A program made the translations under genes and the position numbers. From NCBI GenBank assembly GCA_029242765.1, contig JAQWTJ010000094.1:1-59552 (forward strand): 59,552 bases of DNA, given 5' to 3'. Below the pieces are notes generated by a model that was given only the letters and a program-made list of their open reading frames with translations, searched no databases and was not told the origin of the DNA. The stretch is from Flavobacteriales bacterium (GTDB lineage: Bacteria > Bacteroidota > Bacteroidia > Flavobacteriales_D > Sanyastnellaceae). Below are positions 1 to 59,552 of this stretch, one piece after another. Position 1 is the first letter of the stretch; each line of letters begins with the position of its first letter.

Positions 1-378
1 GATGGCCGTAGCGTTGGCACCTTCTGCAAGTGCAGCACGTGACGTCTCATCAGAGATGGCCGTAGCGTTGGCACCTTCTGCAAGTCCAGCACGTGACGTC
101 TCATCAGAGATGGCCGTAGCGTTGGCACCTTCTGCAAGTCCAGCACGCGACGTCTCATCAGAGATGGCCGTAGCGTTGGCACCTTCTGCAGCTGTAGCAC
201 GTGACGTCTCATCAGAGATGGCCGTAGCGTTGGCACCTTCTGCAAGCCCAGCACGTGACGTCTCATCAGAAATAGCATCGGCATTGGCACCTTCTGCAGC
301 TGTAGCACGTAACGTCTCAGCAGCAATAGCAGAGGCGTTGGCACCTTCTGCAGCTGTAGCACGAGTCGTCTCATCACT
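1..378 (-). repeat. 54-bp in-frame tandem repeat array (7 units visible)
   Basis: Units start at 1, 55, 109, 163, 217, 271 and 325, each 54 bp, i.e. 18 codons. The five units nearest the window edge are almost identical and differ mainly in a short variable patch (Ala-Ala, Gly-Leu or Thr-Ala codons). The two units nearest the gene start are more diverged. The array may continue beyond the window. Confidence 0.9.
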
Positions 379-1368
379 GAGATCACCCTCCACATCGTCA
401 ATGCGTGTATTGACTTCATTGAACTGACCAGGAACGGCAGCTGAAGCGATAGCAAGCGTAGCGATGTCCGAAGTCATAAAGCTTTCCGCAGTTTCTGCGC
501 GGAGCTGTTCAGCGTCAACCTTGCCGTCGACGTATGACTTATTTGTCATGTGATCGCCGGACACTGGGGCTAGAGTCGACAAGACGTAACCGGTGAAGGT
601 TCCGTTGCTTGCGATCACATTCGTGGCGTTGAGCGTACCGCCCACCGTCAGCGAGGTGATGCCGTCCTCCGTTGAGAGGTTGCCACCGTCCAGGTCGAAG
701 TGGTCGTTGTCATCCACTAAAGCTGAAAGGTCAGCAAGCGACGAAGTCAAGCTGAGCAGCTCACCGTCGTTTGACTGGACCATACCCAGCACACTGGCGA
801 TCTCGCCAGCATTTGTGGAAGCCGAAGCTGCATTGGCAGAAGCCGATGACGCATTCGTGGCAATGTCACCCGTTGCAACGTCCAATTGGCCCTGCAAACC
901 TGAATCACCCGAAGCACGATCCGAAACTTCTTGGGCCAAATCCGAAGCCAACGCGTCGATGGCATCCTCGTTCCCGTTCAGGGCGAAGAGCGCCACCGGG
1001 ACCGCCGTGACTTGAATATTGCCGAAGGACTCGTAGCCGCTTCCGCTGTTCACCTCGACGTCGAAAGCGTATCCGCCCGCAGCCCAATCAACAGCCAAAA
1101 GGCCACTGGACCCGGCAGCACCGCCGATCTCAAGGTTCATTAGACCGAAGTCATCGGTCACCACTGTAGAGTGGGTTTCTGTCCATACAGACTGATCGCT
1201 TGCATCGGTCAACGTGAATCGCACGTCAAGCGTGGCGTTTTCCAGTGCATTTCCTGCCCCGTCGCGGACCACTGCCTGATAGGCAATGCCGTAGCTTTGT
1301 TGGGCTTGAGTAATTTCGCTCAGGGCCAGAACAAAGAGGGCCATAAGAAGAGTACGCATCAATTTCAT
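1..1368 (-). CDS. secreted repeat protein, C-terminus beyond window (partial)
   Basis: The frame is open from an ATG at 1368 to the left window edge (456 codons, no stop), so the C-terminus is missing. Residues 1-22 form a signal peptide ending in ITQA. Residues about 24-130 resemble the N-terminal module common in Bacteroidota T9SS cargo (YQAVVRDGAGNAL, then a VTDDFGLMNLEIG stretch and a VPVALFAL end). An Ala/Ser/Asp-rich region follows, then from about residue 331 seven 18-residue repeats of the type SDETSRAALAEGANATAI, likely a fibrous or trimeric coiled-coil stalk of the kind seen in tail-fibre and S74-like proteins. Role is inferred as surface-exposed or secreted and possibly adhesive; no catalytic motif is visible. 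The missing end could hold a T9SS sorting domain or an S74 chaperone domain. Confidence 0.8.
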   Translation of the reverse strand, partial: MKLMRTLLMALFVLALSEITQAQQSYGIAYQAVVRDGAGNALENATLDVRFTLTDASDQSVWTETHSTVVTDDFGLMNLEIGGAAGSSGLLAVDWAAGGYAFDVEVNSGSGYESFGNIQVTAVPVALFALNGNEDAIDALASDLAQEVSDRASGDSGLQGQLDVATGDIATNASSASANAASASTNAGEIASVLGMVQSNDGELLSLTSSLADLSALVDDNDHFDLDGGNLSTEDGITSLTVGGTLNATNVIASNGTFTGYVLSTLAPVSGDHMTNKSYVDGKVDAEQLRAETAESFMTSDIATLAIASAAVPGQFNEVNTRIDDVEGDLSDETTRATAAEGANASAIAAETLRATAAEGANADAISDETSRAGLAEGANATAISDETSRATAAEGANATAISDETSRAGLAEGANATAISDETSRAGLAEGANATAISDETSRAALAEGANATAI

Positions 1369-1390
1369 CTCGGTTAAGATTTCTCAATGT

Positions 1391-1421
1391 TGAAGATACA
1401 ACAGATATTTCGATAAACAAG
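1391..1421 (-). promoter_or_regulatory. predicted promoter of the repeat-protein gene
   Basis: On the minus strand a TATCTTCA box (1391-1398) follows a CTTG box (1418-1421) with 19 nt between TTG and the -7 box. This fits the Bacteroidota TTTG-N19-TAnnTTTG pattern and lies about 20 nt before the ATG at 1368. Confidence 0.45.
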
Positions 1422-1482
1422 CATTTTTCTTCGACGAATTACAAATATTTTGGTTTCAGCCTATTTATTGCCCGTATAATCC

Positions 1483-1812
1483 ATGCTTATATATAATGTA
1501 ACAGTTTGCGTAGATCGCGCAGTTGAGTTCGAGTGGAACCGCTGGATGCTGGACGAACATGTGCGCGAAGTGCTCGCCACAGGTTGCTTCAAGAGTTTCT
1601 CTTTGCTGCGCGTTGAGGCGGACGGGGTTGAGGACCCGACGTATTCAGTTCAATTTCGATGCGCATCCAAATCCGATCTCGACCGCTACGAATCGGACCA
1701 CGCGCCCGCACTGCGCGCCAAGTCGTTGGAACGCTTCGGTGAAAAGACCCTCGCCTTCCGATCCTTGCTATACACCGTTGCCGAAGGGCACCTAAAGAAT
1801 CCGGACCAATGA
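1483..1812 (+). CDS. DUF4286 family protein
   Basis: This 109-residue protein has no signal peptide. It resembles the DUF4286 family, small alpha/beta proteins often encoded just before rsmA in Bacteroidota; the N-terminal MLIYNVTVCVDRAVEFEW and the central FKSFSLLRV match that type. The molecular function is not known. Its stop overlaps the start of rsmA by four bases, so the two genes are probably translationally coupled. The upstream 100 bp is an AT-rich divergent promoter region shared with the repeat-protein gene. Confidence 0.8.
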   Translation: MLIYNVTVCVDRAVEFEWNRWMLDEHVREVLATGCFKSFSLLRVEADGVEDPTYSVQFRCASKSDLDRYESDHAPALRAKSLERFGEKTLAFRSLLYTVAEGHLKNPDQ

Positions 1813-2618
1813 GCCGCAACAAATCAGGCAACCGCGGACCGGTGCGCGCAAAGAAGCACCTCGGCCAACACTTCTTGCGCTCGCCCATCGTATCCGAACG
1901 CATGGCCGACGCCCTGAGCTGTTCAGATCAATGGGCTCATATCCTGGAAGTCGGCCCGGGCACCGGCGCGCTCACCCAGCCCCTGCTGCAGCGCCACGGA
2001 AAAAAGGTGCGTGCAGTGGAGGTCGACTTAGAGTCCGTGGCCTACCTCTACAATGCACCATGGATCGATCGCGAGCAGGTGGTGGCTGGCGACTTGCTGC
2101 ACATGACCCCCGAGCAGCTGGGCTTGGGCTCGTCGCCCTTCGCTATCGCCGGGAACTTCCCTTACAACATCTCCAGCCAAATTCTATTCAAAGCGTTGGA
2201 CTGGCGCGACCGTGTGCCCGAACTGGTGGGCATGTTTCAAAGGGAAGTCGCCGAGCGGGTTTGCGCCGCACACGGGTCGCGTGTCTACGGCATCCTCTCG
2301 GTGCTCGTGCAGACCTATTATACGTGTGAGTACTTGTTTACGGTACCTCCCGAAGCCTTCGAGCCCCCACCTAAAGTTCACAGCGGCGTGATGCGCATGG
2401 TGCGCACCCCTGAACGCGACCCTGACGTCTCACACGAAGCGCTGGTGCGCGTAGTCAAAGCAGGTTTCGGACAACGGCGCAAGACCTTGCGAAACGCCTT
2501 GCGCAACGGCGGCTACTCGCTCGAGGGCCTCTCCGAAGAGCTTTTGAATCGCCGAGCAGAACAGCTTGCCGTTGAGGAATTTGCAGCGTTGGCACAAATC
2601 GCCAAGCTCGCGCATTGA
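1809..2618 (+). CDS. rsmA: 16S rRNA (adenine1518/1519-N6)-dimethyltransferase
   Basis: The 269-residue protein carries the KsgA/RsmA hallmarks: KKHLGQHFL near residues 15-23, the SAM-binding motif EVGPGTG at 47-53, and the catalytic NFPYN at 116-120 (the family usually has N-L-P-Y). It dimethylates two adjacent adenines in the 3' hairpin of 16S rRNA in late 30S assembly. Length matches the family. It overlaps DUF4286 by four bases and is followed within 35 bp by fbp, consistent with one operon. Confidence 0.97.
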   Translation: MSRNKSGNRGPVRAKKHLGQHFLRSPIVSERMADALSCSDQWAHILEVGPGTGALTQPLLQRHGKKVRAVEVDLESVAYLYNAPWIDREQVVAGDLLHMTPEQLGLGSSPFAIAGNFPYNISSQILFKALDWRDRVPELVGMFQREVAERVCAAHGSRVYGILSVLVQTYYTCEYLFTVPPEAFEPPPKVHSGVMRMVRTPERDPDVSHEALVRVVKAGFGQRRKTLRNALRNGGYSLEGLSEELLNRRAEQLAVEEFAALAQIAKLAH

Positions 2619-2649
2619 CGGGCACGCATTGCAGACTACCTTCGCGGCA

Positions 2650-3687
2650 ATGCTCTCTGCAATGATCGGAGCCCAGACTTTACAGGAATTTATCGTGGCG
2701 CGCGAGTCAGAATTTGCGTACGCCACCGGCGATTTGTCGCGCTTGCTAACCGACTTATCCACCGCGGCCAAAATGGTCAACCGCCACGTGAACCGTGCCG
2801 GTCTATCGGGCATTATCGGCCAGCATGACGGAGGCAACTCGACCAACGTCCAAGGCGAAACCCAACAAAAACTCGATGTCTACGCCGACAACACTTTTGT
2901 CCGCGTTTTGAAATCTTGTCTCAAGGTGGGCGGCGTGGTGTCTGAAGAACAACCCGACGTAATCCACGTCGACCACTCCAAGCGCGCCGGCGGAAGTGGA
3001 TATGGGCGTTACGTGGTGTGCATCGATCCGCTTGACGGCTCCTCGAACATCGACGTGAACATCTCCGTCGGTACGATATTCAGCATCCTGCGGCGCAAGT
3101 CCGATATGGGCTCTGTGCCCCAAATCGACGACTTCCTCCAGCCCGCCTCCGATTGCGTCGCTGCGGGCTACATCCTCTACGGCTCATCCACTATGCTCGT
3201 TTACTCTACGGGGTGTGGTGTGAACGGATTCACTTACGATCCGAGCATCGGTGAGTTTTTCCTCTCCCATCCGGATTTGAAGTTCCCAGCTGAATCAACG
3301 ATTTACAGCGTCAATGATGCCCGGCTCGCCGACGGGCCTTCCGTCGTGCAGGACTACGTCAACACGGTTCGCGCCGAGGGCATGAACGCCCGCTATGTGG
3401 GTGCACTTGTGGCGGACTTCCACCGCAACCTACTCAAAGGCGGCATCTTCCTTTACCCCGGCACAACATCCAGGCCAGAGGGCAAGCTCCGCATGCTCTA
3501 CGAGGCTCAACCTCTCGCCTTTCTTGCAGCACAAGCCGGCGGTTCGGCCACCGATGGCCACATCGACTTACTCAAGCGCACACCGTTGTCACTCCACGAG
3601 CGTACGCCCCTGTATATCGGCGAAAAAGCAGCTGTCGCCCGACTCCAGGCCGCCTTCGACGGCGTCCGGGTCAAGGCGGACAGTTGA
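2650..3687 (+). CDS. fbp: fructose-1,6-bisphosphatase class I
   Basis: Class I FBPase hydrolyses fructose-1,6-bisphosphate to fructose-6-phosphate in gluconeogenesis. Visible motifs: ATGDLSRLL near the N-terminus, the metal-binding DPLDGSSNIDVN, GYILYGSSTMLVY, the GALVADFHRNLLKGGI substrate site and GKLRMLYEAQPLAF. The open frame reaches back into rsmA (2566), but ATG 2650 gives 345 residues, the usual family length; ATG 2662 is an alternative. It probably belongs to the DUF4286-rsmA-fbp transcription unit. Confidence 0.96.
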   Translation: MLSAMIGAQTLQEFIVARESEFAYATGDLSRLLTDLSTAAKMVNRHVNRAGLSGIIGQHDGGNSTNVQGETQQKLDVYADNTFVRVLKSCLKVGGVVSEEQPDVIHVDHSKRAGGSGYGRYVVCIDPLDGSSNIDVNISVGTIFSILRRKSDMGSVPQIDDFLQPASDCVAAGYILYGSSTMLVYSTGCGVNGFTYDPSIGEFFLSHPDLKFPAESTIYSVNDARLADGPSVVQDYVNTVRAEGMNARYVGALVADFHRNLLKGGIFLYPGTTSRPEGKLRMLYEAQPLAFLAAQAGGSATDGHIDLLKRTPLSLHERTPLYIGEKAAVARLQAAFDGVRVKADS

Positions 3688-3725
3688 ACTGAATTGGACG
3701 TACGACACCCTGACTAAGGCGGGTT

Positions 3726-3733
3726 TATCTTCG
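3726..3733 (+). promoter_or_regulatory. predicted -7 box of mfd
   Basis: TATCTTCG matches the TAnnTT(T/C)G consensus and ends 8 nt before the mfd ATG, implying a very short or absent 5' leader. No clear -33 TTTG at the expected distance. Confidence 0.45.
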
Positions 3734-3741
3734 CCGGCAAT

Positions 3742-6700
3742 ATGCAGCTGAAGGACCTTCGGGAATTGTTTGAACGCGACGGGCGCGTAGCACAGATATG
3801 CGTATCAGCAGGGGCCACAGAAGTGCAGGGTTTGGTCGGCTCAGCGGCGGCCATTGTGGCGGCCGCAGTGACCGCCAAAAGCGAGGGAGATTTCCTATTC
3901 GTACTGGAAGACAAAGAGCGCGCCGCCTATTTTTTGAATGACCTAGAGACTGCACTGGAGGGGTGCAATCGCCAGGTATTATTCTTCCCGCGAAGCGCAC
4001 GCGTCCCATACCAAAGCGAGAAGACCGAAAATGCGAACGTGGCCATGCGGGCCGAAGCCCTGAGTAAATTGATGGCCCATCGAGGGAAGGTGTGCATCGT
4101 TAGTTTTCCCGAGGCCCTTGCCGAGCAAGTGGTCACCCGACAGAAGCTCAAAAAGCATACCTACACCGTCAACCGTGGCGATGTATTAGAGCAGGATTTC
4201 CTCGACGAGATTCTCATCGATTACGGCTTTGAAAAAGTAGATTACGTATACACGCCTGGCCAATACAGCATCCGGGGTGGAATTGTCGACATTTTCTCCT
4301 ACGCCTTCGACCACCCGTACCGCATCGAAATGTTTGGGGATCAAGTCGAGGAGATTCGGAAATTTGACCCTTCAGACCAATTGAGCACCGGCGTCATGGC
4401 GCGGGCCGTTATTATTCCCGACGTGGGCGACACCATGGTCGTCGAAGGGCATCAGCCCCTGCTGGAGTTTCTTGGACCCGACGCCAAGGTGTGGGTTGAG
4501 GATGCCGAAGATGTGGCCGCTAAGCTCGACGCTGAAGTGGATAAAGCGCGGCTCTTTTACGAACGGCTTGATCAGGGCACAAATCGCATGCCCCCAGAGG
4601 AACTATACACCACAGCCGAGCGGTATTGGGCTCAACTGCAAAAACAGCGTGTCGTCGAGTTCGGTGGGGGGCGTGGGCTTGTGGAGAATGAAGCCTATGC
4701 GGAGGTCTGTACGGTCAAGTTTCATATGACCCCCCAGCCGGTCTTCAATAAGAACTTTGATCTGCTCGCCGAGCAAATGAAACTCAACGCTCAAGACGGC
4801 GTGACCACCTATGTTTTATCGGGCCAGGGCACCCAACTCGAGCGGCTTCACGACATTTTTGAGGACCGCGGCGACCAGGTGAAGTACGAAGCCGTCCCAA
4901 CCGAGATTTCAGAGGGTTTTGTCGACAAGGGACAGAAATTGGCCTGCTACACCGACCACCAAATCTTCGAACGCTACCACCGTTTCCGGCTCAAAGACGG
5001 CTTCAAAAAGAACAAGCAGGCCTTAACTATCAAGGAGCTGCTGAGTCTTGAGCCGGGTGATTTTGTCGTGCACATCGACCACGGCATCGGCGAATTCAGC
5101 GGGCTGCAGAAGATCGAGCAAGGCGGTGTTCAGCAAGAAGCGATCCGGCTGAAATACAAGGGCGGCGACATTCTTTACGTGAGTGTGCACTCGCTGCATC
5201 GCATTTCGAAGTACTCCGGGAAAGAAGGCAAGGCGCCGTCAATCAACAAATTGGGCTCACCTGCTTGGCAAAAAACGAAGAATAAAACGAAGAAGCGGGT
5301 CAAGGAAATCGCCTACGACCTGTTGAAATTGTACGCTAAGCGCAGAGCGTCAAAAGGCTTCGCGTTCACCCCCGATACGTACCTGCAGACAGAGCTCGAG
5401 GCGAGCTTCATGTACCAGGACACGCCGGATCAATTGGCTTCAACCATCGCGGTGAAAGAGGATATGGAAAAGGAAATGCCAATGGACCGGCTCGTCTGCG
5501 GAGATGTGGGCTTTGGCAAGACGGAGATTGCCGTTCGGGCGGCCTTTAAAGCGGCAACCGACGGAAAACAGGTGGCCGTGATGGTGCCCACGACAATCCT
5601 GTCCACCCAGCATCTTCGAAGCTTCAGGCGGCGTTTGAAAGAGTTTCCTGTCACCGTGGATTACATCAACCGCAACAAGAAGGGAACGAAATTGACCGAG
5701 ACCCTGAAACGGCTCGCAACGGGTGAAATTGACATCCTCATCGGCACGCACGCCATCGTAGGGAAGCGCGTGAAATGGAAAGATCTGGGGCTACTAGTCA
5801 TCGACGAAGAGCAGAAGTTTGGCGTGGGCGTGAAAGACAAGCTCAAGACGCTCCGGGCTTCGATCGACTCGCTGACTTTGACGGCCACACCCATTCCTCG
5901 AACGCTTCAATTTTCGTTGATGGGGGCCCGAGATTTGAGCATTATTGCCACGCCGCCGGCCAACCGGCACCCCGTTGAAACCGTCTTGACATCCTTCAAT
6001 GAAGAAGTGATCCGCGACGCCGTTTCCTATGAAGTGTCGCGCGGCGGACAGGTTTTCTTCGTCCACAACCGCGTGGCCAACATCCGTGAGGTTGCGGGAA
6101 TGATCAGCCGAGTGGTCCCCGATGTGCGGGTGGCGATTGGTCACGGGCAGATGGACGGGGTGCAGTTGGAGCGGGTGATGAGCGAGTTCATAGACGGCGC
6201 CTATGACGTGATGGTGGCTACAACCATCATTGAGAACGGCATCGATATTTCCAATGCGAACACCATCCTAATCAACGAAGCACACCACTTCGGTCTGAGC
6301 GATTTGCACCAATTGCGCGGGCGGGTGGGACGTTCGAATAAAAAGGCTTTCTGCTACTTGCTTTCGCCACCGCTTCACGTTCTCCCCACCGAGTCGCGCA
6401 AACGGATGCAGGCCATGGAACAGTTCTCAGATTTGGGCAGCGGGATGAACATCGCGATGCGCGATTTAGACATTCGTGGCGCCGGAGACTTGCTGGGCGG
6501 CGAGCAAAGCGGGTTCATCTCGGACATCGGATTTGAGATGTACCAGAAGATTTTAGCCGAGGCGGTGCGCGAGTTGAAGGAAACGGAGTTCGCGGATCTC
6601 GCCCACGAAGAAGCTGAATTTCGAGAACATTACGTCGAGGAAACTGCGCTGGAAACAGATCTCGCGGTATTGCTCCCCGACCATTACATCAGCGACATTT

Positions 6701-7119
6701 CTGAGCGGATTGCCCTGTATCGCGAACTCGATGATCTGGCCGATGAAAAGGCATTGCAGGGCTATGAAGCTCGACTAATTGACCGCTTCGGCGCCTTGCC
6801 AGTCGAGGCTGAAGACTTGCTGCAGACCATTCGCCTGCGATGGATGGCACAAATCATAGGCTTCTCCAAACTGGTCTTGAAGGGCGGGCGGCTGATCGGT
6901 GTCTTTGCCGAAGAGGAGGACAGCGAATATTACAAGGGGGTGCGCTTCAAACGCGTACTCGACTACATGCAGCGCCAGGGGCACGGGGTGCAGATGTACC
7001 AAAGAAACGGTTCGTTGCGCTTGCGTGTAGAACCGGTTGATGGATTGGTCGGTGCCATGAAAATTCTGCGCCCCCTATCGGGCACGCAGGAGCCGGCAAG
7101 CGCAACCAGCAAAGCATAA
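3742..7119 (+). CDS. mfd: transcription-repair coupling factor
   Basis: The 1125-residue protein has Mfd architecture: a UvrB-like N-terminal region (about 1-350), the RNA-polymerase interacting domain (about 437-530, beginning GDFVVHIDHGIGEFSGLQ), a RecG-like SF2 translocase with Walker A GDVGFGKTE near 587 and Walker B DEEQ near 688, and a C-terminal TRCF domain (about 990-1100). It removes RNA polymerase stalled at lesions and recruits UvrA. Length is normal. It ends 1 bp from the stop of the convergent redoxin gene, with no terminator between them. Confidence 0.97.
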   Translation: MQLKDLRELFERDGRVAQICVSAGATEVQGLVGSAAAIVAAAVTAKSEGDFLFVLEDKERAAYFLNDLETALEGCNRQVLFFPRSARVPYQSEKTENANVAMRAEALSKLMAHRGKVCIVSFPEALAEQVVTRQKLKKHTYTVNRGDVLEQDFLDEILIDYGFEKVDYVYTPGQYSIRGGIVDIFSYAFDHPYRIEMFGDQVEEIRKFDPSDQLSTGVMARAVIIPDVGDTMVVEGHQPLLEFLGPDAKVWVEDAEDVAAKLDAEVDKARLFYERLDQGTNRMPPEELYTTAERYWAQLQKQRVVEFGGGRGLVENEAYAEVCTVKFHMTPQPVFNKNFDLLAEQMKLNAQDGVTTYVLSGQGTQLERLHDIFEDRGDQVKYEAVPTEISEGFVDKGQKLACYTDHQIFERYHRFRLKDGFKKNKQALTIKELLSLEPGDFVVHIDHGIGEFSGLQKIEQGGVQQEAIRLKYKGGDILYVSVHSLHRISKYSGKEGKAPSINKLGSPAWQKTKNKTKKRVKEIAYDLLKLYAKRRASKGFAFTPDTYLQTELEASFMYQDTPDQLASTIAVKEDMEKEMPMDRLVCGDVGFGKTEIAVRAAFKAATDGKQVAVMVPTTILSTQHLRSFRRRLKEFPVTVDYINRNKKGTKLTETLKRLATGEIDILIGTHAIVGKRVKWKDLGLLVIDEEQKFGVGVKDKLKTLRASIDSLTLTATPIPRTLQFSLMGARDLSIIATPPANRHPVETVLTSFNEEVIRDAVSYEVSRGGQVFFVHNRVANIREVAGMISRVVPDVRVAIGHGQMDGVQLERVMSEFIDGAYDVMVATTIIENGIDISNANTILINEAHHFGLSDLHQLRGRVGRSNKKAFCYLLSPPLHVLPTESRKRMQAMEQFSDLGSGMNIAMRDLDIRGAGDLLGGEQSGFISDIGFEMYQKILAEAVRELKETEFADLAHEEAEFREHYVEETALETDLAVLLPDHYISDISERIALYRELDDLADEKALQGYEARLIDRFGALPVEAEDLLQTIRLRWMAQIIGFSKLVLKGGRLIGVFAEEEDSEYYKGVRFKRVLDYMQRQGHGVQMYQRNGSLRLRVEPVDGLVGAMKILRPLSGTQEPASATSKA

Positions 7120-7120
7120 T

Positions 7121-7741
7121 TTACTGGCGCTTGATGCTGCAGCCCAGCGCTTTCGTCTGGTCCGGCTTGGCACGTTTGCCCTCAGACATCCGCTCCATAG
7201 CGTTGGCAAGCCAGTGCTTTTTCACCGCCTCTGCATCACTGCCATTGTCATCAATGGAGCCGCTATAAACGAGCTTGAGATCTCCATCAAAAAGGAAGAT
7301 ATGAGGGGTCGTACGCGCCGTGAACGCGTCCGCGAGTTTGTGGTCCTCGTCGAGGACATAGGGCATGGTGTATGCCGCATACGCAGCACGCTTTTTCATC
7401 TCCGTATAGCTATCATCTCCATCGCGCTTGGCCGTATTTGAATTGACCAGAACCATACCAATGTTTAGTGCTTCAGCCTGTGCATCCAGAGCATTATAGC
7501 GCCCTTCCCAACCGTCTGATTTCCCAGGACGGCCCACCACAAATGGGCAGCTGTTGCAAGTGTAAATCACAAGCAATCCGTTTTCAAGCGCCACATCCGT
7601 GAGCGTGATGGCCTTGCCGCTGATATCCATCAAAGCCAAGTCGGCGCTAGGCGCCTGGTCTCCGGGCTCGAGACCCTGAGAAAATGTGGAATGGGCCGTG
7701 AATGCGAGAAGCGTAAATGTGAGGAGGAGGCGGAATTTCAT
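7121..7741 (-). CDS. secreted thioredoxin-family (redoxin) protein
   Basis: Residues 1-22 form a signal peptide (MKFRLLLTFTLLAFTAHS). The mature part is a thioredoxin-fold redoxin with an active-site C62-N-S-C65-P and a cis-proline TTPHIFLFD. This CxxC-Pro-Phe variant is typical of periplasmic AhpC/TSA-like redoxins in Bacteroidota rather than classical TlpA (WCxPC). A periplasmic thiol-disulfide or peroxide-handling role is likely; partners are unknown. The gene is a single unit, convergent with mfd and divergent from truB. Confidence 0.85.
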   Translation of the reverse strand: MKFRLLLTFTLLAFTAHSTFSQGLEPGDQAPSADLALMDISGKAITLTDVALENGLLVIYTCNSCPFVVGRPGKSDGWEGRYNALDAQAEALNIGMVLVNSNTAKRDGDDSYTEMKKRAAYAAYTMPYVLDEDHKLADAFTARTTPHIFLFDGDLKLVYSGSIDDNGSDAEAVKKHWLANAMERMSEGKRAKPDQTKALGCSIKRQ

Positions 7742-7745
7742 GCAG

Positions 7746-7776
7746 CGAATTTAGATATTTGCCGCCAAGTCTTGCG
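7746..7776 (-). promoter_or_regulatory. predicted promoter of the redoxin gene
   Basis: Minus-strand TAAATTCG (7746-7753) ends exactly 4 nt before the ATG at 7741. A TTG follows about 23 nt upstream (7777-7779). The position predicts a leaderless transcript. On the plus strand the same gap carries GATATTTG (7754-7761), a possible -7 box for truB. Confidence 0.5.
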
Positions 7777-7778
7777 CA

Positions 7779-8603
7779 ATGTCTGATACTGTTCATGCCA
7801 ATCTTTTCGAATTCGAGTCCGCGGAGGACTTTCTGCAAGGTCGTATTCTTTTGATTGACAAGCCTTTAGAGTGGACTTCATTTGACGTTGTAAACAAGGT
7901 GCGTTGGCTCATTCGCCAGAACGGGGGGATTAAAAAAATCAAGGTGGGACACGCCGGAACTCTTGACCCCCTGGCCACAGGGGTGCTGGTGCTTTGCACA
8001 GGGCAGTTGACCAAGCAGATCGAGGGTTTCCTAGCGGACGACAAGCACTACGACGGAACCATGCGCTTGGGCGCCGTGACCGTGTCACAGGACCGCGAGC
8101 AGCCTGAGCAAGAGGTGCTACCAATGGACAGCCCCGTGATGCAGAGGCTGGAGCACGCAGGGGACGGGTTTTTCGAAGGGCTGCTCGGCGAATTTCGCGG
8201 TGCAATCAGCCAAGTTCCGCCCTCGTTTTCGGCCAAAAAAGTGAACGGACGCCGGGCATACAAGTCGGCGCGAAAAGGCGAGCTCATCGCGGTGCCGCCC
8301 GCCGAAGTGATGGTGAGCCGGTTCGAAGTAAGCGGGCTGCGGCCGGGGGCGGTTGACGGGGGTGCGCCCGGGATGCTGTTGGACTTCGAGGTGGACTGCT
8401 CAAAGGGGACCTACATCCGCGCCTTGGCTCGAGATTTAGGGGCCGCTGCCGGTTGCGGCGCGTACTTGTCCAAGCTGCGCCGCACACGCAGCGGCGATTT
8501 TTCGATCAGCCAATGCTGGCAGCTCGACGACTTGGCAGCCCGCATTGAGCGCATCACACCCTTGCCTGAGGGGCACGAGCGCGCTAAAACACAGGCGCGC
8601 TAA
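7779..8603 (+). CDS. truB: tRNA pseudouridine(55) synthase
   Basis: TruB converts U55 of the T-loop of elongator tRNAs to pseudouridine. The protein (274 aa) has the motif GHAGTLDPLATGVL with catalytic D63, the KPLEWTSFDVV N-terminal motif, SFSAKKVNGRRAY and CSKGTYIRALARDLG. Length is in the normal range. It starts close to the divergent redoxin gene and precedes another tRNA-modification gene, queA, which has its own promoter. Confidence 0.96.
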   Translation: MSDTVHANLFEFESAEDFLQGRILLIDKPLEWTSFDVVNKVRWLIRQNGGIKKIKVGHAGTLDPLATGVLVLCTGQLTKQIEGFLADDKHYDGTMRLGAVTVSQDREQPEQEVLPMDSPVMQRLEHAGDGFFEGLLGEFRGAISQVPPSFSAKKVNGRRAYKSARKGELIAVPPAEVMVSRFEVSGLRPGAVDGGAPGMLLDFEVDCSKGTYIRALARDLGAAAGCGAYLSKLRRTRSGDFSISQCWQLDDLAARIERITPLPEGHERAKTQAR

Positions 8604-8666
8604 AAGTGTCAATCGACCGTGATGAGCCTGGGAATTGTAGGGGACATCGGCCGTTGAAATTGGCCC

Positions 8667-8697
8667 TTGACATCGCGCGCCGGATATAGTACCTTCG
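8667..8697 (+). promoter_or_regulatory. predicted promoter of queA
   Basis: TTG (8667-8669) and TACCTTCG (8690-8697) are separated by 20 nt, matching the Bacteroidota -33/-7 layout. The ATG lies 38 nt downstream of the -7 box, so queA should have a short leader. Confidence 0.5.
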
Positions 8698-8735
8698 CGC
8701 GCTCCCTCAACGCGCCCCCACAACCAGCCTTTCTC

Positions 8736-9785
8736 ATGAAGCTCGCCCAATTCAAATTCGAAGTCCCCAAGGAGCTCGTCGCCGACTACCCACTTGACAA
8801 CCGCGACGAAAGCCGCATGATGGTCATCGACCGCAAGACCGGGACATTTGAGCACAAGACCTTCAAGGATCTCATCGATTATTTTGACGAGGGCGACGTG
8901 ATGGTCATGAACGACACGAAAGTGTTCCCCGCCAAGATGTATGGCAACAAGGAAAAGACCGGTGCCCAAATCGAGGTGTTCTTACTGCGTGAATTGAACC
9001 GCGAATCTTTGCTCTGGGATGTACTCGTGGATCCAGCTCGTAAAATCCGGATCGGCAATAAGCTATACTTCGGAGAGAACGAGGAGCTTGTAGCTGAGGT
9101 GATTGACAACACGACAAGCCGCGGTCGCACGTTGCGCTTCTTGTTTGACGGCACCCATGACGAGTTCATGGCCACCGTGCACAAGCTCGGCCTGACCCCC
9201 CTTCCTCACTACATCGAACGCGACCCCGAAACGTTGGATGTGGAGCGCTTCCAAACGATATATGCAAAAGAAGTCGGCGCCGTAGCCGTTCCTGCCGCTG
9301 GTCTTCATATGAGCCGCGAACTGATGAAACGCTTCGAGATCAAGGGCATCGACACCGCCTACTTGACGCTGCATTTGGGGCTGGGATCATTCCGCGACGT
9401 GGAAGTGGAGGATTTGACCAAGCACAAAGTCGACAGCGAGAAGATGCGCATCACCCAGGAATGTGCTGACATTGTCAACAAGAGCATCGCGGGCGGCCAC
9501 AAAGTGTGCGCCGTTGGAACATCCGTCGTTCGTGCGATGGAAACCACCGAGTCGACCTTCCGCCAGCTCAAGGCCATGGACGGCTGGACCAACCGCTTTT
9601 TGTTCCCCCCCCACAAGTTCAAAATTCCGGACGCCTTAATCACAAACTTCCACACGCCTCAATCGACGCTCTTGATGCTCGGCTCGGCCTTTGGAGGTTT
9701 CGACTTGATCATGGAGGCCTACCAAGAGGCCATCAAAGAAAAGTACCGCCTCTTCGCTTACGGCGACTCGATGCTCATCATCTGA
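8736..9785 (+). CDS. queA: S-adenosylmethionine:tRNA ribosyltransferase-isomerase
   Basis: QueA transfers and isomerises the ribosyl group of SAM to 7-aminomethyl-7-deazaguanine in tRNA, giving epoxyqueuosine. ATG 8736 ([16 protein letters not shown]) gives 349 residues; the frame extends upstream to 8667, but that part lies in the promoter. Motifs: [54 protein letters not shown]-like [11 protein letters not shown] and [12 protein letters not shown]. The rest of queuosine biosynthesis is not in this window. Confidence 0.96.
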
Positions 9786-9786
9786 C

Positions 9787-9807
9787 ATTGACGGTTTCGC
9801 CGTCAAT
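9787..9807. terminator. stem-loop between convergent queA and pccB
   Basis: ATTGACGG-TTTCG-CCGTCAAT is a perfect 8-bp stem right after the queA stop and 20 nt past the pccB-like stop. There is no strong U-run on either side, so it may be a weak bidirectional terminator or an RNA end-protecting hairpin. Confidence 0.4.
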
Positions 9808-9826
9808 CTTCACCGCCTCGTCGACC

Positions 9827-11383
9827 TTATAGCGGTGGATTGCCGTGCTTCCTTTTCGGACGAGCTACGCTTTTGTTGCGCAACATATCGAAGGCCCGAA
9901 TCAACTTCTGGCGCGTCTGCGCTGGGTCGATTACTTCGTCGACATAACCCCGAGAAGCCGCGCGGTAAGGGTGGGCAAAAAGCTCGGCGTACTCCGCCTC
10001 CTTCTCGGCCAACTTGCCCGCCGGATCGTCCGCCTCGGAGATTTCCTTGCGGAAAATAATCTCCGCTGCGCCCTTCGCCCCCATAACGGCAATCTCTGCG
10101 CTGGGCCATGCAAAATTCATATCCGCGCCGATATGCTTGGAGTTCATCACATCGTACGCGCCGCCATAAGCCTTGCGTGTGATCACCGTCACCCGTGGCA
10201 CGGTCGCCTCGCTGAATGCGTACAACAACTTTGCCCCATTGCTAATAATTCCGCCCCACTCCTGATCCGTCCCCGGCAAGAAGCCCGGCACATCCTCCAG
10301 CACCAGCAATGGCACGTTGAAGGCGTCACACGTTCGCACAAAACGGGCCGCTTTCTTTGACGCGTTAATGTCGAGCACCCCGGCTAAGTAGGCCGGTTGG
10401 TTCGCCACCAAACCGATCGATCGGCCGGCAATGCGACCGAAGCCCACAATGATATTGGGCGCATAGTCCGGCTGGATTTCCAAAAAGCTATCCGCATCCA
10501 AAATCTCCGCTGCAACCGTTCGGATATCGTAAGGCTGCATCGCACTTTCGGGGATCACGTCGCGCAAGGCCGGCCGCAACTCGCCGCCAGCACCGCCCGA
10601 GTTCACACCGTACGCCTCCATCGCCGGCTGTTCCTCACAGTTCTGCGGCAGATAACTCAGCAGGGCCTTGATTTGATCGATCACCGCCACTTCATTCGGG
10701 CAGGTTAAATGCGCCACACCGCTCTTGGATGCGTGAGTTGAAGCTCCTCCGAGCTGCTCAGCCGTCACCTCCTCGTGGGTGACCGTTTTGACCACATTGG
10801 GGCCTGTCACAAACATATAGCTCGTGCCTTCGGTCATCACGATAAAGTCTGTGAGCGCTGGGCTGTACACCGCTCCGCCAGCACAGGGACCTAAAATGGC
10901 CGAAATCTGTGGCACCACACCTGAGGCCTGGACGTTGCGGTGGAAAATATCTGCATAGCCGCCGAGCGAAACGACACCCTCTTGAATGCGCGCGCCGCCC
11001 GAGTCGTTCAAACCGATCACTGGAGCACCGTTGTCCAGGGCCAAATCCATCACACGGCAAATTTTCTCGGCATGGGCCTCCGCTAACGACCCTCCCAATA
11101 CAGTAAAATCCTGCGAAAAAACATAGACAGGCCGTCCGTTCACCGTGCCATAACCGGTCACCACACCGTCGCCCAGAAAGTGCTGTTTATCCAAGCCAAA
11201 GAGGTTGCTGCGGTGGGTGACCAATTGGCCCAATTCCTCGAAAGATCCATCGTCCAGCAGCAGCCCCACCCGCTCTCGCGCTGTCAACTTGCCCTTGGCA
11301 TGCTGCGCATCTATTCGCTTCTGACCCCCGCCCAGCATCGCTTCAGCCTGCATGCGTTCCAATCGGTCCATCGACTTTTCCAT
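9827..11383 (-). CDS. acyl-CoA carboxylase carboxyltransferase (beta) subunit, propionyl-CoA type
   Basis: The 518-residue protein is a PccB-like carboxyltransferase that moves CO2 from carboxybiotin to propionyl- or acetyl-CoA. Motifs: [11 protein letters not shown] near the start, the oxyanion-forming [34 protein letters not shown], and the C-terminal [11 protein letters not shown] with the usual basic KHGNPPL end. Length is normal. No biotin carboxylase or biotin carrier gene is adjacent, so the partner subunits must be elsewhere. Methylmalonyl-CoA decarboxylase alpha is a less likely alternative. Confidence 0.92.
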
Positions 11384-11387
11384 GGCG

Positions 11388-11395
11388 TGAATCTA
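11388..11395 (-). promoter_or_regulatory. predicted -7 box of the pccB-like gene
   Basis: Minus-strand TAGATTCA ends exactly 4 nt before the ATG at 11383, the same geometry as several other genes here. No TTG at the expected -33 distance was found. Confidence 0.4.
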
Positions 11396-11590
11396 CGCAC
11401 CGCACCTCGATTCTTCGCCGCTCGGGCTCAATCTAAGAACGCTGCCGCCGACGGCTCCACAGCGCAATTCACGATAGTCTGGGCTCCAAAGGCCGTGAGT
11501 TTGCAATCGTTTCACAACACCCAAACTTTTCCAAGACCGCATTGGCAAAATGCGCGTGCTCCCGGAGAGAAAATCCCTGAACACAGGGCG

Positions 11591-11598
11591 TATCTTCG
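11591..11598 (+). promoter_or_regulatory. predicted -7 box of aspS
   Basis: TATCTTCG fits the TAnnTT(T/C)G consensus and ends 19 nt before the aspS ATG at 11618. It supports choosing 11618 over the longer open frame that begins at 11180 inside the divergent gene. Confidence 0.45.
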
Positions 11599-11617
11599 CG
11601 CTCACAAGCGACAAGTA

Positions 11618-13375
11618 ATGCTTCGAACACACACTTGCGGCCAATTGCGCCCGGACGACGCCGGAATTACCGTCACACTTAGCGGTTGGGTTCAAAAAGC
11701 CCGCGATCTAGGCGGAATGACATTTGTAGACTTGCGCGACCGCTACGGCATCACGCAGCTGGCGTTCAACATGGACAGCAACGCCACATTGTGTGAGCAG
11801 GCCCGGAAACTCGGACGCGAATTTGTGATTCAAGTGGAAGGTACAGTCCGCGTGCGGGAGTCCGTCAACAAGAAGATTCCAACCGGCGAGATTGAAATCG
11901 ACGTCACGGTGCTAAGAGTCCTCAATGCGAGCGAAACGCCGCCCTTCACCATCGAAGACAACACCGATGGCGGGGACGACCTACGGATGAAGTACCGCTA
12001 TTTGGACCTGCGCAGGCGCCCAGTTCAAGCGAACTTGATGCTGCGCCACCGGGTGAACATCGAAACGCGGAAGTACCTCGACGGGATTGAGTTTATCGAC
12101 GTGGAGACGCCCTACCTGATCAAGTCAACGCCAGAGGGCGCCCGAGATTTTGTCGTGCCATCACGCATGAACCCTGGGCAGTTTTACGCCTTGCCGCAAA
12201 GCCCGCAGACCTTCAAACAGCTGCTTATGGTCAGCGGATTTGATCGCTACTACCAAATCGTCAAATGCTTCCGCGATGAGGATTTGCGAGCGGATCGCCA
12301 GCCGGAGTTCACGCAAATTGACTGCGAAATGGCCTTTGTCGAGCAGCAAGACGTGTTGGACACCTTTGAAGGCTTGGTGCGTCATCTGTTTAGCACCGTC
12401 TTGGACACGGAAATCGGTGATTTCCCGCATATGACCTACAACGAGGCGATGCGGCTCTACGGCAGTGACAAGCCAGATTTGCGTTTCGGGATGGTGTTCC
12501 AAGACATGACGGCGCTTACGCAGGGGGCAGATTTTAAAATCTTCAACGAGGCAGAAACGGTGTTGGGCATTGTGGTGCCGGGCGGGGCGTCCTTCACCCG
12601 CAAACAACTCGACAAGCTGACCGACTGGGTGAGGCGTCCGCAAATCGGTGCGCGCGGGCTTGTGTATTGCAAAGTGAATGAAGATGGAACGACCAAATCG
12701 AGCGTCGACAAATTCTATGATGAAGTCGCCCGTGAAAATTGGGTGAAGCAAACGGGCGCAGCAAAGGGCGACCTGATCCTCGTGTTGTGCGGCGGCTTGG
12801 ATACCACGCGCAAGCAACTTGGCGAGCTGCGCCTGCATATGGGCTCGGAGCTGAACTTGCGCGACCCCTTCAACTTCAAGCCGCTGTGGGTCATCGACTT
12901 TCCTCTGCTCGAATGGGACGAGGACACTGCGCGCTATCACGCCATGCATCACCCATTCACCGCACCCAAGCCAGAACACATGGGCCTGCTCGACAAGGAT
13001 CCTGGCGCTGTGCGAGCGAACGCTTACGATATGGTGATCAACGGTGTGGAAGTCGGCGGCGGGTCAATCCGAATCCACGACAAAGACATCCAGGCCCGCA
13101 TGTTTGACCTTCTGGGCTTCACCCCTGAACAAGCTGAAGCCCAGTTCGGCTTTTTGATGAATGCATTCCGCTACGGCGCACCACCCCACGGAGGGCTTGC
13201 GTTGGGCTTCGACCGCCTGTGCTCGCTGTTTGGCGGCGTGGGAACCATCCGCGACTTCATTGCATTCCCGAAGAACAACCAGGGACGCGACGTAATGATC
13301 GACGCGCCATCACCCATTGACGACACACAATACGAAGAGCTCTACTTGAGTTCAACTGCGCCCGAAAACGACTAA
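11618..13375 (+). CDS. aspS: aspartate--tRNA ligase
   Basis: Class IIb synthetase of 585 residues charging tRNA-Asp. An N-terminal OB anticodon domain ([20 protein letters not shown]) is followed by motif 2 around [11 protein letters not shown] and [18 protein letters not shown], a GAD insertion (about 290-430) and motif 3 [15 protein letters not shown]. The GAD-containing length is the bacterial form. Bacilliredoxin and trpS follow at 9 and 13 bp, so the three genes look like an operon. Confidence 0.97.
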
Positions 13376-13384
13376 TTTCACCCC

Positions 13385-13795
13385 ATGTACCCACCTGAAC
13401 TCGTCAACCCTATGAAGGCCGAATTGGCCGATAAGGGGTTCTCCTCCCTTGAAAGCGTCGAAGCTGTGGACGCCGCCATTGCCCAAAAAGGCGCAACGCT
13501 CATCGTCCTCAACAGTGTGTGCGGTTGTGCAGCCGGCAGTATGCGGCCCGCCGTACTCGCCTCGCTAGACCATAGCAAATTGCCCGGTCAACTCGCCACG
13601 AGTTTTGCCGGTGTAGACAAAGACGCCGTCGAGCGCGTGCGCAAACACACCCTGCCCTACCCGCCAAGCTCACCAAGCGTAGCTCTGTTTGTCGACGGCA
13701 AACTCGCCCACATGGTCGAGCGTCATCACATCGAAGGCAATACGGCCGATGCCTTGGCGGACCACCTCAAGGCGGTCTACGACCAATACTGCTAA
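13385..13795 (+). CDS. BrxA/BrxB family bacilliredoxin
   Basis: This 136-residue protein matches the YphP/YqiW (DUF1094) bacilliredoxin family: MYPPELVNPM at the start, a redox C46-G-C48 in NSVCGCAAGSMRP, and a C-terminal Cys136 (DQYC). In Firmicutes these proteins remove bacillithiol from mixed disulfides; many Bacteroidota keep homologues, so a de-thiolation role for cytoplasmic proteins is likely here. It sits between aspS and trpS with very short gaps. Confidence 0.9.
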   Translation: MYPPELVNPMKAELADKGFSSLESVEAVDAAIAQKGATLIVLNSVCGCAAGSMRPAVLASLDHSKLPGQLATSFAGVDKDAVERVRKHTLPYPPSSPSVALFVDGKLAHMVERHHIEGNTADALADHLKAVYDQYC

Positions 13796-13808
13796 GCGCC
13801 GAAGAGCA

Positions 13809-14795
13809 ATGGCACGCGTTCTGACCGGCATTCAAAGCACCGGCACGCCTCATTTGGGGAACGTGCTTGGTGCGATTCGGCCGGCGATTGATCTTGCAAA
13901 AAATCCCGAGAACGAATCCTTTCTGTTCATCGCCGATCTGCACTCGCTAACTCAAATTAAAGACGGCGCACAGCTGCGAAAAAACACGCACGCCGTTGCG
14001 TCCGCTTGGTTGGCCTGTGGCCTCGACGCCGATCGCACAGTCTTTTACCGGCAAAGTGACGTGCCTGAAGTAACGGAATTGGCCTGGTACCTCTCCTGTT
14101 ATTTTCCGTACCAACGCATGACCTTGGCGCATAGTTTCAAGGAGAAGTCCGACCGCCTCAAGGACGTGAACGCGGGTCTGTTCAGCTACCCCATGCTTAT
14201 GGCTGCGGACATCTTGTTGTATGACGCTCACTTCGTTCCTGTGGGCAAAGACCAATTGCAACATCTCGAGATGACGCGCTCGGTCGCCCAGCGAATCAAC
14301 CACCAGTTTGACCCAACTCACGCGAGAGAATTGCTCGTCGTACCTGAGCCCCTGACCCGCGAAAACGTTATGCTGGTGCCCGGCACCGACGGCGAAAAAA
14401 TGTCGAAGTCCAAGGCCAATACGCTCGACATCTTTGCCGACCCCAAGGCTTTGAAGAAGGCCATAAACAAGCAAATAGTCACCGACGCCACACCGCTCGA
14501 AGACCCGAAAGACCCCGACTCTTCCGTGGTTTATGAACTATACGCCTTGCTTTCTAGTGAAGCCGAAGCAGCCGAAATGGCCGCGAAACTCCGGGCCGGA
14601 GGCTACGGGTGGGGTCACGCCAAAAAGGCCTTGCTCGAAGCGATCGTCGACGGGTTCCACATTGAACGCGAGCGCTTCGCCCACTACATGGCCCACCTCG
14701 AAGAGGTCGAGGCCGTGCTCCAAAAGGGCGCGGAACAAGCCCGAGAAACAGCCGGTCAGACCCTAGCACGGGTTCGCGCAGAAATGGGCTACTAA
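13809..14795 (+). CDS. trpS: tryptophan--tRNA ligase
   Basis: Class Ic synthetase of 328 residues. The HIGH-equivalent TPHLGN lies at 13-18 and the KMSKS loop at 197-203 (K197). ATG 13809 gives the normal length; the frame is open upstream inside the bacilliredoxin gene, but that extension is not conserved-looking. It is 13 bp after the bacilliredoxin stop and probably the last gene of the aspS operon. Confidence 0.96.
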   Translation: MARVLTGIQSTGTPHLGNVLGAIRPAIDLAKNPENESFLFIADLHSLTQIKDGAQLRKNTHAVASAWLACGLDADRTVFYRQSDVPEVTELAWYLSCYFPYQRMTLAHSFKEKSDRLKDVNAGLFSYPMLMAADILLYDAHFVPVGKDQLQHLEMTRSVAQRINHQFDPTHARELLVVPEPLTRENVMLVPGTDGEKMSKSKANTLDIFADPKALKKAINKQIVTDATPLEDPKDPDSSVVYELYALLSSEAEAAEMAAKLRAGGYGWGHAKKALLEAIVDGFHIERERFAHYMAHLEEVEAVLQKGAEQARETAGQTLARVRAEMGY

Positions 14796-14814
14796 ACCCT
14801 TCGTATGTTGGGGC

Positions 14815-15936
14815 ATGCCTATCCGTAGACCGCACGCCCCGCGCCCGCTCTTTTTTCTGCTTGTTTGCTGCGCCTTCGTCTCGGGAGTTTCCGCCCAGGC
14901 CTACAGTTGCTTTGAAATCCTCTCGAACAGCAACAACAACATCGCCTTTTCGGGCTTCGACCGGACAATCAACGTGCTCGACGTGATGACGATATACGGC
15001 GAGCCCGGGGTGAGCGACACCCAACTCCTGCACGTGGCCAGCATTGCTGCTGAGTTGCTGGACAACGACGAAGACGGCCTAGTAGACCACGCCAGCCTGG
15101 CCGCAGAACTTTCGGCCTCACAGTCCTTTATGCCCGTCTTTTCCCAAGAAGGATCAAACGCTGAAGAGCAGCTCTTCGAGTACTTCTCTGACGAACTGTT
15201 TTGCGCTTCAGCCGTCTTGTATGCAGACGAAGTGTCGCCCGAAAACCCCGTTGATTGGTTTGAAGAGGCCACCTTAGAAGAGCTGCTGCACACGGTGAAC
15301 CACTGCGGACACGTGGCTCTATTCCCTGATGCGTTCAGTCTGGAACCCAACAGTTCACTCCTCTCAGATGCCATGGACGTCGCACGCGGAGGCCAATTCA
15401 CATCCATCCCCGGAAGCTATCCGGCCTCGGCCTGGTACCATTATGATGATGCGACCTGCGACTACCAGTGCATGGCCATCGAATACTTGTATTGGGCCAC
15501 GGCGACGGCCATGGGCGTGCTGGACAACCCCTCCATTTGCGCAGCCATCGATGAAGAGTGGGAACTGTGCTCGCCGGCATTATTTGAAGCCGGCGACGTG
15601 CTCGCCTCTGCGCTCATCAATTCCTCCGCCTATGGCATACCCTTGTCAGCCCCAAACGGCCAATACTGCACGGAACTTTCAACTGTGAGTCCTACAGGGT
15701 TGGGATCCAATCCCAATATCCGCGCATGGTCCCCCGCTTCGGGCTGCTTATCGGCCATCATTGAAGGGGATCGCCAAACAGGTTCGATTTCCAAACCCCT
15801 TATTCAGGTGTTCGACGCTGCCGGTGCACAGGTGGCCTCAAGCCCCTCGACAACGCTTTCTCTCCAAAACTTGCCTGGAGAGATGTACTTGGTTCAGTTT
15901 GGAAAAGGCGAAACCCTCAAAGTCAAGGTCCTCTGA
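14815..15936 (+). CDS. secreted protein of unknown function with T9SS-like C-terminus
   Basis: I do not recognise the family of this 373-residue protein. Residues 1-28 are a signal peptide ending in SGVSAQ. An EF-hand-like stretch (DNDEDGLVDHASL, about 83-95) suggests Ca binding. LEELLHTVNHCGH (about 155-167) resembles a metal site with closely spaced Glu and His, but it is not a standard HExxH. Many cysteines (about nine in the mature part) suggest disulfides and export. The last 50 residues (IQVFDAAGAQVASSPST to GKGETLKVKVL) look like a T9SS type A sorting domain. It starts 19 bp after trpS. Confidence 0.75.
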   Translation: MPIRRPHAPRPLFFLLVCCAFVSGVSAQAYSCFEILSNSNNNIAFSGFDRTINVLDVMTIYGEPGVSDTQLLHVASIAAELLDNDEDGLVDHASLAAELSASQSFMPVFSQEGSNAEEQLFEYFSDELFCASAVLYADEVSPENPVDWFEEATLEELLHTVNHCGHVALFPDAFSLEPNSSLLSDAMDVARGGQFTSIPGSYPASAWYHYDDATCDYQCMAIEYLYWATATAMGVLDNPSICAAIDEEWELCSPALFEAGDVLASALINSSAYGIPLSAPNGQYCTELSTVSPTGLGSNPNIRAWSPASGCLSAIIEGDRQTGSISKPLIQVFDAAGAQVASSPSTTLSLQNLPGEMYLVQFGKGETLKVKVL

Positions 15937-15981
15937 ACATCTGACCTGTTCTATAAAACAGTTAGACCCTCACGAAGCAGC

Positions 15982-17334
15982 TCAATACTGGGGTTGGGCG
16001 TCGTATTTCGCCTTGTACTTCTCATAAAGTTGAATCTGCTTGTTATCTAGGACGACCTGACGGCCGTCGATCCAAGCGTGGGTGACATCGTTGGTTCGCA
16101 TGTCCAAGGCATCGCCTGAGGAAATAAACAGAATCGCTCGCTTGCCTTGCTCAATCGAACCGCACGTCGATTCAATGCCTAAAATTCGCGCAGTGGACAG
16201 GGTCAAGGCCCGAACGCCCTGCTCGTACTCCAAGCCGTAGGCCACGGCTGTGCCAGCAAAGAAGGGCAAGTTGCGGGTATTCATCTCCGGCATGCGCCCC
16301 TCACCTTGGATGCAATATTGAACGCCCTCGGCCTCGAGCAACGCGGGTAAGCGATAGCAAAGGTCCACGTCATCTTCATCATAGCGCGGAACAGAGTGGG
16401 TTCTCAAAAGCATTACGGCGATGTTGTTTTCTCGCAACGGGTCGGCGAGCATCCAGCTGTCCTGACCTCCGACAAGCACGACGCGATCCAAGTTCATCGC
16501 GCGCTTGAATCGAATGATCTCCGCAATTTGCTTAGCGTCTTGAGCGTGGACAAACAGGGTTTGTGAGCCCGGCGAATCGCCCGATGCAAACAAACCGCTC
16601 ATCGCCCGCATAGGCAGGTCCGTCAAAGGCGGATTCGACGAAAGATGATGGGCCCGGGCGCGCTCAAAGTAGTTCGTGATTTCAGTCAGCCGCTGGTCGT
16701 ACGACTTCTGCCGACCGATGGTCATTTTCCCGTCTTTTCTGTGCTTGTGATGGGTTGAAGGCCAATTCAAATGCAATCCATCGTCCTCGCTGACGACTGC
16801 ATCTTCCCAATTCCAAGCATCAAAATGGACCACGGACGAGGTACCTGAAATCGTTCCGCCGCGCGGGGTGATCTGTCCAAGCAAAACGCCGTTGGTGCGG
16901 ACCGTGGGCGTGATGTCTGAAGAGGCGTTGTAGGCGATTAGCGAGCGCACGTGCGGGTTGAAGGTCCCCACTTCGTCGAAGTCAACTGTAGCGCGGACCG
17001 CCGCCACTTCCATCAAGCCGAGGGTTGAGTTGGGGGCGATGAAGCCGGGGTAGATGTGGGCGCCGTGCGCCTCGATGACACGGACGTAGCGCTTAAGGTC
17101 GACGGCGAATCGGCGGCCGACGAAGTTGAAAACACCGTCGGAAAAGCCGATCGCAGCGTCCTCGATGACGTCGCCCGTGCCCAGATGGGCGGTGGCGCCG
17201 ACAATGAGAACAGACTCGGTTTGGGTCGCACCCGGTGTGAGGTTGGGCTGGGCCACCAAAGCACACGGCAAGAGGGCCAGCGAAAGGGCCAACAGCGGTA
17301 CAATGGACGGGGAAAAGGGGAGCAGGACTCTCAT
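15982..17334 (-). CDS. secreted amidohydrolase-superfamily protein (probably non-catalytic)
   Basis: The 450-residue protein has a signal peptide (cleavage near ALVAQ) and the layout of imidazolonepropionase-like amidohydrolases: IYPGFIAPNSTLGLMEV around 94-111 and a C-terminal ALTLSTARILGIE / GSIEQGKRAILFI composite domain. The metal-binding HxH that should follow IYPGFI is absent (APNST instead), and no compensating His cluster is visible, so it may be a pseudoenzyme. Its ATG shares one base with the stop of the larger upstream amidohydrolase (TGATG), indicating translational coupling and perhaps a heteromeric complex. Confidence 0.8.
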   Translation of the reverse strand: MRVLLPFSPSIVPLLALSLALLPCALVAQPNLTPGATQTESVLIVGATAHLGTGDVIEDAAIGFSDGVFNFVGRRFAVDLKRYVRVIEAHGAHIYPGFIAPNSTLGLMEVAAVRATVDFDEVGTFNPHVRSLIAYNASSDITPTVRTNGVLLGQITPRGGTISGTSSVVHFDAWNWEDAVVSEDDGLHLNWPSTHHKHRKDGKMTIGRQKSYDQRLTEITNYFERARAHHLSSNPPLTDLPMRAMSGLFASGDSPGSQTLFVHAQDAKQIAEIIRFKRAMNLDRVVLVGGQDSWMLADPLRENNIAVMLLRTHSVPRYDEDDVDLCYRLPALLEAEGVQYCIQGEGRMPEMNTRNLPFFAGTAVAYGLEYEQGVRALTLSTARILGIESTCGSIEQGKRAILFISSGDALDMRTNDVTHAWIDGRQVVLDNKQIQLYEKYKAKYDAQPQY

Positions 17335-20300
17335 CAGATCTGGTCGTTTACAGTGTCACAGTGATAATGCGGCCCACGACGCTCGCGCGGCGGGGGTTTG
17401 CTTTCGGCTGGATCATCTAGCATTTTCTGGATCAAGCGTGCGCGCTCGGCACGCATGGTCGCCCGCAGCTCGAGGTCGCGTTCGATATCGAAAAGCCGGC
17501 GGCCGTCGACAAAGGTTTGCTGCGCTTGGGCGTAGATGGACAGCGGATTGTCGTTCCAGATGACCAGGTCGGCGTCCTTGCCCGGTTCCAGCGAACCAAT
17601 GCGGTGGTCGAGATGGAGCAGGATGGCAGGGTTGAGCGTGACAAATTTCAATGCCTCTTGCTCGGGCACCCCCCCATACTTAACCGCCTTTGCTGCTTCC
17701 TGGTTCAGGCGTCGGGCCATCTCCCGATCGTCCGAGTTGAAGGCCGTCACAACACCGTTTTGCCACAGCAGCGCTCCGTTGTAAGGAATGGCGTCCTTGA
17801 CCTCAAATTTGTAGGCCCACCAATCCGAAAAACTCGAGCCGCCCACGCCGTGCTCACGCATCTTGTCCGCCACCTTGTAGCCTTCGAGAATGTGCGTGAA
17901 GGTGTTCATCCGAAAGCCCATGCTGTCGGCCACGTGCATCAGCATATTGATCTCGTCTTGCCTGTAACTGTGGCAAGTAACAAAGCGTTCGCTGCGTAAT
18001 ATCTCCAGTAAACAGGCCAATTCTAAATCGATCCGAGGCCGAATAGGAAGGTGCCCCAATCGGCGGTTGCGCCGTGTGGTCGAAGCCACTGCGCGCTCGT
18101 AATCTGACCACGCCTGACCGTACTCACTAGCACGATGGAAATGGTCGTAAAAGACTTGCTCAACGCCCATGCGGGTTTGTGGAAAGCGCACCGTCTGGTG
18201 ATCGCCCCAATTGGACTGCTTCACGTTTTCTCCCAAGGCAAACTTGATGAAGGGCGCCGCATCCTTAATCTTCAAGCCCTCGGGGTCAGCGCCCCAGCGG
18301 AACTTGATCACACCGCTCTGGCCGCCGATGGGATTGGCCGAACCGTGCAGCACCTGACCCGCCGTCACGCCCCCCGCCAAATGCCTGTAGATGTTCACGT
18401 CTTCCGAATTCAAAACCGATCCGATTTCAACCTCCGCGCTGCTGGCCTGGCCGCTCTCATTGATTCCGCGCGTAGCAGCGATGTGGGTGTGCTCGTCGAT
18501 GATGCCCGGCGTCACGTGGAGCCCTGCCCCATTCAAAACTTGCAAATTCACCCCCTGCACGTTTAGCCCATACTTGCCGAACACCATTTCCGGATCCAAG
18601 ACGGGCTCCATCGCCGTGCCCACGGCCACAATTCGACCGCCGTGCATGATGACATCCCCGCCCAAGATTTTGCCTTCCGGCCCACAAGTCCAGACCGTAG
18701 CACCTTGAATGTGGAGCGACTCGACAAGCGGCGCAGATTCCAAGGTCGTACCATACGCTCCAAACGGGTAGGTCACCGCGCCCAATTCCGGGGCGGCCTC
18801 CACATTTGTTGCCGTCGCTTGAGCCCCCTCTAGTGAATCAGGGCGGGCCTGTTCAGGCCCTTTCGGGCGAGGCTTGGGTTGCCTCAAGGCCGCCCAGTCC
18901 AGCCATGTGCCATCGGGCGCCTCACCTCGGCCCTCCCAGATGCGGCTGTTCTTGTAAATATTACCGTTGAGTCGGAACACGCCCTCGCCTTCAATGTGAA
19001 TCTGCAGAACAACATCGCGGCCTGCAATACTCAGCTCGGCTTTCAACGCTGAGTCACTCAGGGCCGGCTCTTCAGCGGGCCACCACTCCGCCTTGGGATG
19101 CCCCTCCTTCTTTTGCTTGACACGCAGCATCAGGTCGCGGCCGCCCAGATTCAAACTGTAGTGACCGGCCACCTCAAACTCCGGTTCGGCCTGCAGCACA
19201 TGCTCGGTGCCTTGCACCCAATTGGCCCTCAACTTCGTCTTTTCATCAAAAAGTGGCCCTGACGCCACCAACACATTGGCCTCCAGACCCACGGCCAAGC
19301 GGCCCAAACGGTCCTCTGCGCCCGCCATCGCCGCCGGCACCGTCGTCAATGCGGCCAGAGCATCCCGTTCCGAAAGGCCGCAGGCCACCGCCTTGCGCAA
19401 GGCTTTCCAGAAAGATTTTGCTGCATCGTGACCGTGCATGGTCAGCGCCATCTCAATCCCACGCGCGGCGACTCGGCCCGGGTTATACGGCGCCAATTCC
19501 CAATGCTTCAATTCCTTGAGCGAGACCAGTCGGGCAAGATAGGGGTCGCTCACGTCCAAGGCTTCTGGGAACTTTAGCGAAACAATCAGCGCACCGCCGG
19601 TCGCCGCCACCTCGTCCAGCCGCTGATAGGCGTCGCCGCGGTCGTAAAAAACGGATTGAACTCCGAACTCATCACAAAGCCGGTCGGCCCGCAACACATC
19701 TTGCCAGCCCGACGTCTCGAAAATGGTCGGCAAACCCGCACGGGCATTGAAAGCCTCCAGCGAGATGTTGCGCTCAAGCGGGCGATCAAACTGCGCGTAC
19801 CACTGCGCATCATGGTAGGTCTGCCGCAACAAGGCAATGCTGCCCATCAACGAACTCGGGTATTGCTGACGCGAGCTGCCCTTAGAAAAACTGTGCGCGC
19901 GTGCTGCACGTGGCGCAATCACGGCCCGGTGCGCATCATCGGCCAGGGTCACCCAAGCGCCTGTTCCTCGATCGATTCCATCGCGGCGATGCGTCAGCAC
20001 CGCCCCAAAGCCCGCCTTGCGCAAAGCCTCTGTTCGCTTGGCGCCCGGTTCAAAAACAGCCGCTGCTTCAAACTCCGAATGCAGGGCGCCATTCCATCCC
20101 AACGCGGCCTGGCTGTCTTCGCGTTCGTAATGGGGCTTGCCATCCCAACTCGCTCGTTTCGCTTTGGCCATCCCCAAGTCGCTGAACACATCCACCAATC
20201 CCGGGTACACGTGCTGCCCGCTCGCATCGTGCCGAACCACAGGCTCACCCGCACTCCCCACATACGGGCCAGCGCCCACCGACACAATTCGTCCGTCGCG

Positions 20301-20510
20301 CATTGCAACATGCCCCTGCTCAATCACCACATCAGCGTCCACATGAACGGACGCTCCCTCGAGCACCTCCACCACCAAGTGTTTATCAGCAGGGCCATTG
20401 GCAGGAAAAGTAGACGACGACACCGAAGACAAGGGCACCGTCTGTCCCATCAAAAGTGCATGCCCAAAAGTCAGCAAGAGCAGGGTGAAGGCAGAAAATT
20501 TCGAAAACAT
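17334..20510 (-). CDS. secreted double-domain amidohydrolase
   Basis: ATG 20510 (MFSKFSAFTLLLLTFGHALL) gives a signal peptide and 1058 residues; an upstream in-frame start exists at 20549 but overlaps the nfu promoter. Two amidohydrolase-like halves are visible. The first (about 40-450) has VYPGLVDVFSDLG where a metal HxH is expected and looks inactive. The second (about 600-1000) keeps HVTPGIIDEHTHIA, CHSYRQDEIN, THILEGYK and FNSDDREMARRLNQEA, close to the imidazolonepropionase-like set, and ends in GSLEPGKDADLVIWNDNPL. A hydrolase of cyclic amides or peptides in the periplasm or outside is likely; the substrate is unknown. Confidence 0.85.
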   Translation of the reverse strand: MFSKFSAFTLLLLTFGHALLMGQTVPLSSVSSSTFPANGPADKHLVVEVLEGASVHVDADVVIEQGHVAMRDGRIVSVGAGPYVGSAGEPVVRHDASGQHVYPGLVDVFSDLGMAKAKRASWDGKPHYEREDSQAALGWNGALHSEFEAAAVFEPGAKRTEALRKAGFGAVLTHRRDGIDRGTGAWVTLADDAHRAVIAPRAARAHSFSKGSSRQQYPSSLMGSIALLRQTYHDAQWYAQFDRPLERNISLEAFNARAGLPTIFETSGWQDVLRADRLCDEFGVQSVFYDRGDAYQRLDEVAATGGALIVSLKFPEALDVSDPYLARLVSLKELKHWELAPYNPGRVAARGIEMALTMHGHDAAKSFWKALRKAVACGLSERDALAALTTVPAAMAGAEDRLGRLAVGLEANVLVASGPLFDEKTKLRANWVQGTEHVLQAEPEFEVAGHYSLNLGGRDLMLRVKQKKEGHPKAEWWPAEEPALSDSALKAELSIAGRDVVLQIHIEGEGVFRLNGNIYKNSRIWEGRGEAPDGTWLDWAALRQPKPRPKGPEQARPDSLEGAQATATNVEAAPELGAVTYPFGAYGTTLESAPLVESLHIQGATVWTCGPEGKILGGDVIMHGGRIVAVGTAMEPVLDPEMVFGKYGLNVQGVNLQVLNGAGLHVTPGIIDEHTHIAATRGINESGQASSAEVEIGSVLNSEDVNIYRHLAGGVTAGQVLHGSANPIGGQSGVIKFRWGADPEGLKIKDAAPFIKFALGENVKQSNWGDHQTVRFPQTRMGVEQVFYDHFHRASEYGQAWSDYERAVASTTRRNRRLGHLPIRPRIDLELACLLEILRSERFVTCHSYRQDEINMLMHVADSMGFRMNTFTHILEGYKVADKMREHGVGGSSFSDWWAYKFEVKDAIPYNGALLWQNGVVTAFNSDDREMARRLNQEAAKAVKYGGVPEQEALKFVTLNPAILLHLDHRIGSLEPGKDADLVIWNDNPLSIYAQAQQTFVDGRRLFDIERDLELRATMRAERARLIQKMLDDPAESKPPPRERRGPHYHCDTVNDQI

Positions 20511-20535
20511 GGCATACAATGGATGGCCGGCAAGA

Positions 20536-20543
20536 TACATTTG
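20536..20543 (+). promoter_or_regulatory. predicted -7 box of nfu
   Basis: TACATTTG is a perfect TAnnTTTG match ending exactly 4 nt before the ATG at 20548, predicting a leaderless mRNA. It overlaps the 5' end of the divergent amidohydrolase region. Confidence 0.55.
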
Positions 20544-20547
20544 CACC

Positions 20548-21153
20548 ATGAAGCATCCCGTAAGTGTTTACACTGAAATGACCCCCAACCCGGACGTCAT
20601 GAAATTCGTCACTGACCGAGAGCTTCTGCCTGCGGGCGTAACCGTTGAATTCACAACCAAGGCGCAGACCTTGGGCTTTTCACCGTTGGCCGAAGAAATC
20701 TTCAACTTCCCCTTTGTAACGCGCGTTTTCATTAGCGGAAGCTTCGTTTCTGTGACGAAGGACGACACGCTTGGCTGGGACATGATTGTCTCGCAGATGC
20801 GCGAGTATTTGTGGGAGTGGTTGAGCGATCATTTGGAGGCTGTTACTGAGGTTCCTGATCCGGCGTCTTGCGATGTTGATGCCAATGCCGACCCATCAAT
20901 CGTTGAGCTTGACTTGCCTGCCCACGAGATTGACGACAAGATTCGCGAGTTGATTGCGGAGTTTGTGCAGCCTGCTGTAGAAAACGATGGAGGGGCTATT
21001 GAGTACAAGGGGTTTTCCAACGGCGTTGTCCACGTACGCATGCGCGGGGCTTGTGCCGGGTGTCCCTCGTCCAGCCAAACGCTCAAGAGCGGCATCGAGC
21101 GTCTGCTCCAATCATATTTGCCCGAGATTCAGGAGGTCGTCGCCTCCACGTAA
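20548..21153 (+). CDS. nfu: Nfu-type iron-sulfur cluster scaffold/carrier
   Basis: The 201-residue protein has an N-terminal Nfu_N domain (about 5-90, with TPNPDVMKFV) and a C-terminal NifU-like domain (about 120-198) holding the cluster ligands in RGACAGCPSS (CxxC). It carries 4Fe-4S clusters to apo-enzymes. ATG 20548 is set by the promoter immediately upstream; the open frame to 20398 is antisense to the amidohydrolase. It converges on the XRE-S24 repressor gene 8 bp downstream. Confidence 0.93.
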   Translation: MKHPVSVYTEMTPNPDVMKFVTDRELLPAGVTVEFTTKAQTLGFSPLAEEIFNFPFVTRVFISGSFVSVTKDDTLGWDMIVSQMREYLWEWLSDHLEAVTEVPDPASCDVDANADPSIVELDLPAHEIDDKIRELIAEFVQPAVENDGGAIEYKGFSNGVVHVRMRGACAGCPSSSQTLKSGIERLLQSYLPEIQEVVAST

Positions 21154-21161
21154 CGGCTCAA

Positions 21162-21920
21162 TCAGCGCTCCAGCTTGAGCGCCCGCACCTCGTCGCGCAG
21201 GGCGTTAATGGCGTGCTGCACCGCGCCTCCAGCTTCAGGCCATTCCGTTGAGAAATAACCGATCGCACGCCAAGCCTCCATCACTTTATTCGGTGATAAG
21301 GGGTACGGCTCGTAAAGCGGATTGTTTGAGATCAACATGAGCTCACCGCCCTCATCCATCTTGTTCTCGACACGTTTGAAGACCAAGCCGTCCTCTTTCG
21401 TGACAATGATGTAAGGACGACCTCCTCCGACCCCGTCCAAGGATTCGACAAAACTTCCGAGGATATAACTTCCGCTGGGAACCGGTAGCATGCTGTCGCC
21501 CTCGATTTGGAACATCCGCAACGTTCGAAATTGTGGAATTTCTGGAAAGGGCAATGCAAAATGTTCAAGGCCTTCCATCCACTCAGGATCGGCAAACCCT
21601 TGGGTGTAGCCCGCGGCCGCCTTCTGCGGGACAACGGCGATGCGTTCGCTGTCGCTGGTGCGGTCCACCGACACGGTCAGCACGCGGGGCGCATTTTCCA
21701 TGGGCTGATCCGCAGCGCCCACCACCAAAGTGTCGATTGACACGTTAAAGCGCTGCGCCATCGCCACGAGCGTCTCGAGCCGAGGCTCCGACCGGCCCTC
21801 CTCATACGCGCCCAAAGCCGAGCGTTTCAGCCCGAGTTTTTCCGCAAGTTCCGCCTGCGTCCATCCCTTCGCCTTGCGATAATGTTTGATCTGCTTGCCG
21901 ACCGTTCCAACTTTTGCCAT
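21162..21920 (-). CDS. XRE-family HTH / S24 (LexA-like) transcriptional repressor
   Basis: The 252-residue protein has an N-terminal XRE helix-turn-helix (about 5-65, with TQAELAEKLGLKRSALGAYE) and a C-terminal S24 domain (about 125-215) with the nucleophile in EGDSMLP and a likely Lys in VFKRVE. Such phage-CI/LexA-like proteins self-cleave on RecA activation or act as stable repressors; I see no clear Ala-Gly cleavage site. ATG 21920 (MAKVGTVG) is preferred over the longer frame. A palindrome sits in its own promoter, and the dinB-SRAP-dnaE2 cassette lies 2 kb away, so it may serve as the SOS repressor of this lineage (inference). Confidence 0.9.
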   Translation of the reverse strand: MAKVGTVGKQIKHYRKAKGWTQAELAEKLGLKRSALGAYEEGRSEPRLETLVAMAQRFNVSIDTLVVGAADQPMENAPRVLTVSVDRTSDSERIAVVPQKAAAGYTQGFADPEWMEGLEHFALPFPEIPQFRTLRMFQIEGDSMLPVPSGSYILGSFVESLDGVGGGRPYIIVTKEDGLVFKRVENKMDEGGELMLISNNPLYEPYPLSPNKVMEAWRAIGYFSTEWPEAGGAVQHAINALRDEVRALKLER

Positions 21921-21924
21921 GCAG

Positions 21925-21954
21925 CGAAGATGGAAAAGCCAATTGAATTGGCAA
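21925..21954 (-). promoter_or_regulatory. promoter and putative operator of the XRE-S24 gene
   Basis: Minus-strand CATCTTCG (21925-21932) ends 4 nt before the ATG, and TTG (21952-21954) lies 19 nt further upstream, a good -33/-7 pair. The spacer contains the perfect palindrome GCCAATT-C-AATTGGC (21938-21952). A repressor bound there would block RNA polymerase, so this is a likely autoregulatory operator. Confidence 0.55.
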
Positions 21955-22020
21955 TCAGTGCGCCATAAATTGCTGAAAAATTTCACGGTAATAGCGTATA
22001 ACAAATAGACGAATGAGCCG

Positions 22021-22028
22021 TATATTTA
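22021..22028 (+). promoter_or_regulatory. predicted -7 box of the zincin gene
   Basis: TATATTTA ends 5 nt before ATG 22034 and resembles TAnnTTTG. It favours 22034 over the in-frame ATG at 22013. Confidence 0.35.
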
Positions 22029-22033
22029 TATCT

Positions 22034-24079
22034 ATGCCGAAAATTCCGGTGACTAAATTCTTTTCACTGCTTGCCGTACTGTGCCTGACTTTGCCATTCA
22101 GTGCGCAGGATGCTCGTTTTTTCGGCATTGACAAGGCGGCCGTTTGCGCGCACAGTTATGACAAAGCTGCCCACAACGCAGCTGGGTGCCAGACCGACTG
22201 CCCTGGGATCGAGGGCATCGCTGAGGACCACTTCTCGTACATCCCGCCCGCAACAATCCCCGGCACCGCGCCATCGGCCCGATCTGCCGCCCTGTTCAAC
22301 GTGACCTACATCGGCTTTTCCCAACCGGCCATCGCCGCCTTTCAATACGCCGTCAACATCTGGGCCGATTTAATCGACTCCAGCCAACTTATCGAAATTG
22401 AAGCCACTTGGGAGTCAATTCCGGGGTCGACATTGGGCTCGGCAGCACCGACCGGATTGGCACAGAACTTTGCCGGAGCAGGGGTGGCCGACACTTACTA
22501 CCCCGTGGCATTGGCCAATGCCATCGCCGGCAGCGACCTCTCCTCAGACGTAGACATCGCCTGCAACTTCGACAGCGAATCGCCCTGGTACTTGGGCACG
22601 GATGGCAACGTGCCGCCCGGTTTCTACGACTTTGTCACCGTCGTCTTGCACGAGCTCGGCCACGGCCTGGGCGTCATCGGCAGTGCCGTCGTCGTGGGCA
22701 ACACAGGCTTCATCGGCAACGGCGGCGTGCCCTATATCTACGACCGCTTCGTGGTGACCGCCACCGGCGACACCATCACCGAAATATCGCAGGGCACATC
22801 CTTGTTGGGAGACGTGCTAACCTCAGGTGGACTGTATTGGGCCGGGCAGAACGGCGTTGCTGCTGCACCTGCACCACCGGGTATCTACGCCCCAAACAGC
22901 TGGGAATCGGGGGCGAGCTATTCGCATTTACGCGAAGACATGTACCTCTCGGGCACGGCCAATTCCCTAATGACCCCGCAGATCTACACGGGCGAAGCAA
23001 TCCACAACCCCGGCCCCATTGTCGGAGGTATGTTGGCAGACATGGGCTGGGGGGTGCAGGGGTGTTTCTTCTTTGAATTGGACATCGGTGTTCAAATTGA
23101 GTGCAATCCACAAACCAACACCTACAGCCAGCAAATCACGCTGACGTACAACGACCCGCCCGCCGGACTGCTGAATATCAACGGGGCGCTGTACGCCGTG
23201 ACGGAGAGCCCACAAACACTGACGATGAGCAACTTATCGTCCGACGGGCAGCCGGTCGATGTGACAGTCTACTTCACCGGTGATCCAGAATGCTCGTTTT
23301 TTCAAGCGGCGGCCTTCACGGCCCCAGCGGCCTGTTCGGGTGGCGACTGTGCGGTCACAGGGTTGGTGCTGGGCGAGCAAACCGTCTGCAATCCCGCCGA
23401 CGGGCTGTACGACCAAGCTTTCACGCTGAACTTCGACTTTGCAGGCGACGCGGGCAATGTGCTGGTCAACGGGGAGGCCTTCTCCGTGTTCAACAACAGT
23501 GCCGATGTGCTGCTCGAAAACTTGGTAGCCGACGGATCACTCGTCACCGTGCTGGTCGAGTTCACGGACAACGACAGCTGCTCTGCCACCTTCCCCGGCG
23601 CCTTCACCGCCCCTGAACCCTGCCCTTGCAGCTTGAGCTCTGAGGTTTTGTCAATCAGTGCTTGCGAGGTCGCCACGGATAGCTACGACGCGGTGGTCGA
23701 AATCACACCCCTGCACCCGCCGCTCAGCGGCACACTATTGATCAATGGTGTGGGGCAACCCCTCCCTGCTTCTGGGCTTCCCTTCGCCGTCGCTCTGGAT
23801 GATCTGCCCTCCGACGGTTTGCCGTACGTTTTCGAGGCGCATTACAGCGATTTGGAGGCTTGCGCCGTCTCGCTCAACCCCGCTTTCACGGCGCCTGAAC
23901 CCTGTGCGTGCCCCAGCGATCTCGATGGCGACGGCTTCATAGGCGTATCCGACGTGCTCGGGCTACTTGCCTTATTTGGCTGCAAAAGTGGAGATTGCGT
24001 GGGTGATGTCGACGACGATGGCGTCACCGGCGTGTCCGACATCCTGCTATTGCTTGCCGCGTACGGCACCTCTTGCTAA
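22034..24079 (+). CDS. secreted zincin-like metalloprotease with repeat domains and dockerin-like tail
   Basis: The 681-residue protein has a signal peptide (residues 1-25, ending LPFSAQ). The catalytic region holds H206-E-L-G-H210-GLG followed by VIG, so the third metzincin His is not at the usual +10 position. A DMGWG stretch near residue 340 resembles the end of such protease domains. Three related Cys-containing modules of about 85-90 residues follow (each ending in AFTAPxxC). The last 50 residues carry two Ca-loop repeats, DLDGDGFIGVSDVL and DVDDDGVTGVSDIL, like a dockerin type I pair. A secreted or surface-bound endopeptidase is likely; the substrate is unknown. Confidence 0.85.
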   Translation: MPKIPVTKFFSLLAVLCLTLPFSAQDARFFGIDKAAVCAHSYDKAAHNAAGCQTDCPGIEGIAEDHFSYIPPATIPGTAPSARSAALFNVTYIGFSQPAIAAFQYAVNIWADLIDSSQLIEIEATWESIPGSTLGSAAPTGLAQNFAGAGVADTYYPVALANAIAGSDLSSDVDIACNFDSESPWYLGTDGNVPPGFYDFVTVVLHELGHGLGVIGSAVVVGNTGFIGNGGVPYIYDRFVVTATGDTITEISQGTSLLGDVLTSGGLYWAGQNGVAAAPAPPGIYAPNSWESGASYSHLREDMYLSGTANSLMTPQIYTGEAIHNPGPIVGGMLADMGWGVQGCFFFELDIGVQIECNPQTNTYSQQITLTYNDPPAGLLNINGALYAVTESPQTLTMSNLSSDGQPVDVTVYFTGDPECSFFQAAAFTAPAACSGGDCAVTGLVLGEQTVCNPADGLYDQAFTLNFDFAGDAGNVLVNGEAFSVFNNSADVLLENLVADGSLVTVLVEFTDNDSCSATFPGAFTAPEPCPCSLSSEVLSISACEVATDSYDAVVEITPLHPPLSGTLLINGVGQPLPASGLPFAVALDDLPSDGLPYVFEAHYSDLEACAVSLNPAFTAPEPCACPSDLDGDGFIGVSDVLGLLALFGCKSGDCVGDVDDDGVTGVSDILLLLAAYGTSC

Positions 24080-24082
24080 TTT

Positions 24083-24120
24083 GATTGGCATTGCCGTTAT
24101 TTGCGGCACAGTGTCCAATC
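24083..24120 (+). promoter_or_regulatory. putative operator/promoter over the dinB start
   Basis: Nested inverted repeats GATTGG...CCAATC (24083-24088 and 24115-24120) and TGCCG-N7-CGGCA (24092-24108) span a GTTATTTG box (24096-24103) that ends 7 nt before the GTG start. A TTG lies 20 nt upstream (24073-24075). The half-site ATTGGCA is shared with the palindrome in the XRE-S24 promoter. Confidence 0.4.
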
Positions 24121-25325
24121 GCCACATCCTACACCTCGATCTTGATACATTTTTCGTGTCTGTTGAACGCCTATTAGACAGCCGCTTAGAAGGCGCCCCT
24201 ATTCTAATTGGCGGACCCAGCGACCGTGGGGTCGTGGCCGCCTGCAGCTACGAAGCAAGGCGATTCGGGGTGCACTCCGGGATGCCGATGCGGATGGCGC
24301 GCGCACTCTGCCCTGAAGCCACGTTGATCCGAGGAAACAGCGCCAACTATATGCAGCACTCGCGTGCCGTCACCGACATCATCCGCGAAAGTGTGCCGGT
24401 GTGTGAGAAACCCTCCATCGACGAATTCTACGCCGACCTCACCGGAATGGACCGCTTCTACGGCTGCCTCGCTTTCTCAGGCGAATTGAAGGATCGCGTC
24501 ATACGTGAAACGGGGCTGCCCATCTCCTTCGGGCTCTCCTCCAATAAAACAACTTCAAAAGTCGCCACCGGAGAGGGCAAACCCCTCGGAGCCATGCACG
24601 TTGGGCAGGGAGGCGAGCGAGGGTTTCTCGCGCCCTTATCAATTCGCAAGATCCCCATGGTCGGCGAGCGCACGTATCAAACGCTGCGCAACCTCGGAAT
24701 CCAACGCATCGCCACATTGCAAGACGTACCCATTGAAATGATGGAGCGCGTGCTGGGGAAAAGCGGGCGCGTCATCTGGCATAAGGCCCACGGCCATGAC
24801 GATTCGCCCGTGGTGGCCACCCGTGAACGGAAGTCCATCTCCAGTGAGCGCACCTTTGCCTCAGACAGCACCGATGTAGAAAAAATGCGCTCGATGCTGC
24901 TGGCCATGGCGGAGAACCTCGCCTTTCAACTGCGGCGCGGCGGCAAGCTCACAGCCTGCGTCACGCTCAAGGTGCGCTACGCTGACTTCGATACGCGCAC
25001 CCTCCAAATCCGCGTCCCCAGCACCGCGGCCGACCACCACCTCATTCCAGTCGTCCTCGACCTGTTCACCCGGCTGTACACTCGGCGCGTGCGTGTACGG
25101 CTGATCGGCGTGCGTTACAGCGCCCTGGTCGAAGGCGGCACCCAGCTCGATTTGTTCCACGTGGACAAGCAGCGCGAAGCGCTCTACCAAGCCATGGACA
25201 AGATGCGCACCCAATTCGGCGCGCGCTCCATCATCTCAGCCGCCGGCCTCAGCGCACGTTCCATCGGTGGGCCCAACCCCTTCTCAGGCGAACCCCCCAT
25301 CCTGCTGGCCAACAGGCGGCAATAA
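24111..25325 (+). CDS. dinB: Y-family DNA polymerase (DNA polymerase IV)
   Basis: The 404-residue translesion polymerase starts at GTG 24111 (MSNRHILHLDLDTFFVSVE); no ATG lies near, and upstream codons are antisense-like inside the zincin 3' end. The catalytic acids are in HLDLDTFF and KPSIDEFYADLTGMD (the family usually reads SIDEAFLD). YEARRFGVHSGMPM is the fingers motif, and a thumb plus little-finger region follows. It begins a cassette with SRAP and a DnaE-type polymerase, genes co-occurring in damage-induced mutagenesis. Confidence 0.94.
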   Translation: MSNRHILHLDLDTFFVSVERLLDSRLEGAPILIGGPSDRGVVAACSYEARRFGVHSGMPMRMARALCPEATLIRGNSANYMQHSRAVTDIIRESVPVCEKPSIDEFYADLTGMDRFYGCLAFSGELKDRVIRETGLPISFGLSSNKTTSKVATGEGKPLGAMHVGQGGERGFLAPLSIRKIPMVGERTYQTLRNLGIQRIATLQDVPIEMMERVLGKSGRVIWHKAHGHDDSPVVATRERKSISSERTFASDSTDVEKMRSMLLAMAENLAFQLRRGGKLTACVTLKVRYADFDTRTLQIRVPSTAADHHLIPVVLDLFTRLYTRRVRVRLIGVRYSALVEGGTQLDLFHVDKQREALYQAMDKMRTQFGARSIISAAGLSARSIGGPNPFSGEPPILLANRRQ

Positions 25326-25364
25326 CTTTACCTCGCACCCCTCACGTCAAAACCCCCTCCCGCC

Positions 25365-26210
25365 ATGTGTGGTCGCTACGTCACCGTCACCTCCGTCTCC
25401 GCTATCGAAAAGCGATTCAACGTCCAGCAGGGCGAAGATTTCAAGCGCGCTCCCGCGCCCCCCAGCACGAACATCTCCCACGGCGATCGCGCCCCGGTCA
25501 TCGCCAGCGACCGGCCGGGTGAACTGCAGGCCATGCAGTTCGGCTTCACGCCGTATTGGGCCAAAAAACAGTTCTACATGATTAACGCCCGCAGTGAGGG
25601 CGACCACAACAAATTGAACGAGCCGCGTTACACCGGAGCGATGGGCATCTTGCAAAAGCCCATGTTCCGGCAGTCTATCCGTTCGCAACGCTGCTTGGTG
25701 GTGGCCGACGCCTTCATCGAGGGGCCGCAGCACGAAAAACTCAGTAAACCTTACGTCGTCTACGCCCGCCACAAGAGCAGCGACAACAGTCCAAGCCGCC
25801 CCTTTGCCCTGGCCGGTATCTGGGACACATGGACCGACCCGGCCACCGGCGCGCTCCTCCGCTCCTTCGCCATCATCACCACCACGGCCTGCGACGTGCT
25901 CCAGGCCATCGGCCACCACCGCTCTCCGGTGTTACTCGACCCCAAACAGGAGCGCCGATGGATTGACCCCACCACGCCCCTGGACGAAGTCACCTCCATG
26001 CTGCAGCCCATACAAAACGGACTGCTCAACGCCTACCCCATCGATTCGCAGATCAAAAACCCGCGTGCTGAAGGCCGGCACCTGCTGCAGCCCATCGGCC
26101 AGCGCATCTTCCCCGAGACGGACCTAGAATTGACGAAAAGCTTACAAATGTTCGGTATGGGTGAATCACGCTCGCGCAACCAACGCGAGCAAAACAGCCG
26201 GCGCAAGTAA
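25365..26210 (+). CDS. SOS response-associated peptidase (SRAP, YedK/HMCES family)
   Basis: SRAP proteins crosslink to abasic sites in single-stranded DNA through Cys2. MCGRYVTV is at the start, giving Cys2 after Met removal. The active-site NARSE, a RCLVVADAFIEG block (usually ending EW, here EG) and GHHRSPVLL with the catalytic His are present. The 281-residue length is slightly above the family norm. It lies 39 bp after dinB and 25 bp before the dnaE2-like gene, supporting one damage-tolerance operon. Confidence 0.93.
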   Translation: MCGRYVTVTSVSAIEKRFNVQQGEDFKRAPAPPSTNISHGDRAPVIASDRPGELQAMQFGFTPYWAKKQFYMINARSEGDHNKLNEPRYTGAMGILQKPMFRQSIRSQRCLVVADAFIEGPQHEKLSKPYVVYARHKSSDNSPSRPFALAGIWDTWTDPATGALLRSFAIITTTACDVLQAIGHHRSPVLLDPKQERRWIDPTTPLDEVTSMLQPIQNGLLNAYPIDSQIKNPRAEGRHLLQPIGQRIFPETDLELTKSLQMFGMGESRSRNQREQNSRRK

Positions 26211-26235
26211 GCCAGGAGAGCCCGCACGCAAGCGC

Positions 26236-29200
26236 ATGTACATCAACTGCCACTCCCAGTTCAGCTTGCGGTACGGCGTGATGCGCCCAGACGAGCTGCT
26301 CGATCAAGCGCGGGCGGCCGGCGCCAAGACTGTGGCCCTGACCGACGTGCACTGCACAGCGGGCGGGCCGGACTTTGTACGTTTGGCCGCCCAGTACGGC
26401 ATCCGTCCAGTGCTGGGCATCGACTTCCGAGATGGCGCGAGCCAACGCTACTTTGGGCTCGCCCAGAACCACGCCGGGTACACCGCCCTGTGCGCCTTCC
26501 TCTCTGAACTGCTTCACAAACAAACCGCCGGTGGCGGCGCAAAAACATCGCTTCGCCCGCCCGTCCGCGCGCCCGAATTGGCCGATGTCCTGTGGGTCTA
26601 CCCCTTGGACAACGCCCCGGCATCAGGTGATCTACGCGAAAACGAGCACCTCGGCGTACGCCCGCAAGAGCTCGCCGCCCTGCGCATCGATCTGCAGCAG
26701 CCCGTCCCGCGGTGGCCGCGACACAAACTCGTCGCCCAGCACAGCGTAACGTTTCGAAACAAGCGCGACCACAACACACACCGCCTCTTGCGCGCCATTG
26801 ACAACAACACCTTACTTGCCCAACTCGAACCACAGCAAGTGGCGCCGGCCACCGATCGGATGCTGCGCACCGGTGAGCTCGAAGGGGCCTACCTCGAATT
26901 CGACGGGCTGCTTCGAGCGAGCGAAAATTTGCTGGCGCGCTGCCACATCCACTTTGCTGGCGAGCTGACAAGACGCGGCCGCAACCATCGCAACTTGCGT
27001 GTTTACAGCGACTCGGAGGAAAATGATCGGCTGCTGCTCGAGGATTTGTGCCGGGAAGGGTGCGCCTACAGGTACCCCGACGCAGAGCCGGAAAAACTGG
27101 AGAAGGTGCTGGAGCGCATCGAGATGGAGTTGCAGTTGATTGAGCAGAAGGAGTTCGTTGCGTACTTCCTCGTGAATTGGGATATCACCTCGTATGCGCG
27201 AGGGCGCGGGTATTTTCATGTGGGGAGGGGCAGCGGGGCGAACAGCTTGGTGGCATATCTGTTGGGCCTTACGGACGTGGACCCCGTGGAGCTCGACTTG
27301 TATTTCGAACGCTTCCTCAACTTGTACCGCAGCAGCCCCCCTGATTTCGACATCGACTTTTCATGGAAGGATCGGGACGATGTGACACGCTACATTTTCG
27401 AGCGTTTCGAACATGTGGCGCTTGTCGGGGCGTATAGCACGTTCCAATTCCGCTCAGCCACCCGCGAGCTGGGCAAGGTCTTCGGACTGCCCAAACACGA
27501 AATCGACCGGCTCGCAGCGGCTCGCTTTAATCCCCAGGCCTTGGGCGAAATTGAGCGGGCTGTAATCCGCTACGCCGGCGTGCTCAACGGCCTGCCCAAC
27601 GCATTGACCGTCCACGCCTGCGGCATCTTAATCAGCGACCAGCCCATCGAGCAAACCTGCGCCACATTCATGCCGCCCAAGGGCTACCCCACCACTCAAT
27701 ACGACATGCATGCGGCCGAGGATTTAGGGCTATACAAGTTCGACATCCTCTCACAACGTGGATTGGCAAAAATTCGGGACACACTCGATATCATCGCCGA
27801 GGTGGACCCCGGGGCACGCATTGACATCCACGATACAGCCCGCATGAAACGCGATCCGCACGTGGCGGCGCTGTTGCGGTCGGCCGAGGCGATTGGCTGC
27901 TTCTACATCGAGTCGCCCGCCATGCGGATGCTGCTGCGCAAACTTGAGGTGGATGACTACCTCGGGCTGGTGGCCGCCTCATCTGTCATCCGCCCAGGTG
28001 TGGCTCAAAGCGGGATGATGCGCGCTTACATCGAGCGGCATCGGAAGCCGGAAAAGCGCGCCGAAGCCCACCCAACCCTGCTGGCGCTCATGCCCGAAAC
28101 CTATGGCGTGATGGTCTACCAGGAAGACGTGCTAAAGGTGGCCAGCCACTTTGCCGGTATGGACCTGGGGCAAGCCGACGTGCTAAGGCGCGCAATGTCT
28201 GGCAAAGGGCGCGGACACGCCGCCTTCGAAAAAGCGCGGGCGGATTTCCATGCGGGCGGCGCACGCAAAGGCCACAAGCCCGCCGTTGTTGAAGAGGTGT
28301 GGCGCCAAATTGAGAGCTTTGCCGGATACGCTTTTGCAAAAGGGCACAGCGCTTCGTTTGCCGTGGAGAGTTACCAAAGCTTGTACTTGAAGTGTTATTG
28401 GCCCCTGGCGTACATGACGGCGTGCATCAACAACTTCGGAGGGTTCTACTCGACGGAATTCTACGTCCACGAGGCGCGGATGCGGGGCGCCCGCATCGAG
28501 GCGCCGTGCGTCAACCGCGGGGGGCTGCTCTCAAAACTCGACGGCAGCACACAAACCATCGTCTTGGGGCTAAACCTGGTGAAAGGTGTAGAAAGTGAGA
28601 CCGCAGAGCGGCTTGAAAAAATTCGCCTCCGGGGCGGGCCGTACCAAACGCTCAGCGGATTCATCGAGCGCACGGGCTTAGGGCTCGAGCAAACCCTGCT
28701 ATTGATTCGTTGTGAGGCCTTCCGGTTTACGGGGCGCAGCAAGCAAGCGCTGCTGTGGGATGCGCACTTTTTGCTGAGCAAGACCGCAAAAATTCTCGGA
28801 GAAGCGACGCTATTCAGCGCGGCCACAGGCGAAAAATTGCCCGCCTTGCCGAAGCTCGAAGGCGGGGCCGAACAAGACGCCTTCGACCAATTGGAATTAC
28901 TCGGATTTTCCCTCTGTTCGCCCTTCAACTTGCTGACCGAGGAAGCCGCCCAGCAAGCGCGCAACAGCACGCCCGCCCACGCCTTGCCAGAATTTGTGGG
29001 GCGCCCCGTGCAAGCCGCCGTCCACCTGGTCACCGTGAAGCAAACGCGGACCGCGCGCGGCGAGCGCATGTGTTTCGGGTGTTTTGTCGACCGCAGTGGG
29101 GCCTGGGTCGACACCGTGCACTTTCCGTCCTCTGCGCGGAAATACCCATTTCGTGGGCCCGGCACTTACTGGTTGCAGGGGCCCGTGCGTCAGGAATACG

Positions 29201-29301
29201 GTTGCATTCACATCGAGGTACACAGCATGGAAAAGCTCGACCTCAAAACCGACCCGCGATATGCCGACAGCTCGCCCCCAAGCCGGGCGCCGGGCGCTTA
29301 A
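26236..29301 (+). CDS. error-prone DNA polymerase III alpha (DnaE2-like)
   Basis: The 1021-residue C-family polymerase starts at ATG 26236 (MYINCHSQFSLRYG); a longer frame overlaps SRAP. A PHP domain (about 1-250; ALTDVHCTAGG) precedes the palm with PDFDIDFSWKDRDDV (catalytic Asps, near 370), the fingers KGHSASFAVESYQSLY, and a C-terminal OB/tau-proximal region. It is shorter than replicative DnaE (about 1160) and in cassette context it fits DnaE2/ImuC, the translesion partner. Other replicative dnaE must be elsewhere. Its stop overlaps the convergent TonB receptor stop. Confidence 0.9.
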   Translation: MYINCHSQFSLRYGVMRPDELLDQARAAGAKTVALTDVHCTAGGPDFVRLAAQYGIRPVLGIDFRDGASQRYFGLAQNHAGYTALCAFLSELLHKQTAGGGAKTSLRPPVRAPELADVLWVYPLDNAPASGDLRENEHLGVRPQELAALRIDLQQPVPRWPRHKLVAQHSVTFRNKRDHNTHRLLRAIDNNTLLAQLEPQQVAPATDRMLRTGELEGAYLEFDGLLRASENLLARCHIHFAGELTRRGRNHRNLRVYSDSEENDRLLLEDLCREGCAYRYPDAEPEKLEKVLERIEMELQLIEQKEFVAYFLVNWDITSYARGRGYFHVGRGSGANSLVAYLLGLTDVDPVELDLYFERFLNLYRSSPPDFDIDFSWKDRDDVTRYIFERFEHVALVGAYSTFQFRSATRELGKVFGLPKHEIDRLAAARFNPQALGEIERAVIRYAGVLNGLPNALTVHACGILISDQPIEQTCATFMPPKGYPTTQYDMHAAEDLGLYKFDILSQRGLAKIRDTLDIIAEVDPGARIDIHDTARMKRDPHVAALLRSAEAIGCFYIESPAMRMLLRKLEVDDYLGLVAASSVIRPGVAQSGMMRAYIERHRKPEKRAEAHPTLLALMPETYGVMVYQEDVLKVASHFAGMDLGQADVLRRAMSGKGRGHAAFEKARADFHAGGARKGHKPAVVEEVWRQIESFAGYAFAKGHSASFAVESYQSLYLKCYWPLAYMTACINNFGGFYSTEFYVHEARMRGARIEAPCVNRGGLLSKLDGSTQTIVLGLNLVKGVESETAERLEKIRLRGGPYQTLSGFIERTGLGLEQTLLLIRCEAFRFTGRSKQALLWDAHFLLSKTAKILGEATLFSAATGEKLPALPKLEGGAEQDAFDQLELLGFSLCSPFNLLTEEAAQQARNSTPAHALPEFVGRPVQAAVHLVTVKQTRTARGERMCFGCFVDRSGAWVDTVHFPSSARKYPFRGPGTYWLQGPVRQEYGCIHIEVHSMEKLDLKTDPRYADSSPPSRAPGA

Positions 29302-31652
29302 TTATCGAGCGTCCAACGCAGGCCAGCGTACAGATTGCGACCGAAAACCGGCGCATACACCAAGGAGGCATCAAAGTAGTCGCCGAAAGGGTCGTCCGCC
29401 GCAATAATGGGCCGGTCTTGTTGATAGCCTGTCAAATTCTCCGAGCCCAAGTACACCTCAAGTTCCGAAGAGAACAGGCGCGTCACTTGGCCACTGGCCA
29501 GGATATAGGCTTCACCTTCATCGGGTCGCACATGCACATCAGGGTCCTCAAGCGAGGCATCATAATTGGCCGCCGTCGATGGTAGACGTTGCGCTCCGAC
29601 AGCTTGGACTGTTAGGTCGACTTTCCAAGCCGAACCGTCCTCCCCAACACGAGAAGCGTAAGCCAAATTTACAAAACCCCGGTGCTTTGAAACAAAGGGG
29701 TCTGTCAACACGGTGGGCGTCAATGGGAGATTGATATTGATCGGATCCCTTAGCATAAAGGTGGTTGCCGTCTCGATCCATCGATAGGCCATCCGCACGC
29801 TCAAGCGCCGGTGGATATCCCACCAAAATTCAGCTTGAGCACTAGACGACAACGAAGACGGGCTGCTATACACGCGGGCAAAGCGCGGGTTTTCTAAATC
29901 CAAGATAACACGGTCCGTAAAGTCGACGCGATACGCATCCAAAGACACCCCCGCATCGCGGTATCCCAATCTGAATTTCGAAATCAGATTGAGGCCTGTG
30001 TTCCACGACTGCTCAGGTTCCAGTCCATAAAAATTAGCAGAAGTCCCTGCTTCGGGAAACATCCAAGTCCGATTCGACGCCCAAGGCCCAGCGAACTCCG
30101 TCAAGGGCACTGCCGTGCGCCACCCCTTGCCGCTGGCCACCTTCAAGGTCAACCAATCCGTCGCCGTATACCTCACATTAATCCGTGGAGTAAAAAAGGT
30201 CCCAAAAAAGACATGTTCATCAACACGCACACCAGCCACCACGTCCCACAGATCACGGGCCCACGTATATTCTACATATGCACCCACCGTGCGGTCAATA
30301 CGCTTGGATGCAAGAAATGGGGGGGGGACTGGCTCAGGTGAATAATCATTCCACCAGACATTCTCACAGTACGATGACAGCTTGCCTGTCAGCCCACCCG
30401 TAATTCTATGATCTGCCGTACCGAGGATGGTCGCATACAAAATATTGAACTGTGCAAAATCCTCTTGAGCATCATACGTTCTCGACCCAAAATCCTGTCG
30501 CTGGCTGTGGCTGCTCACATAAAACTGTGTGCCAATACTTCGCCACAGGTGAGCAGGGAACACATAGCCCGTCTTGGCTGATGCATCCATGCGCCGCACC
30601 GTTTGGTCGACCGCCCAGGGCTGTAAAAGATGGACCATGGGCACCTGCCCTGATTTCAGTTCTTTGACCACGCCGGAAACTGCGTACTCTCCACGAATGC
30701 CGCGGTCACCACGGTACTTCAATTCTCCGCGCAGCACCACGTCCTTGCGAAGTGCATTGTCCTGGAATCCGTCTTCATTGTAGTCGTTTTCGCGGTCGGT
30801 CCACTCCCCATGGGTGAGGAGTGCGGCGTTCCATTTCCTAGCCAAAGAGTGACGCGTCACCGTGTTCAATTCGTTTCGACCCATTCGGTTAACGTAGGCG
30901 TTCAAGTGGAAGCGTTCTGCGTTTTCTGCATTGCGCATCGCCACATTAATCTGGCCCGTCATCGATTCGTGGCCCATCGTCACCGAGCCTGCACCCTTGG
31001 AAATACTGATTGCATCAACCCACGGACCGGGGATGAAAGTCATGCCCTGCAAAACGGCCACCCCGCGCGGCCCGGGCAGGTTATCCTGCAGCATCTGCGT
31101 GTACTTGCCGTCGAGTCCGAGCATCCGGATTTGGCGTGTGCCGGTGATGGCGTCCGTGAACGAGGCGTCCACCGCAGCATTGGTCTCGAAAGCTTCGGAA
31201 ATATTGCAACAGGCCGCTTTTGCCAATTCCCCACGGTCGAGCGTCTGCACATTCATCGGGTCAAGCATGGAGTAGCTGCTGGTCTGGCCTTGGACCATCA
31301 CTTCAGCCGCCTCGAGCACCAACCCCGAAGCCAGCGGAACTTCGATGAAATTCTGGCCGATGAACGGCATCATCGCCGTCTGCATCCCGATGAAACTCAC
31401 TTGCAAGGTGTCCCCAACGGCCCCCTTCAATTTAAAGAAGCCCGATGCGTCTGTCGCAGCGCCTTCTCCCGTCGAGCGCCACACCACAAAAGCCCCTGGG
31501 AGCGGATCCCAACGCGTTGCTTTTGCCCCGTGGTCATTGACGTACTCCACCTCAATGAAGACCTTTCCCTTTGCCGTTTTCAGCTCGGATTGCGCCGAGG
31601 CGCTGAAAGCAAACAGCACCCCAGTCAGTGCACATAGAATCAATCCACGCAT
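29298..31652 (-). CDS. TonB-dependent outer-membrane receptor (metal-linked)
   Basis: The 784-residue receptor starts at ATG 31652 after an HMA-protein gene, sharing one base (TGATG). It has a signal peptide (ending ASAQ), an N-terminal carboxypeptidase-like beta domain (about 25-105), a plug (about 120-240, with MLGLDGKYTQMLQDNLPGPRGV and KGAGSVTMGHESMTGQINV) and a 22-strand-type barrel. The fusion to an HMA partner suggests uptake or sensing of a metal such as copper, by analogy (inference). It overlaps the 3' end of dnaE2 on the other strand. Confidence 0.9.
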   Translation of the reverse strand: MRGLILCALTGVLFAFSASAQSELKTAKGKVFIEVEYVNDHGAKATRWDPLPGAFVVWRSTGEGAATDASGFFKLKGAVGDTLQVSFIGMQTAMMPFIGQNFIEVPLASGLVLEAAEVMVQGQTSSYSMLDPMNVQTLDRGELAKAACCNISEAFETNAAVDASFTDAITGTRQIRMLGLDGKYTQMLQDNLPGPRGVAVLQGMTFIPGPWVDAISISKGAGSVTMGHESMTGQINVAMRNAENAERFHLNAYVNRMGRNELNTVTRHSLARKWNAALLTHGEWTDRENDYNEDGFQDNALRKDVVLRGELKYRGDRGIRGEYAVSGVVKELKSGQVPMVHLLQPWAVDQTVRRMDASAKTGYVFPAHLWRSIGTQFYVSSHSQRQDFGSRTYDAQEDFAQFNILYATILGTADHRITGGLTGKLSSYCENVWWNDYSPEPVPPPFLASKRIDRTVGAYVEYTWARDLWDVVAGVRVDEHVFFGTFFTPRINVRYTATDWLTLKVASGKGWRTAVPLTEFAGPWASNRTWMFPEAGTSANFYGLEPEQSWNTGLNLISKFRLGYRDAGVSLDAYRVDFTDRVILDLENPRFARVYSSPSSLSSSAQAEFWWDIHRRLSVRMAYRWIETATTFMLRDPININLPLTPTVLTDPFVSKHRGFVNLAYASRVGEDGSAWKVDLTVQAVGAQRLPSTAANYDASLEDPDVHVRPDEGEAYILASGQVTRLFSSELEVYLGSENLTGYQQDRPIIAADDPFGDYFDASLVYAPVFGRNLYAGLRWTLDN

Positions 31653-32008
31653 CACTCCTCGTGCTTGTGGCCTGCGCCGTTTTCCCCCCGGTACTTGCAG
31701 CAGTCGGTGAGCTCGCCGTACGCCTCGTCTGATGCGATGTATAAATCCGTGTCGTGGCCTGTCAATGATACCAGGCGCTGCAGGTCGTCCAGTGAAACTT
31801 TACTCGGCTTGAACACAACCGTTGCGCGCTGGTTGTGTTGGTCCCAGCTGCAAGTTTTCACACCCTTCACATCCAATGCCCCCACGATATCAGCCTCACA
31901 CGTCGGGCAGCATCCGCCCGCAGAAAATTCCACTTCCAGCACCTTTTGTGCTTGAGAACCAAGGGGCGCAATTGTCAAGGCGACAACCAAAAAAACCATT
32001 CTAAGCAT
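31652..32008 (-). CDS. secreted heavy-metal-associated (HMA) domain protein
   Basis: The 118-residue protein has a signal peptide (1-21, ending GSQA) and an HMA/MerP-like fold with the metal motif G-G-C33-C34-P-T-C37, then a KPSKVSLDDLQRLV helix region. A second Cys pair (TDCCKYRGE) and a His-containing tail (GHKHEE) may also bind metal. It heads a two-gene operon with a TonB receptor. A periplasmic metal chaperone or sensor is likely; mercury, copper or zinc cannot be separated from sequence alone. Confidence 0.85.
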   Translation of the reverse strand: MLRMVFLVVALTIAPLGSQAQKVLEVEFSAGGCCPTCEADIVGALDVKGVKTCSWDQHNQRATVVFKPSKVSLDDLQRLVSLTGHDTDLYIASDEAYGELTDCCKYRGENGAGHKHEE

Positions 32009-32012
32009 GTGG

Positions 32013-32020
32013 CAAAATTA
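32013..32020 (-). promoter_or_regulatory. predicted -7 box of the HMA-TonB operon
   Basis: Minus-strand TAATTTTG is a perfect TAnnTTTG match ending exactly 4 nt before the ATG at 32008, predicting a leaderless mRNA. Confidence 0.5.
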
Positions 32021-32048
32021 CGCTACCCATTTTCATACATCACTTAAC

Positions 32049-32069
32049 GGCTGAAAATCAGCCTTTTTT
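32049..32069. terminator. stem-loop at the end of sdhCAB
   Basis: GGCTGA-AAA-TCAGCC (32049-32063) followed on the plus strand by TTTTTT. It overlaps the sdhB stop codon. In the direction of sdhB transcription the poly-U is upstream of the stem and only GTTAAG follows, so it may act as a 3' end hairpin rather than a classical terminator. Confidence 0.45.
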
Positions 32070-32810
32070 GGCAACCTTGGCGTGCAGGAAGTCGCGGTTC
32101 ATTCGGGCAATATGGTCCAGCGAAATGCCCACCGGACACTCCACTTCGCAAGCGCCTGTGTTGGTGCAATTGCCAAATCCTTCGAGATCCATTTGCTCCA
32201 CCATACTCTCAGCTCGGTTCAATCGCTCGGGCTGACCTTGAGGCAAGAGGGCCAGCTGGGAGACCTTTGCTGAAACGAACAGCATAGCCGAAGCGTTTTT
32301 GCACGTGGCCACACACGCGCCGCACCCGATGCACGCCGCGGCCTGAAAAGCTTCGTCTGCTGCCGGCTTAGGAATGGGCAGTGCATTGGCGTCCACCGTG
32401 TTACCGCTGGTATTAACCGACACGTAGCCGCCCGATTGCATCACGCGGTCCATCGCACTGCGGTCCACCACCAAATCCCGAATAATCGGGAAGGCCGCTG
32501 CACGCCAAGGCTCGATGTAAATCGTCTCACCATCCTTGAACGAGCGCATATGCAATTGGCATGTTGTCGTCAATCGATTTGGACCGTGAGCCTCGCCGTT
32601 GATGAACATGCTGCACATGCCACAAATGCCCTCGCGGCAATCGTGGTCGAAGGCCACCGGCTCATCTCCATTGCGAACAAGCTGATCGTTGAGCACGTCG
32701 ATCATTTCCAAGAAGCTCATCTCATCAGAAATACCAGTGACCGGGTACGTCACCATGCGACCGGGGCTTTTCGGTCCGTCTTGCCGCCAAATTTTGAGCG
32801 TAAAATTCAT
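32058..32810 (-). CDS. sdhB: succinate dehydrogenase / fumarate reductase iron-sulfur subunit
   Basis: The 250-residue subunit has a plant-type 2Fe-2S cluster in an N-terminal domain ([16 protein letters not shown]) and two ferredoxin-type motifs, [15 protein letters not shown] and [15 protein letters not shown] (C-x-x-x-x-x-C variants of the 4Fe-4S and 3Fe-4S sites). It passes electrons from FAD to the membrane quinone. The length and ordering C-A-B are those of Bacteroidota complex II. The gene is 5 bp after sdhA. Confidence 0.96.
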
Positions 32811-32815
32811 CGTAA

Positions 32816-34837
32816 TTACTTGTAGCTGCGGGTTTTCAACTCTACGTTTTCAAATGCCAATTCCTCTTTGTGTAGGGTCGCCTCGGACGGCACGCCAGTG
32901 AACTCCCAAGAGCTTACGTGCGTGAAATTAATGTCGTCGCGATCCGCCTCGCCCTCCGCGTTTTGATGCTCCTCTCGGAAATGTCCGCCGCACGACTCAT
33001 TGCGCTCGAGAGCGTCCTTGCACATCAGCTCGCCGAGCTCCAAGAAGTCCGCCACGCGGCCCGCCTTGTCGAGCTCAGGGTTGAACTGATCTGCACGGCC
33101 CGGAATACGAACGTCTTTGTAAAAGCGCTCTCGCAAAGCTTGAATTTCAATGATAGCTGATTGCAAATCTGTAGCGTTGCGTGACATTCCGCACTTGTTC
33201 CACATGATTTTTCCGAGCTCCCGGTGAAAGTCATCCACCGGCGTGGTGCCGCCGTTGCCCATCAGCGCTTCGATCCGCTCGCGTACACCGCGCTCCGCAG
33301 TATCAAACTCCGCGCCCTCTGTCGAAATGGCCCCGGTACGGATGTCGTCAGCGAGGTAATCGCCGATGGTATACGGGAGAACAAAATAGCCGTCCGCAAG
33401 GCCCTGCATTAGCGCCGAGGCGCCGAGGCGGTTGGCCCCGTGGTCAGAAAAATTGGCCTCGCCCGCAGCGTACAAACCGGGGACGGTGGTCATCAAATTG
33501 TAGTCGACCCACAAACCGCCCATCGTATAGTGTACGGCCGGGTAAATCTTCATCGGCGTCTCATACGGGTTGTCCGCCGTGATCTGCTGATACATCTGGA
33601 AGAGGTTGCCGTATTTAGCTTCGACCGCCTCGCGGCCCAAGTCTTCGATTTGCTCTGCAGAGGGACTCTCGATGCCTTTGACGTTTGCCGCGGTCTTGCC
33701 GTAGCGTTCGATGGCACTCGAAAAATCGAGAAATACAGCTTGGCCCGAGCTGTTCACGCCCATGCCTGCATCACAGCGCTCTTTCGCCGCCCGCGAAGCC
33801 ACGTCGCGCGGCACCAAGTTGCCAAAGGCCGGGTAACGCCGCTCCAAGTAATAATCGCGATCTTCCTCAACCAGATCAACGGGTTTCAAGGCGCCGCTAC
33901 GAATCGCCGCTACGTCTTTCTTGTGTTTGGGGACCCAGATGCGGCCATCGTTTCGCAACGACTCGCTCATCAGCGTCAGCTTGCTCTGCGCTTCGTCTGA
34001 AACGGGGATGCACGTCGGGTGAATCTGCGTGTAACAAGGGTTGGCGAAGTAAGAGCCCTTGCGATGTGCTTTCCACGCCGCCGATGCATTCGAGCCCATC
34101 GCATTGGTGCTCAAAAAGAAGGTGTTGCCGTAGCCGCCCGTGCATAGCACCACAGCGTGGGCGCTGTGGCGCTCAAGTGCCCCCGTAATCAAATTTCGCG
34201 CAATGATTCCGCGGCACTTCCCATCAACCACCACCACATCCATCATCTCATGGCGATTGAACATCTCCACTTTGCCTTGGCCGATTTGGCGCGACAAAGC
34301 GCTGTAGGCTCCGAGCAACAGTTGTTGACCTGTCTGGCCCTTGGCGTAGAAAGTTCGACTGACTTGCACGCCGCCAAACGAGCGGTTGTCGAGCATGCCG
34401 CCATAATCGCGCGCAAAAGGCACGCCTTGCATGACGCATTGGTCGATGATGTTCGCCGACACTTCGGCCAGGCGATGCACATTCGCCTCACGTGAGCGGT
34501 AGTCGCCACCCTTAATCGTGTCGTAGAACAAACGGAAGGTGGAGTCCCCGTCGTTCTGGTAGTTCTTCGCTGCATTGATGCCCCCTTGGGCTGCAATAGA
34601 GTGCGCGCGTCGTGGGCTGTCCTGGAAACAGAAAGCCTTGACGTTGTAGCCCATCTCAGCAAGCGACGCCGCCGCTGAACTCCCGGCGAGACCCGTGCCC
34701 ACGACAATCACGTCAATCGATCGTTTGTTGGCAGGATTCACCAGATTCACATGGTTCTTGTGCTGGGTCCACTTGTCGGCCAAGGGGCCTTGGGGAACCT
34801 TCGCATCCATCGACGCAGATTGTTTCTGATCACGCAT
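32816..34837 (-). CDS. sdhA: succinate dehydrogenase / fumarate reductase flavoprotein subunit
   Basis: ATG 34837 ([17 protein letters not shown]) gives 673 residues, matching the Bacteroidota form; an upstream frame reaches into sdhC. The FAD-binding [21 protein letters not shown] and the histidyl-FAD region [15 protein letters not shown] are visible, with the catalytic region around [18 protein letters not shown] and the C-terminal flavoprotein domain. It oxidises succinate in the TCA cycle. It starts 4 nt after the sdhC stop. Confidence 0.96.
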
Positions 34838-34841
34838 GGGT

Positions 34842-35543
34842 TCAGCTTTGGGTGACGAAAATGAAAACGACGATTGCCGCAAAGAGGAATGGCACCACCA
34901 CACTGAAAGTGCGGCCAAAACCACGAATCAAAGGCGTGAACTTGTCAAAACGCAATCCCAATGATTGGAAACTCGACTCGAAACCGTGCCACAGGTGGAA
35001 GCCCATCGCCGCCATAGCCACAACGTAGAGCCCTGCAGCCGGCATTGCGTAGAGGTTTTCAGGGCCGAAAAAAGCCATCACCACCGAGTGTAAATCGTGC
35101 ATCTCAACGCCTTCGACCATCTGCGTCGGCACAACACCGAAGTGCATTTTCCACCAGAAATTTTGCATGTGGACGACAATGAATACAAGCATCACCGTCC
35201 CAAGTAGCATCATATTGCGGCTCGACCACCCTGCGTTCTCTGCTGGTCGTTCCTTGGCATAACGCACGGGTCGCGCCCTGCGGTTTTGCACCGTCAATAC
35301 GACCCCATCCACCGCGTGGAACAAGATGCTGAAATAGGTCAAGTACGACAACAGCTTCACCGCGGGATTTGTCGTCATAAAATGCGCGTATTCATTGAAT
35401 GCCGTCTGCCCCTGAATTCCGCCAATGAACAGCTGGAGGTTGCCTGCGAGGTGACCGGCAAGAAAGAGGCAGAGAAATAAGCCCGTCGCCGCCATGGCAT
35501 ACTTTTTTGAGAGCGATGAAGAAAGGAGTCCTGACTTGGCCAT
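34842..35543 (-). CDS. sdhC: succinate dehydrogenase cytochrome b subunit
   Basis: ATG 35543 ([21 protein letters not shown]) gives 233 residues with five predicted membrane helices, the fused diheme-type anchor of Bacteroidota complex II. His residues in the helices (for example HLAGNLQ, HAVDGV, HMQNF, HLWHGF) are likely heme ligands. It anchors SdhAB and reduces menaquinone. It is the first gene of sdhCAB; a TACTTTCG box lies 20 nt upstream. Confidence 0.93.
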
Positions 35544-35563
35544 GTGCAACTTTATTTCCACCA

Positions 35564-35571
35564 CGAAAGTA
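35564..35571 (-). promoter_or_regulatory. predicted -7 box of sdhCAB
   Basis: Minus-strand TACTTTCG matches TAnnTT(T/C)G and ends 20 nt before the sdhC ATG at 35543. No TTG was found at the expected -33 distance. Confidence 0.4.
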
Positions 35572-35602
35572 CACCCTGAGGCGACGAGCACGAAGACGGA
35601 AA

Positions 35603-35950
35603 TCAGGCCGGCACTGGAGCCTTGTCTAGCATCAACATTTCCGTTGAAACGACCTCAGAAACTGTGCGTGTAACGCCTAGTTTGTCTTCAAATTGACGGT
35701 AAACCAACCGCCCCTCAATGGCGATTTCACTGCCCTTTGACAGGTATTTCGCCATGATTTCGGCAAGGGCCCCCCAGGCGATGACATTGTGCCATTGCGT
35801 GGTTTCCACCTTGTTGCCCTCGGTGTTGCGGTGCACCTCGTTGGTGGCGATGCGCAGATTGACTTTGACTCGATCTTCGTTCAGTTCGACCCGTTCTGGG
35901 TCCTGTCCTAAGCGCCCGATCAAAAGGACGCGATTGCGTAATGCATTCAT
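35603..35950 (-). CDS. ssb: single-stranded DNA-binding protein
   Basis: ATG 35950 (MNALRNRVLLIGRLGQDPE) gives 115 residues of OB-fold SSB, with VNLRIATNEV, TQWHNVIAWG and AKYLSKGSEIAIEGRL. The acidic C-terminal tail of replicative SSB (ending DIPF) is missing; the chain stops at LDKAPVPA. It may therefore be a secondary SSB, for example for competence or mobile DNA, with the main ssb elsewhere. It lies upstream of sdhC on the same strand; the upstream in-frame start at 35989 is less likely. Confidence 0.88.
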   Translation of the reverse strand: MNALRNRVLLIGRLGQDPERVELNEDRVKVNLRIATNEVHRNTEGNKVETTQWHNVIAWGALAEIMAKYLSKGSEIAIEGRLVYRQFEDKLGVTRTVSEVVSTEMLMLDKAPVPA

Positions 35951-36095
35951 GATATTAATTGTTAGAATGAGTCGGTAACTTGCAGCCAACTTCTATGCTC
36001 ACAAAACTTTTGAGCAACCTTTGTATCAACGTTATGGTTTCCTTTATAGTCGTAAGCGCTCAGTAGGCAATTGTTGACGAAAAACCTGTTAAATA

Positions 36096-36869
36096 ATGAA
36101 ACACCTTACCCTCTTGGCGGCTCTTTTCGCCACCGTCTCCATCTCGGCGCAGACATCTCTAACTCAGGCTGTTGACTTCACCGTCACTGACCTCGACGGC
36201 AACGACCACACCTTGTTCGAGTACCTCGACGCGGGTCAATACGTCTGCATCGACTTTTTTGCATACTGGTGCGGCCCCTGTATGGGCACAGCACCATTCT
36301 TCACTGAAAACTACCATAATTACGGTTGCAACGCTGGCGCTGTCACCTTCTTAGGAGTGGAATACGAAGGAACTGATGCCCAAACGCACGATTTTGAAGA
36401 AGCCTATGCCGGTCAGAACCCTCCTCCTGTTGCTTCAGGTGCAGAAGGTGGTGGTGGTGGTGCGCACTCGGCTTATGGCATTGCGGCCTTCCCAACCTTT
36501 ATTTTAATTGCCCCTGATGGCAGCATCGTAGAGCAAGACATTTGGCCGATGGGTGATGCCTCTGTTTTGGATGATGCACTGGCATCGTACGGACTTGAGC
36601 ATATGGCGTGCACTCTCGATATGTCAGAAGAGGAAGGGTTCGCATTTGAGGCGTACCCCGTGCCCGCACGAGATGTTATCAATATGAAGCTCCCCACTGG
36701 AGGAGCCAACGTTGAGGTTCTGAACCTTCTGGGTCAATTTATTTTCAGCGCCACCACCACCGACGACCGGATGCGAGTGGATGTTTCATCATGGCCAGCA
36801 GGGTCTTACATGCTTCGTGCCACCACTCAGGGCAAGACGGTGACGCAGCACTTGCAGGTGATCGACTGA
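36096..36869 (+). CDS. secreted thioredoxin-like protein with T9SS type A sorting domain
   Basis: The 257-residue protein has a signal peptide (1-18, ending SISAQ), a TlpA-like thioredoxin fold with the redox C-G-P-C of FAYWCGPCMGTAPFF (about 58-72), a cis-Pro in AAFPTFILIAPDG, and a C-terminal 75-residue T9SS sorting domain (FEAYPVPARDVINM ... GKTVTQHLQVID). A short Gly-rich patch separates the halves of the fold. It probably acts as an exported or cell-surface thiol oxidoreductase. No neighbour hints at a substrate. Confidence 0.9.
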   Translation: MKHLTLLAALFATVSISAQTSLTQAVDFTVTDLDGNDHTLFEYLDAGQYVCIDFFAYWCGPCMGTAPFFTENYHNYGCNAGAVTFLGVEYEGTDAQTHDFEEAYAGQNPPPVASGAEGGGGGAHSAYGIAAFPTFILIAPDGSIVEQDIWPMGDASVLDDALASYGLEHMACTLDMSEEEGFAFEAYPVPARDVINMKLPTGGANVEVLNLLGQFIFSATTTDDRMRVDVSSWPAGSYMLRATTQGKTVTQHLQVID

Positions 36870-36929
36870 AAACAAGGTTGAACACGGCCCCGTCTTGCGT
36901 GCCGCCCAGCGGCAAGGCTGACTATCTTT

Positions 36930-36963
36930 GCGGCGCTCCCCTTTGTGGGGGCGCCGCTTTTTT
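36930..36963 (+). terminator. Rho-independent terminator before gltX
   Basis: A GCGGCGC-CCCC / GGGG-GCGCCGC stem (one bulged T, loop TTTGT) is followed by TTTTTT. It ends the thioredoxin-T9SS unit. A TATCTTTG box (36923-36930) runs into its stem, so that box is probably not a promoter. Confidence 0.85.
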
Positions 36964-36998
36964 AGCTGCCTTTTTTATGTCGATCTAAGTTCTTCAGG

Positions 36999-38555
36999 AT
37001 GACTTCCCGCCCTCCACGCGTTCGATTTGCCCCCAGCCCCACCGGGCCGCTCCACATGGGTGGCGTGCGGACGGCGCTTTACAACTGGCTCTTTGCGCGG
37101 GGACACGGCGGCACGTTCATTTTACGCGTCGAGGACACGGACCAAGCGCGATTTGTTGAAGGGGCTGAGCAGTACATCGTGGAGGCGCTGGCGTGGTGCG
37201 GAATTTCGCCCGATGAAGGGCCGATCCATGGGCGCGGCAGTGAAGAATTGGGCCAACACGGCCCGTACCGGCAAAGCGACCGGCAGGCGCTGTACGGCCC
37301 TTTTGTCGACCAACTGCTAAAGACGGGTTGGGCCTATCGCGCCTGGGACACGCCTGAAGAAACGGCGCAGGCGCGCAAGGCCGCTTCCGAAAAAGGCGAG
37401 ACCTGGCAGTACGACGCTTCAACGCGTGCGGGGCTGCGCAACGAGTGCGGCTTGAGCACCGAAAAAGTGGCCGAATTGGAGTCCGCTGGAACCCCTTTTG
37501 TTGTGCGCTTCAAGGTGCCGGACGACCGGACGGTTCAATTTGAAGACGCCATCCGCGGGAGCGTCAGCATCGCCACATCCGTCATGGATGACAAAGTGCT
37601 GATGAAAGCCGACGGCATGCCCACCTACCACATGGCCAATATCGTGGACGACCACCTCATGGACATCACGCACGTGATTCGCGGCGAGGAGTGGCTGCCT
37701 AGCGCAGCCTTGCACGTGTTGCTGTACGAGGCGCTAGGCCTGGAGGCGCCCGTCTTTGCGCATCTGCCCTTGATTTTAAAGCCCACAGGGCCGGGCAAGC
37801 TGAGCAAGCGCGACGGCGATCAGGGCGGCTTCCCCATCTTCCCTTTGGAGTGGACCGACCCGAAAAGTGGAGCCGTTTCGTCGGGCTACCGCGAGCAGGG
37901 CTACACGCAGACCGCCTTTATGAATATGTTGCTGATGCTGGGCTGGAATCCCGGAACTGAACAGGAAATATTCAGTCTTGAGGAGGCCGCCGAGGTGTTC
38001 TCGCTTGAACGCGTTATCAAGTCAGGCGCGCGGTTCAACCCAGAAAAGGCGCGCTGGTTCAACGAACAGCATTTGCGGGCAAGTGCCCCTGAGCAATTGG
38101 TGGAACCCTTGCAGCAGTTGATGGCCGAAAGCGGCACGACGTGGGATGGAGCACAATGCCTTCAGGTGCTTTCCATGATGCTCGAACGGGTGACCTTTTT
38201 GCACGAGATCGCAGATGCTTCATGGCTCCACACAGCGCCGAGCTCATTTGACGCCAAACTTGTCCGCAAGAAGTGGAAGGGGCAGACGCCTGAAGTCTTG
38301 GGTAAAGTTTGCGGGGTTTTGTCCGGTTGCGAGCCCTTCAAAGCCGAGGTCATCGAGGCGGACTTTAAGGCTTTCTTGGCAGCGGAAGGTCTGGGATTCG
38401 GAGCGGCATTGCTGCCTTTGCGCATCGTGCTCACGGGCGTGGGCGGCGGACCGTCGATGTTTGAGTTTGCTGAGTTTTTGGGGCGAGAGACGACTTTGGA
38501 ACGGATTGCTCAGGGGGTGGACCGCGTGGAGAAGATCAAAAAATCTGAAGCCTGA
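36999..38555 (+). CDS. gltX: glutamate--tRNA ligase
   Basis: Class Ic synthetase of 518 residues. The HIGH region is RFAPSPTGPLHMGGVRTALYN (the class reads HIGG or HMGG) near the N-terminus, and the KLSKRDGDQ loop near residue 267 is the KMSKS equivalent. The C-terminal anticodon-binding domain follows. It supplies Glu-tRNA-Glu and possibly misacylated Glu-tRNA-Gln. Its stop overlaps the folB start by one base (TGATG). Confidence 0.96.
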   Translation: MTSRPPRVRFAPSPTGPLHMGGVRTALYNWLFARGHGGTFILRVEDTDQARFVEGAEQYIVEALAWCGISPDEGPIHGRGSEELGQHGPYRQSDRQALYGPFVDQLLKTGWAYRAWDTPEETAQARKAASEKGETWQYDASTRAGLRNECGLSTEKVAELESAGTPFVVRFKVPDDRTVQFEDAIRGSVSIATSVMDDKVLMKADGMPTYHMANIVDDHLMDITHVIRGEEWLPSAALHVLLYEALGLEAPVFAHLPLILKPTGPGKLSKRDGDQGGFPIFPLEWTDPKSGAVSSGYREQGYTQTAFMNMLLMLGWNPGTEQEIFSLEEAAEVFSLERVIKSGARFNPEKARWFNEQHLRASAPEQLVEPLQQLMAESGTTWDGAQCLQVLSMMLERVTFLHEIADASWLHTAPSSFDAKLVRKKWKGQTPEVLGKVCGVLSGCEPFKAEVIEADFKAFLAAEGLGFGAALLPLRIVLTGVGGGPSMFEFAEFLGRETTLERIAQGVDRVEKIKKSEA

Positions 38556-38923
38556 TGGAACGGCGTGAAAACAAGGGCCGCATTGAAGTCAACGGGATGC
38601 GCTTTGAGTCGCACCACGGCTGCATGGACGAGGAGGCCGTCATCGGCGGCGCCTACCGCGTAGACGTCTGCATCGATGTGGACCTGTCGAATTCTATGGC
38701 GAGTGATGCCTTGACCGACACCATCGACTACTGCGAAGTGCACCGCATTGCCGCCCAGCAAATGGCCATCCGCTCCAAGCTCATCGAGCACGTCGGCGGC
38801 CGAATCGCCCAGGCCCTACGCGATGCTTTGCCCAGCGCCGAACGCATCGAGGTTCGCATCACCAAATACGCGCCGCCCATCGGAGGCGACGTGGCCGAAG
38901 TGGCCATCGTCCTGGAAGCTTAG
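38555..38923 (+). CDS. folB: dihydroneopterin aldolase
   Basis: The 122-residue protein carries the FolB core: GMRFESHHGCMDEE near the N-terminus, TIDYCEVHRIA and the catalytic stretch HVGGRIAQALRDALP, KYAPPIGGDV. It cleaves dihydroneopterin in folate synthesis. It is coupled to gltX by a TGATG overlap and is probably the last gene of that unit. Confidence 0.94.
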   Translation: MERRENKGRIEVNGMRFESHHGCMDEEAVIGGAYRVDVCIDVDLSNSMASDALTDTIDYCEVHRIAAQQMAIRSKLIEHVGGRIAQALRDALPSAERIEVRITKYAPPIGGDVAEVAIVLEA

Positions 38924-38967
38924 CACCCCAAAATGGCGGCCGAAAATCCGCTTAAATCTGAATCCGT

Positions 38968-39621
38968 TTAGAGCTGCATTTCGGGGACGGACGACGGGGC
39001 GATAAGGACGCCTGCAGTGGCGGCCTTGATGTCGTCGACTGAGACGCCCGGTGCGCGTTCGACCAAGTGAAAGGCCCCGTCACAGATGTCGAGAACGGCG
39101 AGGTTGGTCACCACGCGCCGAACGCAGCCCACGCCAGTGAGAGGAAGCGAGCAAGACGGCAGGAGCTTCGACTCGCCGCGTTTGTTCGTGTGCATCATGG
39201 CCACGACAATGTTATCCGCCGAAGCGACCAAGTCCATGGCGCCGCCCATCCCCTTGACCAAGCGTCCGGGGATCTTCCAGTTGGCGATGTCCCCGCTTTG
39301 AGAAACTTCCATCGCGCCCAAAACCGTGAGCTGCACATGGCGGCCTCGGATCATGGCGAAGGACGTCGCGCTATCGAAGTAGACCGCGCCAGCCAGGGCC
39401 GTGATCGTCTGCTTGCCCGCATTAATCAAGTCGGCGTCGACCTCATCATCACTCGGAAACGGGCCCATCCCCAAAATTCCATTCTCGCTTTGAAACTCAA
39501 CCTGCATGCCCTCGGGGACCAAGTTGGCCACCAAAGTAGGGATGCCAATTCCGAGGTTGACATACGTGCCGTCCTGCAATTCCTGCGCTATACGCTGCGC
39601 TATTCCATTTTTATCGAGCAT
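38968..39621 (-). CDS. scoB: 3-oxoacid CoA-transferase subunit B
   Basis: The 217-residue SCOT beta subunit has YVNLGIGIPTLVANLVP near the start, the catalytic glutamate in EFQSENGILGMGPF, and GGAMDLV. It transfers CoA between succinyl-CoA and acetoacetate. It follows scoA by 3 bp in an operon headed by a PBP1A gene. Confidence 0.94.
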   Translation of the reverse strand: MLDKNGIAQRIAQELQDGTYVNLGIGIPTLVANLVPEGMQVEFQSENGILGMGPFPSDDEVDADLINAGKQTITALAGAVYFDSATSFAMIRGRHVQLTVLGAMEVSQSGDIANWKIPGRLVKGMGGAMDLVASADNIVVAMMHTNKRGESKLLPSCSLPLTGVGCVRRVVTNLAVLDICDGAFHLVERAPGVSVDDIKAATAGVLIAPSSVPEMQL

Positions 39622-39624
39622 GGC

Positions 39625-40338
39625 TTACTTGTTCGAAGAGGCGGTTGAGATGGTGCGTTGTTCGATGCGGCGCTCATAATGAGCACCCTGGAAAATGCGT
39701 TGGACAAAGATGCCTGGCGTATGGATTTGGTTTGGATCGAGTGCCCCTGCAGGCACGAGCTCCTCCACTTCCGCGATTGTGATGCCGCCGGCCATCGCCA
39801 TGGCGGGGTTGAAATTTCTTGCCGTCGCTTTGAAAATCAAATTGCCGGCCGTGTCACCCTTCCAAGCTTTGACGATGGCAAAATCAGCTGTCAGGGCCGA
39901 TTCAAGGATGTGCGGCTTGCCGTCGAATTGGCGAACTTCCTTGCCCTCGGCAATTTCCGTCCCGAAGCCCGCCGGCGTAAAAAAGGCAGGGATGCCGGCT
40001 CCTCCCGCCCTGCAACGCTCTGCGAGCGAGCCTTGAGGGATCAAGTCCACATCGAGCTCGCCCGAAAGCATCTGCCGCTCGAATTCATCATTCTCCCCCA
40101 CATAACTAGCGATCATTTTGCGAATTTGCCGCGCTTTCAAGAGCAGTCCGAGCCCGAAATCGTCCACCCCCGCGTTGTTCGAAATACAGGTCAAATCCTT
40201 GACGCCCAGCCTGGCCAATTCTCCGATCGAACATTCCGGAATACCGCACAGACCGAAGCCTCCGAGCATCACGGTCATGCCGTCTTCAATCCCCTGACAC
40301 GCTGCCTCCACACCGCTCACTGTCTTGTCTAATGCCAT
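39625..40338 (-). CDS. scoA: 3-oxoacid CoA-transferase subunit A
   Basis: The 237-residue SCOT alpha subunit shows the glycine-rich [16 protein letters not shown] and [11 protein letters not shown], plus the CoA-binding region [21 protein letters not shown]. It pairs with scoB for ketone-body / acetoacetate utilisation. It sits 24 bp downstream of the PBP1A gene stop. Confidence 0.94.
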
Positions 40339-40362
40339 CGCTTCCCTGTTTTTCTCGCCGCC

Positions 40363-42891
40363 TTATTCGAATAAATCATCGTCGTCATCAAAGTCCATCG
40401 CACGCGCCTTGATGAGTTGCTCGCAATCGGGCTGTTCTAACACGCCTTCAGGAGGTCTAAATTCCAATGCTTTAAGTCCCAGCGAGGTGTCCGCAAGCGC
40501 CGCTTTGATGTAGTAGCCAAAAATGGGCAGGGCCGTATTTGCGCCTTGACCTTGGTGGGTCGTGGAAAAGCGCACCGCAGGGTCCAAGGCACCCACCCAC
40601 ACGCCTGTGACCAATTCCGGGGTCAACCCGATAAACCAGCCGTCCGAGTTGTTTTGAGTCGTGCCTGTTTTTCCGGCCATAGGAATCCGCACCCCGTCGT
40701 AATCGCGGTGGTCCAGATCCATGCGCAGGCGCACCCCGGTGCCATGGCGAATTCCTTTTTCTTCGTTATAAGCCCCCGTGATCACCTTTTCCATCATGTT
40801 CAACACGCGGTAAGCGGTCGCAGCGTCCAGCCCTTGACGCAGCTCTAGGCGCGGCTCATAAATCGTATTGCCGCGCTTGTCCTCAATGCGCTGAATGAAC
40901 TGTGGGCGGCGGTGAACACCTCCACCGGCAAACGTGGCATTGGCCGAAGTCACTTCCAATAGATTCAACTCAGCAACCCCCAAAGCGATGGACGGTACGG
41001 GGGGGATATAACTCTCAATGCCCATCTCGTGAGCGAGATCCAGCACACGCTGCACGCCGTAATCCTTGATAAGCTTCGCCGTTACCGTATTCATAGAATT
41101 GGCCAAAGCATACTCGAGCGTGACCATCTCCCCGTATTCCTCGTCCGAATTGTCCGGGCACCAAGGCGGCTGATCGCCCGGCATATCGATGCACGTCACT
41201 TGGTTGGGGACTTCCGTGCACGGGTCCATGCCGTGGCGTATGGCCGTGGCGTATACAAAGGGCTTGAAGGTCGAGCCGACTTGGCGCTTGCTCAAATTCA
41301 CGTTGTCGTATTGCGACCATTTGTAATCCAAATCGCCAACCCAAGCCTTCACCCCGCCCGACATCGGGTCGAGGCTCACCAGCCCCATGTGCAGCAGCGT
41401 CTTTTGGTGGTGGATGCTGTCGATGGGCGACATAATGGTGTCCACCAGCCCGCCTAGGCCCATGACTTGCGTCCGGGTTTTCTGCTTGAAGTTCTTATCA
41501 ATTTGACGCTTGCTCATCGCCGGCCAAGCGTTCCCACAGCCGCCTTTCTCCGCTCTGCAGTGGTGCACTTCAATACGCTCAACAACCGCACTATCGCCAG
41601 TCGCAGCACTGTTTCCTGCGTACGTCCATGCGCTGTCGCGCTGGGCGATGTAGTAGCCGGGGCGTTCACATGCGGGGCACTCCTTTCCGCTCAGCAGACG
41701 GTAGCGCCGGCTTTGTGTGATGGCAAAACGCATAATACGTTCACGATCCTCGGGCAAAATTTCGGGGTAAAAAGGCCAATCCCGCCCTGTGGTGTTCCTT
41801 AAATCGTCCCACAAATCTTCTTGCAACTCGCCCTTGACGTGGCGCACGGCACCCTGTTCTGCGTAGCGCTGCAAACGGGCGTCGATTGTCGTGTGGATCA
41901 CCAAGCCGTCCCGGTACAAGTCATAGCCCGAACCGTCGGCCTTGGCAATCTTCAGCAGCCCCTCGGCGTCTTTCTCCTCGAGAAGCCCGCGCACGTGCTG
42001 GCGCAACATCTCGCGAAAATGAGGGGCAAGCCCCTCGGCATGGCTCACTTTGTGATAGCTCAGGCCCAAGGGCAAGGCCTGCACGCTATCGCGCTCGGCC
42101 TCGGTCAACACGCCGTAGCGATGCATTTGGCTGAGAACCGTTGACCGTCGGCTCTCTACACGTTCTGGCCGGCGCAAAGGGTTGTACAGGGCGGAGTTCT
42201 TCAGCATCCCTACAAGCATGGCCGACTCGTGCAGCTCGAGCTCATCAGCCGTTTTTCCAAAGTAAATCTGTGCTGCGCTTTGTATGCCCACCGCTTGGTT
42301 CAAGAAGTCGTACCGATTCAAGTACAGCCCGATGATCTCATCTTTTGTGTACTGCCGCTCGAGCCGGGTGGCGATAATCCACTCGCGGGGCTTCTGCAAG
42401 ACCGCTCGCTCAAAAAATCCTGAGCTCATATACGACTCGGTGAACAGGAGCTTGGCCAATTGTTGGGTGATCGTGCTGCCGCCCCCGCGTTTGCCCATAT
42501 ACACGATTGCGCGCGCTAGGCCCTTGAAGTCCACACCCGTGTGGCCCTTGTAGCGAACGTCTTCCGTGCAGATGAGGGCTTGCACCAAGCCCTCGGGCAG
42601 CGACTCAAACTTGACATCCGAGCGGTTTTCTTGGTAGTAGCTGCCTAAGATTTGACCGTCTGAGCTGTAAATGCGTGTCGCCAGATCGGTTCGGGGGTTG
42701 GCCAATGTTTCCGTGTCAGGCAAATCGCCCGAAGCCGCAATGGCCAGCAGCGCTCCAAGTCCCAACACCGGCGAAAGCAAGGCGGCCCATAACAACGCGG
42801 ACCACCAACGGCTGGGTCGGGCGGGCGCAACCGGCAAAACGGGAGGCGCTTGATGTGCTGCGCTGTCGTTATTCAGGGGAGGGATTGGCAT
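40363..42891 (-). CDS. mrcA: penicillin-binding protein 1A (bifunctional)
   Basis: ATG 42891 (MPIPPLNN) gives 842 residues. One TM helix (about 31-53) anchors the protein. The glycosyltransferase domain has catalytic E110 (CTEDVRYKGH) and GGGSTITQQLAKLLF. The transpeptidase domain has the serine motif GSTFKPF, ANSMN and KTGTT. It builds peptidoglycan in the periplasm. Between the domains it carries an insert with C405, C408, C445 and C452 (CPxC and CxxxxxxC pairs) not expected in PBP1A, resembling a zinc ribbon. It heads the unit with scoAB. Confidence 0.94.
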   Translation of the reverse strand: MPIPPLNNDSAAHQAPPVLPVAPARPSRWWSALLWAALLSPVLGLGALLAIAASGDLPDTETLANPRTDLATRIYSSDGQILGSYYQENRSDVKFESLPEGLVQALICTEDVRYKGHTGVDFKGLARAIVYMGKRGGGSTITQQLAKLLFTESYMSSGFFERAVLQKPREWIIATRLERQYTKDEIIGLYLNRYDFLNQAVGIQSAAQIYFGKTADELELHESAMLVGMLKNSALYNPLRRPERVESRRSTVLSQMHRYGVLTEAERDSVQALPLGLSYHKVSHAEGLAPHFREMLRQHVRGLLEEKDAEGLLKIAKADGSGYDLYRDGLVIHTTIDARLQRYAEQGAVRHVKGELQEDLWDDLRNTTGRDWPFYPEILPEDRERIMRFAITQSRRYRLLSGKECPACERPGYYIAQRDSAWTYAGNSAATGDSAVVERIEVHHCRAEKGGCGNAWPAMSKRQIDKNFKQKTRTQVMGLGGLVDTIMSPIDSIHHQKTLLHMGLVSLDPMSGGVKAWVGDLDYKWSQYDNVNLSKRQVGSTFKPFVYATAIRHGMDPCTEVPNQVTCIDMPGDQPPWCPDNSDEEYGEMVTLEYALANSMNTVTAKLIKDYGVQRVLDLAHEMGIESYIPPVPSIALGVAELNLLEVTSANATFAGGGVHRRPQFIQRIEDKRGNTIYEPRLELRQGLDAATAYRVLNMMEKVITGAYNEEKGIRHGTGVRLRMDLDHRDYDGVRIPMAGKTGTTQNNSDGWFIGLTPELVTGVWVGALDPAVRFSTTHQGQGANTALPIFGYYIKAALADTSLGLKALEFRPPEGVLEQPDCEQLIKARAMDFDDDDDLFE

Positions 42892-42984
42892 AAAATTCCA
42901 ACGGCACAAGCCGGCTCATATTGGGCGGCAAGTTCGTCTAACATTGAATAACAGCGATGCGGTACGGCGGTCGGATTGCTCGAT

Positions 42985-42992
42985 TAACTTCG
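42985..42992 (+). promoter_or_regulatory. predicted -7 box of rseP
   Basis: TAACTTCG ends 26 nt before ATG 43019 and supports that start over the longer frame from 42944. No clear -33 element. Confidence 0.35.
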
Positions 42993-43018
42993 CGGCCGCC
43001 AAGCCTCTGCGCAACGCC

Positions 43019-44350
43019 ATGGAAATTCTAATCAAAGCCACCCAATTTTTGATGAGCCTCTCGCTGCTCATCGTCCTCCACGAGCTCGGACACTTCATCC
43101 CCGCCAGGCTTTTCGGCATCCGCGTAGAAAAGTTCTATTTGTTCTTTGACGTGAAGTGGTCGCTTTTTAAGAAAAAAATCGGCGACACCGTGTATGGCGT
43201 CGGCTGGCTGCCGCTGGGGGGGTACGTGAAAATTGCGGGAATGATCGACGAGTCGATGGATCTCGAGCAGATGGGAAAGCCCGCGGAACCGTGGGAATTC
43301 CGCTCTAAACCGGCCTGGCAGCGCATCATTGTAATGCTAGGCGGTGTGACCGTGAATTTCCTGCTCGCCGTCTTGATTTACGCCATGACCTTTTTTGTGT
43401 GGGGAGACAATCAGTTGCGCAACGATGGGCTGCCCTATGGCCTTGCTTTTGCGCCGGCGCTGATTGAAGTGGGCTTCCAAGATGGCGACCGCATCGTCGC
43501 GCTCGAAGGCGAGACGGTGGAATTTGCAGACGACATCCGCCGCCGCATCTTGAGCAAGGCTGTGCACCATGCCACCGTTGAGCGAGGTGGAGCGCCGATT
43601 GACATCGCCTTCGAGCAAGAACTCGGCGGAATCATCGTCGATCAGAAGATCAAGGACGCCTTCCAAGTCAACTTCCCCACCATCGTCAAAAAAGTCACCT
43701 CATCATCAGCCCAGGATGGCGGCTTGCAGGTCGGCGACAAGATTGTAAGCGTGGCCGGTGAAAGCACCGCCTACTATCTCGGGCTAAAAGCAGCGCTCAT
43801 GGATGTTGCAGGTGAGCCGGACGTAGCGGTTGGTGTGGAGCGCGAAGGCGCCCGTTTGGAATTGGCCATCGACGTCAGCGAAGACGGCCTATTGGGCTTC
43901 AATGCTCGCACGGCCGACGATTTTGAAGACTTCGGTTACGAGCACGTCGAATACGGCGCTGGCGCCTCGCTGGTGGGCGGCTGGAACAAAACCGGCGCCC
44001 AACTCACGGGCTATGTCAACTCCATGCGCTTTCTCTTCAAAAAAGGCGGCGCACAGCAGCTCGGCGGCTTCATCACCTTGGGGAGTATTTTCTCGTCAAC
44101 GTGGGATTGGCACAGCTTCTGGAATATCACCGCCTTCTTATCGATCATCCTCGCCTTTATGAACCTTCTGCCCATCCCGGCCCTGGACGGTGGTCACGTG
44201 ATGTTCCTGCTTTACGAGTTGGTTTCCAGACGCAAACCCTCGGACAAGATTATGGAGTACGGGCAATTGCTCGGCTTAATCTTTGTCGGCGGCTTGTTAC
44301 TTTTAGCCAACGGCAACGACCTGTGGCGCTGGGCCACGGGCCAATACTGA
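43019..44350 (+). CDS. rseP: site-2 intramembrane metalloprotease (RseP/RIP family)
   Basis: The 443-residue protein has H21-E-L-G-H25 in the first membrane segment, PDZ-like regions in the middle (about 110-290), and the C-terminal NLLPIPALDGGHV motif giving the third zinc ligand. It cleaves membrane-embedded anti-sigma factors or other single-pass proteins. The Bacteroidota form is longer than E. coli RseP because of extra PDZ-region sequence. The antiporter gene starts 19 bp later. Confidence 0.92.
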   Translation: MEILIKATQFLMSLSLLIVLHELGHFIPARLFGIRVEKFYLFFDVKWSLFKKKIGDTVYGVGWLPLGGYVKIAGMIDESMDLEQMGKPAEPWEFRSKPAWQRIIVMLGGVTVNFLLAVLIYAMTFFVWGDNQLRNDGLPYGLAFAPALIEVGFQDGDRIVALEGETVEFADDIRRRILSKAVHHATVERGGAPIDIAFEQELGGIIVDQKIKDAFQVNFPTIVKKVTSSSAQDGGLQVGDKIVSVAGESTAYYLGLKAALMDVAGEPDVAVGVEREGARLELAIDVSEDGLLGFNARTADDFEDFGYEHVEYGAGASLVGGWNKTGAQLTGYVNSMRFLFKKGGAQQLGGFITLGSIFSSTWDWHSFWNITAFLSIILAFMNLLPIPALDGGHVMFLLYELVSRRKPSDKIMEYGQLLGLIFVGGLLLLANGNDLWRWATGQY

Positions 44351-44369
44351 CCATCAATTCGGACTATCA

Positions 44370-45668
44370 ATGCAATTGAACGCGATTCTATGCACGGCCA
44401 CCGCCGCCCCTTTAAGCACCTACACTCTGGTGATCGGCGGCTCACTCGTGCTGATTGCGTCTTATTTAATCTCCCGCTTCTCTCATAAGACCAATATCCC
44501 CAGCCCTCTCATCTTGATTGCCTTGGGTATGGTTTTGAAGGTGGCCATGGAACGGGCCGGTTGGGGTTCGGTGCCGAACCAAGATTTGGTGCTCGAAGTG
44601 CTGGGCACCGTCGGGCTGATTTTCATCGTGCTGGAGGCGGCGCTCGATTTAAAGCTCAGCCGGGACAAAGCTGGGATCATCCTCAAGAGTTTATTCGCTT
44701 CTGTGCTGGGCTTGGGACTAACCGCTGGAGTCGTGGCGTGGATATTCACAAGCGCTTTGGGTATGGGTTGGGCGCAGGCCTTCGTTTATGCCATTCCACT
44801 GGGCATCCTCTCGAGCGCAATCATCATCCCGTCGGTGGGCGGTCTGCCTGAACGTGAACGCGAATTTGCCGTGTACGAGAGCACCTTTTCAGACATCGCC
44901 GGCATCATGGGATTCTACTTGGCTATCGGCATCGCAGAAGGCGGCGAAGCGAGAACGGCTGTGGGCGAATTCGGTGTCAACTTCGGCCTGACAATCGCCC
45001 TTGCTTTCGTCCTGGGTTACGCTCTGTTGCTGGTGTTGCAGCGAATCCGTTCCGGCGCTCGACTCGCACTGACTCTGAGTGTTCTACTGCTGATATACAG
45101 CATACAGAAGCTGGCCGGACTCTCTCCCCTCATTCTGATTCTGCTCTTTGGGCTGATGGTGGGCAACCCCAAACTGTTCTTCCCTGGGCGACTGCGTAAG
45201 CACATCGACCCGGACCGGCTCCATGACATCCACGAGGACTTCCACTTGGTAACCTTGGAAAGCGCCTTCGTCGTTCGCACGTTCTTCTTCGTGATGTTCG
45301 GTGTGTCCATTGCGCTCGCCTCGCTGGCCGATGCTGCGCTGGTGCTGATGTCGCTTGCCATTTCCGTGGCCATTTACATTATCCGTTGGTTGGTGCTGGC
45401 CGTGTTGATGCGGGGCACCAAGGGCTCATTGCTGTGGCTTGCGCCGCGCGGGTTGATCACCATTTTACTGTTCTTTCAAATTGGATCGCATCACGTCGAA
45501 TTGGTCAACCCTAAGTTCTCTGAAGGCGTGTTGTTGGTGGTCATATTCAGTACAAGCATCGTGATGGCGGCCGCGTTGATTCGACGAGGATTGGACGTGG
45601 CACCCTCGATTGAAGTGGGTGAGACAGAGCTTGACACCGAGAACGTTGAGCCGGACGGCGAGGAATAG
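44370..45668 (+). CDS. cation:proton antiporter (CPA family)
   Basis: The 432-residue membrane protein has about 12 hydrophobic segments and resembles NhaP/CPA1-type exchangers; YESTFSDIAGIMGFYLAIG likely holds the transport Asp pair. The soluble end (SIEVGETELDTENVEPDGEE) is acidic. It probably exchanges Na+ or K+ for H+ across the inner membrane. Operon with rseP is suggested by the 19-bp gap. Confidence 0.8.
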   Translation: MQLNAILCTATAAPLSTYTLVIGGSLVLIASYLISRFSHKTNIPSPLILIALGMVLKVAMERAGWGSVPNQDLVLEVLGTVGLIFIVLEAALDLKLSRDKAGIILKSLFASVLGLGLTAGVVAWIFTSALGMGWAQAFVYAIPLGILSSAIIIPSVGGLPEREREFAVYESTFSDIAGIMGFYLAIGIAEGGEARTAVGEFGVNFGLTIALAFVLGYALLLVLQRIRSGARLALTLSVLLLIYSIQKLAGLSPLILILLFGLMVGNPKLFFPGRLRKHIDPDRLHDIHEDFHLVTLESAFVVRTFFFVMFGVSIALASLADAALVLMSLAISVAIYIIRWLVLAVLMRGTKGSLLWLAPRGLITILLFFQIGSHHVELVNPKFSEGVLLVVIFSTSIVMAAALIRRGLDVAPSIEVGETELDTENVEPDGEE

Positions 45669-45728
45669 CGAACTTTTTATCATCTTCGTCGTGCATTTAA
45701 ATTCAGAACTGGCGAACCGGGCAACACG

Positions 45729-46085
45729 ATGGAACATCTCGACCTCGAACACCTCAAGAACATTGTCGGCGACAACCCTGATTTTCTTATTCAGGTGCTC
45801 GAGATTTTCTTGAAGAGCGCCCCGATAGATTTGGCGGCCTTGCACGTGGGTGTGGGTGAACGCGATCCCGAGGTCATCCGGTTTCACGCCCACAAGTTGA
45901 AAAGCGCCTGCGGAGCCATCGGTTTTAACGCAGCGTTCGATCGCTTCAAAGAAATTGAAATGCTGGCCCGAGCCGGCGACCCCGACGGGCGCATCCCCAC
46001 CGAGCTTTCCACGGCTGACGCTTTGTGCGCCTTGTGTATTAACGGCATGCCCGCCGAACTTGACAAGTTGCGCGGTACGGTTTAA
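45729..46085 (+). CDS. stand-alone Hpt (histidine phosphotransfer) protein
   Basis: The 118-residue protein is a single Hpt domain. MEHLDLEHLKNIVGDNPDFL leads to a helical bundle with HAHKLKSACGAIG, so H55 is the likely phosphorylated residue. Such proteins shuttle phosphate between hybrid kinases and response regulators. No kinase or regulator is adjacent, so partners are elsewhere. It converges on dprA with a 4-bp stop overlap. Confidence 0.85.
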   Translation: MEHLDLEHLKNIVGDNPDFLIQVLEIFLKSAPIDLAALHVGVGERDPEVIRFHAHKLKSACGAIGFNAAFDRFKEIEMLARAGDPDGRIPTELSTADALCALCINGMPAELDKLRGTV

Positions 46086-47206
46086 GCCGACTTATCTTCC
46101 TGCAACTCGGCGAGTGGCAAGGCATATTTTAAAGTGTAACGGTCGCCCCGCCACCGCAACACCCAACCGCTCTTCTCAGCATGCATCAAGCGTCCGCGCA
46201 GCTCTGAAACACGACATCGCGGCTTCAAGGTGTTCAGAATTGTATCCAAATCACGGGGCTCTTTCAAATCAAGAGCGCCGAGCAGACGAAGGTCGGCCGA
46301 GGTGAAATTCCGTGCAGGCGGATCATGCTTATCATCCCAACCAAAAAGACGAATCAAGGACTCCGCGCTATTAAATGGCGTCGCTTTGTTCTCGGCTATC
46401 AAATCTGCATTGCCCTGAAAAACGGGGTCGCACCAGCCGGGACTCGCGGCGAAGACGTTGCGGTTGTATTCATGGCCCATGCGCGCCGTGATCTTGGTGC
46501 CGCTTTTTGAAAGGGCCTCCACCACCACAATGTTCATGCAGAGCCCGGCAATGATGCGGTTTCGCGTGGGGAAGGTGAAGGCGCTGGCCCCTTGTCCGGG
46601 GGGGTGCTCTGAAATCCAGCATCCGTTTGCATCAAGGATACGGTTGGCGAGGCGGGTGTTGGCAACGGGGTGGACGGCATGGAGGCCGTGGGCGAGGCAG
46701 GCCGCCGTGGGCAGGCCGGCGGCCAGAGCGGCTTGGTGTGCCCACGCGTCAACGCCCGAAGCCATGCCACTGACCAGCGTGATTTCGTGGGGTGCGAGGG
46801 CGGCCATGATTTCCTGGGTGATCTGCTGAGCACGGGGGGAGGCCTTGCGAGCGCCGACAATGGCAACCGTCTTGCGGCAGTGCACCGCAGAAAGGTCCCC
46901 GCGCCAATAAAGCAACGGCGGGGGATCCGAGATTTGCGCCAACAGCTCGGGGTAGCCCTTGTCGCGAAGTGAAACGACCCCGAGGTCCAGATTGAGGGCC
47001 TCGGCGCGTGCCCACGTTTGCTCGGCCTTTTCTAGGGCGCTGGCAACCCGGGCAGGCGGTTGCTGGTCCAACTCGGCTTCAAACGACCAGTTGGAGTCGA
47101 GCAGTTTCTCGCGAAAGGCGGCCGGTTTATTCAGGTGAAAGGCCGCCATCAATTGAACCGGTGAGGCCAGCGAAGCTGAAGCGCCCAGAGGAAGATCATT
47201 GTGCAT
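46082..47206 (-). CDS. dprA: DNA-processing protein
   Basis: The 374-residue DprA contains the Rossmann-like SGMASGVDAWAH and EHPPGQ-type binding motifs (ISEHPPGQGASAFTFPTRNR), and EALSKSGTKITARMG. A C-terminal winged-helix region (about 300-360) follows. It loads RecA onto incoming single-stranded DNA in natural transformation. It diverges from a TonB receptor. Confidence 0.93.
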   Translation of the reverse strand: MHNDLPLGASASLASPVQLMAAFHLNKPAAFREKLLDSNWSFEAELDQQPPARVASALEKAEQTWARAEALNLDLGVVSLRDKGYPELLAQISDPPPLLYWRGDLSAVHCRKTVAIVGARKASPRAQQITQEIMAALAPHEITLVSGMASGVDAWAHQAALAAGLPTAACLAHGLHAVHPVANTRLANRILDANGCWISEHPPGQGASAFTFPTRNRIIAGLCMNIVVVEALSKSGTKITARMGHEYNRNVFAASPGWCDPVFQGNADLIAENKATPFNSAESLIRLFGWDDKHDPPARNFTSADLRLLGALDLKEPRDLDTILNTLKPRCRVSELRGRLMHAEKSGWVLRWRGDRYTLKYALPLAELQEDKSA

Positions 47207-47278
47207 GGCGGCAAGGTGGACGGACTCAACGCGGAATGGCGCCTGAATGGCCGCGCTTTTGCCGGCGTGCCGGTCGGC

Positions 47279-47313
47279 TTTGTAAATGTGATTTTAAGAA
47301 CGCCGTACATTGG
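47279..47313 (+). promoter_or_regulatory. predicted promoter of the 47.3-kb TonB receptor
   Basis: TTTG (47279-47282), 23 nt, TACATTGG (47306-47313), then 5 nt to the ATG at 47319. The -7 box is one base from the TAnnTTTG consensus. Confidence 0.45.
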
Positions 47314-47318
47314 GGGCC

Positions 47319-49739
47319 ATGCTGCGATTCACACTTTGCAAACGCATCCTTTGCGTACTGGCGCTCGGCGCCACGCTTCCAGTTTCATCCCAAGTTTTGA
47401 CAGGCCGCATCACCGATGCTCAAACCCAGTCGACGCTGCCAGGGGCGACGGTTCAAGTGCTCGACGCGGCGGGAGAAAATCTCGCCGGAGCGCTCACGAA
47501 TTTGGACGGCCGCTATGAATTGGACTTCTCTCTTGTGCCCAAATTCAAGCCCTTGACATTGAAAATTGGCTTTATCGGCTACGAGGCTCGGATCGTGAGC
47601 CAATCTTTCGGCGAGGGGAACCTGGTGTACGACGCAGAGCTCAGCGAGAGCGTGTTGACCCTTGGCATTGCGGTGGTTTCGGCCGGGCGGTATGAGCAGA
47701 ATTTGGAGGAGGTCAGCGTCAGTATTGAGATTATGCCGCCGGCGCTGGTCAAGCAAGGCAGCACCACGTCCGCCAACCAGTCCCTTGGGCGCACGCCCGG
47801 GGTGAATATTGTCGACAGCGAACCGCAAATTCGTGGTGGAAGTGGCTACAGCTTTGGAGCCGGCAGCCGAGTAGCCGTGTTGCTTGATGGTATGCCTGTA
47901 CTCAGCGGCGACGCTGGGCGGCCCACTTGGGGGTTCCTTCCTGTAGAGAATATCGACCAAATTGAAGTGGTCAAAGGCGCGGCGAGCGTGCTGTACGGCA
48001 GTTCAGCTTTAAGCGGTGTCATCCATTTCCGGACGGCCTACCCGGGCGCCGAGCCGCTAACGCGCGTAAGCCTGCAGCACGGCTTGTACGACTCCCCTGG
48101 TGAGGGCCACCAGTATTGGGATGGATCCCGAATGGAAAGCGCCGTCCAATTCCTCCACACCCGCAGAAGCCCCAGTGGGGATGCCTTGGTCATCGGCGGC
48201 CAATGGCTCGGCAGCGACGGGTACAAAGGCCCAGAAATCGATGACGCCACAAGCCTTCCCCACGGCCGGCCCTACAACCCCTTCACCGTTGATCACTTCG
48301 GTGCCGAGAAACAACTACGCCTCAACGCTTCGTGGGACCGTGCACCCGCTGAAGGCCGCTGGGGATACGGCATCCGCTCAAACATGGTCAGCGGGGAATC
48401 GCTCTCGACGATGATTTGGTCGGACGCCGACACTGGCTTTTACAACGCCCTGAACGGCGCCTCCTCGCGGACCATTCAGCGCATGATCACCGTCGATCCG
48501 CACGCCGAACGCGTAGGAGATTTGCTCACCCACAACGTCCAGGGCCGCGTGATGCACCTCGACAATAACAACGACAACGATCAAGGCAACACCTCCACCA
48601 CGCTGACGGCCGAATACCGCGTCGCCTACCACACCGAGAAGCTGAACGTGACAGGTGGTTTCACTGGAATGCACACGGGGAGCGTATCAGAGCTGTACAG
48701 CGCCGCAGCGATAGACACCACTGATTCTGGCGCCGCCATTCATAAAGTGGACAACGCAGCAGGCTACCTGCAAGCAGACCTCAAGCCGCATGCGCGCCTG
48801 AACTTGACTGTGGGCATGCGTTATGAAGCCTTCAAAATCGACACCGCTTCTGATGCCCAACCCGTATTTCGTTCTGGGCTGAACTACCGCTTAGGACAGG
48901 GCACATTTATACGTTCGAGCTTCGGTCAAGGCTACCGCTTTCCCTCCATCGCCGAGCAGTTCATCACCACAGAAGTGGGCGGCATCAATGTTTTCCCCTC
49001 CCTCGATCTGTCGCCGGAGCGCTCTTGGAATGCTGAAATTGGAATCAAACAAGGTTTCAAATTCGGAGCAGACGGGCAATGGAAGGGCTACCTCGACGCG
49101 GCTGTTTTCATGCAGCGCTTCGAAGATTACATCGAGTACACTTTCGGATTTTGGGGCCCGGGGAACACCCTCGCAGACATCGGATTTCGCAGCGTAAACA
49201 CCGGCCCGGCTCAGGTGCGCGGTTGGGAGATATCGACCATGGGGCAGGGCCGAACAGGGTCGTGGGAGGTGGATTGGCTCATCGGTCACACCCACATCGA
49301 CCCGCAAAGCCTGGAGCCAGACAGCGTGTATGCCACGTTTCCAAACGGTTCAGGCGACGCATCTTTCACCAATACGAGCTCCAATCCTCAGGGCAATGTA
49401 TTGAAATACCGAATCATCGACGGATTCCGTGCCAACATCCGCGCCACCCATTCCTCGGGGTGGAGTTTTGGATGGAACGCCTCTTGCAACACGAAAATCC
49501 AGAATATCGACCTCGCCTTTTTGGCCCTGGACCCCATCATCGGCTACGGGCTGACCGAGTGGTTTGAGGCGCGGCCCGACAAGTTGTGGCTGCACGGGGT
49601 TCAAGTGGGAAAGGAACTGGGTGAAGGCCACAAGATTGAGTTGAACATTCGCAACATCGCCAACAAGGTGTACTCGCTACGGCCTTTGGCGGCTGAGCCG
49701 AACCGCATGTTCGTGCTGCGATACACTTTGCAGGTTTGA
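47319..49739 (+). CDS. TonB-dependent outer-membrane receptor
   Basis: The 806-residue receptor starts at ATG 47319; a TTG 9 nt upstream is in frame but lies in the promoter. It has a signal peptide (ending VSSQ), an N-terminal carboxypeptidase-like domain (about 25-115), a plug (about 130-240; TPGVNIVDSEPQIRGGSGY, EVVKGAASVLYGSSALSGVI) and a barrel ending in a terminal Val. The substrate is not evident. Its stop overlaps the TTG start of kdsB, so both may be co-transcribed. Confidence 0.9.
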   Translation: MLRFTLCKRILCVLALGATLPVSSQVLTGRITDAQTQSTLPGATVQVLDAAGENLAGALTNLDGRYELDFSLVPKFKPLTLKIGFIGYEARIVSQSFGEGNLVYDAELSESVLTLGIAVVSAGRYEQNLEEVSVSIEIMPPALVKQGSTTSANQSLGRTPGVNIVDSEPQIRGGSGYSFGAGSRVAVLLDGMPVLSGDAGRPTWGFLPVENIDQIEVVKGAASVLYGSSALSGVIHFRTAYPGAEPLTRVSLQHGLYDSPGEGHQYWDGSRMESAVQFLHTRRSPSGDALVIGGQWLGSDGYKGPEIDDATSLPHGRPYNPFTVDHFGAEKQLRLNASWDRAPAEGRWGYGIRSNMVSGESLSTMIWSDADTGFYNALNGASSRTIQRMITVDPHAERVGDLLTHNVQGRVMHLDNNNDNDQGNTSTTLTAEYRVAYHTEKLNVTGGFTGMHTGSVSELYSAAAIDTTDSGAAIHKVDNAAGYLQADLKPHARLNLTVGMRYEAFKIDTASDAQPVFRSGLNYRLGQGTFIRSSFGQGYRFPSIAEQFITTEVGGINVFPSLDLSPERSWNAEIGIKQGFKFGADGQWKGYLDAAVFMQRFEDYIEYTFGFWGPGNTLADIGFRSVNTGPAQVRGWEISTMGQGRTGSWEVDWLIGHTHIDPQSLEPDSVYATFPNGSGDASFTNTSSNPQGNVLKYRIIDGFRANIRATHSSGWSFGWNASCNTKIQNIDLAFLALDPIIGYGLTEWFEARPDKLWLHGVQVGKELGEGHKIELNIRNIANKVYSLRPLAAEPNRMFVLRYTLQV

Positions 49740-50506
49740 CCGGCGTAGCAGGCATCATTCCAGCCCGCTGGGGCAGCTCGCGCTTGCCCGGCAAGCCGCT
49801 GGCACTGATAGGGGACGAACCCATGGTGGTGCACGTGTGGCGCAAAGCGGTAGCCAGCGGTGTGTTTGACGAGGTACTAGTGGCAACAGACCATCCGGAC
49901 ATTGCGAGCGCGGTGCTCGAGGCGGGCGGGCGCGTGGCCATGACGCGCGATGACCACGCCAGCGGGACGGACCGCTGCGCCGAGGCCGCCGAGCTGCTCC
50001 ACAACAAGGAAGCGGCCATCATCAATATTCAAGCAGACGAGCCCTTTGTGGACGGCGGCCATTTAGCGGCCTTGGCGGACGCTTTGCGCCGAGATGTAAG
50101 CCGCCAGGGGAGCGAAAATCCGCCGGTGGCAACCCTCTGCCGCGTCCCACGGCCCGGCGAACTTGAATCGCCCAACCGCGTAGTGGCCCTGCCCCAGTCC
50201 GGCCACAAAGACCCGGTTCTCGCGAGGAAATTCACCCGAGATGCTGACCTCGATCCGTTGGCCCGCATTCACATTGGCATCTACGGATTTAGAGCCGGAA
50301 TACTGCCTCAATTGGCCCAACTTCAGCCGAGTGAAGGCGAGGTGCGCGAACGACTAGAACAGCTGCGTTGGCTTGAAAACGGCTATGAAATTCAGCTGAT
50401 TGAAGTCGATATGCGCGAAGAGCCGCCCGCGGTGGATACGGCTGAAGACCTTGAAAATGCTCGAATTTGGTGGGGAAAAAGTGGTGGACGAAGATTCTCA
50501 AAGTAG
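49736..50506 (+). CDS. kdsB: 3-deoxy-manno-octulosonate cytidylyltransferase
   Basis: KdsB makes CMP-Kdo for lipopolysaccharide. The 256-residue protein starts at TTG 49736 inside the TonB stop region (MTGVAGIIPARWGSSRLPG); no ATG or GTG lies nearby, and the catalytic N-terminus (PARWGSSRLPGKPL) leaves no room for a later start. Further motifs: ATDHPDI, DDHASGTDRC, IQADEPFVD. Length is normal. Confidence 0.95.
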   Translation: MTGVAGIIPARWGSSRLPGKPLALIGDEPMVVHVWRKAVASGVFDEVLVATDHPDIASAVLEAGGRVAMTRDDHASGTDRCAEAAELLHNKEAAIINIQADEPFVDGGHLAALADALRRDVSRQGSENPPVATLCRVPRPGELESPNRVVALPQSGHKDPVLARKFTRDADLDPLARIHIGIYGFRAGILPQLAQLQPSEGEVRERLEQLRWLENGYEIQLIEVDMREEPPAVDTAEDLENARIWWGKSGGRRFSK

Positions 50507-50510
50507 GCCG

Positions 50511-50518
50511 TAACTTCG
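50511..50518 (+). promoter_or_regulatory. predicted -7 box of the HU-SPOR gene
   Basis: TAACTTCG ends 7 nt before ATG 50526, implying a short leader. It overlaps the tail end of kdsB. Confidence 0.45.
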
Positions 50519-50525
50519 GCGCACG

Positions 50526-51593
50526 ATGCAAGCGACGCACAGCGACAATACGTTCATTCTTCGCGCACTTCATTTGCTGCTTCACACCAATGATTGTGTG
50601 GTGATTCCGGGCATAGGCGGCTTTATGACCCACGCCGTCAGTGCGCAGTATGACGCGCAGCGTCAGGAGTGGATTCCGCCCACGCGTGACATCGTCTTCA
50701 ACCCCCGTTTAGCAGTGCGCGACGGTATTTTAGAGCAGGAGTTGCAACGCGCTTGCGGGATCAATTTCTCCAAAGCTGCGGCTATTATCAGCCGTGAGTC
50801 GGACCAATTGCTCGCCGCTCTCAACGCAGGTCAAAACGTGGAACTCGACCGACTCGGACGCCTGCACAAAAGTGAGGATGGCACCGTACGATTCCACCCT
50901 GTGGCGCGGCTTTCCGAGCAATATGCTCCGCTGGGACTCCGGCGCTTGGCTTGGCCCACGGGCCCACAGGCAACGCGTGCTACGGAGGCGCACCCCGAGG
51001 AGACTGAAAAGCAGACGCCAGTGATCGCGCTGCCTACGTGGTGGCGCGCAGCAGCGGCGGTGGCTTTGCCCATAGGATTGGCCGCGACGATGCTATTGCA
51101 GACGCCCGGATCCAGCCAGTTGCGCTTGCTGGATTGGCACCCGGTGGCCAGCGCTTTTTCGCCCCGACTTTCAGGGGAAGACATTCGCTTTCAACCCGTT
51201 GATTCACAGACTAATTACGACTTGATGGCTGGCGAGTCGACCGTTCCGGGCTTCTCCTTTCACCAAGACGCACTGCATCCCGACGGCGCAGTGGTGGTGG
51301 AACAATTGAGTGCGGACCGCTTGCATACCGAGCTGTATGCAACGGCAGGCATTGAGAGGGGCTGCTTTCACCATGTGGTGGCCGGGGCCTTTTCAAAGAT
51401 GCGCAACGCTCGGAGACTTGCTCGCTCGCTCAAGGCGGCCGGGCGCGAGAGCTCATTGCACGCAGGGCGGCGCGGCTTGACGCTTGTTAGCGCAGGTTGT
51501 TTCACAGACAAGGGACACGCCCTGGTCTACCGCGATGAACTTTTAAGAGATCACGCCATTTCAGGTGCTTGGGTATGGACGCCTCATCGCTAA
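50526..51593 (+). CDS. HU-CCDC81 / SPOR domain inner-membrane protein
   Basis: The 355-residue protein has two HU-like (CCDC81-type) DNA-binding-fold repeats (about 5-145; LLLHTNDCVVIPGIGGFMTHA, then LNAGQNVELDRLGRLHKSEDGTVRF), a single TM helix (about 175-195) and a C-terminal SPOR domain (about 275-350). This combination is a conserved Bacteroidota type. SPOR binds glycan strands without stems at division sites; the HU-like part would stay in the cytoplasm and may link to DNA. It overlaps the next gene by 19 bp. Confidence 0.88.
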   Translation: MQATHSDNTFILRALHLLLHTNDCVVIPGIGGFMTHAVSAQYDAQRQEWIPPTRDIVFNPRLAVRDGILEQELQRACGINFSKAAAIISRESDQLLAALNAGQNVELDRLGRLHKSEDGTVRFHPVARLSEQYAPLGLRRLAWPTGPQATRATEAHPEETEKQTPVIALPTWWRAAAAVALPIGLAATMLLQTPGSSQLRLLDWHPVASAFSPRLSGEDIRFQPVDSQTNYDLMAGESTVPGFSFHQDALHPDGAVVVEQLSADRLHTELYATAGIERGCFHHVVAGAFSKMRNARRLARSLKAAGRESSLHAGRRGLTLVSAGCFTDKGHALVYRDELLRDHAISGAWVWTPHR

Positions 51594-52228
51594 ATCCAGC
51601 AACCATTCGCAACATCGTCCTGGACTTCGGGGGCGTGCTTTATGATATAGACTACACCGCTCCGGCACGGGCCTTTGCTAAATTGGGTTGGAGTTCCTTT
51701 GTAGACGACTACGCAAAAGGTGCACAAAGCGAACTGTTCGACGGGCTGGAGATCGGATCCATTTCCGAGGGAGAATTCTTGAAGGTCTTGGGCACGCGAT
51801 GTGCCCCCGGCACGCTGCCCTCTGAGGTGCTCAGCGCGTGGAACAGTATTTTGATAGGACTACCGGAACGAAGCTTGAAGACTCTCGACGTGTTGTCCCT
51901 GAAATACAAGCTCTATATCTTTTCAAATACCAATGCCATTCATGCCCCGGTCTTCGAACGGCAAATCGCTGAAATCTATGGGCGCGGCGTCTTCCCGGAC
52001 TACTTCCAAGATATCGTCTATAGCCACCGATTCGGAATGCGAAAGCCGGACCCAGCAGCATACAAGGCGTATGCAGAACAATTCCATTTAGCCCCGGGCG
52101 CCACACTTTTTGTGGACGACTCCATGCCCAATGTAGAGGGCGCACGCCGAGCGGGTTGGCATGCATTGCACCTCGATGTGAATCGTGACCACCTGCAAGA
52201 ACTGCTCACGCGGAACGGGCTGATATGA
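51575..52228 (+). CDS. HAD-superfamily hydrolase (subfamily IA-like)
   Basis: The 217-residue protein starts at ATG 51575 inside the SPOR gene end. Motif I is LDFGGVLYDID (the second Asp is replaced by Gly, a variant common in this Bacteroidota branch), motif II FSNTN, motif III includes RKPDPAAY, and motif IV is FVDDSMPNVEGA. It probably acts on a small phosphorylated metabolite in the cytoplasm; the substrate is unknown. The stop TGA is also the first base of the palindromic block upstream of the sRNA-A locus. Confidence 0.88.
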   Translation: MDASSLNPATIRNIVLDFGGVLYDIDYTAPARAFAKLGWSSFVDDYAKGAQSELFDGLEIGSISEGEFLKVLGTRCAPGTLPSEVLSAWNSILIGLPERSLKTLDVLSLKYKLYIFSNTNAIHAPVFERQIAEIYGRGVFPDYFQDIVYSHRFGMRKPDPAAYKAYAEQFHLAPGATLFVDDSMPNVEGARRAGWHALHLDVNRDHLQELLTRNGLI

Positions 52229-52290
52229 CAAATGTCATCGCATTAAGCGACCGCTGTCACTCAAAATAGAAAGGCCCCATCCCATTTTTG
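52226..52290 (+). promoter_or_regulatory. palindromic block and promoter of sRNA locus A
   Basis: TGACA-AA-TGTCA (52226-52237), TCGC-ATTAA-GCGA (52238-52250) and TGTCAC (52255-52260) lie upstream of a CATTTTTG box (52283-52290). From the end of TGTCAC to the box is 22 nt. The same elements occur in the same order and spacing before locus B. Confidence 0.55.
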
Positions 52291-52294
52291 TGTC

Positions 52295-52381
52295 GTGATG
52301 CGATTCACAACTGCAAGCATGGTTTTGGTTCTTGCAACGATTTGGTTTAGAAAGCCCTCTGAAACGTCAGAGGGCTTTTTT
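52295..52381 (+). ncRNA. predicted small RNA A (three-hairpin type)
   Basis: Starting about 4 nt after the -7-like box: hairpin 1 GTGA-6nt-TCAC (52295-52308), hairpin 2 GCAAG-13nt-CTTGC (52313-52335), a single-stranded linker AACGATTTGGTTT (52336-52348), then a terminator hairpin. The 36-nt core from GCAAG to GGTTT matches copy B at 35 of 36 positions. It lies directly downstream of the HAD gene and ends in the 3' end of the DUF5723 coding sequence on the other strand. No coding frame explains it. Target and role unknown. Confidence 0.6.
52351..52381 (+). terminator. Rho-independent terminator of sRNA A
   Basis: AAAGCCCTCTGA-AACG-TCAGAGGGCTTT stem of 12 bp with a following U-run. The stop of the DUF5723 gene (minus strand, 52367) lies inside this stem. 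Confidence 0.9.
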
Positions 52382-53788
52382 ATTGCTCTGACTTTCTTTA
52401 TCAAGCTTTTTGCCACCCCACTCAAAGTTGATGCGGGTTGACACTTGGACGGCGCCTCGATCAAGGGGAGCAAAGGCCGGCAGGGCATTGGTTGTGGAGA
52501 GTGACCAGCGCACCGGGCCAGCCCGCACGGAGAAGCCGCCGCCGAGCAGCCACTGCTCAGAGTCGAAGAATTGGCCTGAGAGGTGAAGTGAAAAGTGGTC
52601 GCTGACCCGAAAGTCTCCCGCAGCACCGATGCTGTAGAAATGGGCCCTCCACACCGTTTTACGCGCTACGAATGCGGAAATGGTGGAGCGCTCACCAGGG
52701 GCGTAGTGCACAGCGGCGTGCAGTCGGCCGATCGGAGCTGAGGTGAAAGTCGCATCACCGGCCAAGTCGGGTGTCCAAGACAAGGCCAATGAATCGAGGA
52801 ACTGATCGGTGGTTGAGGTGGCCGACGAATCTTCAAGGACTTGCAACAGGTCGAGGCCTTCAAATCGAAAGGACTGCGGATCCAGGCGAATCGCTGTGGC
52901 GTGGTTGTCCCAGCGGATGCTGCCCAGGCCCGTGGCGGCTGCATCAAACTGCCATTTTGGAGCAAAGTCCCACAACAGGCCCAAATCAACTGAAACGCCC
53001 GAGGCAATGGGGGATTCCATGGGATTGAAATCATCTAAAGCGTCGAAATTCAAAGAATCCGCACCGTCCACATACAGGGGAACGCCTGCCGAGCGAATGT
53101 CCAGCGAGCCGTCAAAATCCCAGGCGTAGTCCAGCGGATCAGTCGTCCAGCCGGCGCGACTGGTGAGTGTGTTAACCGCTCCAATGCCCATCAAATAATG
53201 AGCGCCCAGCCCCACGCGAAGTTTTCGTTCAGAGAGGTCAACGGATGCCGTAACCGCGTGGTCCAGGTAGGTCTGGGCATACACCCCGAAGCCGTCAAGT
53301 GACAAGCGTTGGCCGATCATATCCGGGTGGGCGTTGCCTCGCCATGCCAATTCAAGCAAGCCCTTGGGGTAACTCACGCGCTGCTCAATTTGGGCGCTGG
53401 TGCTGTAGCTGAAGGCCCAATCCGAACCGGAACGCGAACGCGAGCGGAACCCGAACCCCAAAATGGGCACCTCAAGATCCAGCACCTCGTGCTCAACAAG
53501 GTCGAGGCGTTCCACAAAGCCCTCAATATCAACGGCTCCTGCGTCGCTGACCACCTGACCGTGGGTCGGCCCGGAATGAAAGGCCGAAATAGACAAGCCG
53601 GATAGGCCGGGGAAGATCAAGTGACCGCCAGAGAAGGGAAGGCTGGCAGGGTTCGACCAGCCGCCCGTATGCGGATAGCCCATGGGGGCTGCTTCAAACT
53701 GGGCTGATAGCGCAAGCGGAGTGGAGACCAGCAGTAGCAGGGTCGCACGAGTCAAAAGCGCGAATAAAGGGGGGCTAAAGCTCGACAT
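52367..53788 (-). CDS. DUF5723 family outer-membrane beta-barrel protein
   Basis: The 473-residue protein has a signal peptide (ending PLALSAQ) and the repeating beta-strand pattern of DUF5723 barrels, with DLGLLWDFAPKWQFDAAATGLGSIRW and VRAGPVRWSLSTTNALPAF. Function in the family is unknown; it is often paired with a lipoprotein gene. Its start overlaps the upstream lipoprotein gene by 14 nt, and its last codons (NKKAL) run into the sRNA-A terminator. Confidence 0.85.
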   Translation of the reverse strand: MSSFSPPLFALLTRATLLLLVSTPLALSAQFEAAPMGYPHTGGWSNPASLPFSGGHLIFPGLSGLSISAFHSGPTHGQVVSDAGAVDIEGFVERLDLVEHEVLDLEVPILGFGFRSRSRSGSDWAFSYSTSAQIEQRVSYPKGLLELAWRGNAHPDMIGQRLSLDGFGVYAQTYLDHAVTASVDLSERKLRVGLGAHYLMGIGAVNTLTSRAGWTTDPLDYAWDFDGSLDIRSAGVPLYVDGADSLNFDALDDFNPMESPIASGVSVDLGLLWDFAPKWQFDAAATGLGSIRWDNHATAIRLDPQSFRFEGLDLLQVLEDSSATSTTDQFLDSLALSWTPDLAGDATFTSAPIGRLHAAVHYAPGERSTISAFVARKTVWRAHFYSIGAAGDFRVSDHFSLHLSGQFFDSEQWLLGGGFSVRAGPVRWSLSTTNALPAFAPLDRGAVQVSTRINFEWGGKKLDKESQSNKKAL

Positions 53789-55457
53789 GAACGTAAAATT
53801 TTGCTCCCAGCTCGACTTTTAACTCGGCCGTTTCAGTGATGGCCGCATGGACCCCCGAGGCGGATTGGCTCGAGCGGGCCCGCACCCGCAATCCGATGTG
53901 CGTCACATCCGAGAGGACTTCTGCTCGCACCGCGTCAAAAGGAATGTCAACAATGGCCACCGCAACAGCCGTTGGCAGGCCCTGCGCGTCAATCGGAGCA
54001 GCGGCCAACAACGGCACTTCTTCAGCCGCCAAGCTGTCTAGCGCCGTGCCGGTGGAGTCCAGTAAAAGGAGTTGAAGCTCCGCCCCAAAAGGCAATCCGT
54101 TGGTTGTAATGATGCGCAATTCAAGGGAGTCCACTTCATCGGGCCACTCCACGTCGGCGTTCAGCACAAGGGTGTCGCGGAAGGTGAGCCCGTGGAGGCG
54201 TGCCCTCAGTGGCAGACGTGCCGCGGCTGAAATCTCCAGCTGGGCGTCGGCGGTTATAAAGTTGGGGGAGGACGGCGGGGGCGGCCCGGTGGGGTTCAGG
54301 GCGGCGCGCACAGCCAGAACCAGATGCCGTGGCTCCGGACCGATCACAGCAGGAAGCGATGAGTTGGATTCGTCAATCAAGACCGATGATTCGCCGGGGA
54401 GGCCCCAAGGAGAGGCCGCTGCAGGGACCGTCCAGCTGCCCGCAAAATTCAGGTCGGTCGTTGCCCCTGTTTCGATCACGGCGCTGTACGCCTGCGTGGA
54501 GTCAAAGAGCAAGGGCACGCCAAAGCCATTGACAGCGTGCAGTACAAGCTCAGCGCGCTCCATATCGAGGGCCTCGACTGAAAATCGGTCGTCAAACAAG
54601 GCGAGTTTCAGCGAGTCCTCATCAAGGGCTACGGTCGCCGATCCAAAATCGCCCCAAGCCGCATCAAAGAAGAGATTCGTCAAGGACATCTGCACCTCGA
54701 CGCCCTCCCCTGCAACAGATGACCAAGCGGCGTTGTTGGACAGTACAATTGCACCGGCAAGCACCATGGCGTGCTCAATACCGCCAGCCACATCGTCGTG
54801 CTCGGGCAAAAGCCGCCACCCTGAAAGGTCCAACTGAAGCGTTTGAGGCTGACCAACGGGCGAATTGGCCGCATCATACGCCCAAGTCCAGGGCGTATCG
54901 TCGGGTGCAATAAGGCCCGGAAGCCCCCAATCGATCGTTAAATTTTCTCCCGTTGTAGCCGTCACCGAAACCTCCAAAAATCCGGAAGCCAAGAGGATCT
55001 CGTCAATCCGCGCATCGCCCCATTGCATCTCAAGCAGCCAGGCCGCCGTGTCGGTTAAATCCACGCTGATGGGCTCGGGCAAGGCGTCGATCGCCAGCGC
55101 CATCGCATCGTCTAAAGCAAAGCCCTCCGCACCATACCACCACGGCAAATACAGCGATGTATCGGCTGCCAACGCCCCCAAAGGGCCGGACCACACCAAA
55201 TCCAGCACACCTCCATCGCCGACTTCCACGCCGAGGCCCTGGCCGTCGGAAGCCGAACTGTCCTCGATTGCTTCGAGCACCTCTTGCACGCCGAGTTGGG
55301 CCTCACCAAGCGGAACCGCCCACTGCTGATAGGCCGTGGGAAAGGTGTACGATTCTGGGGGCTTGCGGCAACTCGAAAAAAAAGCCGAAAGCACCAGAAT
55401 CAGGGCCAGCGATTGCGCCAAGCCCGAAAAGGAAAAGTCTGGTAAGCGAAAGGACAT
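53775..55457 (-). CDS. large lipoprotein of unknown function
   Basis: The 560-residue protein has a lipobox (SAFFSSC, Cys29) and no other strong match I recognise. It is rich in beta-strand-like runs and Asp/Leu-rich stretches. It overlaps DUF5723 by 14 nt, and the pair recalls the known pairing of DUF5723 barrels with lipoproteins, so the two may form an outer-membrane complex (inference). Confidence 0.75.
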   Translation of the reverse strand: MSFRLPDFSFSGLAQSLALILVLSAFFSSCRKPPESYTFPTAYQQWAVPLGEAQLGVQEVLEAIEDSSASDGQGLGVEVGDGGVLDLVWSGPLGALAADTSLYLPWWYGAEGFALDDAMALAIDALPEPISVDLTDTAAWLLEMQWGDARIDEILLASGFLEVSVTATTGENLTIDWGLPGLIAPDDTPWTWAYDAANSPVGQPQTLQLDLSGWRLLPEHDDVAGGIEHAMVLAGAIVLSNNAAWSSVAGEGVEVQMSLTNLFFDAAWGDFGSATVALDEDSLKLALFDDRFSVEALDMERAELVLHAVNGFGVPLLFDSTQAYSAVIETGATTDLNFAGSWTVPAAASPWGLPGESSVLIDESNSSLPAVIGPEPRHLVLAVRAALNPTGPPPPSSPNFITADAQLEISAAARLPLRARLHGLTFRDTLVLNADVEWPDEVDSLELRIITTNGLPFGAELQLLLLDSTGTALDSLAAEEVPLLAAAPIDAQGLPTAVAVAIVDIPFDAVRAEVLSDVTHIGLRVRARSSQSASGVHAAITETAELKVELGAKFYVHVEL

Positions 55458-55523
55458 GCTCCAAAGGAACGTGAAAAAGGCATCGACCGTTACGTCAGAA
55501 TCCGCCTATTCCACCTAGCGCCC

Positions 55524-57731
55524 TTACTCTGTAATGCCCTCCAAATCCAATATGAAGGCGTACTCTAAGGCCGTCTCGTGAAACCTGCGGAAACGCCCTG
55601 AAGCGCCGCCGTGACCGGCTTCCATGTTTGTCTTGAGCACCAATCGCGCATCGCCCGAGCGCTCAGCACGGAGCTTGGCAATCCATTTGGCGGGCTCCCA
55701 ATATTGGACTTGACTGTCCCAATAACCGGTGGTAATCAACGTATGGGGGTAATCCATCGCTGCAACATTGTCATAGGGCGAATAGGCCTTCATGTAGGTG
55801 TAATACTCCGCGTCTTTCGGATTGCCCCACTCGTCAAACTCCCCGGTAGTCAGCGGAATAGACTCATCGAGCATCGTGCTCACCACGTCGACAAAAGGCA
55901 CGGCAGCCACCACGCCGTTCCATAGGTCAGGCGCCATGTTCATCACCGCGCCCATCAACAGCCCCCCGGCCGATCCGCCCATAGCGTACAAATGCTCTGG
56001 GGAAGTGTAGCCCTGGTCCACCAAAGCCCGTCCGCAGTCAATAAAGTCCGTGAAGGTGTTCATCTTCTTGAGCAGCTTGCCGTCTTCATACCAATGCCGG
56101 CCCATCTCTTGGCCTCCACGGATGTGGGCAATGACATACACGAAACCGCGATCCAGCAATGACAAGCGCACGCTTGAGAAGTACGGGTCCATGCTCGAGC
56201 CATACGACCCGTAGGCGTACAGCAGCATCGGCGCCTGCCCGTTCTTTTCAAGGCCCTTGCGGTAGACGATGCTCACAGGCACCTGCGCGCCGTCACGGGC
56301 GGTCAGCATTTTTCGCTCCGAGGCGTAATTCTCTGGCGCAAAACCCTCGTCGAGGACCCGCTGTTGCTTGAGCAACTCCCGATCGCCCGTGCGCATATTG
56401 AAGTCATACGTCGAATTCGGCGTGGTCATCGACGTGTAGCCGTAGCGCAAAATCTCGGTGTCAAAGTCGGGGTTCGCTCCGGTGTAGGCCATGTACGCCG
56501 GGTCCTGGAAGGTCATGTAGTCGTCGCGACTGCCGTCCCAGGTCTTCACGCGGATTTGCGTCAGCCCCTCTTTACGCTCGCTCACCACGAGATAGTTCTT
56601 GAACATATCCACACCCTCGAGCAAGACATCGGCCCGGTGAGGAATCACTTCTTCCCAATGCTCCAAGCCCGTTTTATCCAAGCCCGTGCGCATCAAGCGG
56701 AAGTTCTTCGCCTCGTGATTCGTCACGATGTAGAAATGATCGCCATAATGCGAAATCCCGTATTCCAAATCCTGCGTGCGGGGTTGGATAACCCGCCAAT
56801 CCCCGTTCGGGTCATCAGCTCGAAGCACTTGCCATTCACTCGAAAGCGTGGAGTAGCTCCCGATGATGAGGAACTCGTCCGTCTTTGATTTGCCCACAAA
56901 ACACGAGAAGGTCTCGTCTTTTTCCTCAAAGACCAGCACATCATCTGAAGTCGGCGTGCCGAGCACGTGCCGGAAAATTTGGTTCGAACGCAGGGTTTGC
57001 GGGTCCTTTTTCGTGTAGAATAATGTCCTGTTATCCGCCGCCCACGTTGCGCCGCCCGTGGTTTGGGGGATGCGGTCGGAGAACACCTCGCCCGTCTCAA
57101 TGTTCTTCACCTGCAAAGTGTACTCCCGGCGACTCACCGTATCGATGCCGTAGACCATCATGGTGTTGTCCGGGCTCACCGCACCGCCGCTCATAGCGAA
57201 GTAGTCGTGCCCTTCAGCCAGTTCATTCTGGTCCACCATAATTTGCTCGTCGGCGTCCATCGAGCCGAGTTTTCGGCACCTGATCGAATACTCCTTGCCG
57301 TCCTCATACCGCGTGTAATACCAATACCCATGGTCCTTCACTGGAACGCTCTGGTCGTCCTTTACAATCCGCCCCACAATTTCATCAAACAAGGCCTTTT
57401 GAAAGCCCTCGGTGTGTTTCATGACGCCTTCGGTGTAGGCATTCTCAGCATTCAGATAGTCCAGCACGTCCTGCGTTTGCCCGTCGGGCGTCTCGGCCTT
57501 CTTCTGTTCGTCACTCAAGCGCATCCAGAAATACGGGTCCACGCGCGTATCGCCGTGAATTTCCAGCACGCTGTCTTGCGTTTTCGCCACCGGAGCTTGG
57601 GACAGTTCGGCGTCAGAAGTTGAAGTGCTTTTGTTCATTGTAGGTCCTTGGCAGGCGGCGAAGATAACCGCTATTAATGCGGCACTAAGGGAGGTCAATG
57701 CAGCTTTTGCTACAGAAAATCGTACGGTCAT
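55524..57731 (-). CDS. prolyl oligopeptidase family peptidase (oligopeptidase B-like, lipoprotein)
   Basis: ATG 57731 gives 735 residues; a TTG-initiated extension upstream is less likely. A lipobox (IFAAC) near residue 27 suggests a lipid-anchored form. An N-terminal beta-propeller (about 60-440) precedes an alpha/beta hydrolase with GGSAGG (Ser near 586), D in GYWDSQVQ (near 670) and H in EAGHGG (near 705), matching oligopeptidase B. It cleaves peptides, probably after basic residues, outside the cytoplasm. Confidence 0.9.
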   Translation of the reverse strand: MTVRFSVAKAALTSLSAALIAVIFAACQGPTMNKSTSTSDAELSQAPVAKTQDSVLEIHGDTRVDPYFWMRLSDEQKKAETPDGQTQDVLDYLNAENAYTEGVMKHTEGFQKALFDEIVGRIVKDDQSVPVKDHGYWYYTRYEDGKEYSIRCRKLGSMDADEQIMVDQNELAEGHDYFAMSGGAVSPDNTMMVYGIDTVSRREYTLQVKNIETGEVFSDRIPQTTGGATWAADNRTLFYTKKDPQTLRSNQIFRHVLGTPTSDDVLVFEEKDETFSCFVGKSKTDEFLIIGSYSTLSSEWQVLRADDPNGDWRVIQPRTQDLEYGISHYGDHFYIVTNHEAKNFRLMRTGLDKTGLEHWEEVIPHRADVLLEGVDMFKNYLVVSERKEGLTQIRVKTWDGSRDDYMTFQDPAYMAYTGANPDFDTEILRYGYTSMTTPNSTYDFNMRTGDRELLKQQRVLDEGFAPENYASERKMLTARDGAQVPVSIVYRKGLEKNGQAPMLLYAYGSYGSSMDPYFSSVRLSLLDRGFVYVIAHIRGGQEMGRHWYEDGKLLKKMNTFTDFIDCGRALVDQGYTSPEHLYAMGGSAGGLLMGAVMNMAPDLWNGVVAAVPFVDVVSTMLDESIPLTTGEFDEWGNPKDAEYYTYMKAYSPYDNVAAMDYPHTLITTGYWDSQVQYWEPAKWIAKLRAERSGDARLVLKTNMEAGHGGASGRFRRFHETALEYAFILDLEGITE

Positions 57732-57783
57732 GGTCAATAGGTTCAAAGGTTTGCCTTTTAAGAGCTGAAGGGCAATCGGGGAC

Positions 57784-57791
57784 CAAATCTA
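57784..57791 (-). promoter_or_regulatory. predicted -7 box of the oligopeptidase gene
   Basis: Minus-strand TAGATTTG is a perfect TAnnTTTG match, 52 nt before ATG 57731. It lies just downstream of the sRNA-B terminator. Confidence 0.5.
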
Positions 57792-57819
57792 ATTCGAATT
57801 GCACTACAAAAAGGGCTAT

Positions 57820-57852
57820 AAAAATCGAGCCCCCTGACGTTTCAGAGGGCTC
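57820..57852 (-). terminator. Rho-independent terminator of sRNA B
   Basis: GAGCCCTCTGA-AACG-TCAGGGGGCTC stem with a downstream GATTTTTATA. One wobble pair differs from copy A while the fold is kept. Confidence 0.9.
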
Positions 57853-57930
57853 AACCAAAAACCAAATCGTTGCAAGAACCTAAACCATGCTTGCGCGTGA
57901 GGGGAAAAAGCCGAAGCGTTGACGCCTCAC
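57820..57930 (-). ncRNA. predicted small RNA B (three-hairpin type)
   Basis: Reads leftward from about 57930: hairpin 1 GTGAGG...CCTCAC (57930 to 57897, a longer arm than in copy A), hairpin 2 GCAAG...CTTGC (57894 to 57872), linker AACGATTTGGTTT (57871 to 57859), then a terminator hairpin (57852 to 57827). The core is identical to copy A at 35 of 36 positions, and the terminator has a G-U pair where A has A-U. The only alternatives seen are a repeated extragenic element or a small RNA family. Confidence 0.6.
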
Positions 57931-57934
57931 ATGC

Positions 57935-58000
57935 CAAAGATGCGAACATGGTTTGCTTGTGGAAGTGACACAGGTCGCTTGCGACTGTGACTTTTGTCAC
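57935..58000 (-). promoter_or_regulatory. palindromic block and promoter of sRNA locus B
   Basis: On the minus strand: GTGAC-AAAA-GTCAC (57987-58000), GTCGC-AA-GCGAC (57974-57985), TGTCAC (57965-57970) and, 22 nt later, CATCTTTG (57935-57942). Order, spacing and box match locus A, although the sequence between them differs. Confidence 0.55.
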
Positions 58001-58053
58001 ACGGGTTCACGGGTCCCTTGGCGCAGTTCAGGCAAGCAGTTGAGGTGAGCAGT

Positions 58054-58314
58054 TCAGGCCGTCTCGACCTCCTCGATCATAAAGGTGAAGCCCTCCATGA
58101 TGGGGTTTGCAAGGAGCTTCTCACAGGCCTGACTCACCAGCGCGCGAGCGGCCTCTGCATCGTCCGCCTCCACCGTCAAGGTGATGTGCTTTCCAATGCG
58201 GACCTCGCCAATCTGGGGCAAGCCCACGTTTGACATGTTGTTCGAGACGGCCTTGCCCTGGGGATCAAGAAGTGAAGGCAGGGGCATGATATCGATGGCG
58301 GCGTGAAATGTCAT
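58054..58314 (-). CDS. purS: phosphoribosylformylglycinamidine synthase subunit PurS
   Basis: The 86-residue protein (MTFHAAIDIMPLPSLLDPQG to FMIEEVETA) is a typical PurS, joining PurL and PurQ in purine synthesis. ATG 58314 is internal to a longer frame that is not real. It is 44 bp from pssA on the same strand. Confidence 0.93.
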   Translation of the reverse strand: MTFHAAIDIMPLPSLLDPQGKAVSNNMSNVGLPQIGEVRIGKHITLTVEADDAEAARALVSQACEKLLANPIMEGFTFMIEEVETA

Positions 58315-58358
58315 GGCTCTATGGGGCTTAAGCTGTGCGAGTCTAACGGGCGATGCGT

Positions 58359-59201
58359 CTAATTTCGAAGGTGCTGGCGCGAAGACCAGCTCCAAATCGG
58401 GTACAAAGTTAGGGCAACAAGCGCCCCCCAAACGGGCGAACCCGTCAAGATTTCTGACGTGACCAAGAGCACGAGCGCCGTGGCGAGAAAGCCTCCGCGA
58501 ATCCAATCGAGCGTCCGGTTCTCGCCCCAATGCTTGAACGACAAGAACGGCATCCGCGAAATCATCAACAGCGGCACCGCAACTGTTCCCGCCAACACGC
58601 CGCCCAGCAACCAGCGGCTCCCGTCTACGCCCCCCAGTCCAAGCGTCTCGCTCAACGCCCACACCACGCTCCCCCACCACAGCGCGGCGGCCGGCGCCGG
58701 CATCCCTACAAACCCTTGGCTCGCCTCGCCCTGCCCCTCGGTATGAAAGCGCGCCAGTCGCCAGGCCGCAGCCACGGCCACCCCAATTGGCATCAGCATC
58801 CACGCCCCCTGCGCCTCCGCCGGCATCACTTCCTTCCACAAGGCCACGCCTATAAACGCCGGCGCTACCCCCGCCGCCACAAAGTCCGCTAGAGAGTCCA
58901 GCATCTCACCGTTCTGCCCGGTAACCTTCAAAGCTCGGGCCACTGCCCCGTCCAACAAATCGAAAAATTGCCCCACAAACCACACGCTCACCAGCACGCG
59001 CAAGCCCGCCGCCCGCGATGACCCCAAAGCCCCGCCTCCTCCGGCCTGACCACCAGCCCCGAACCAGCCCTCAACGCCCACGCGCCGGGCCACCTCCAGC
59101 GGCGCCCAGCCCGGATCGAACTCCGAGGCAGCCCACCAACACACGGCCAAGCCACAAAACAAATTGCCCATCGTCAGGGCATTGGGTAACACTCCTCGCA
59201 T
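58359..59201 (-). CDS. pssA: CDP-diacylglycerol--serine O-phosphatidyltransferase
   Basis: ATG 59201 (MRGVLPNALTMGNLFCGLAV) gives 280 residues. The CDP-alcohol phosphotransferase signature DGAVARALKVTGQNGEMLDSLAD is present, with several membrane helices. It makes phosphatidylserine on the way to phosphatidylethanolamine. A longer frame starting in the tRNA region is spurious; ATG 59246 is a less likely alternative. TACATTGC upstream is a weak promoter candidate. Confidence 0.9.
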   Translation of the reverse strand: MRGVLPNALTMGNLFCGLAVCWWAASEFDPGWAPLEVARRVGVEGWFGAGGQAGGGGALGSSRAAGLRVLVSVWFVGQFFDLLDGAVARALKVTGQNGEMLDSLADFVAAGVAPAFIGVALWKEVMPAEAQGAWMLMPIGVAVAAAWRLARFHTEGQGEASQGFVGMPAPAAALWWGSVVWALSETLGLGGVDGSRWLLGGVLAGTVAVPLLMISRMPFLSFKHWGENRTLDWIRGGFLATALVLLVTSEILTGSPVWGALVALTLYPIWSWSSRQHLRN

Positions 59202-59251
59202 GTGTTTCAATTCCGGGCGCAATGTAACGCAACCCTTCGGCTGCATCGTCG

Positions 59252-59259
59252 TATATTTG
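59252..59259 (+). promoter_or_regulatory. predicted -7 box of tRNA-Cys
   Basis: TATATTTG is a perfect TAnnTTTG match, 12 nt before the mature 5' end of the tRNA. Confidence 0.5.
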
Positions 59260-59271
59260 GGCACCTTGAAA

Positions 59272-59342
59272 GGTCCGATGGCCGAGTGGTTAGGCTCAGC
59301 TCTGCAAAAGCTGCTACAGCGGTTCGAATCCGCTTCGGACCT
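59272..59342 (+). tRNA. tRNA-Cys (GCA)
   Basis: Acceptor GGTCCGA pairs with TCGGACC (59335-59341). The D-arm GCC/GGC, anticodon arm CAGCT-CTGCAAA-AGCTG with anticodon GCA, and T-arm AGCGG-TTCGAAT-CCGCT are all intact. Discriminator U73. CCA is not encoded. Confidence 0.95.
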
Positions 59343-59357
59343 CCGAAAGAAAATAGA

Positions 59358-59396
59358 AAGCCCCGTTATCATTGCGATAGCGGGGCTTCTTGTTTT
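59358..59396 (+). terminator. terminator of tRNA-Cys
   Basis: AAGCCCCGTTATC / GATAGCGGGGCTT stem of 13 bp (one G-U pair), loop ATTGC, followed by TTCTTGTTTTT. Confidence 0.9.
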
Positions 59397-59552
59397 TCGT
59401 GTGCATACCAACGTGCATACATGTTGTGGATAAGCTCCTCCTGGCAGAACCTGAAGCTCACTCCTTTTGCAGCTCTTCTATCAGCTTGTCGAGGGATTCC
59501 TCGACCATTTCGAATGCGTTGCTTGTCTCTGATACGCGAGATTATTTACACC
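59397..59552. other. possible integrated-element border beyond tRNA-Cys
   Basis: The octamer GTGCATAC occurs twice, 12 nt apart (59401-59408 and 59413-59420), just past the tRNA terminator. A short minus-strand frame that begins MVEESLDKLIEELQKE ends at 59458, and another open frame runs off the right window edge and ends at 59481. The sequence is less GC-rich than the genes to the left. No integrase or duplicated tRNA end is inside the window, so this is only a hint. Confidence 0.25.

Follow-up and report, generated by a model that had tools for sequence, protein, structure and literature searches.

Do the two inverted loci in the window, the whole stretch of 59,552 nucleotides of Flavobacteriales DNA that was analyzed, encode a pair of regulated small RNAs (sRNAs), and does the sequence they share belong to them alone? 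The features of both loci are listed in Table 1. The cores lie where the original prediction had placed them and agree in 35 of their 36 positions; within the window, no further ungapped match to the copy 1 core is better than 23 of 36. A search of the own genome with up to three mismatches allowed found the core pattern nowhere else, and the reversed-pattern control gave no match. Both copies also contain exactly 22 nt from TGTCAC to CATnTTTG and a gap of 4 nt from this box to GTGA, as predicted. The tandem palindromes described there are only partly retained: the TGAC...GTCA type corresponds to a 14-bp operator, but the TCGC...GCGA type is absent from a third homologue and is therefore not counted as a functional element. 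The TGTCAC box is present and was reread as part of a weaker 14-bp operator, operator 2, of which it forms the better half; this operator is centered 22 bp downstream of operator 1. Hairpin 1 keeps the GTGA/TCAC base in common, but the rest of it is strongly divergent in copy 1. The supposedly compensatory pair in the terminator was an overstatement, as the change from A to G opposite U is a one-sided wobble.

Table 1. Features of the two predicted sRNA loci and of adjacent genes in the window, ordered by position; operator centers refer to the predicted start sites.
Feature	Position	Strand	Remarks
Copy 1 operator 1, ATGAC-N4-GTCAT	52225..52238	+	Center at -63.5; from the sequence and the aligned promoters of three homologues
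Copy 1 operator 2, GCGAC-N4-GTCAC	52247..52260	+	Center at -41.5
Copy 1 -7 box CATTTTTG	52283..52290	+	22 nt 3' of operator 2
Copy 1 sRNA, predicted, ~90 nt	52295..52386	+	Predicted start site 52295; hairpin 1, hairpin 2, linker, terminator
Copy 1 core	52313..52348	+	Hairpin 2 with UUUUGGUU loop, then linker AACGAUUUGGUUU
Copy 1 shared 3' module	52338..52385	+	UUUGGUU linker and terminator with AACG loop
DUF5723 gene	52367..53788	-	Convergent with copy 1
S9 prolyl oligopeptidase gene	55524..57746	-	Downstream of copy 2; ATG start near 57731
Copy 2 sRNA, predicted, ~110 nt	57818..57930	-	Predicted start site 57930
Copy 2 shared 3' module	57819..57869	-	
Copy 2 core, hairpin 2 and linker	57859..57894	-	
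Copy 2 -7 box CATCTTTG	57935..57942	-	
Copy 2 operator 2, GCGAC-N4-GTCAC	57965..57978	-	Center at -41.5
Copy 2 operator 1, GTGAC-AAAA-GTCAC	57987..58000	-	Center at -63.5

The start sites were predicted from the spacing of the -7 element in F. johnsoniae, which spans -12 to -5, 4-5 nt before the start (PMC6847099). In both copies the -7 box CATnTTTG stands 4 nt from the predicted start, and the F. johnsoniae spacing thus places the center of operator 2 at -41.5. A third copy of this sRNA type, here named type E, was found with the same promoter layout in a genome of the same genus (G094). All three loci preserve the 22-bp distance between the operators, the 22 nt that lead to CATnTTTG and the 4 nt from there to GTGA, and the sequence between these elements has diverged. 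The G094 copy is located between PurS and DUF5723, two genes that also flank the copies in the window, and like copy 1 it is aimed at the 3' end of a convergent gene. The genes between the two window loci, originally regarded as a natural cassette, are reversed relative to PurS in G094. Type E was detected in two of the 17 genomes of the genus, many of which are incomplete. An exact 17-mer scan of the genome contig collection yielded 28 stretches, 27 of which were rejected by their surroundings, and only the one on the G094 contig (L020) was accepted. Likewise, with up to two mismatches allowed in 114 genomes, the core pattern was matched in the own genome, in G094 and in six other genomes, which lacked the surroundings and were discarded.

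Compared with dinucleotide shuffles, all three RNAs fold better (z = -3.35 for copy 1, -2.94 for copy 2 and -3.03 for the G094 copy, with 1, 3 and 1 of 200 shuffles each folding equally well), and the terminator contributes much of this energy. The sRNAs of copies 1 and 2 score 90.3 and 137.2 bits with covariance model (CM) R1 and their 3' modules 59.1 and 57.0 bits with CM R2, both copies having been part of the training of either model. Rfam 15 gave no match at gathering score to either locus and only a tRNA in the window. Among nine sources including relatives, four sub-threshold matches but none at gathering score were obtained, the best being BSnc120 of Brucella, antisense to the G094 copy (34.8 bits, E = 7.3e-05, cut-off 114). 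The third copy with the same promoter geometry, the lack of an Rfam match and the shared 3' module lend comparative support to the proposal of a regulated and possibly undescribed sRNA pair.

The promoters were analyzed for the regulator they might respond to. The palindromes fit Crp/Fnr-like class II operators, a relation that had been missed: relative to the predicted start, an operator is centered near -41.5 in all three homologues. None of the three copies has a perfect operator 2, and in G094 one of its arms carries two mismatches. The exact sequence GTGACN4GTCAC occurs at only two sites in the own genome, one of which is operator 1 of copy 2. Taken without the box, the operator motif shows hardly any enrichment in the own genome at up to one mismatch (67 sites versus 54 controls). 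The whole layout of operator, 22 nt and box, likewise at up to one mismatch, was found at 111 sites in the 114 genomes of the bacterial family versus 11 reversed controls. Searching a 472-kb sample of own sequence, partly chosen for containing sRNA members, with a looser layout (8 of 10 arm letters, 18-26 nt) yielded 10 matches, and both sRNA promoters are among the three best of these. Downstream of the layout sites, 13 of 20 scanned proteins are sulfur, respiratory, redox or stress proteins, comprising rhodanese, metallolactamase-rhodanese (persulfide-dioxygenase-like), SulP, YeeE-type, TauE, YgaP-TM, disulphide isomerase, thioredoxin, Usp, cbb3 oxidase and FixG families. These 20 were scanned with Pfam out of 32 distinct downstream frames; the other 12 seemed to repeat frames already scanned. 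A layout site precedes a persulfide-dioxygenase-like gene in both the own genome and G094; the ATG of this gene follows only 4-5 nt after the box, so that either its mRNA would be leaderless or the true start codon is located further in. One PF00027 protein with receiver, cNMP and HTH_Crp_2 domains was detected in the own genome. As the only detected cNMP-domain protein, this receiver-cNMP-HTH_Crp fusion is the likely activator of the type E promoters. The genes found with this layout point to low oxygen or persulfide/sulfide stress as the probable signal.

The shared sequence extends far beyond the two loci. Their 3' half, in which the UUUGGUU linker is followed by a terminator with the loop GA-AACG-UC, is also found joined to 5' halves that are unrelated. 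The linker and loop pattern occurs 65 times in the 17 genomes of the genus versus five times in reversed controls. A covariance model of the 3' module matched 105 of 114 genomes of the bacterial family versus 10 of 285 other genomes of the order. The own genome harbors eight matches at E <= 0.01, seven of which were read individually, so that it contains at least seven members. In the 472 kb of own sequence, a sample partly chosen for members, seven of them score 43-64 bits, and the next match is another hairpin at 22 bits. The terminator loop is nearly fixed, with one own-genome member carrying AAAG instead, and the stem sequence is variable. Stem positions are paired in 99.3% of cells versus 65.5% in shuffles, and two-sided changes occur in 10 of 12 stem pairs, which was equalled in 91 of 500 shuffles. 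Unlike terminators of any kind would show such pairing, so kinship rests on the linker and the loop, the invariance of which is partly built in because most members were found by a pattern requiring both.

A set of 100 members was drawn from the 115 rows of the module search. The rows left out comprise nine repeats of a listed place (L151 twice, L152, L153, L112, L119 and L224 three times), one reverse-strand match (L096, +), three near a contig edge (L122 and L154, which are one place, and L227) and two omitted without good reason (L158 and L159). Only five members stand behind a same-strand open frame of at least 150 codons that ends within 60 nt upstream, counting all such frames whether coding or not, which indicates that the modules are mostly not mRNA 3' ends. 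A sigma-54-like box precedes 23 of the 100 members (1.1 expected by chance), and RpoN is encoded in the own genome. The operator layout stands before the three window-type copies and one doubtful case, and 47 members show none of the three promoter motifs sought. Overall, no fewer than three kinds of promoter motif were found ahead of members. In another genus, a site resembling type E ahead of a member (L232, G016) carries two mismatches in its operator, lacks a second operator and was taken as chance. Within the PMC library and the terms searched, no description of this sRNA family was recognised. The prediction of a regulated sRNA pair is partly supported; the larger picture had been missed, as the pair belongs to an apparently undescribed family of predicted sRNAs with several types, which occurs across one bacterial family.

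We consider it probable (roughly 0.7) that the two loci encode trans-acting sRNAs which would be made by a Crp/Fnr-type activator and carry a stabilizing or protein-docking 3' module. An activator of the Crp/Fnr family would bind the GTGAC-N4-GTCAC-like operators at -41.5 and -63.5, the layout of which is seen directly. In class II geometry, the bound activator would turn on sigma-A RNA polymerase at the weak -7 box CATnTTTG. The product predicted from the conserved sequence is an RNA of ~90-110 nt with two hairpins, the single-stranded UUUGGUU linker and the terminator. Its shared 3' module would most likely act as a stability element or as a dock for an RNA-binding protein, and its variable 5' half, including the loop of hairpin 2, would pair with targets in trans. 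In other members the same module stands behind sigma-54-like or sigma-A-like boxes, so that different signals would feed one RNA format. More tentatively, UUUGGUU and the AACG-loop terminator could be a docking tag for an RNA chaperone that does the work of Hfq in this bacterial family. Plugged onto new 5' halves and promoters (Crp-like, sigma-54, sigma-A) in the course of evolution, the tag would give rise to a modular network of sRNAs responding to redox, sulfur and other signals. Hfq did not exceed the cut-off in any of 199 genomes of the order, including the own genome, and the single sub-threshold match among them was in another family. No PF00076 (RRM) match was obtained in the own genome, with a positive Bacteroides control.

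A rather doubtful alternative, though the strongest of those considered, is that the UUUGGUU linker, together with its repeat in the loop of hairpin 2, is itself the targeting seed, by which all types repress a common set of mRNAs like the FopS sRNAs of Bacteroides thetaiotaomicron. In its favor, the linker shows strong conservation and is left unpaired when copy 1 is folded, the motif is present twice in type E and several other types, and the loop of hairpin 2 complements ACCAUG start contexts. The start of the S9 oligopeptidase gene ranks first of 349 start regions with the copy 2 loop. However, in the start regions of 356 crude gene calls, taken from 452 kb or about 20% of the genome, AACCAAA occurs once versus 1.3 expected. 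Across 17 genomes, CTTAACCAAA was matched 94 times; 57 of these matches fall on module members, and the remaining 37 are fewer than the 71 reversed controls. In duplex energies against the 349 start regions, the hairpin 2 loop of copy 1 lies about one standard deviation above shuffles, the copy 2 loop and its top ten are within one standard deviation, and the linker and hairpin 1 form weaker duplexes than shuffles. The best duplex of the copy 2 loop (-17.7) is no better than those of shuffles (-18.2, sd 2.0). The S9 gene, picked out after the fact, falls to rank 18 with the whole hairpin of copy 2 and to rank 5 by co-folding, and for copy 1 it ranks 12, 47 and 13 of 349 by loop, whole hairpin and co-folding. 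It is a weak candidate target of copy 2, and the linker as a start-codon seed was rejected, as neither the AACCAAA and CTTAACCAAA counts nor the duplex energies support it.

The FopS sRNAs form a family of paralogues of about 65-70 nt with a shared 5' seed, canonical sigma-ABfr promoters and association with the RRM protein RbpB (PMC11697453). Both families are multicopy, from the same phylum and built on a shared sequence block; the several copies per genome of FopS correspond to the eight module matches in the own genome. By block position, the shared part is located 5' in FopS, as the seed R1', whereas here it is the 3' linker and terminator and the 5' halves differ. Furthermore, the promoter motifs vary between members here instead of being sigma-ABfr promoters throughout, and RbpB has no PF00076 counterpart in the own genome.

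It is unlikely that the 3' module is merely the preferred terminator of the bacterial family and only ends transcription. It does contain an intrinsic-terminator hairpin, nearly half of the 100 members show none of the promoter motifs sought, and the copy 1 hairpin, in the 3' arm of which the DUF5723 stop codon falls, may also terminate the convergent DUF5723 mRNA. Against this stand the distance in score between the seven members and the next hairpin in the partly member-chosen 472 kb, the two further terminator-like hairpins of the window, both with different loops, and the scarcity of long same-strand frames, coding or not, ahead of the members. Less probable is a cis-acting role, with copy 2 as leader or attenuator of the S9 oligopeptidase gene, which it precedes in the same direction, and copy 1 as a decayed duplicate. 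A terminator hairpin stands between copy 2 and this gene, copy 1 has kept operators, box and terminator, and copy 1 and the G094 copy have no gene to lead into, as they face the 3' end of a convergent gene.

That the loci are copies of a MITE-like mobile repeat is very improbable. The pair is inverted on both sides of a cassette, and weak module matches were found on two IMG/VR viral contigs (36.5 and 29.9 bits, among the 80 listed of at least 120 stretches, by a pattern too weak for that collection). However, the core has two copies only in the genome, functional elements are kept where intervening sequence diverged, the G094 copy lies between genes that also flank the window copies, and the plasmid collection contains nothing that matches the copy 1 region. 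A repeat devoid of promoter conservation, named at the outset as the case against the sRNA pair, does not agree with the promoter geometry kept in the third copy. A small protein encoded by the core is hardly tenable, since the open frame from ATGGTTTTGGTTCTT in copy 1 and G094 has TAG as its third codon in copy 2 and the open frames run through the terminator.

The preferred reading, trans-acting sRNAs under a Crp/Fnr-type activator, was also compared with other known systems. By description, Rfp18 of Flavobacterium resembles the module in being a conserved sRNA, probably of the same order (PMC9723704). The module, however, matches only 10 of 285 genomes of the order outside the bacterial family of the window. 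FnrS is an FNR-activated sRNA of enterobacteria that is induced at low oxygen and represses metabolic mRNAs, which gives a redox regulator a repressing arm. The type E sRNAs would, by description, share production by an activator of the Crp/Fnr family, and the genes sharing the layout suggest low-oxygen induction as in FnrS. The differences are a Crp-like operator, GTGAC-N4-GTCAC, a receiver-Crp fusion as likely activator and no Hfq above the cut-off. The Qrr RNAs of Vibrio are sigma-54-dependent multicopy sRNAs and resemble the present set in the sigma-54-like boxes upstream of members, but here only part of the members have such boxes and the shared part is the 3' module.

This defined family bears on how bacteria of this phylum that lack Hfq run sRNA regulation. 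Its near-constant 3' module could be used as bait to capture a protein that binds it; should there be no such binder, the module would instead put the idea of a shared seed to a strong test. The window pair offers a testable case that may be linked to redox or sulfur.

The two predicted small RNA loci lie at the positions originally proposed, and their 36-nt cores, each consisting of hairpin 2 and the UUUGGUU linker, match as claimed at 35 of 36 positions, while elsewhere in the window the copy 1 core finds no ungapped match better than 23/36. Throughout the 2.22 Mb of the genome assembly (110 contigs; the window is contig 92), cores with up to three mismatches were found only in copy 1 and copy 2. 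The spacing reported upstream of both copies was likewise correct: TGTCAC is followed by exactly 22 nt, CATnTTTG, 4 nt and GTGA. Fold z-scores were -3.35 for copy 1 and -2.94 for copy 2, with the terminator supplying much of the folding energy. The terminator change that had been described as compensatory is instead a one-sided wobble. A conserved reading frame is absent, as the frame present in copy 1 and in a third copy from genome G094 is stopped at codon 3 in copy 2. The hairpin of copy 1 may terminate both the sRNA and the DUF5723 transcripts. A covariance model of the 3' module (R2) also gave a weak reverse-strand match of 16.5 bits in this terminator region.

Positions of the predicted sRNA loci and of the gene convergent with copy 1
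Feature	Position	Strand	Remark
Copy 1	52295-52386	+	predicted sRNA
Copy 1 terminator	52349-52386	+	3' arm contains the DUF5723 stop codon
DUF5723 gene	52367-53788		convergent with copy 1
Copy 2	57818-57930	-	predicted sRNA

The third copy is the one homologue in G094, a genome of the same genus, where it lies on contig CALACF010000310.1 between PurS and DUF5723, genes that were named by likeness to those of the window, not by Pfam. Like copy 2 it has the long hairpin 1, and it also retains the core, terminator and promoter layout. The order in the window is PurS, copy 2, oligopeptidase, lipoprotein (so named in the original prediction; no Pfam family was found), DUF5723 and copy 1, and in G094 PurS and the sRNA are followed by the DUF5723 3' end, then by another gene. 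Since the gene orders relative to PurS differ, the cassette is reversed in G094, which would be explained by inversion between inverted copies. The sRNA represented by these three copies, here called type E, was found in two of 17 genus genomes, several of which are incomplete.

A covariance model built from the three type E copies produced weak matches across the genus, because the 3' half, TTTGGTT followed by a terminator stem with the loop GA-AACG-UC, is found again after very different 5' halves. The linker and loop pattern occurred 65 times in the 17 genus genomes (one copy 1 site being counted twice by overlap), compared with five reversed controls. In 23 members 99.3% of the stem cells are paired versus 65.5% in shuffles, and the covariation score of the stem was reached by none of 500 shuffles; two-sided changes occur in 10 of 12 stem pairs, a value equalled by 91 of 500 shuffles. 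Any unlike terminators would pair likewise, and thus kinship rests on the linker and loop, whose invariance is partly a product of the search pattern; the member on contig C107 has an AAAG loop. At E <= 0.01, R2 had matches in 105 of the 114 family genomes; elsewhere in the order it matched 10 of 285 genomes, about three being expected there by chance. Copy numbers are lower bounds, as the first look scored just 15 candidates per genome. Within 472 kb of sequence from the genome of the window, partly fetched because it holds members, seven members scored 43-64 bits and the next matches 22 and 16.5 bits. As a rule the members do not form mRNA ends: of 100 members, five have an open frame of 150 codons or more on the same strand that ends within 60 nt upstream, 14 have one ending at 61-150 nt and 29 at 151-400 nt, and 52 have none within 400 nt.

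In genera g16 (stretches L221 and L222) and g15 (L224), three to four module members stand in tandem within roughly 1 kb. A type composed of AAGTGAG, a hairpin and CATCAAGTGATAATTTGGTTAAG is much alike in genera g1, g19 and g21 (L155-L157, L165-L168, L112, L123) and may be an ancestral, core member. Weak module matches on the IMG/VR viral contigs L282:341-386 and L326:727-781 (36.5 and 29.9 bits), one of them after a TATATTTG box, are possibly phage-borne members; a phage copy has been reported for the FopS sRNAs (PMC11697453).

The promoter motifs differ among members. The 100 members compared were assembled by hand from several genera and include related sequences, hence they are not independent events. 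Of these, 23 carry a sigma-54-like motif, TGGCA[CT]N5TTG, at 52-79 nt before the module (chance expectation 1.1, from random segments of these loci). TA[ACT]NTTTG is present in 27 (3.05 expected), and the operator layout with up to two mismatches in four (0.25 expected), which are the type E copies plus a questionable case. None of these three motifs was found in 47 members. RpoN is encoded. A member with a sigma-54 box adjoins a thiolase gene in the genome of the window, in another genus genome and in a g18 genome (L102, L101, L060). Six stretches from the same genus (L086, L087, L088, L089, L094, L100) each harbor two members of one sRNA type in tandem, spaced by about 200-240 nt. Most have boxes like TACGTTTG and, upstream, repeats resembling TCYTACA, which may point to a LytTR-like regulator.

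In Flavobacterium johnsoniae the -7 element is described as occupying -12 to -5, 4-5 nt ahead of the start (PMC6847099); its position in F. psychrophilum is reported to be the same (PMC9723704). Based on the F. johnsoniae spacing, the predicted type E start is the G of GTGA. Relative to this start, each of the three copies has the centre of operator 2 (GCGAC-N4-GTCAC; GGAAC-N4-GTCAC in G094) at -41.5 and that of operator 1 (GTGAC-N4-GTCAC or ATGAC-N4-GTCAT) at -63.5, the arrangement of class II promoters in the Crp/Fnr family. One PF00027 protein was detected in the genome of the window by a search with PF00027 alone, which a Crp-like protein with a diverged sensor could escape. This protein (L040:1186-2307, contig C3) is a fusion of receiver, cNMP-binding and HTH_Crp_2 domains and, judged by these domains, is a two-component Crp-type regulator; its recognition helix, TAKESLIR, resembles the Crp pattern. 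The gene adjoins one resembling PheT by eye. By itself the operator motif says little: with up to one mismatch it yielded 67 sites in this genome versus 54 controls, two of the 67 being exact.

The complete layout, GTGAC-N4-GTCAC, 22 nt and NANNTTTG with up to one mismatch, occurs at 111 sites in the 114 family genomes, compared with 11 for the reversed pattern, and is present in 56 of them. Downstream DNA was read for 30 loci that the search returned and eight chosen ones (38 in all), which cover 39 rows and 37 distinct sites; an ATG frame of at least 60 codons follows within 260 nt at 32 of these sites. Twenty of these 32 frames were scanned with Pfam, 12 being omitted as apparent repeats. 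By raw count, 13 of the 20 match families of sulfur, redox, respiratory or stress type: rhodanese, metallolactamase-rhodanese, SulP, YeeE-type sulfur transport, TauE, YgaP-TM, disulphide isomerase, rhodanese-thioredoxin, Usp, cbb3 oxidase (COX1 and FixO) and FixG. The other seven comprise four without a family, one FIST, one sub-threshold DUF6132 and one weak dehydrogenase match. In the genome of the window and in G094, the same two genus genomes in which type E occurs, a layout site with the identical 22-nt spacing precedes a metallolactamase-rhodanese (persulfide-dioxygenase-like) gene; three other genus genomes have one layout site each. The ATG of both persulfide-dioxygenase-like genes lies merely 4-5 nt past the box, and therefore the mRNA would be leaderless or the start codon lies further inside. 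Leaderless mRNAs make up 5.5% in F. psychrophilum, in which oxygen limitation raises cbb3 oxidase (PMC9723704). From the genes sharing the layout we infer expression of type E under low oxygen or sulfide/persulfide stress.

Both copy 1 and the G094 copy point into genes of opposite orientation and thus are not leaders; the predicted sRNAs are most naturally taken to act in trans. The shared linker as seed was unsupported, both in a 20% sample with crude gene calls and genome-wide with a 10-mer. The loop of hairpin 2, GCAUGGUUUUGGUUC, shows complementarity to start contexts of the form ACCAUGC. Among 349 start regions, that of the adjacent S9 oligopeptidase ranked first for the copy 2 loop, 18th when the entire hairpin was used and fifth in co-folding; the respective ranks for copy 1 were 12, 47 and 13. 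Compared with shuffles, pairing of the copy 1 loop was about one standard deviation better, the best pairing of the copy 2 loop was not better, and pairing of the linker and hairpin 1 was weaker. The oligopeptidase is a lead only. Hfq above the cut-off was not found in 199 genomes of the order, nor was an RRM protein in the genome of the window. The 3' module could be a docking site for a protein.

No match to the loci was obtained at the gathering score in Rfam 15. Among nine sources with relatives, Rfam gave four sub-threshold matches, the best being BSnc120, antisense to the G094 copy (34.8 bits, E 7.3e-05, cut-off 114). The nearest precedent is FopS, likewise a multicopy sRNA family of the phylum. 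FopS are described as sharing a 5' seed, being transcribed from canonical promoters and binding RbpB, an RRM protein (PMC11697453), whereas the module family shares its 3' part, varies in promoter motifs by member and occurs here in a genome without a detected RRM protein. The module family is thus like FopS in kind but lacks the features of FopS membership. As the sRNA of a redox regulator, type E would resemble FnrS in role. The original prediction of a possibly undescribed, regulated paralogous sRNA pair is supported by comparison as to its kind and was too narrow in scope, as the pair belongs to a larger family. On the sequence comparisons, a new predicted sRNA family that combines a near-constant 3' module with variable control is well supported.
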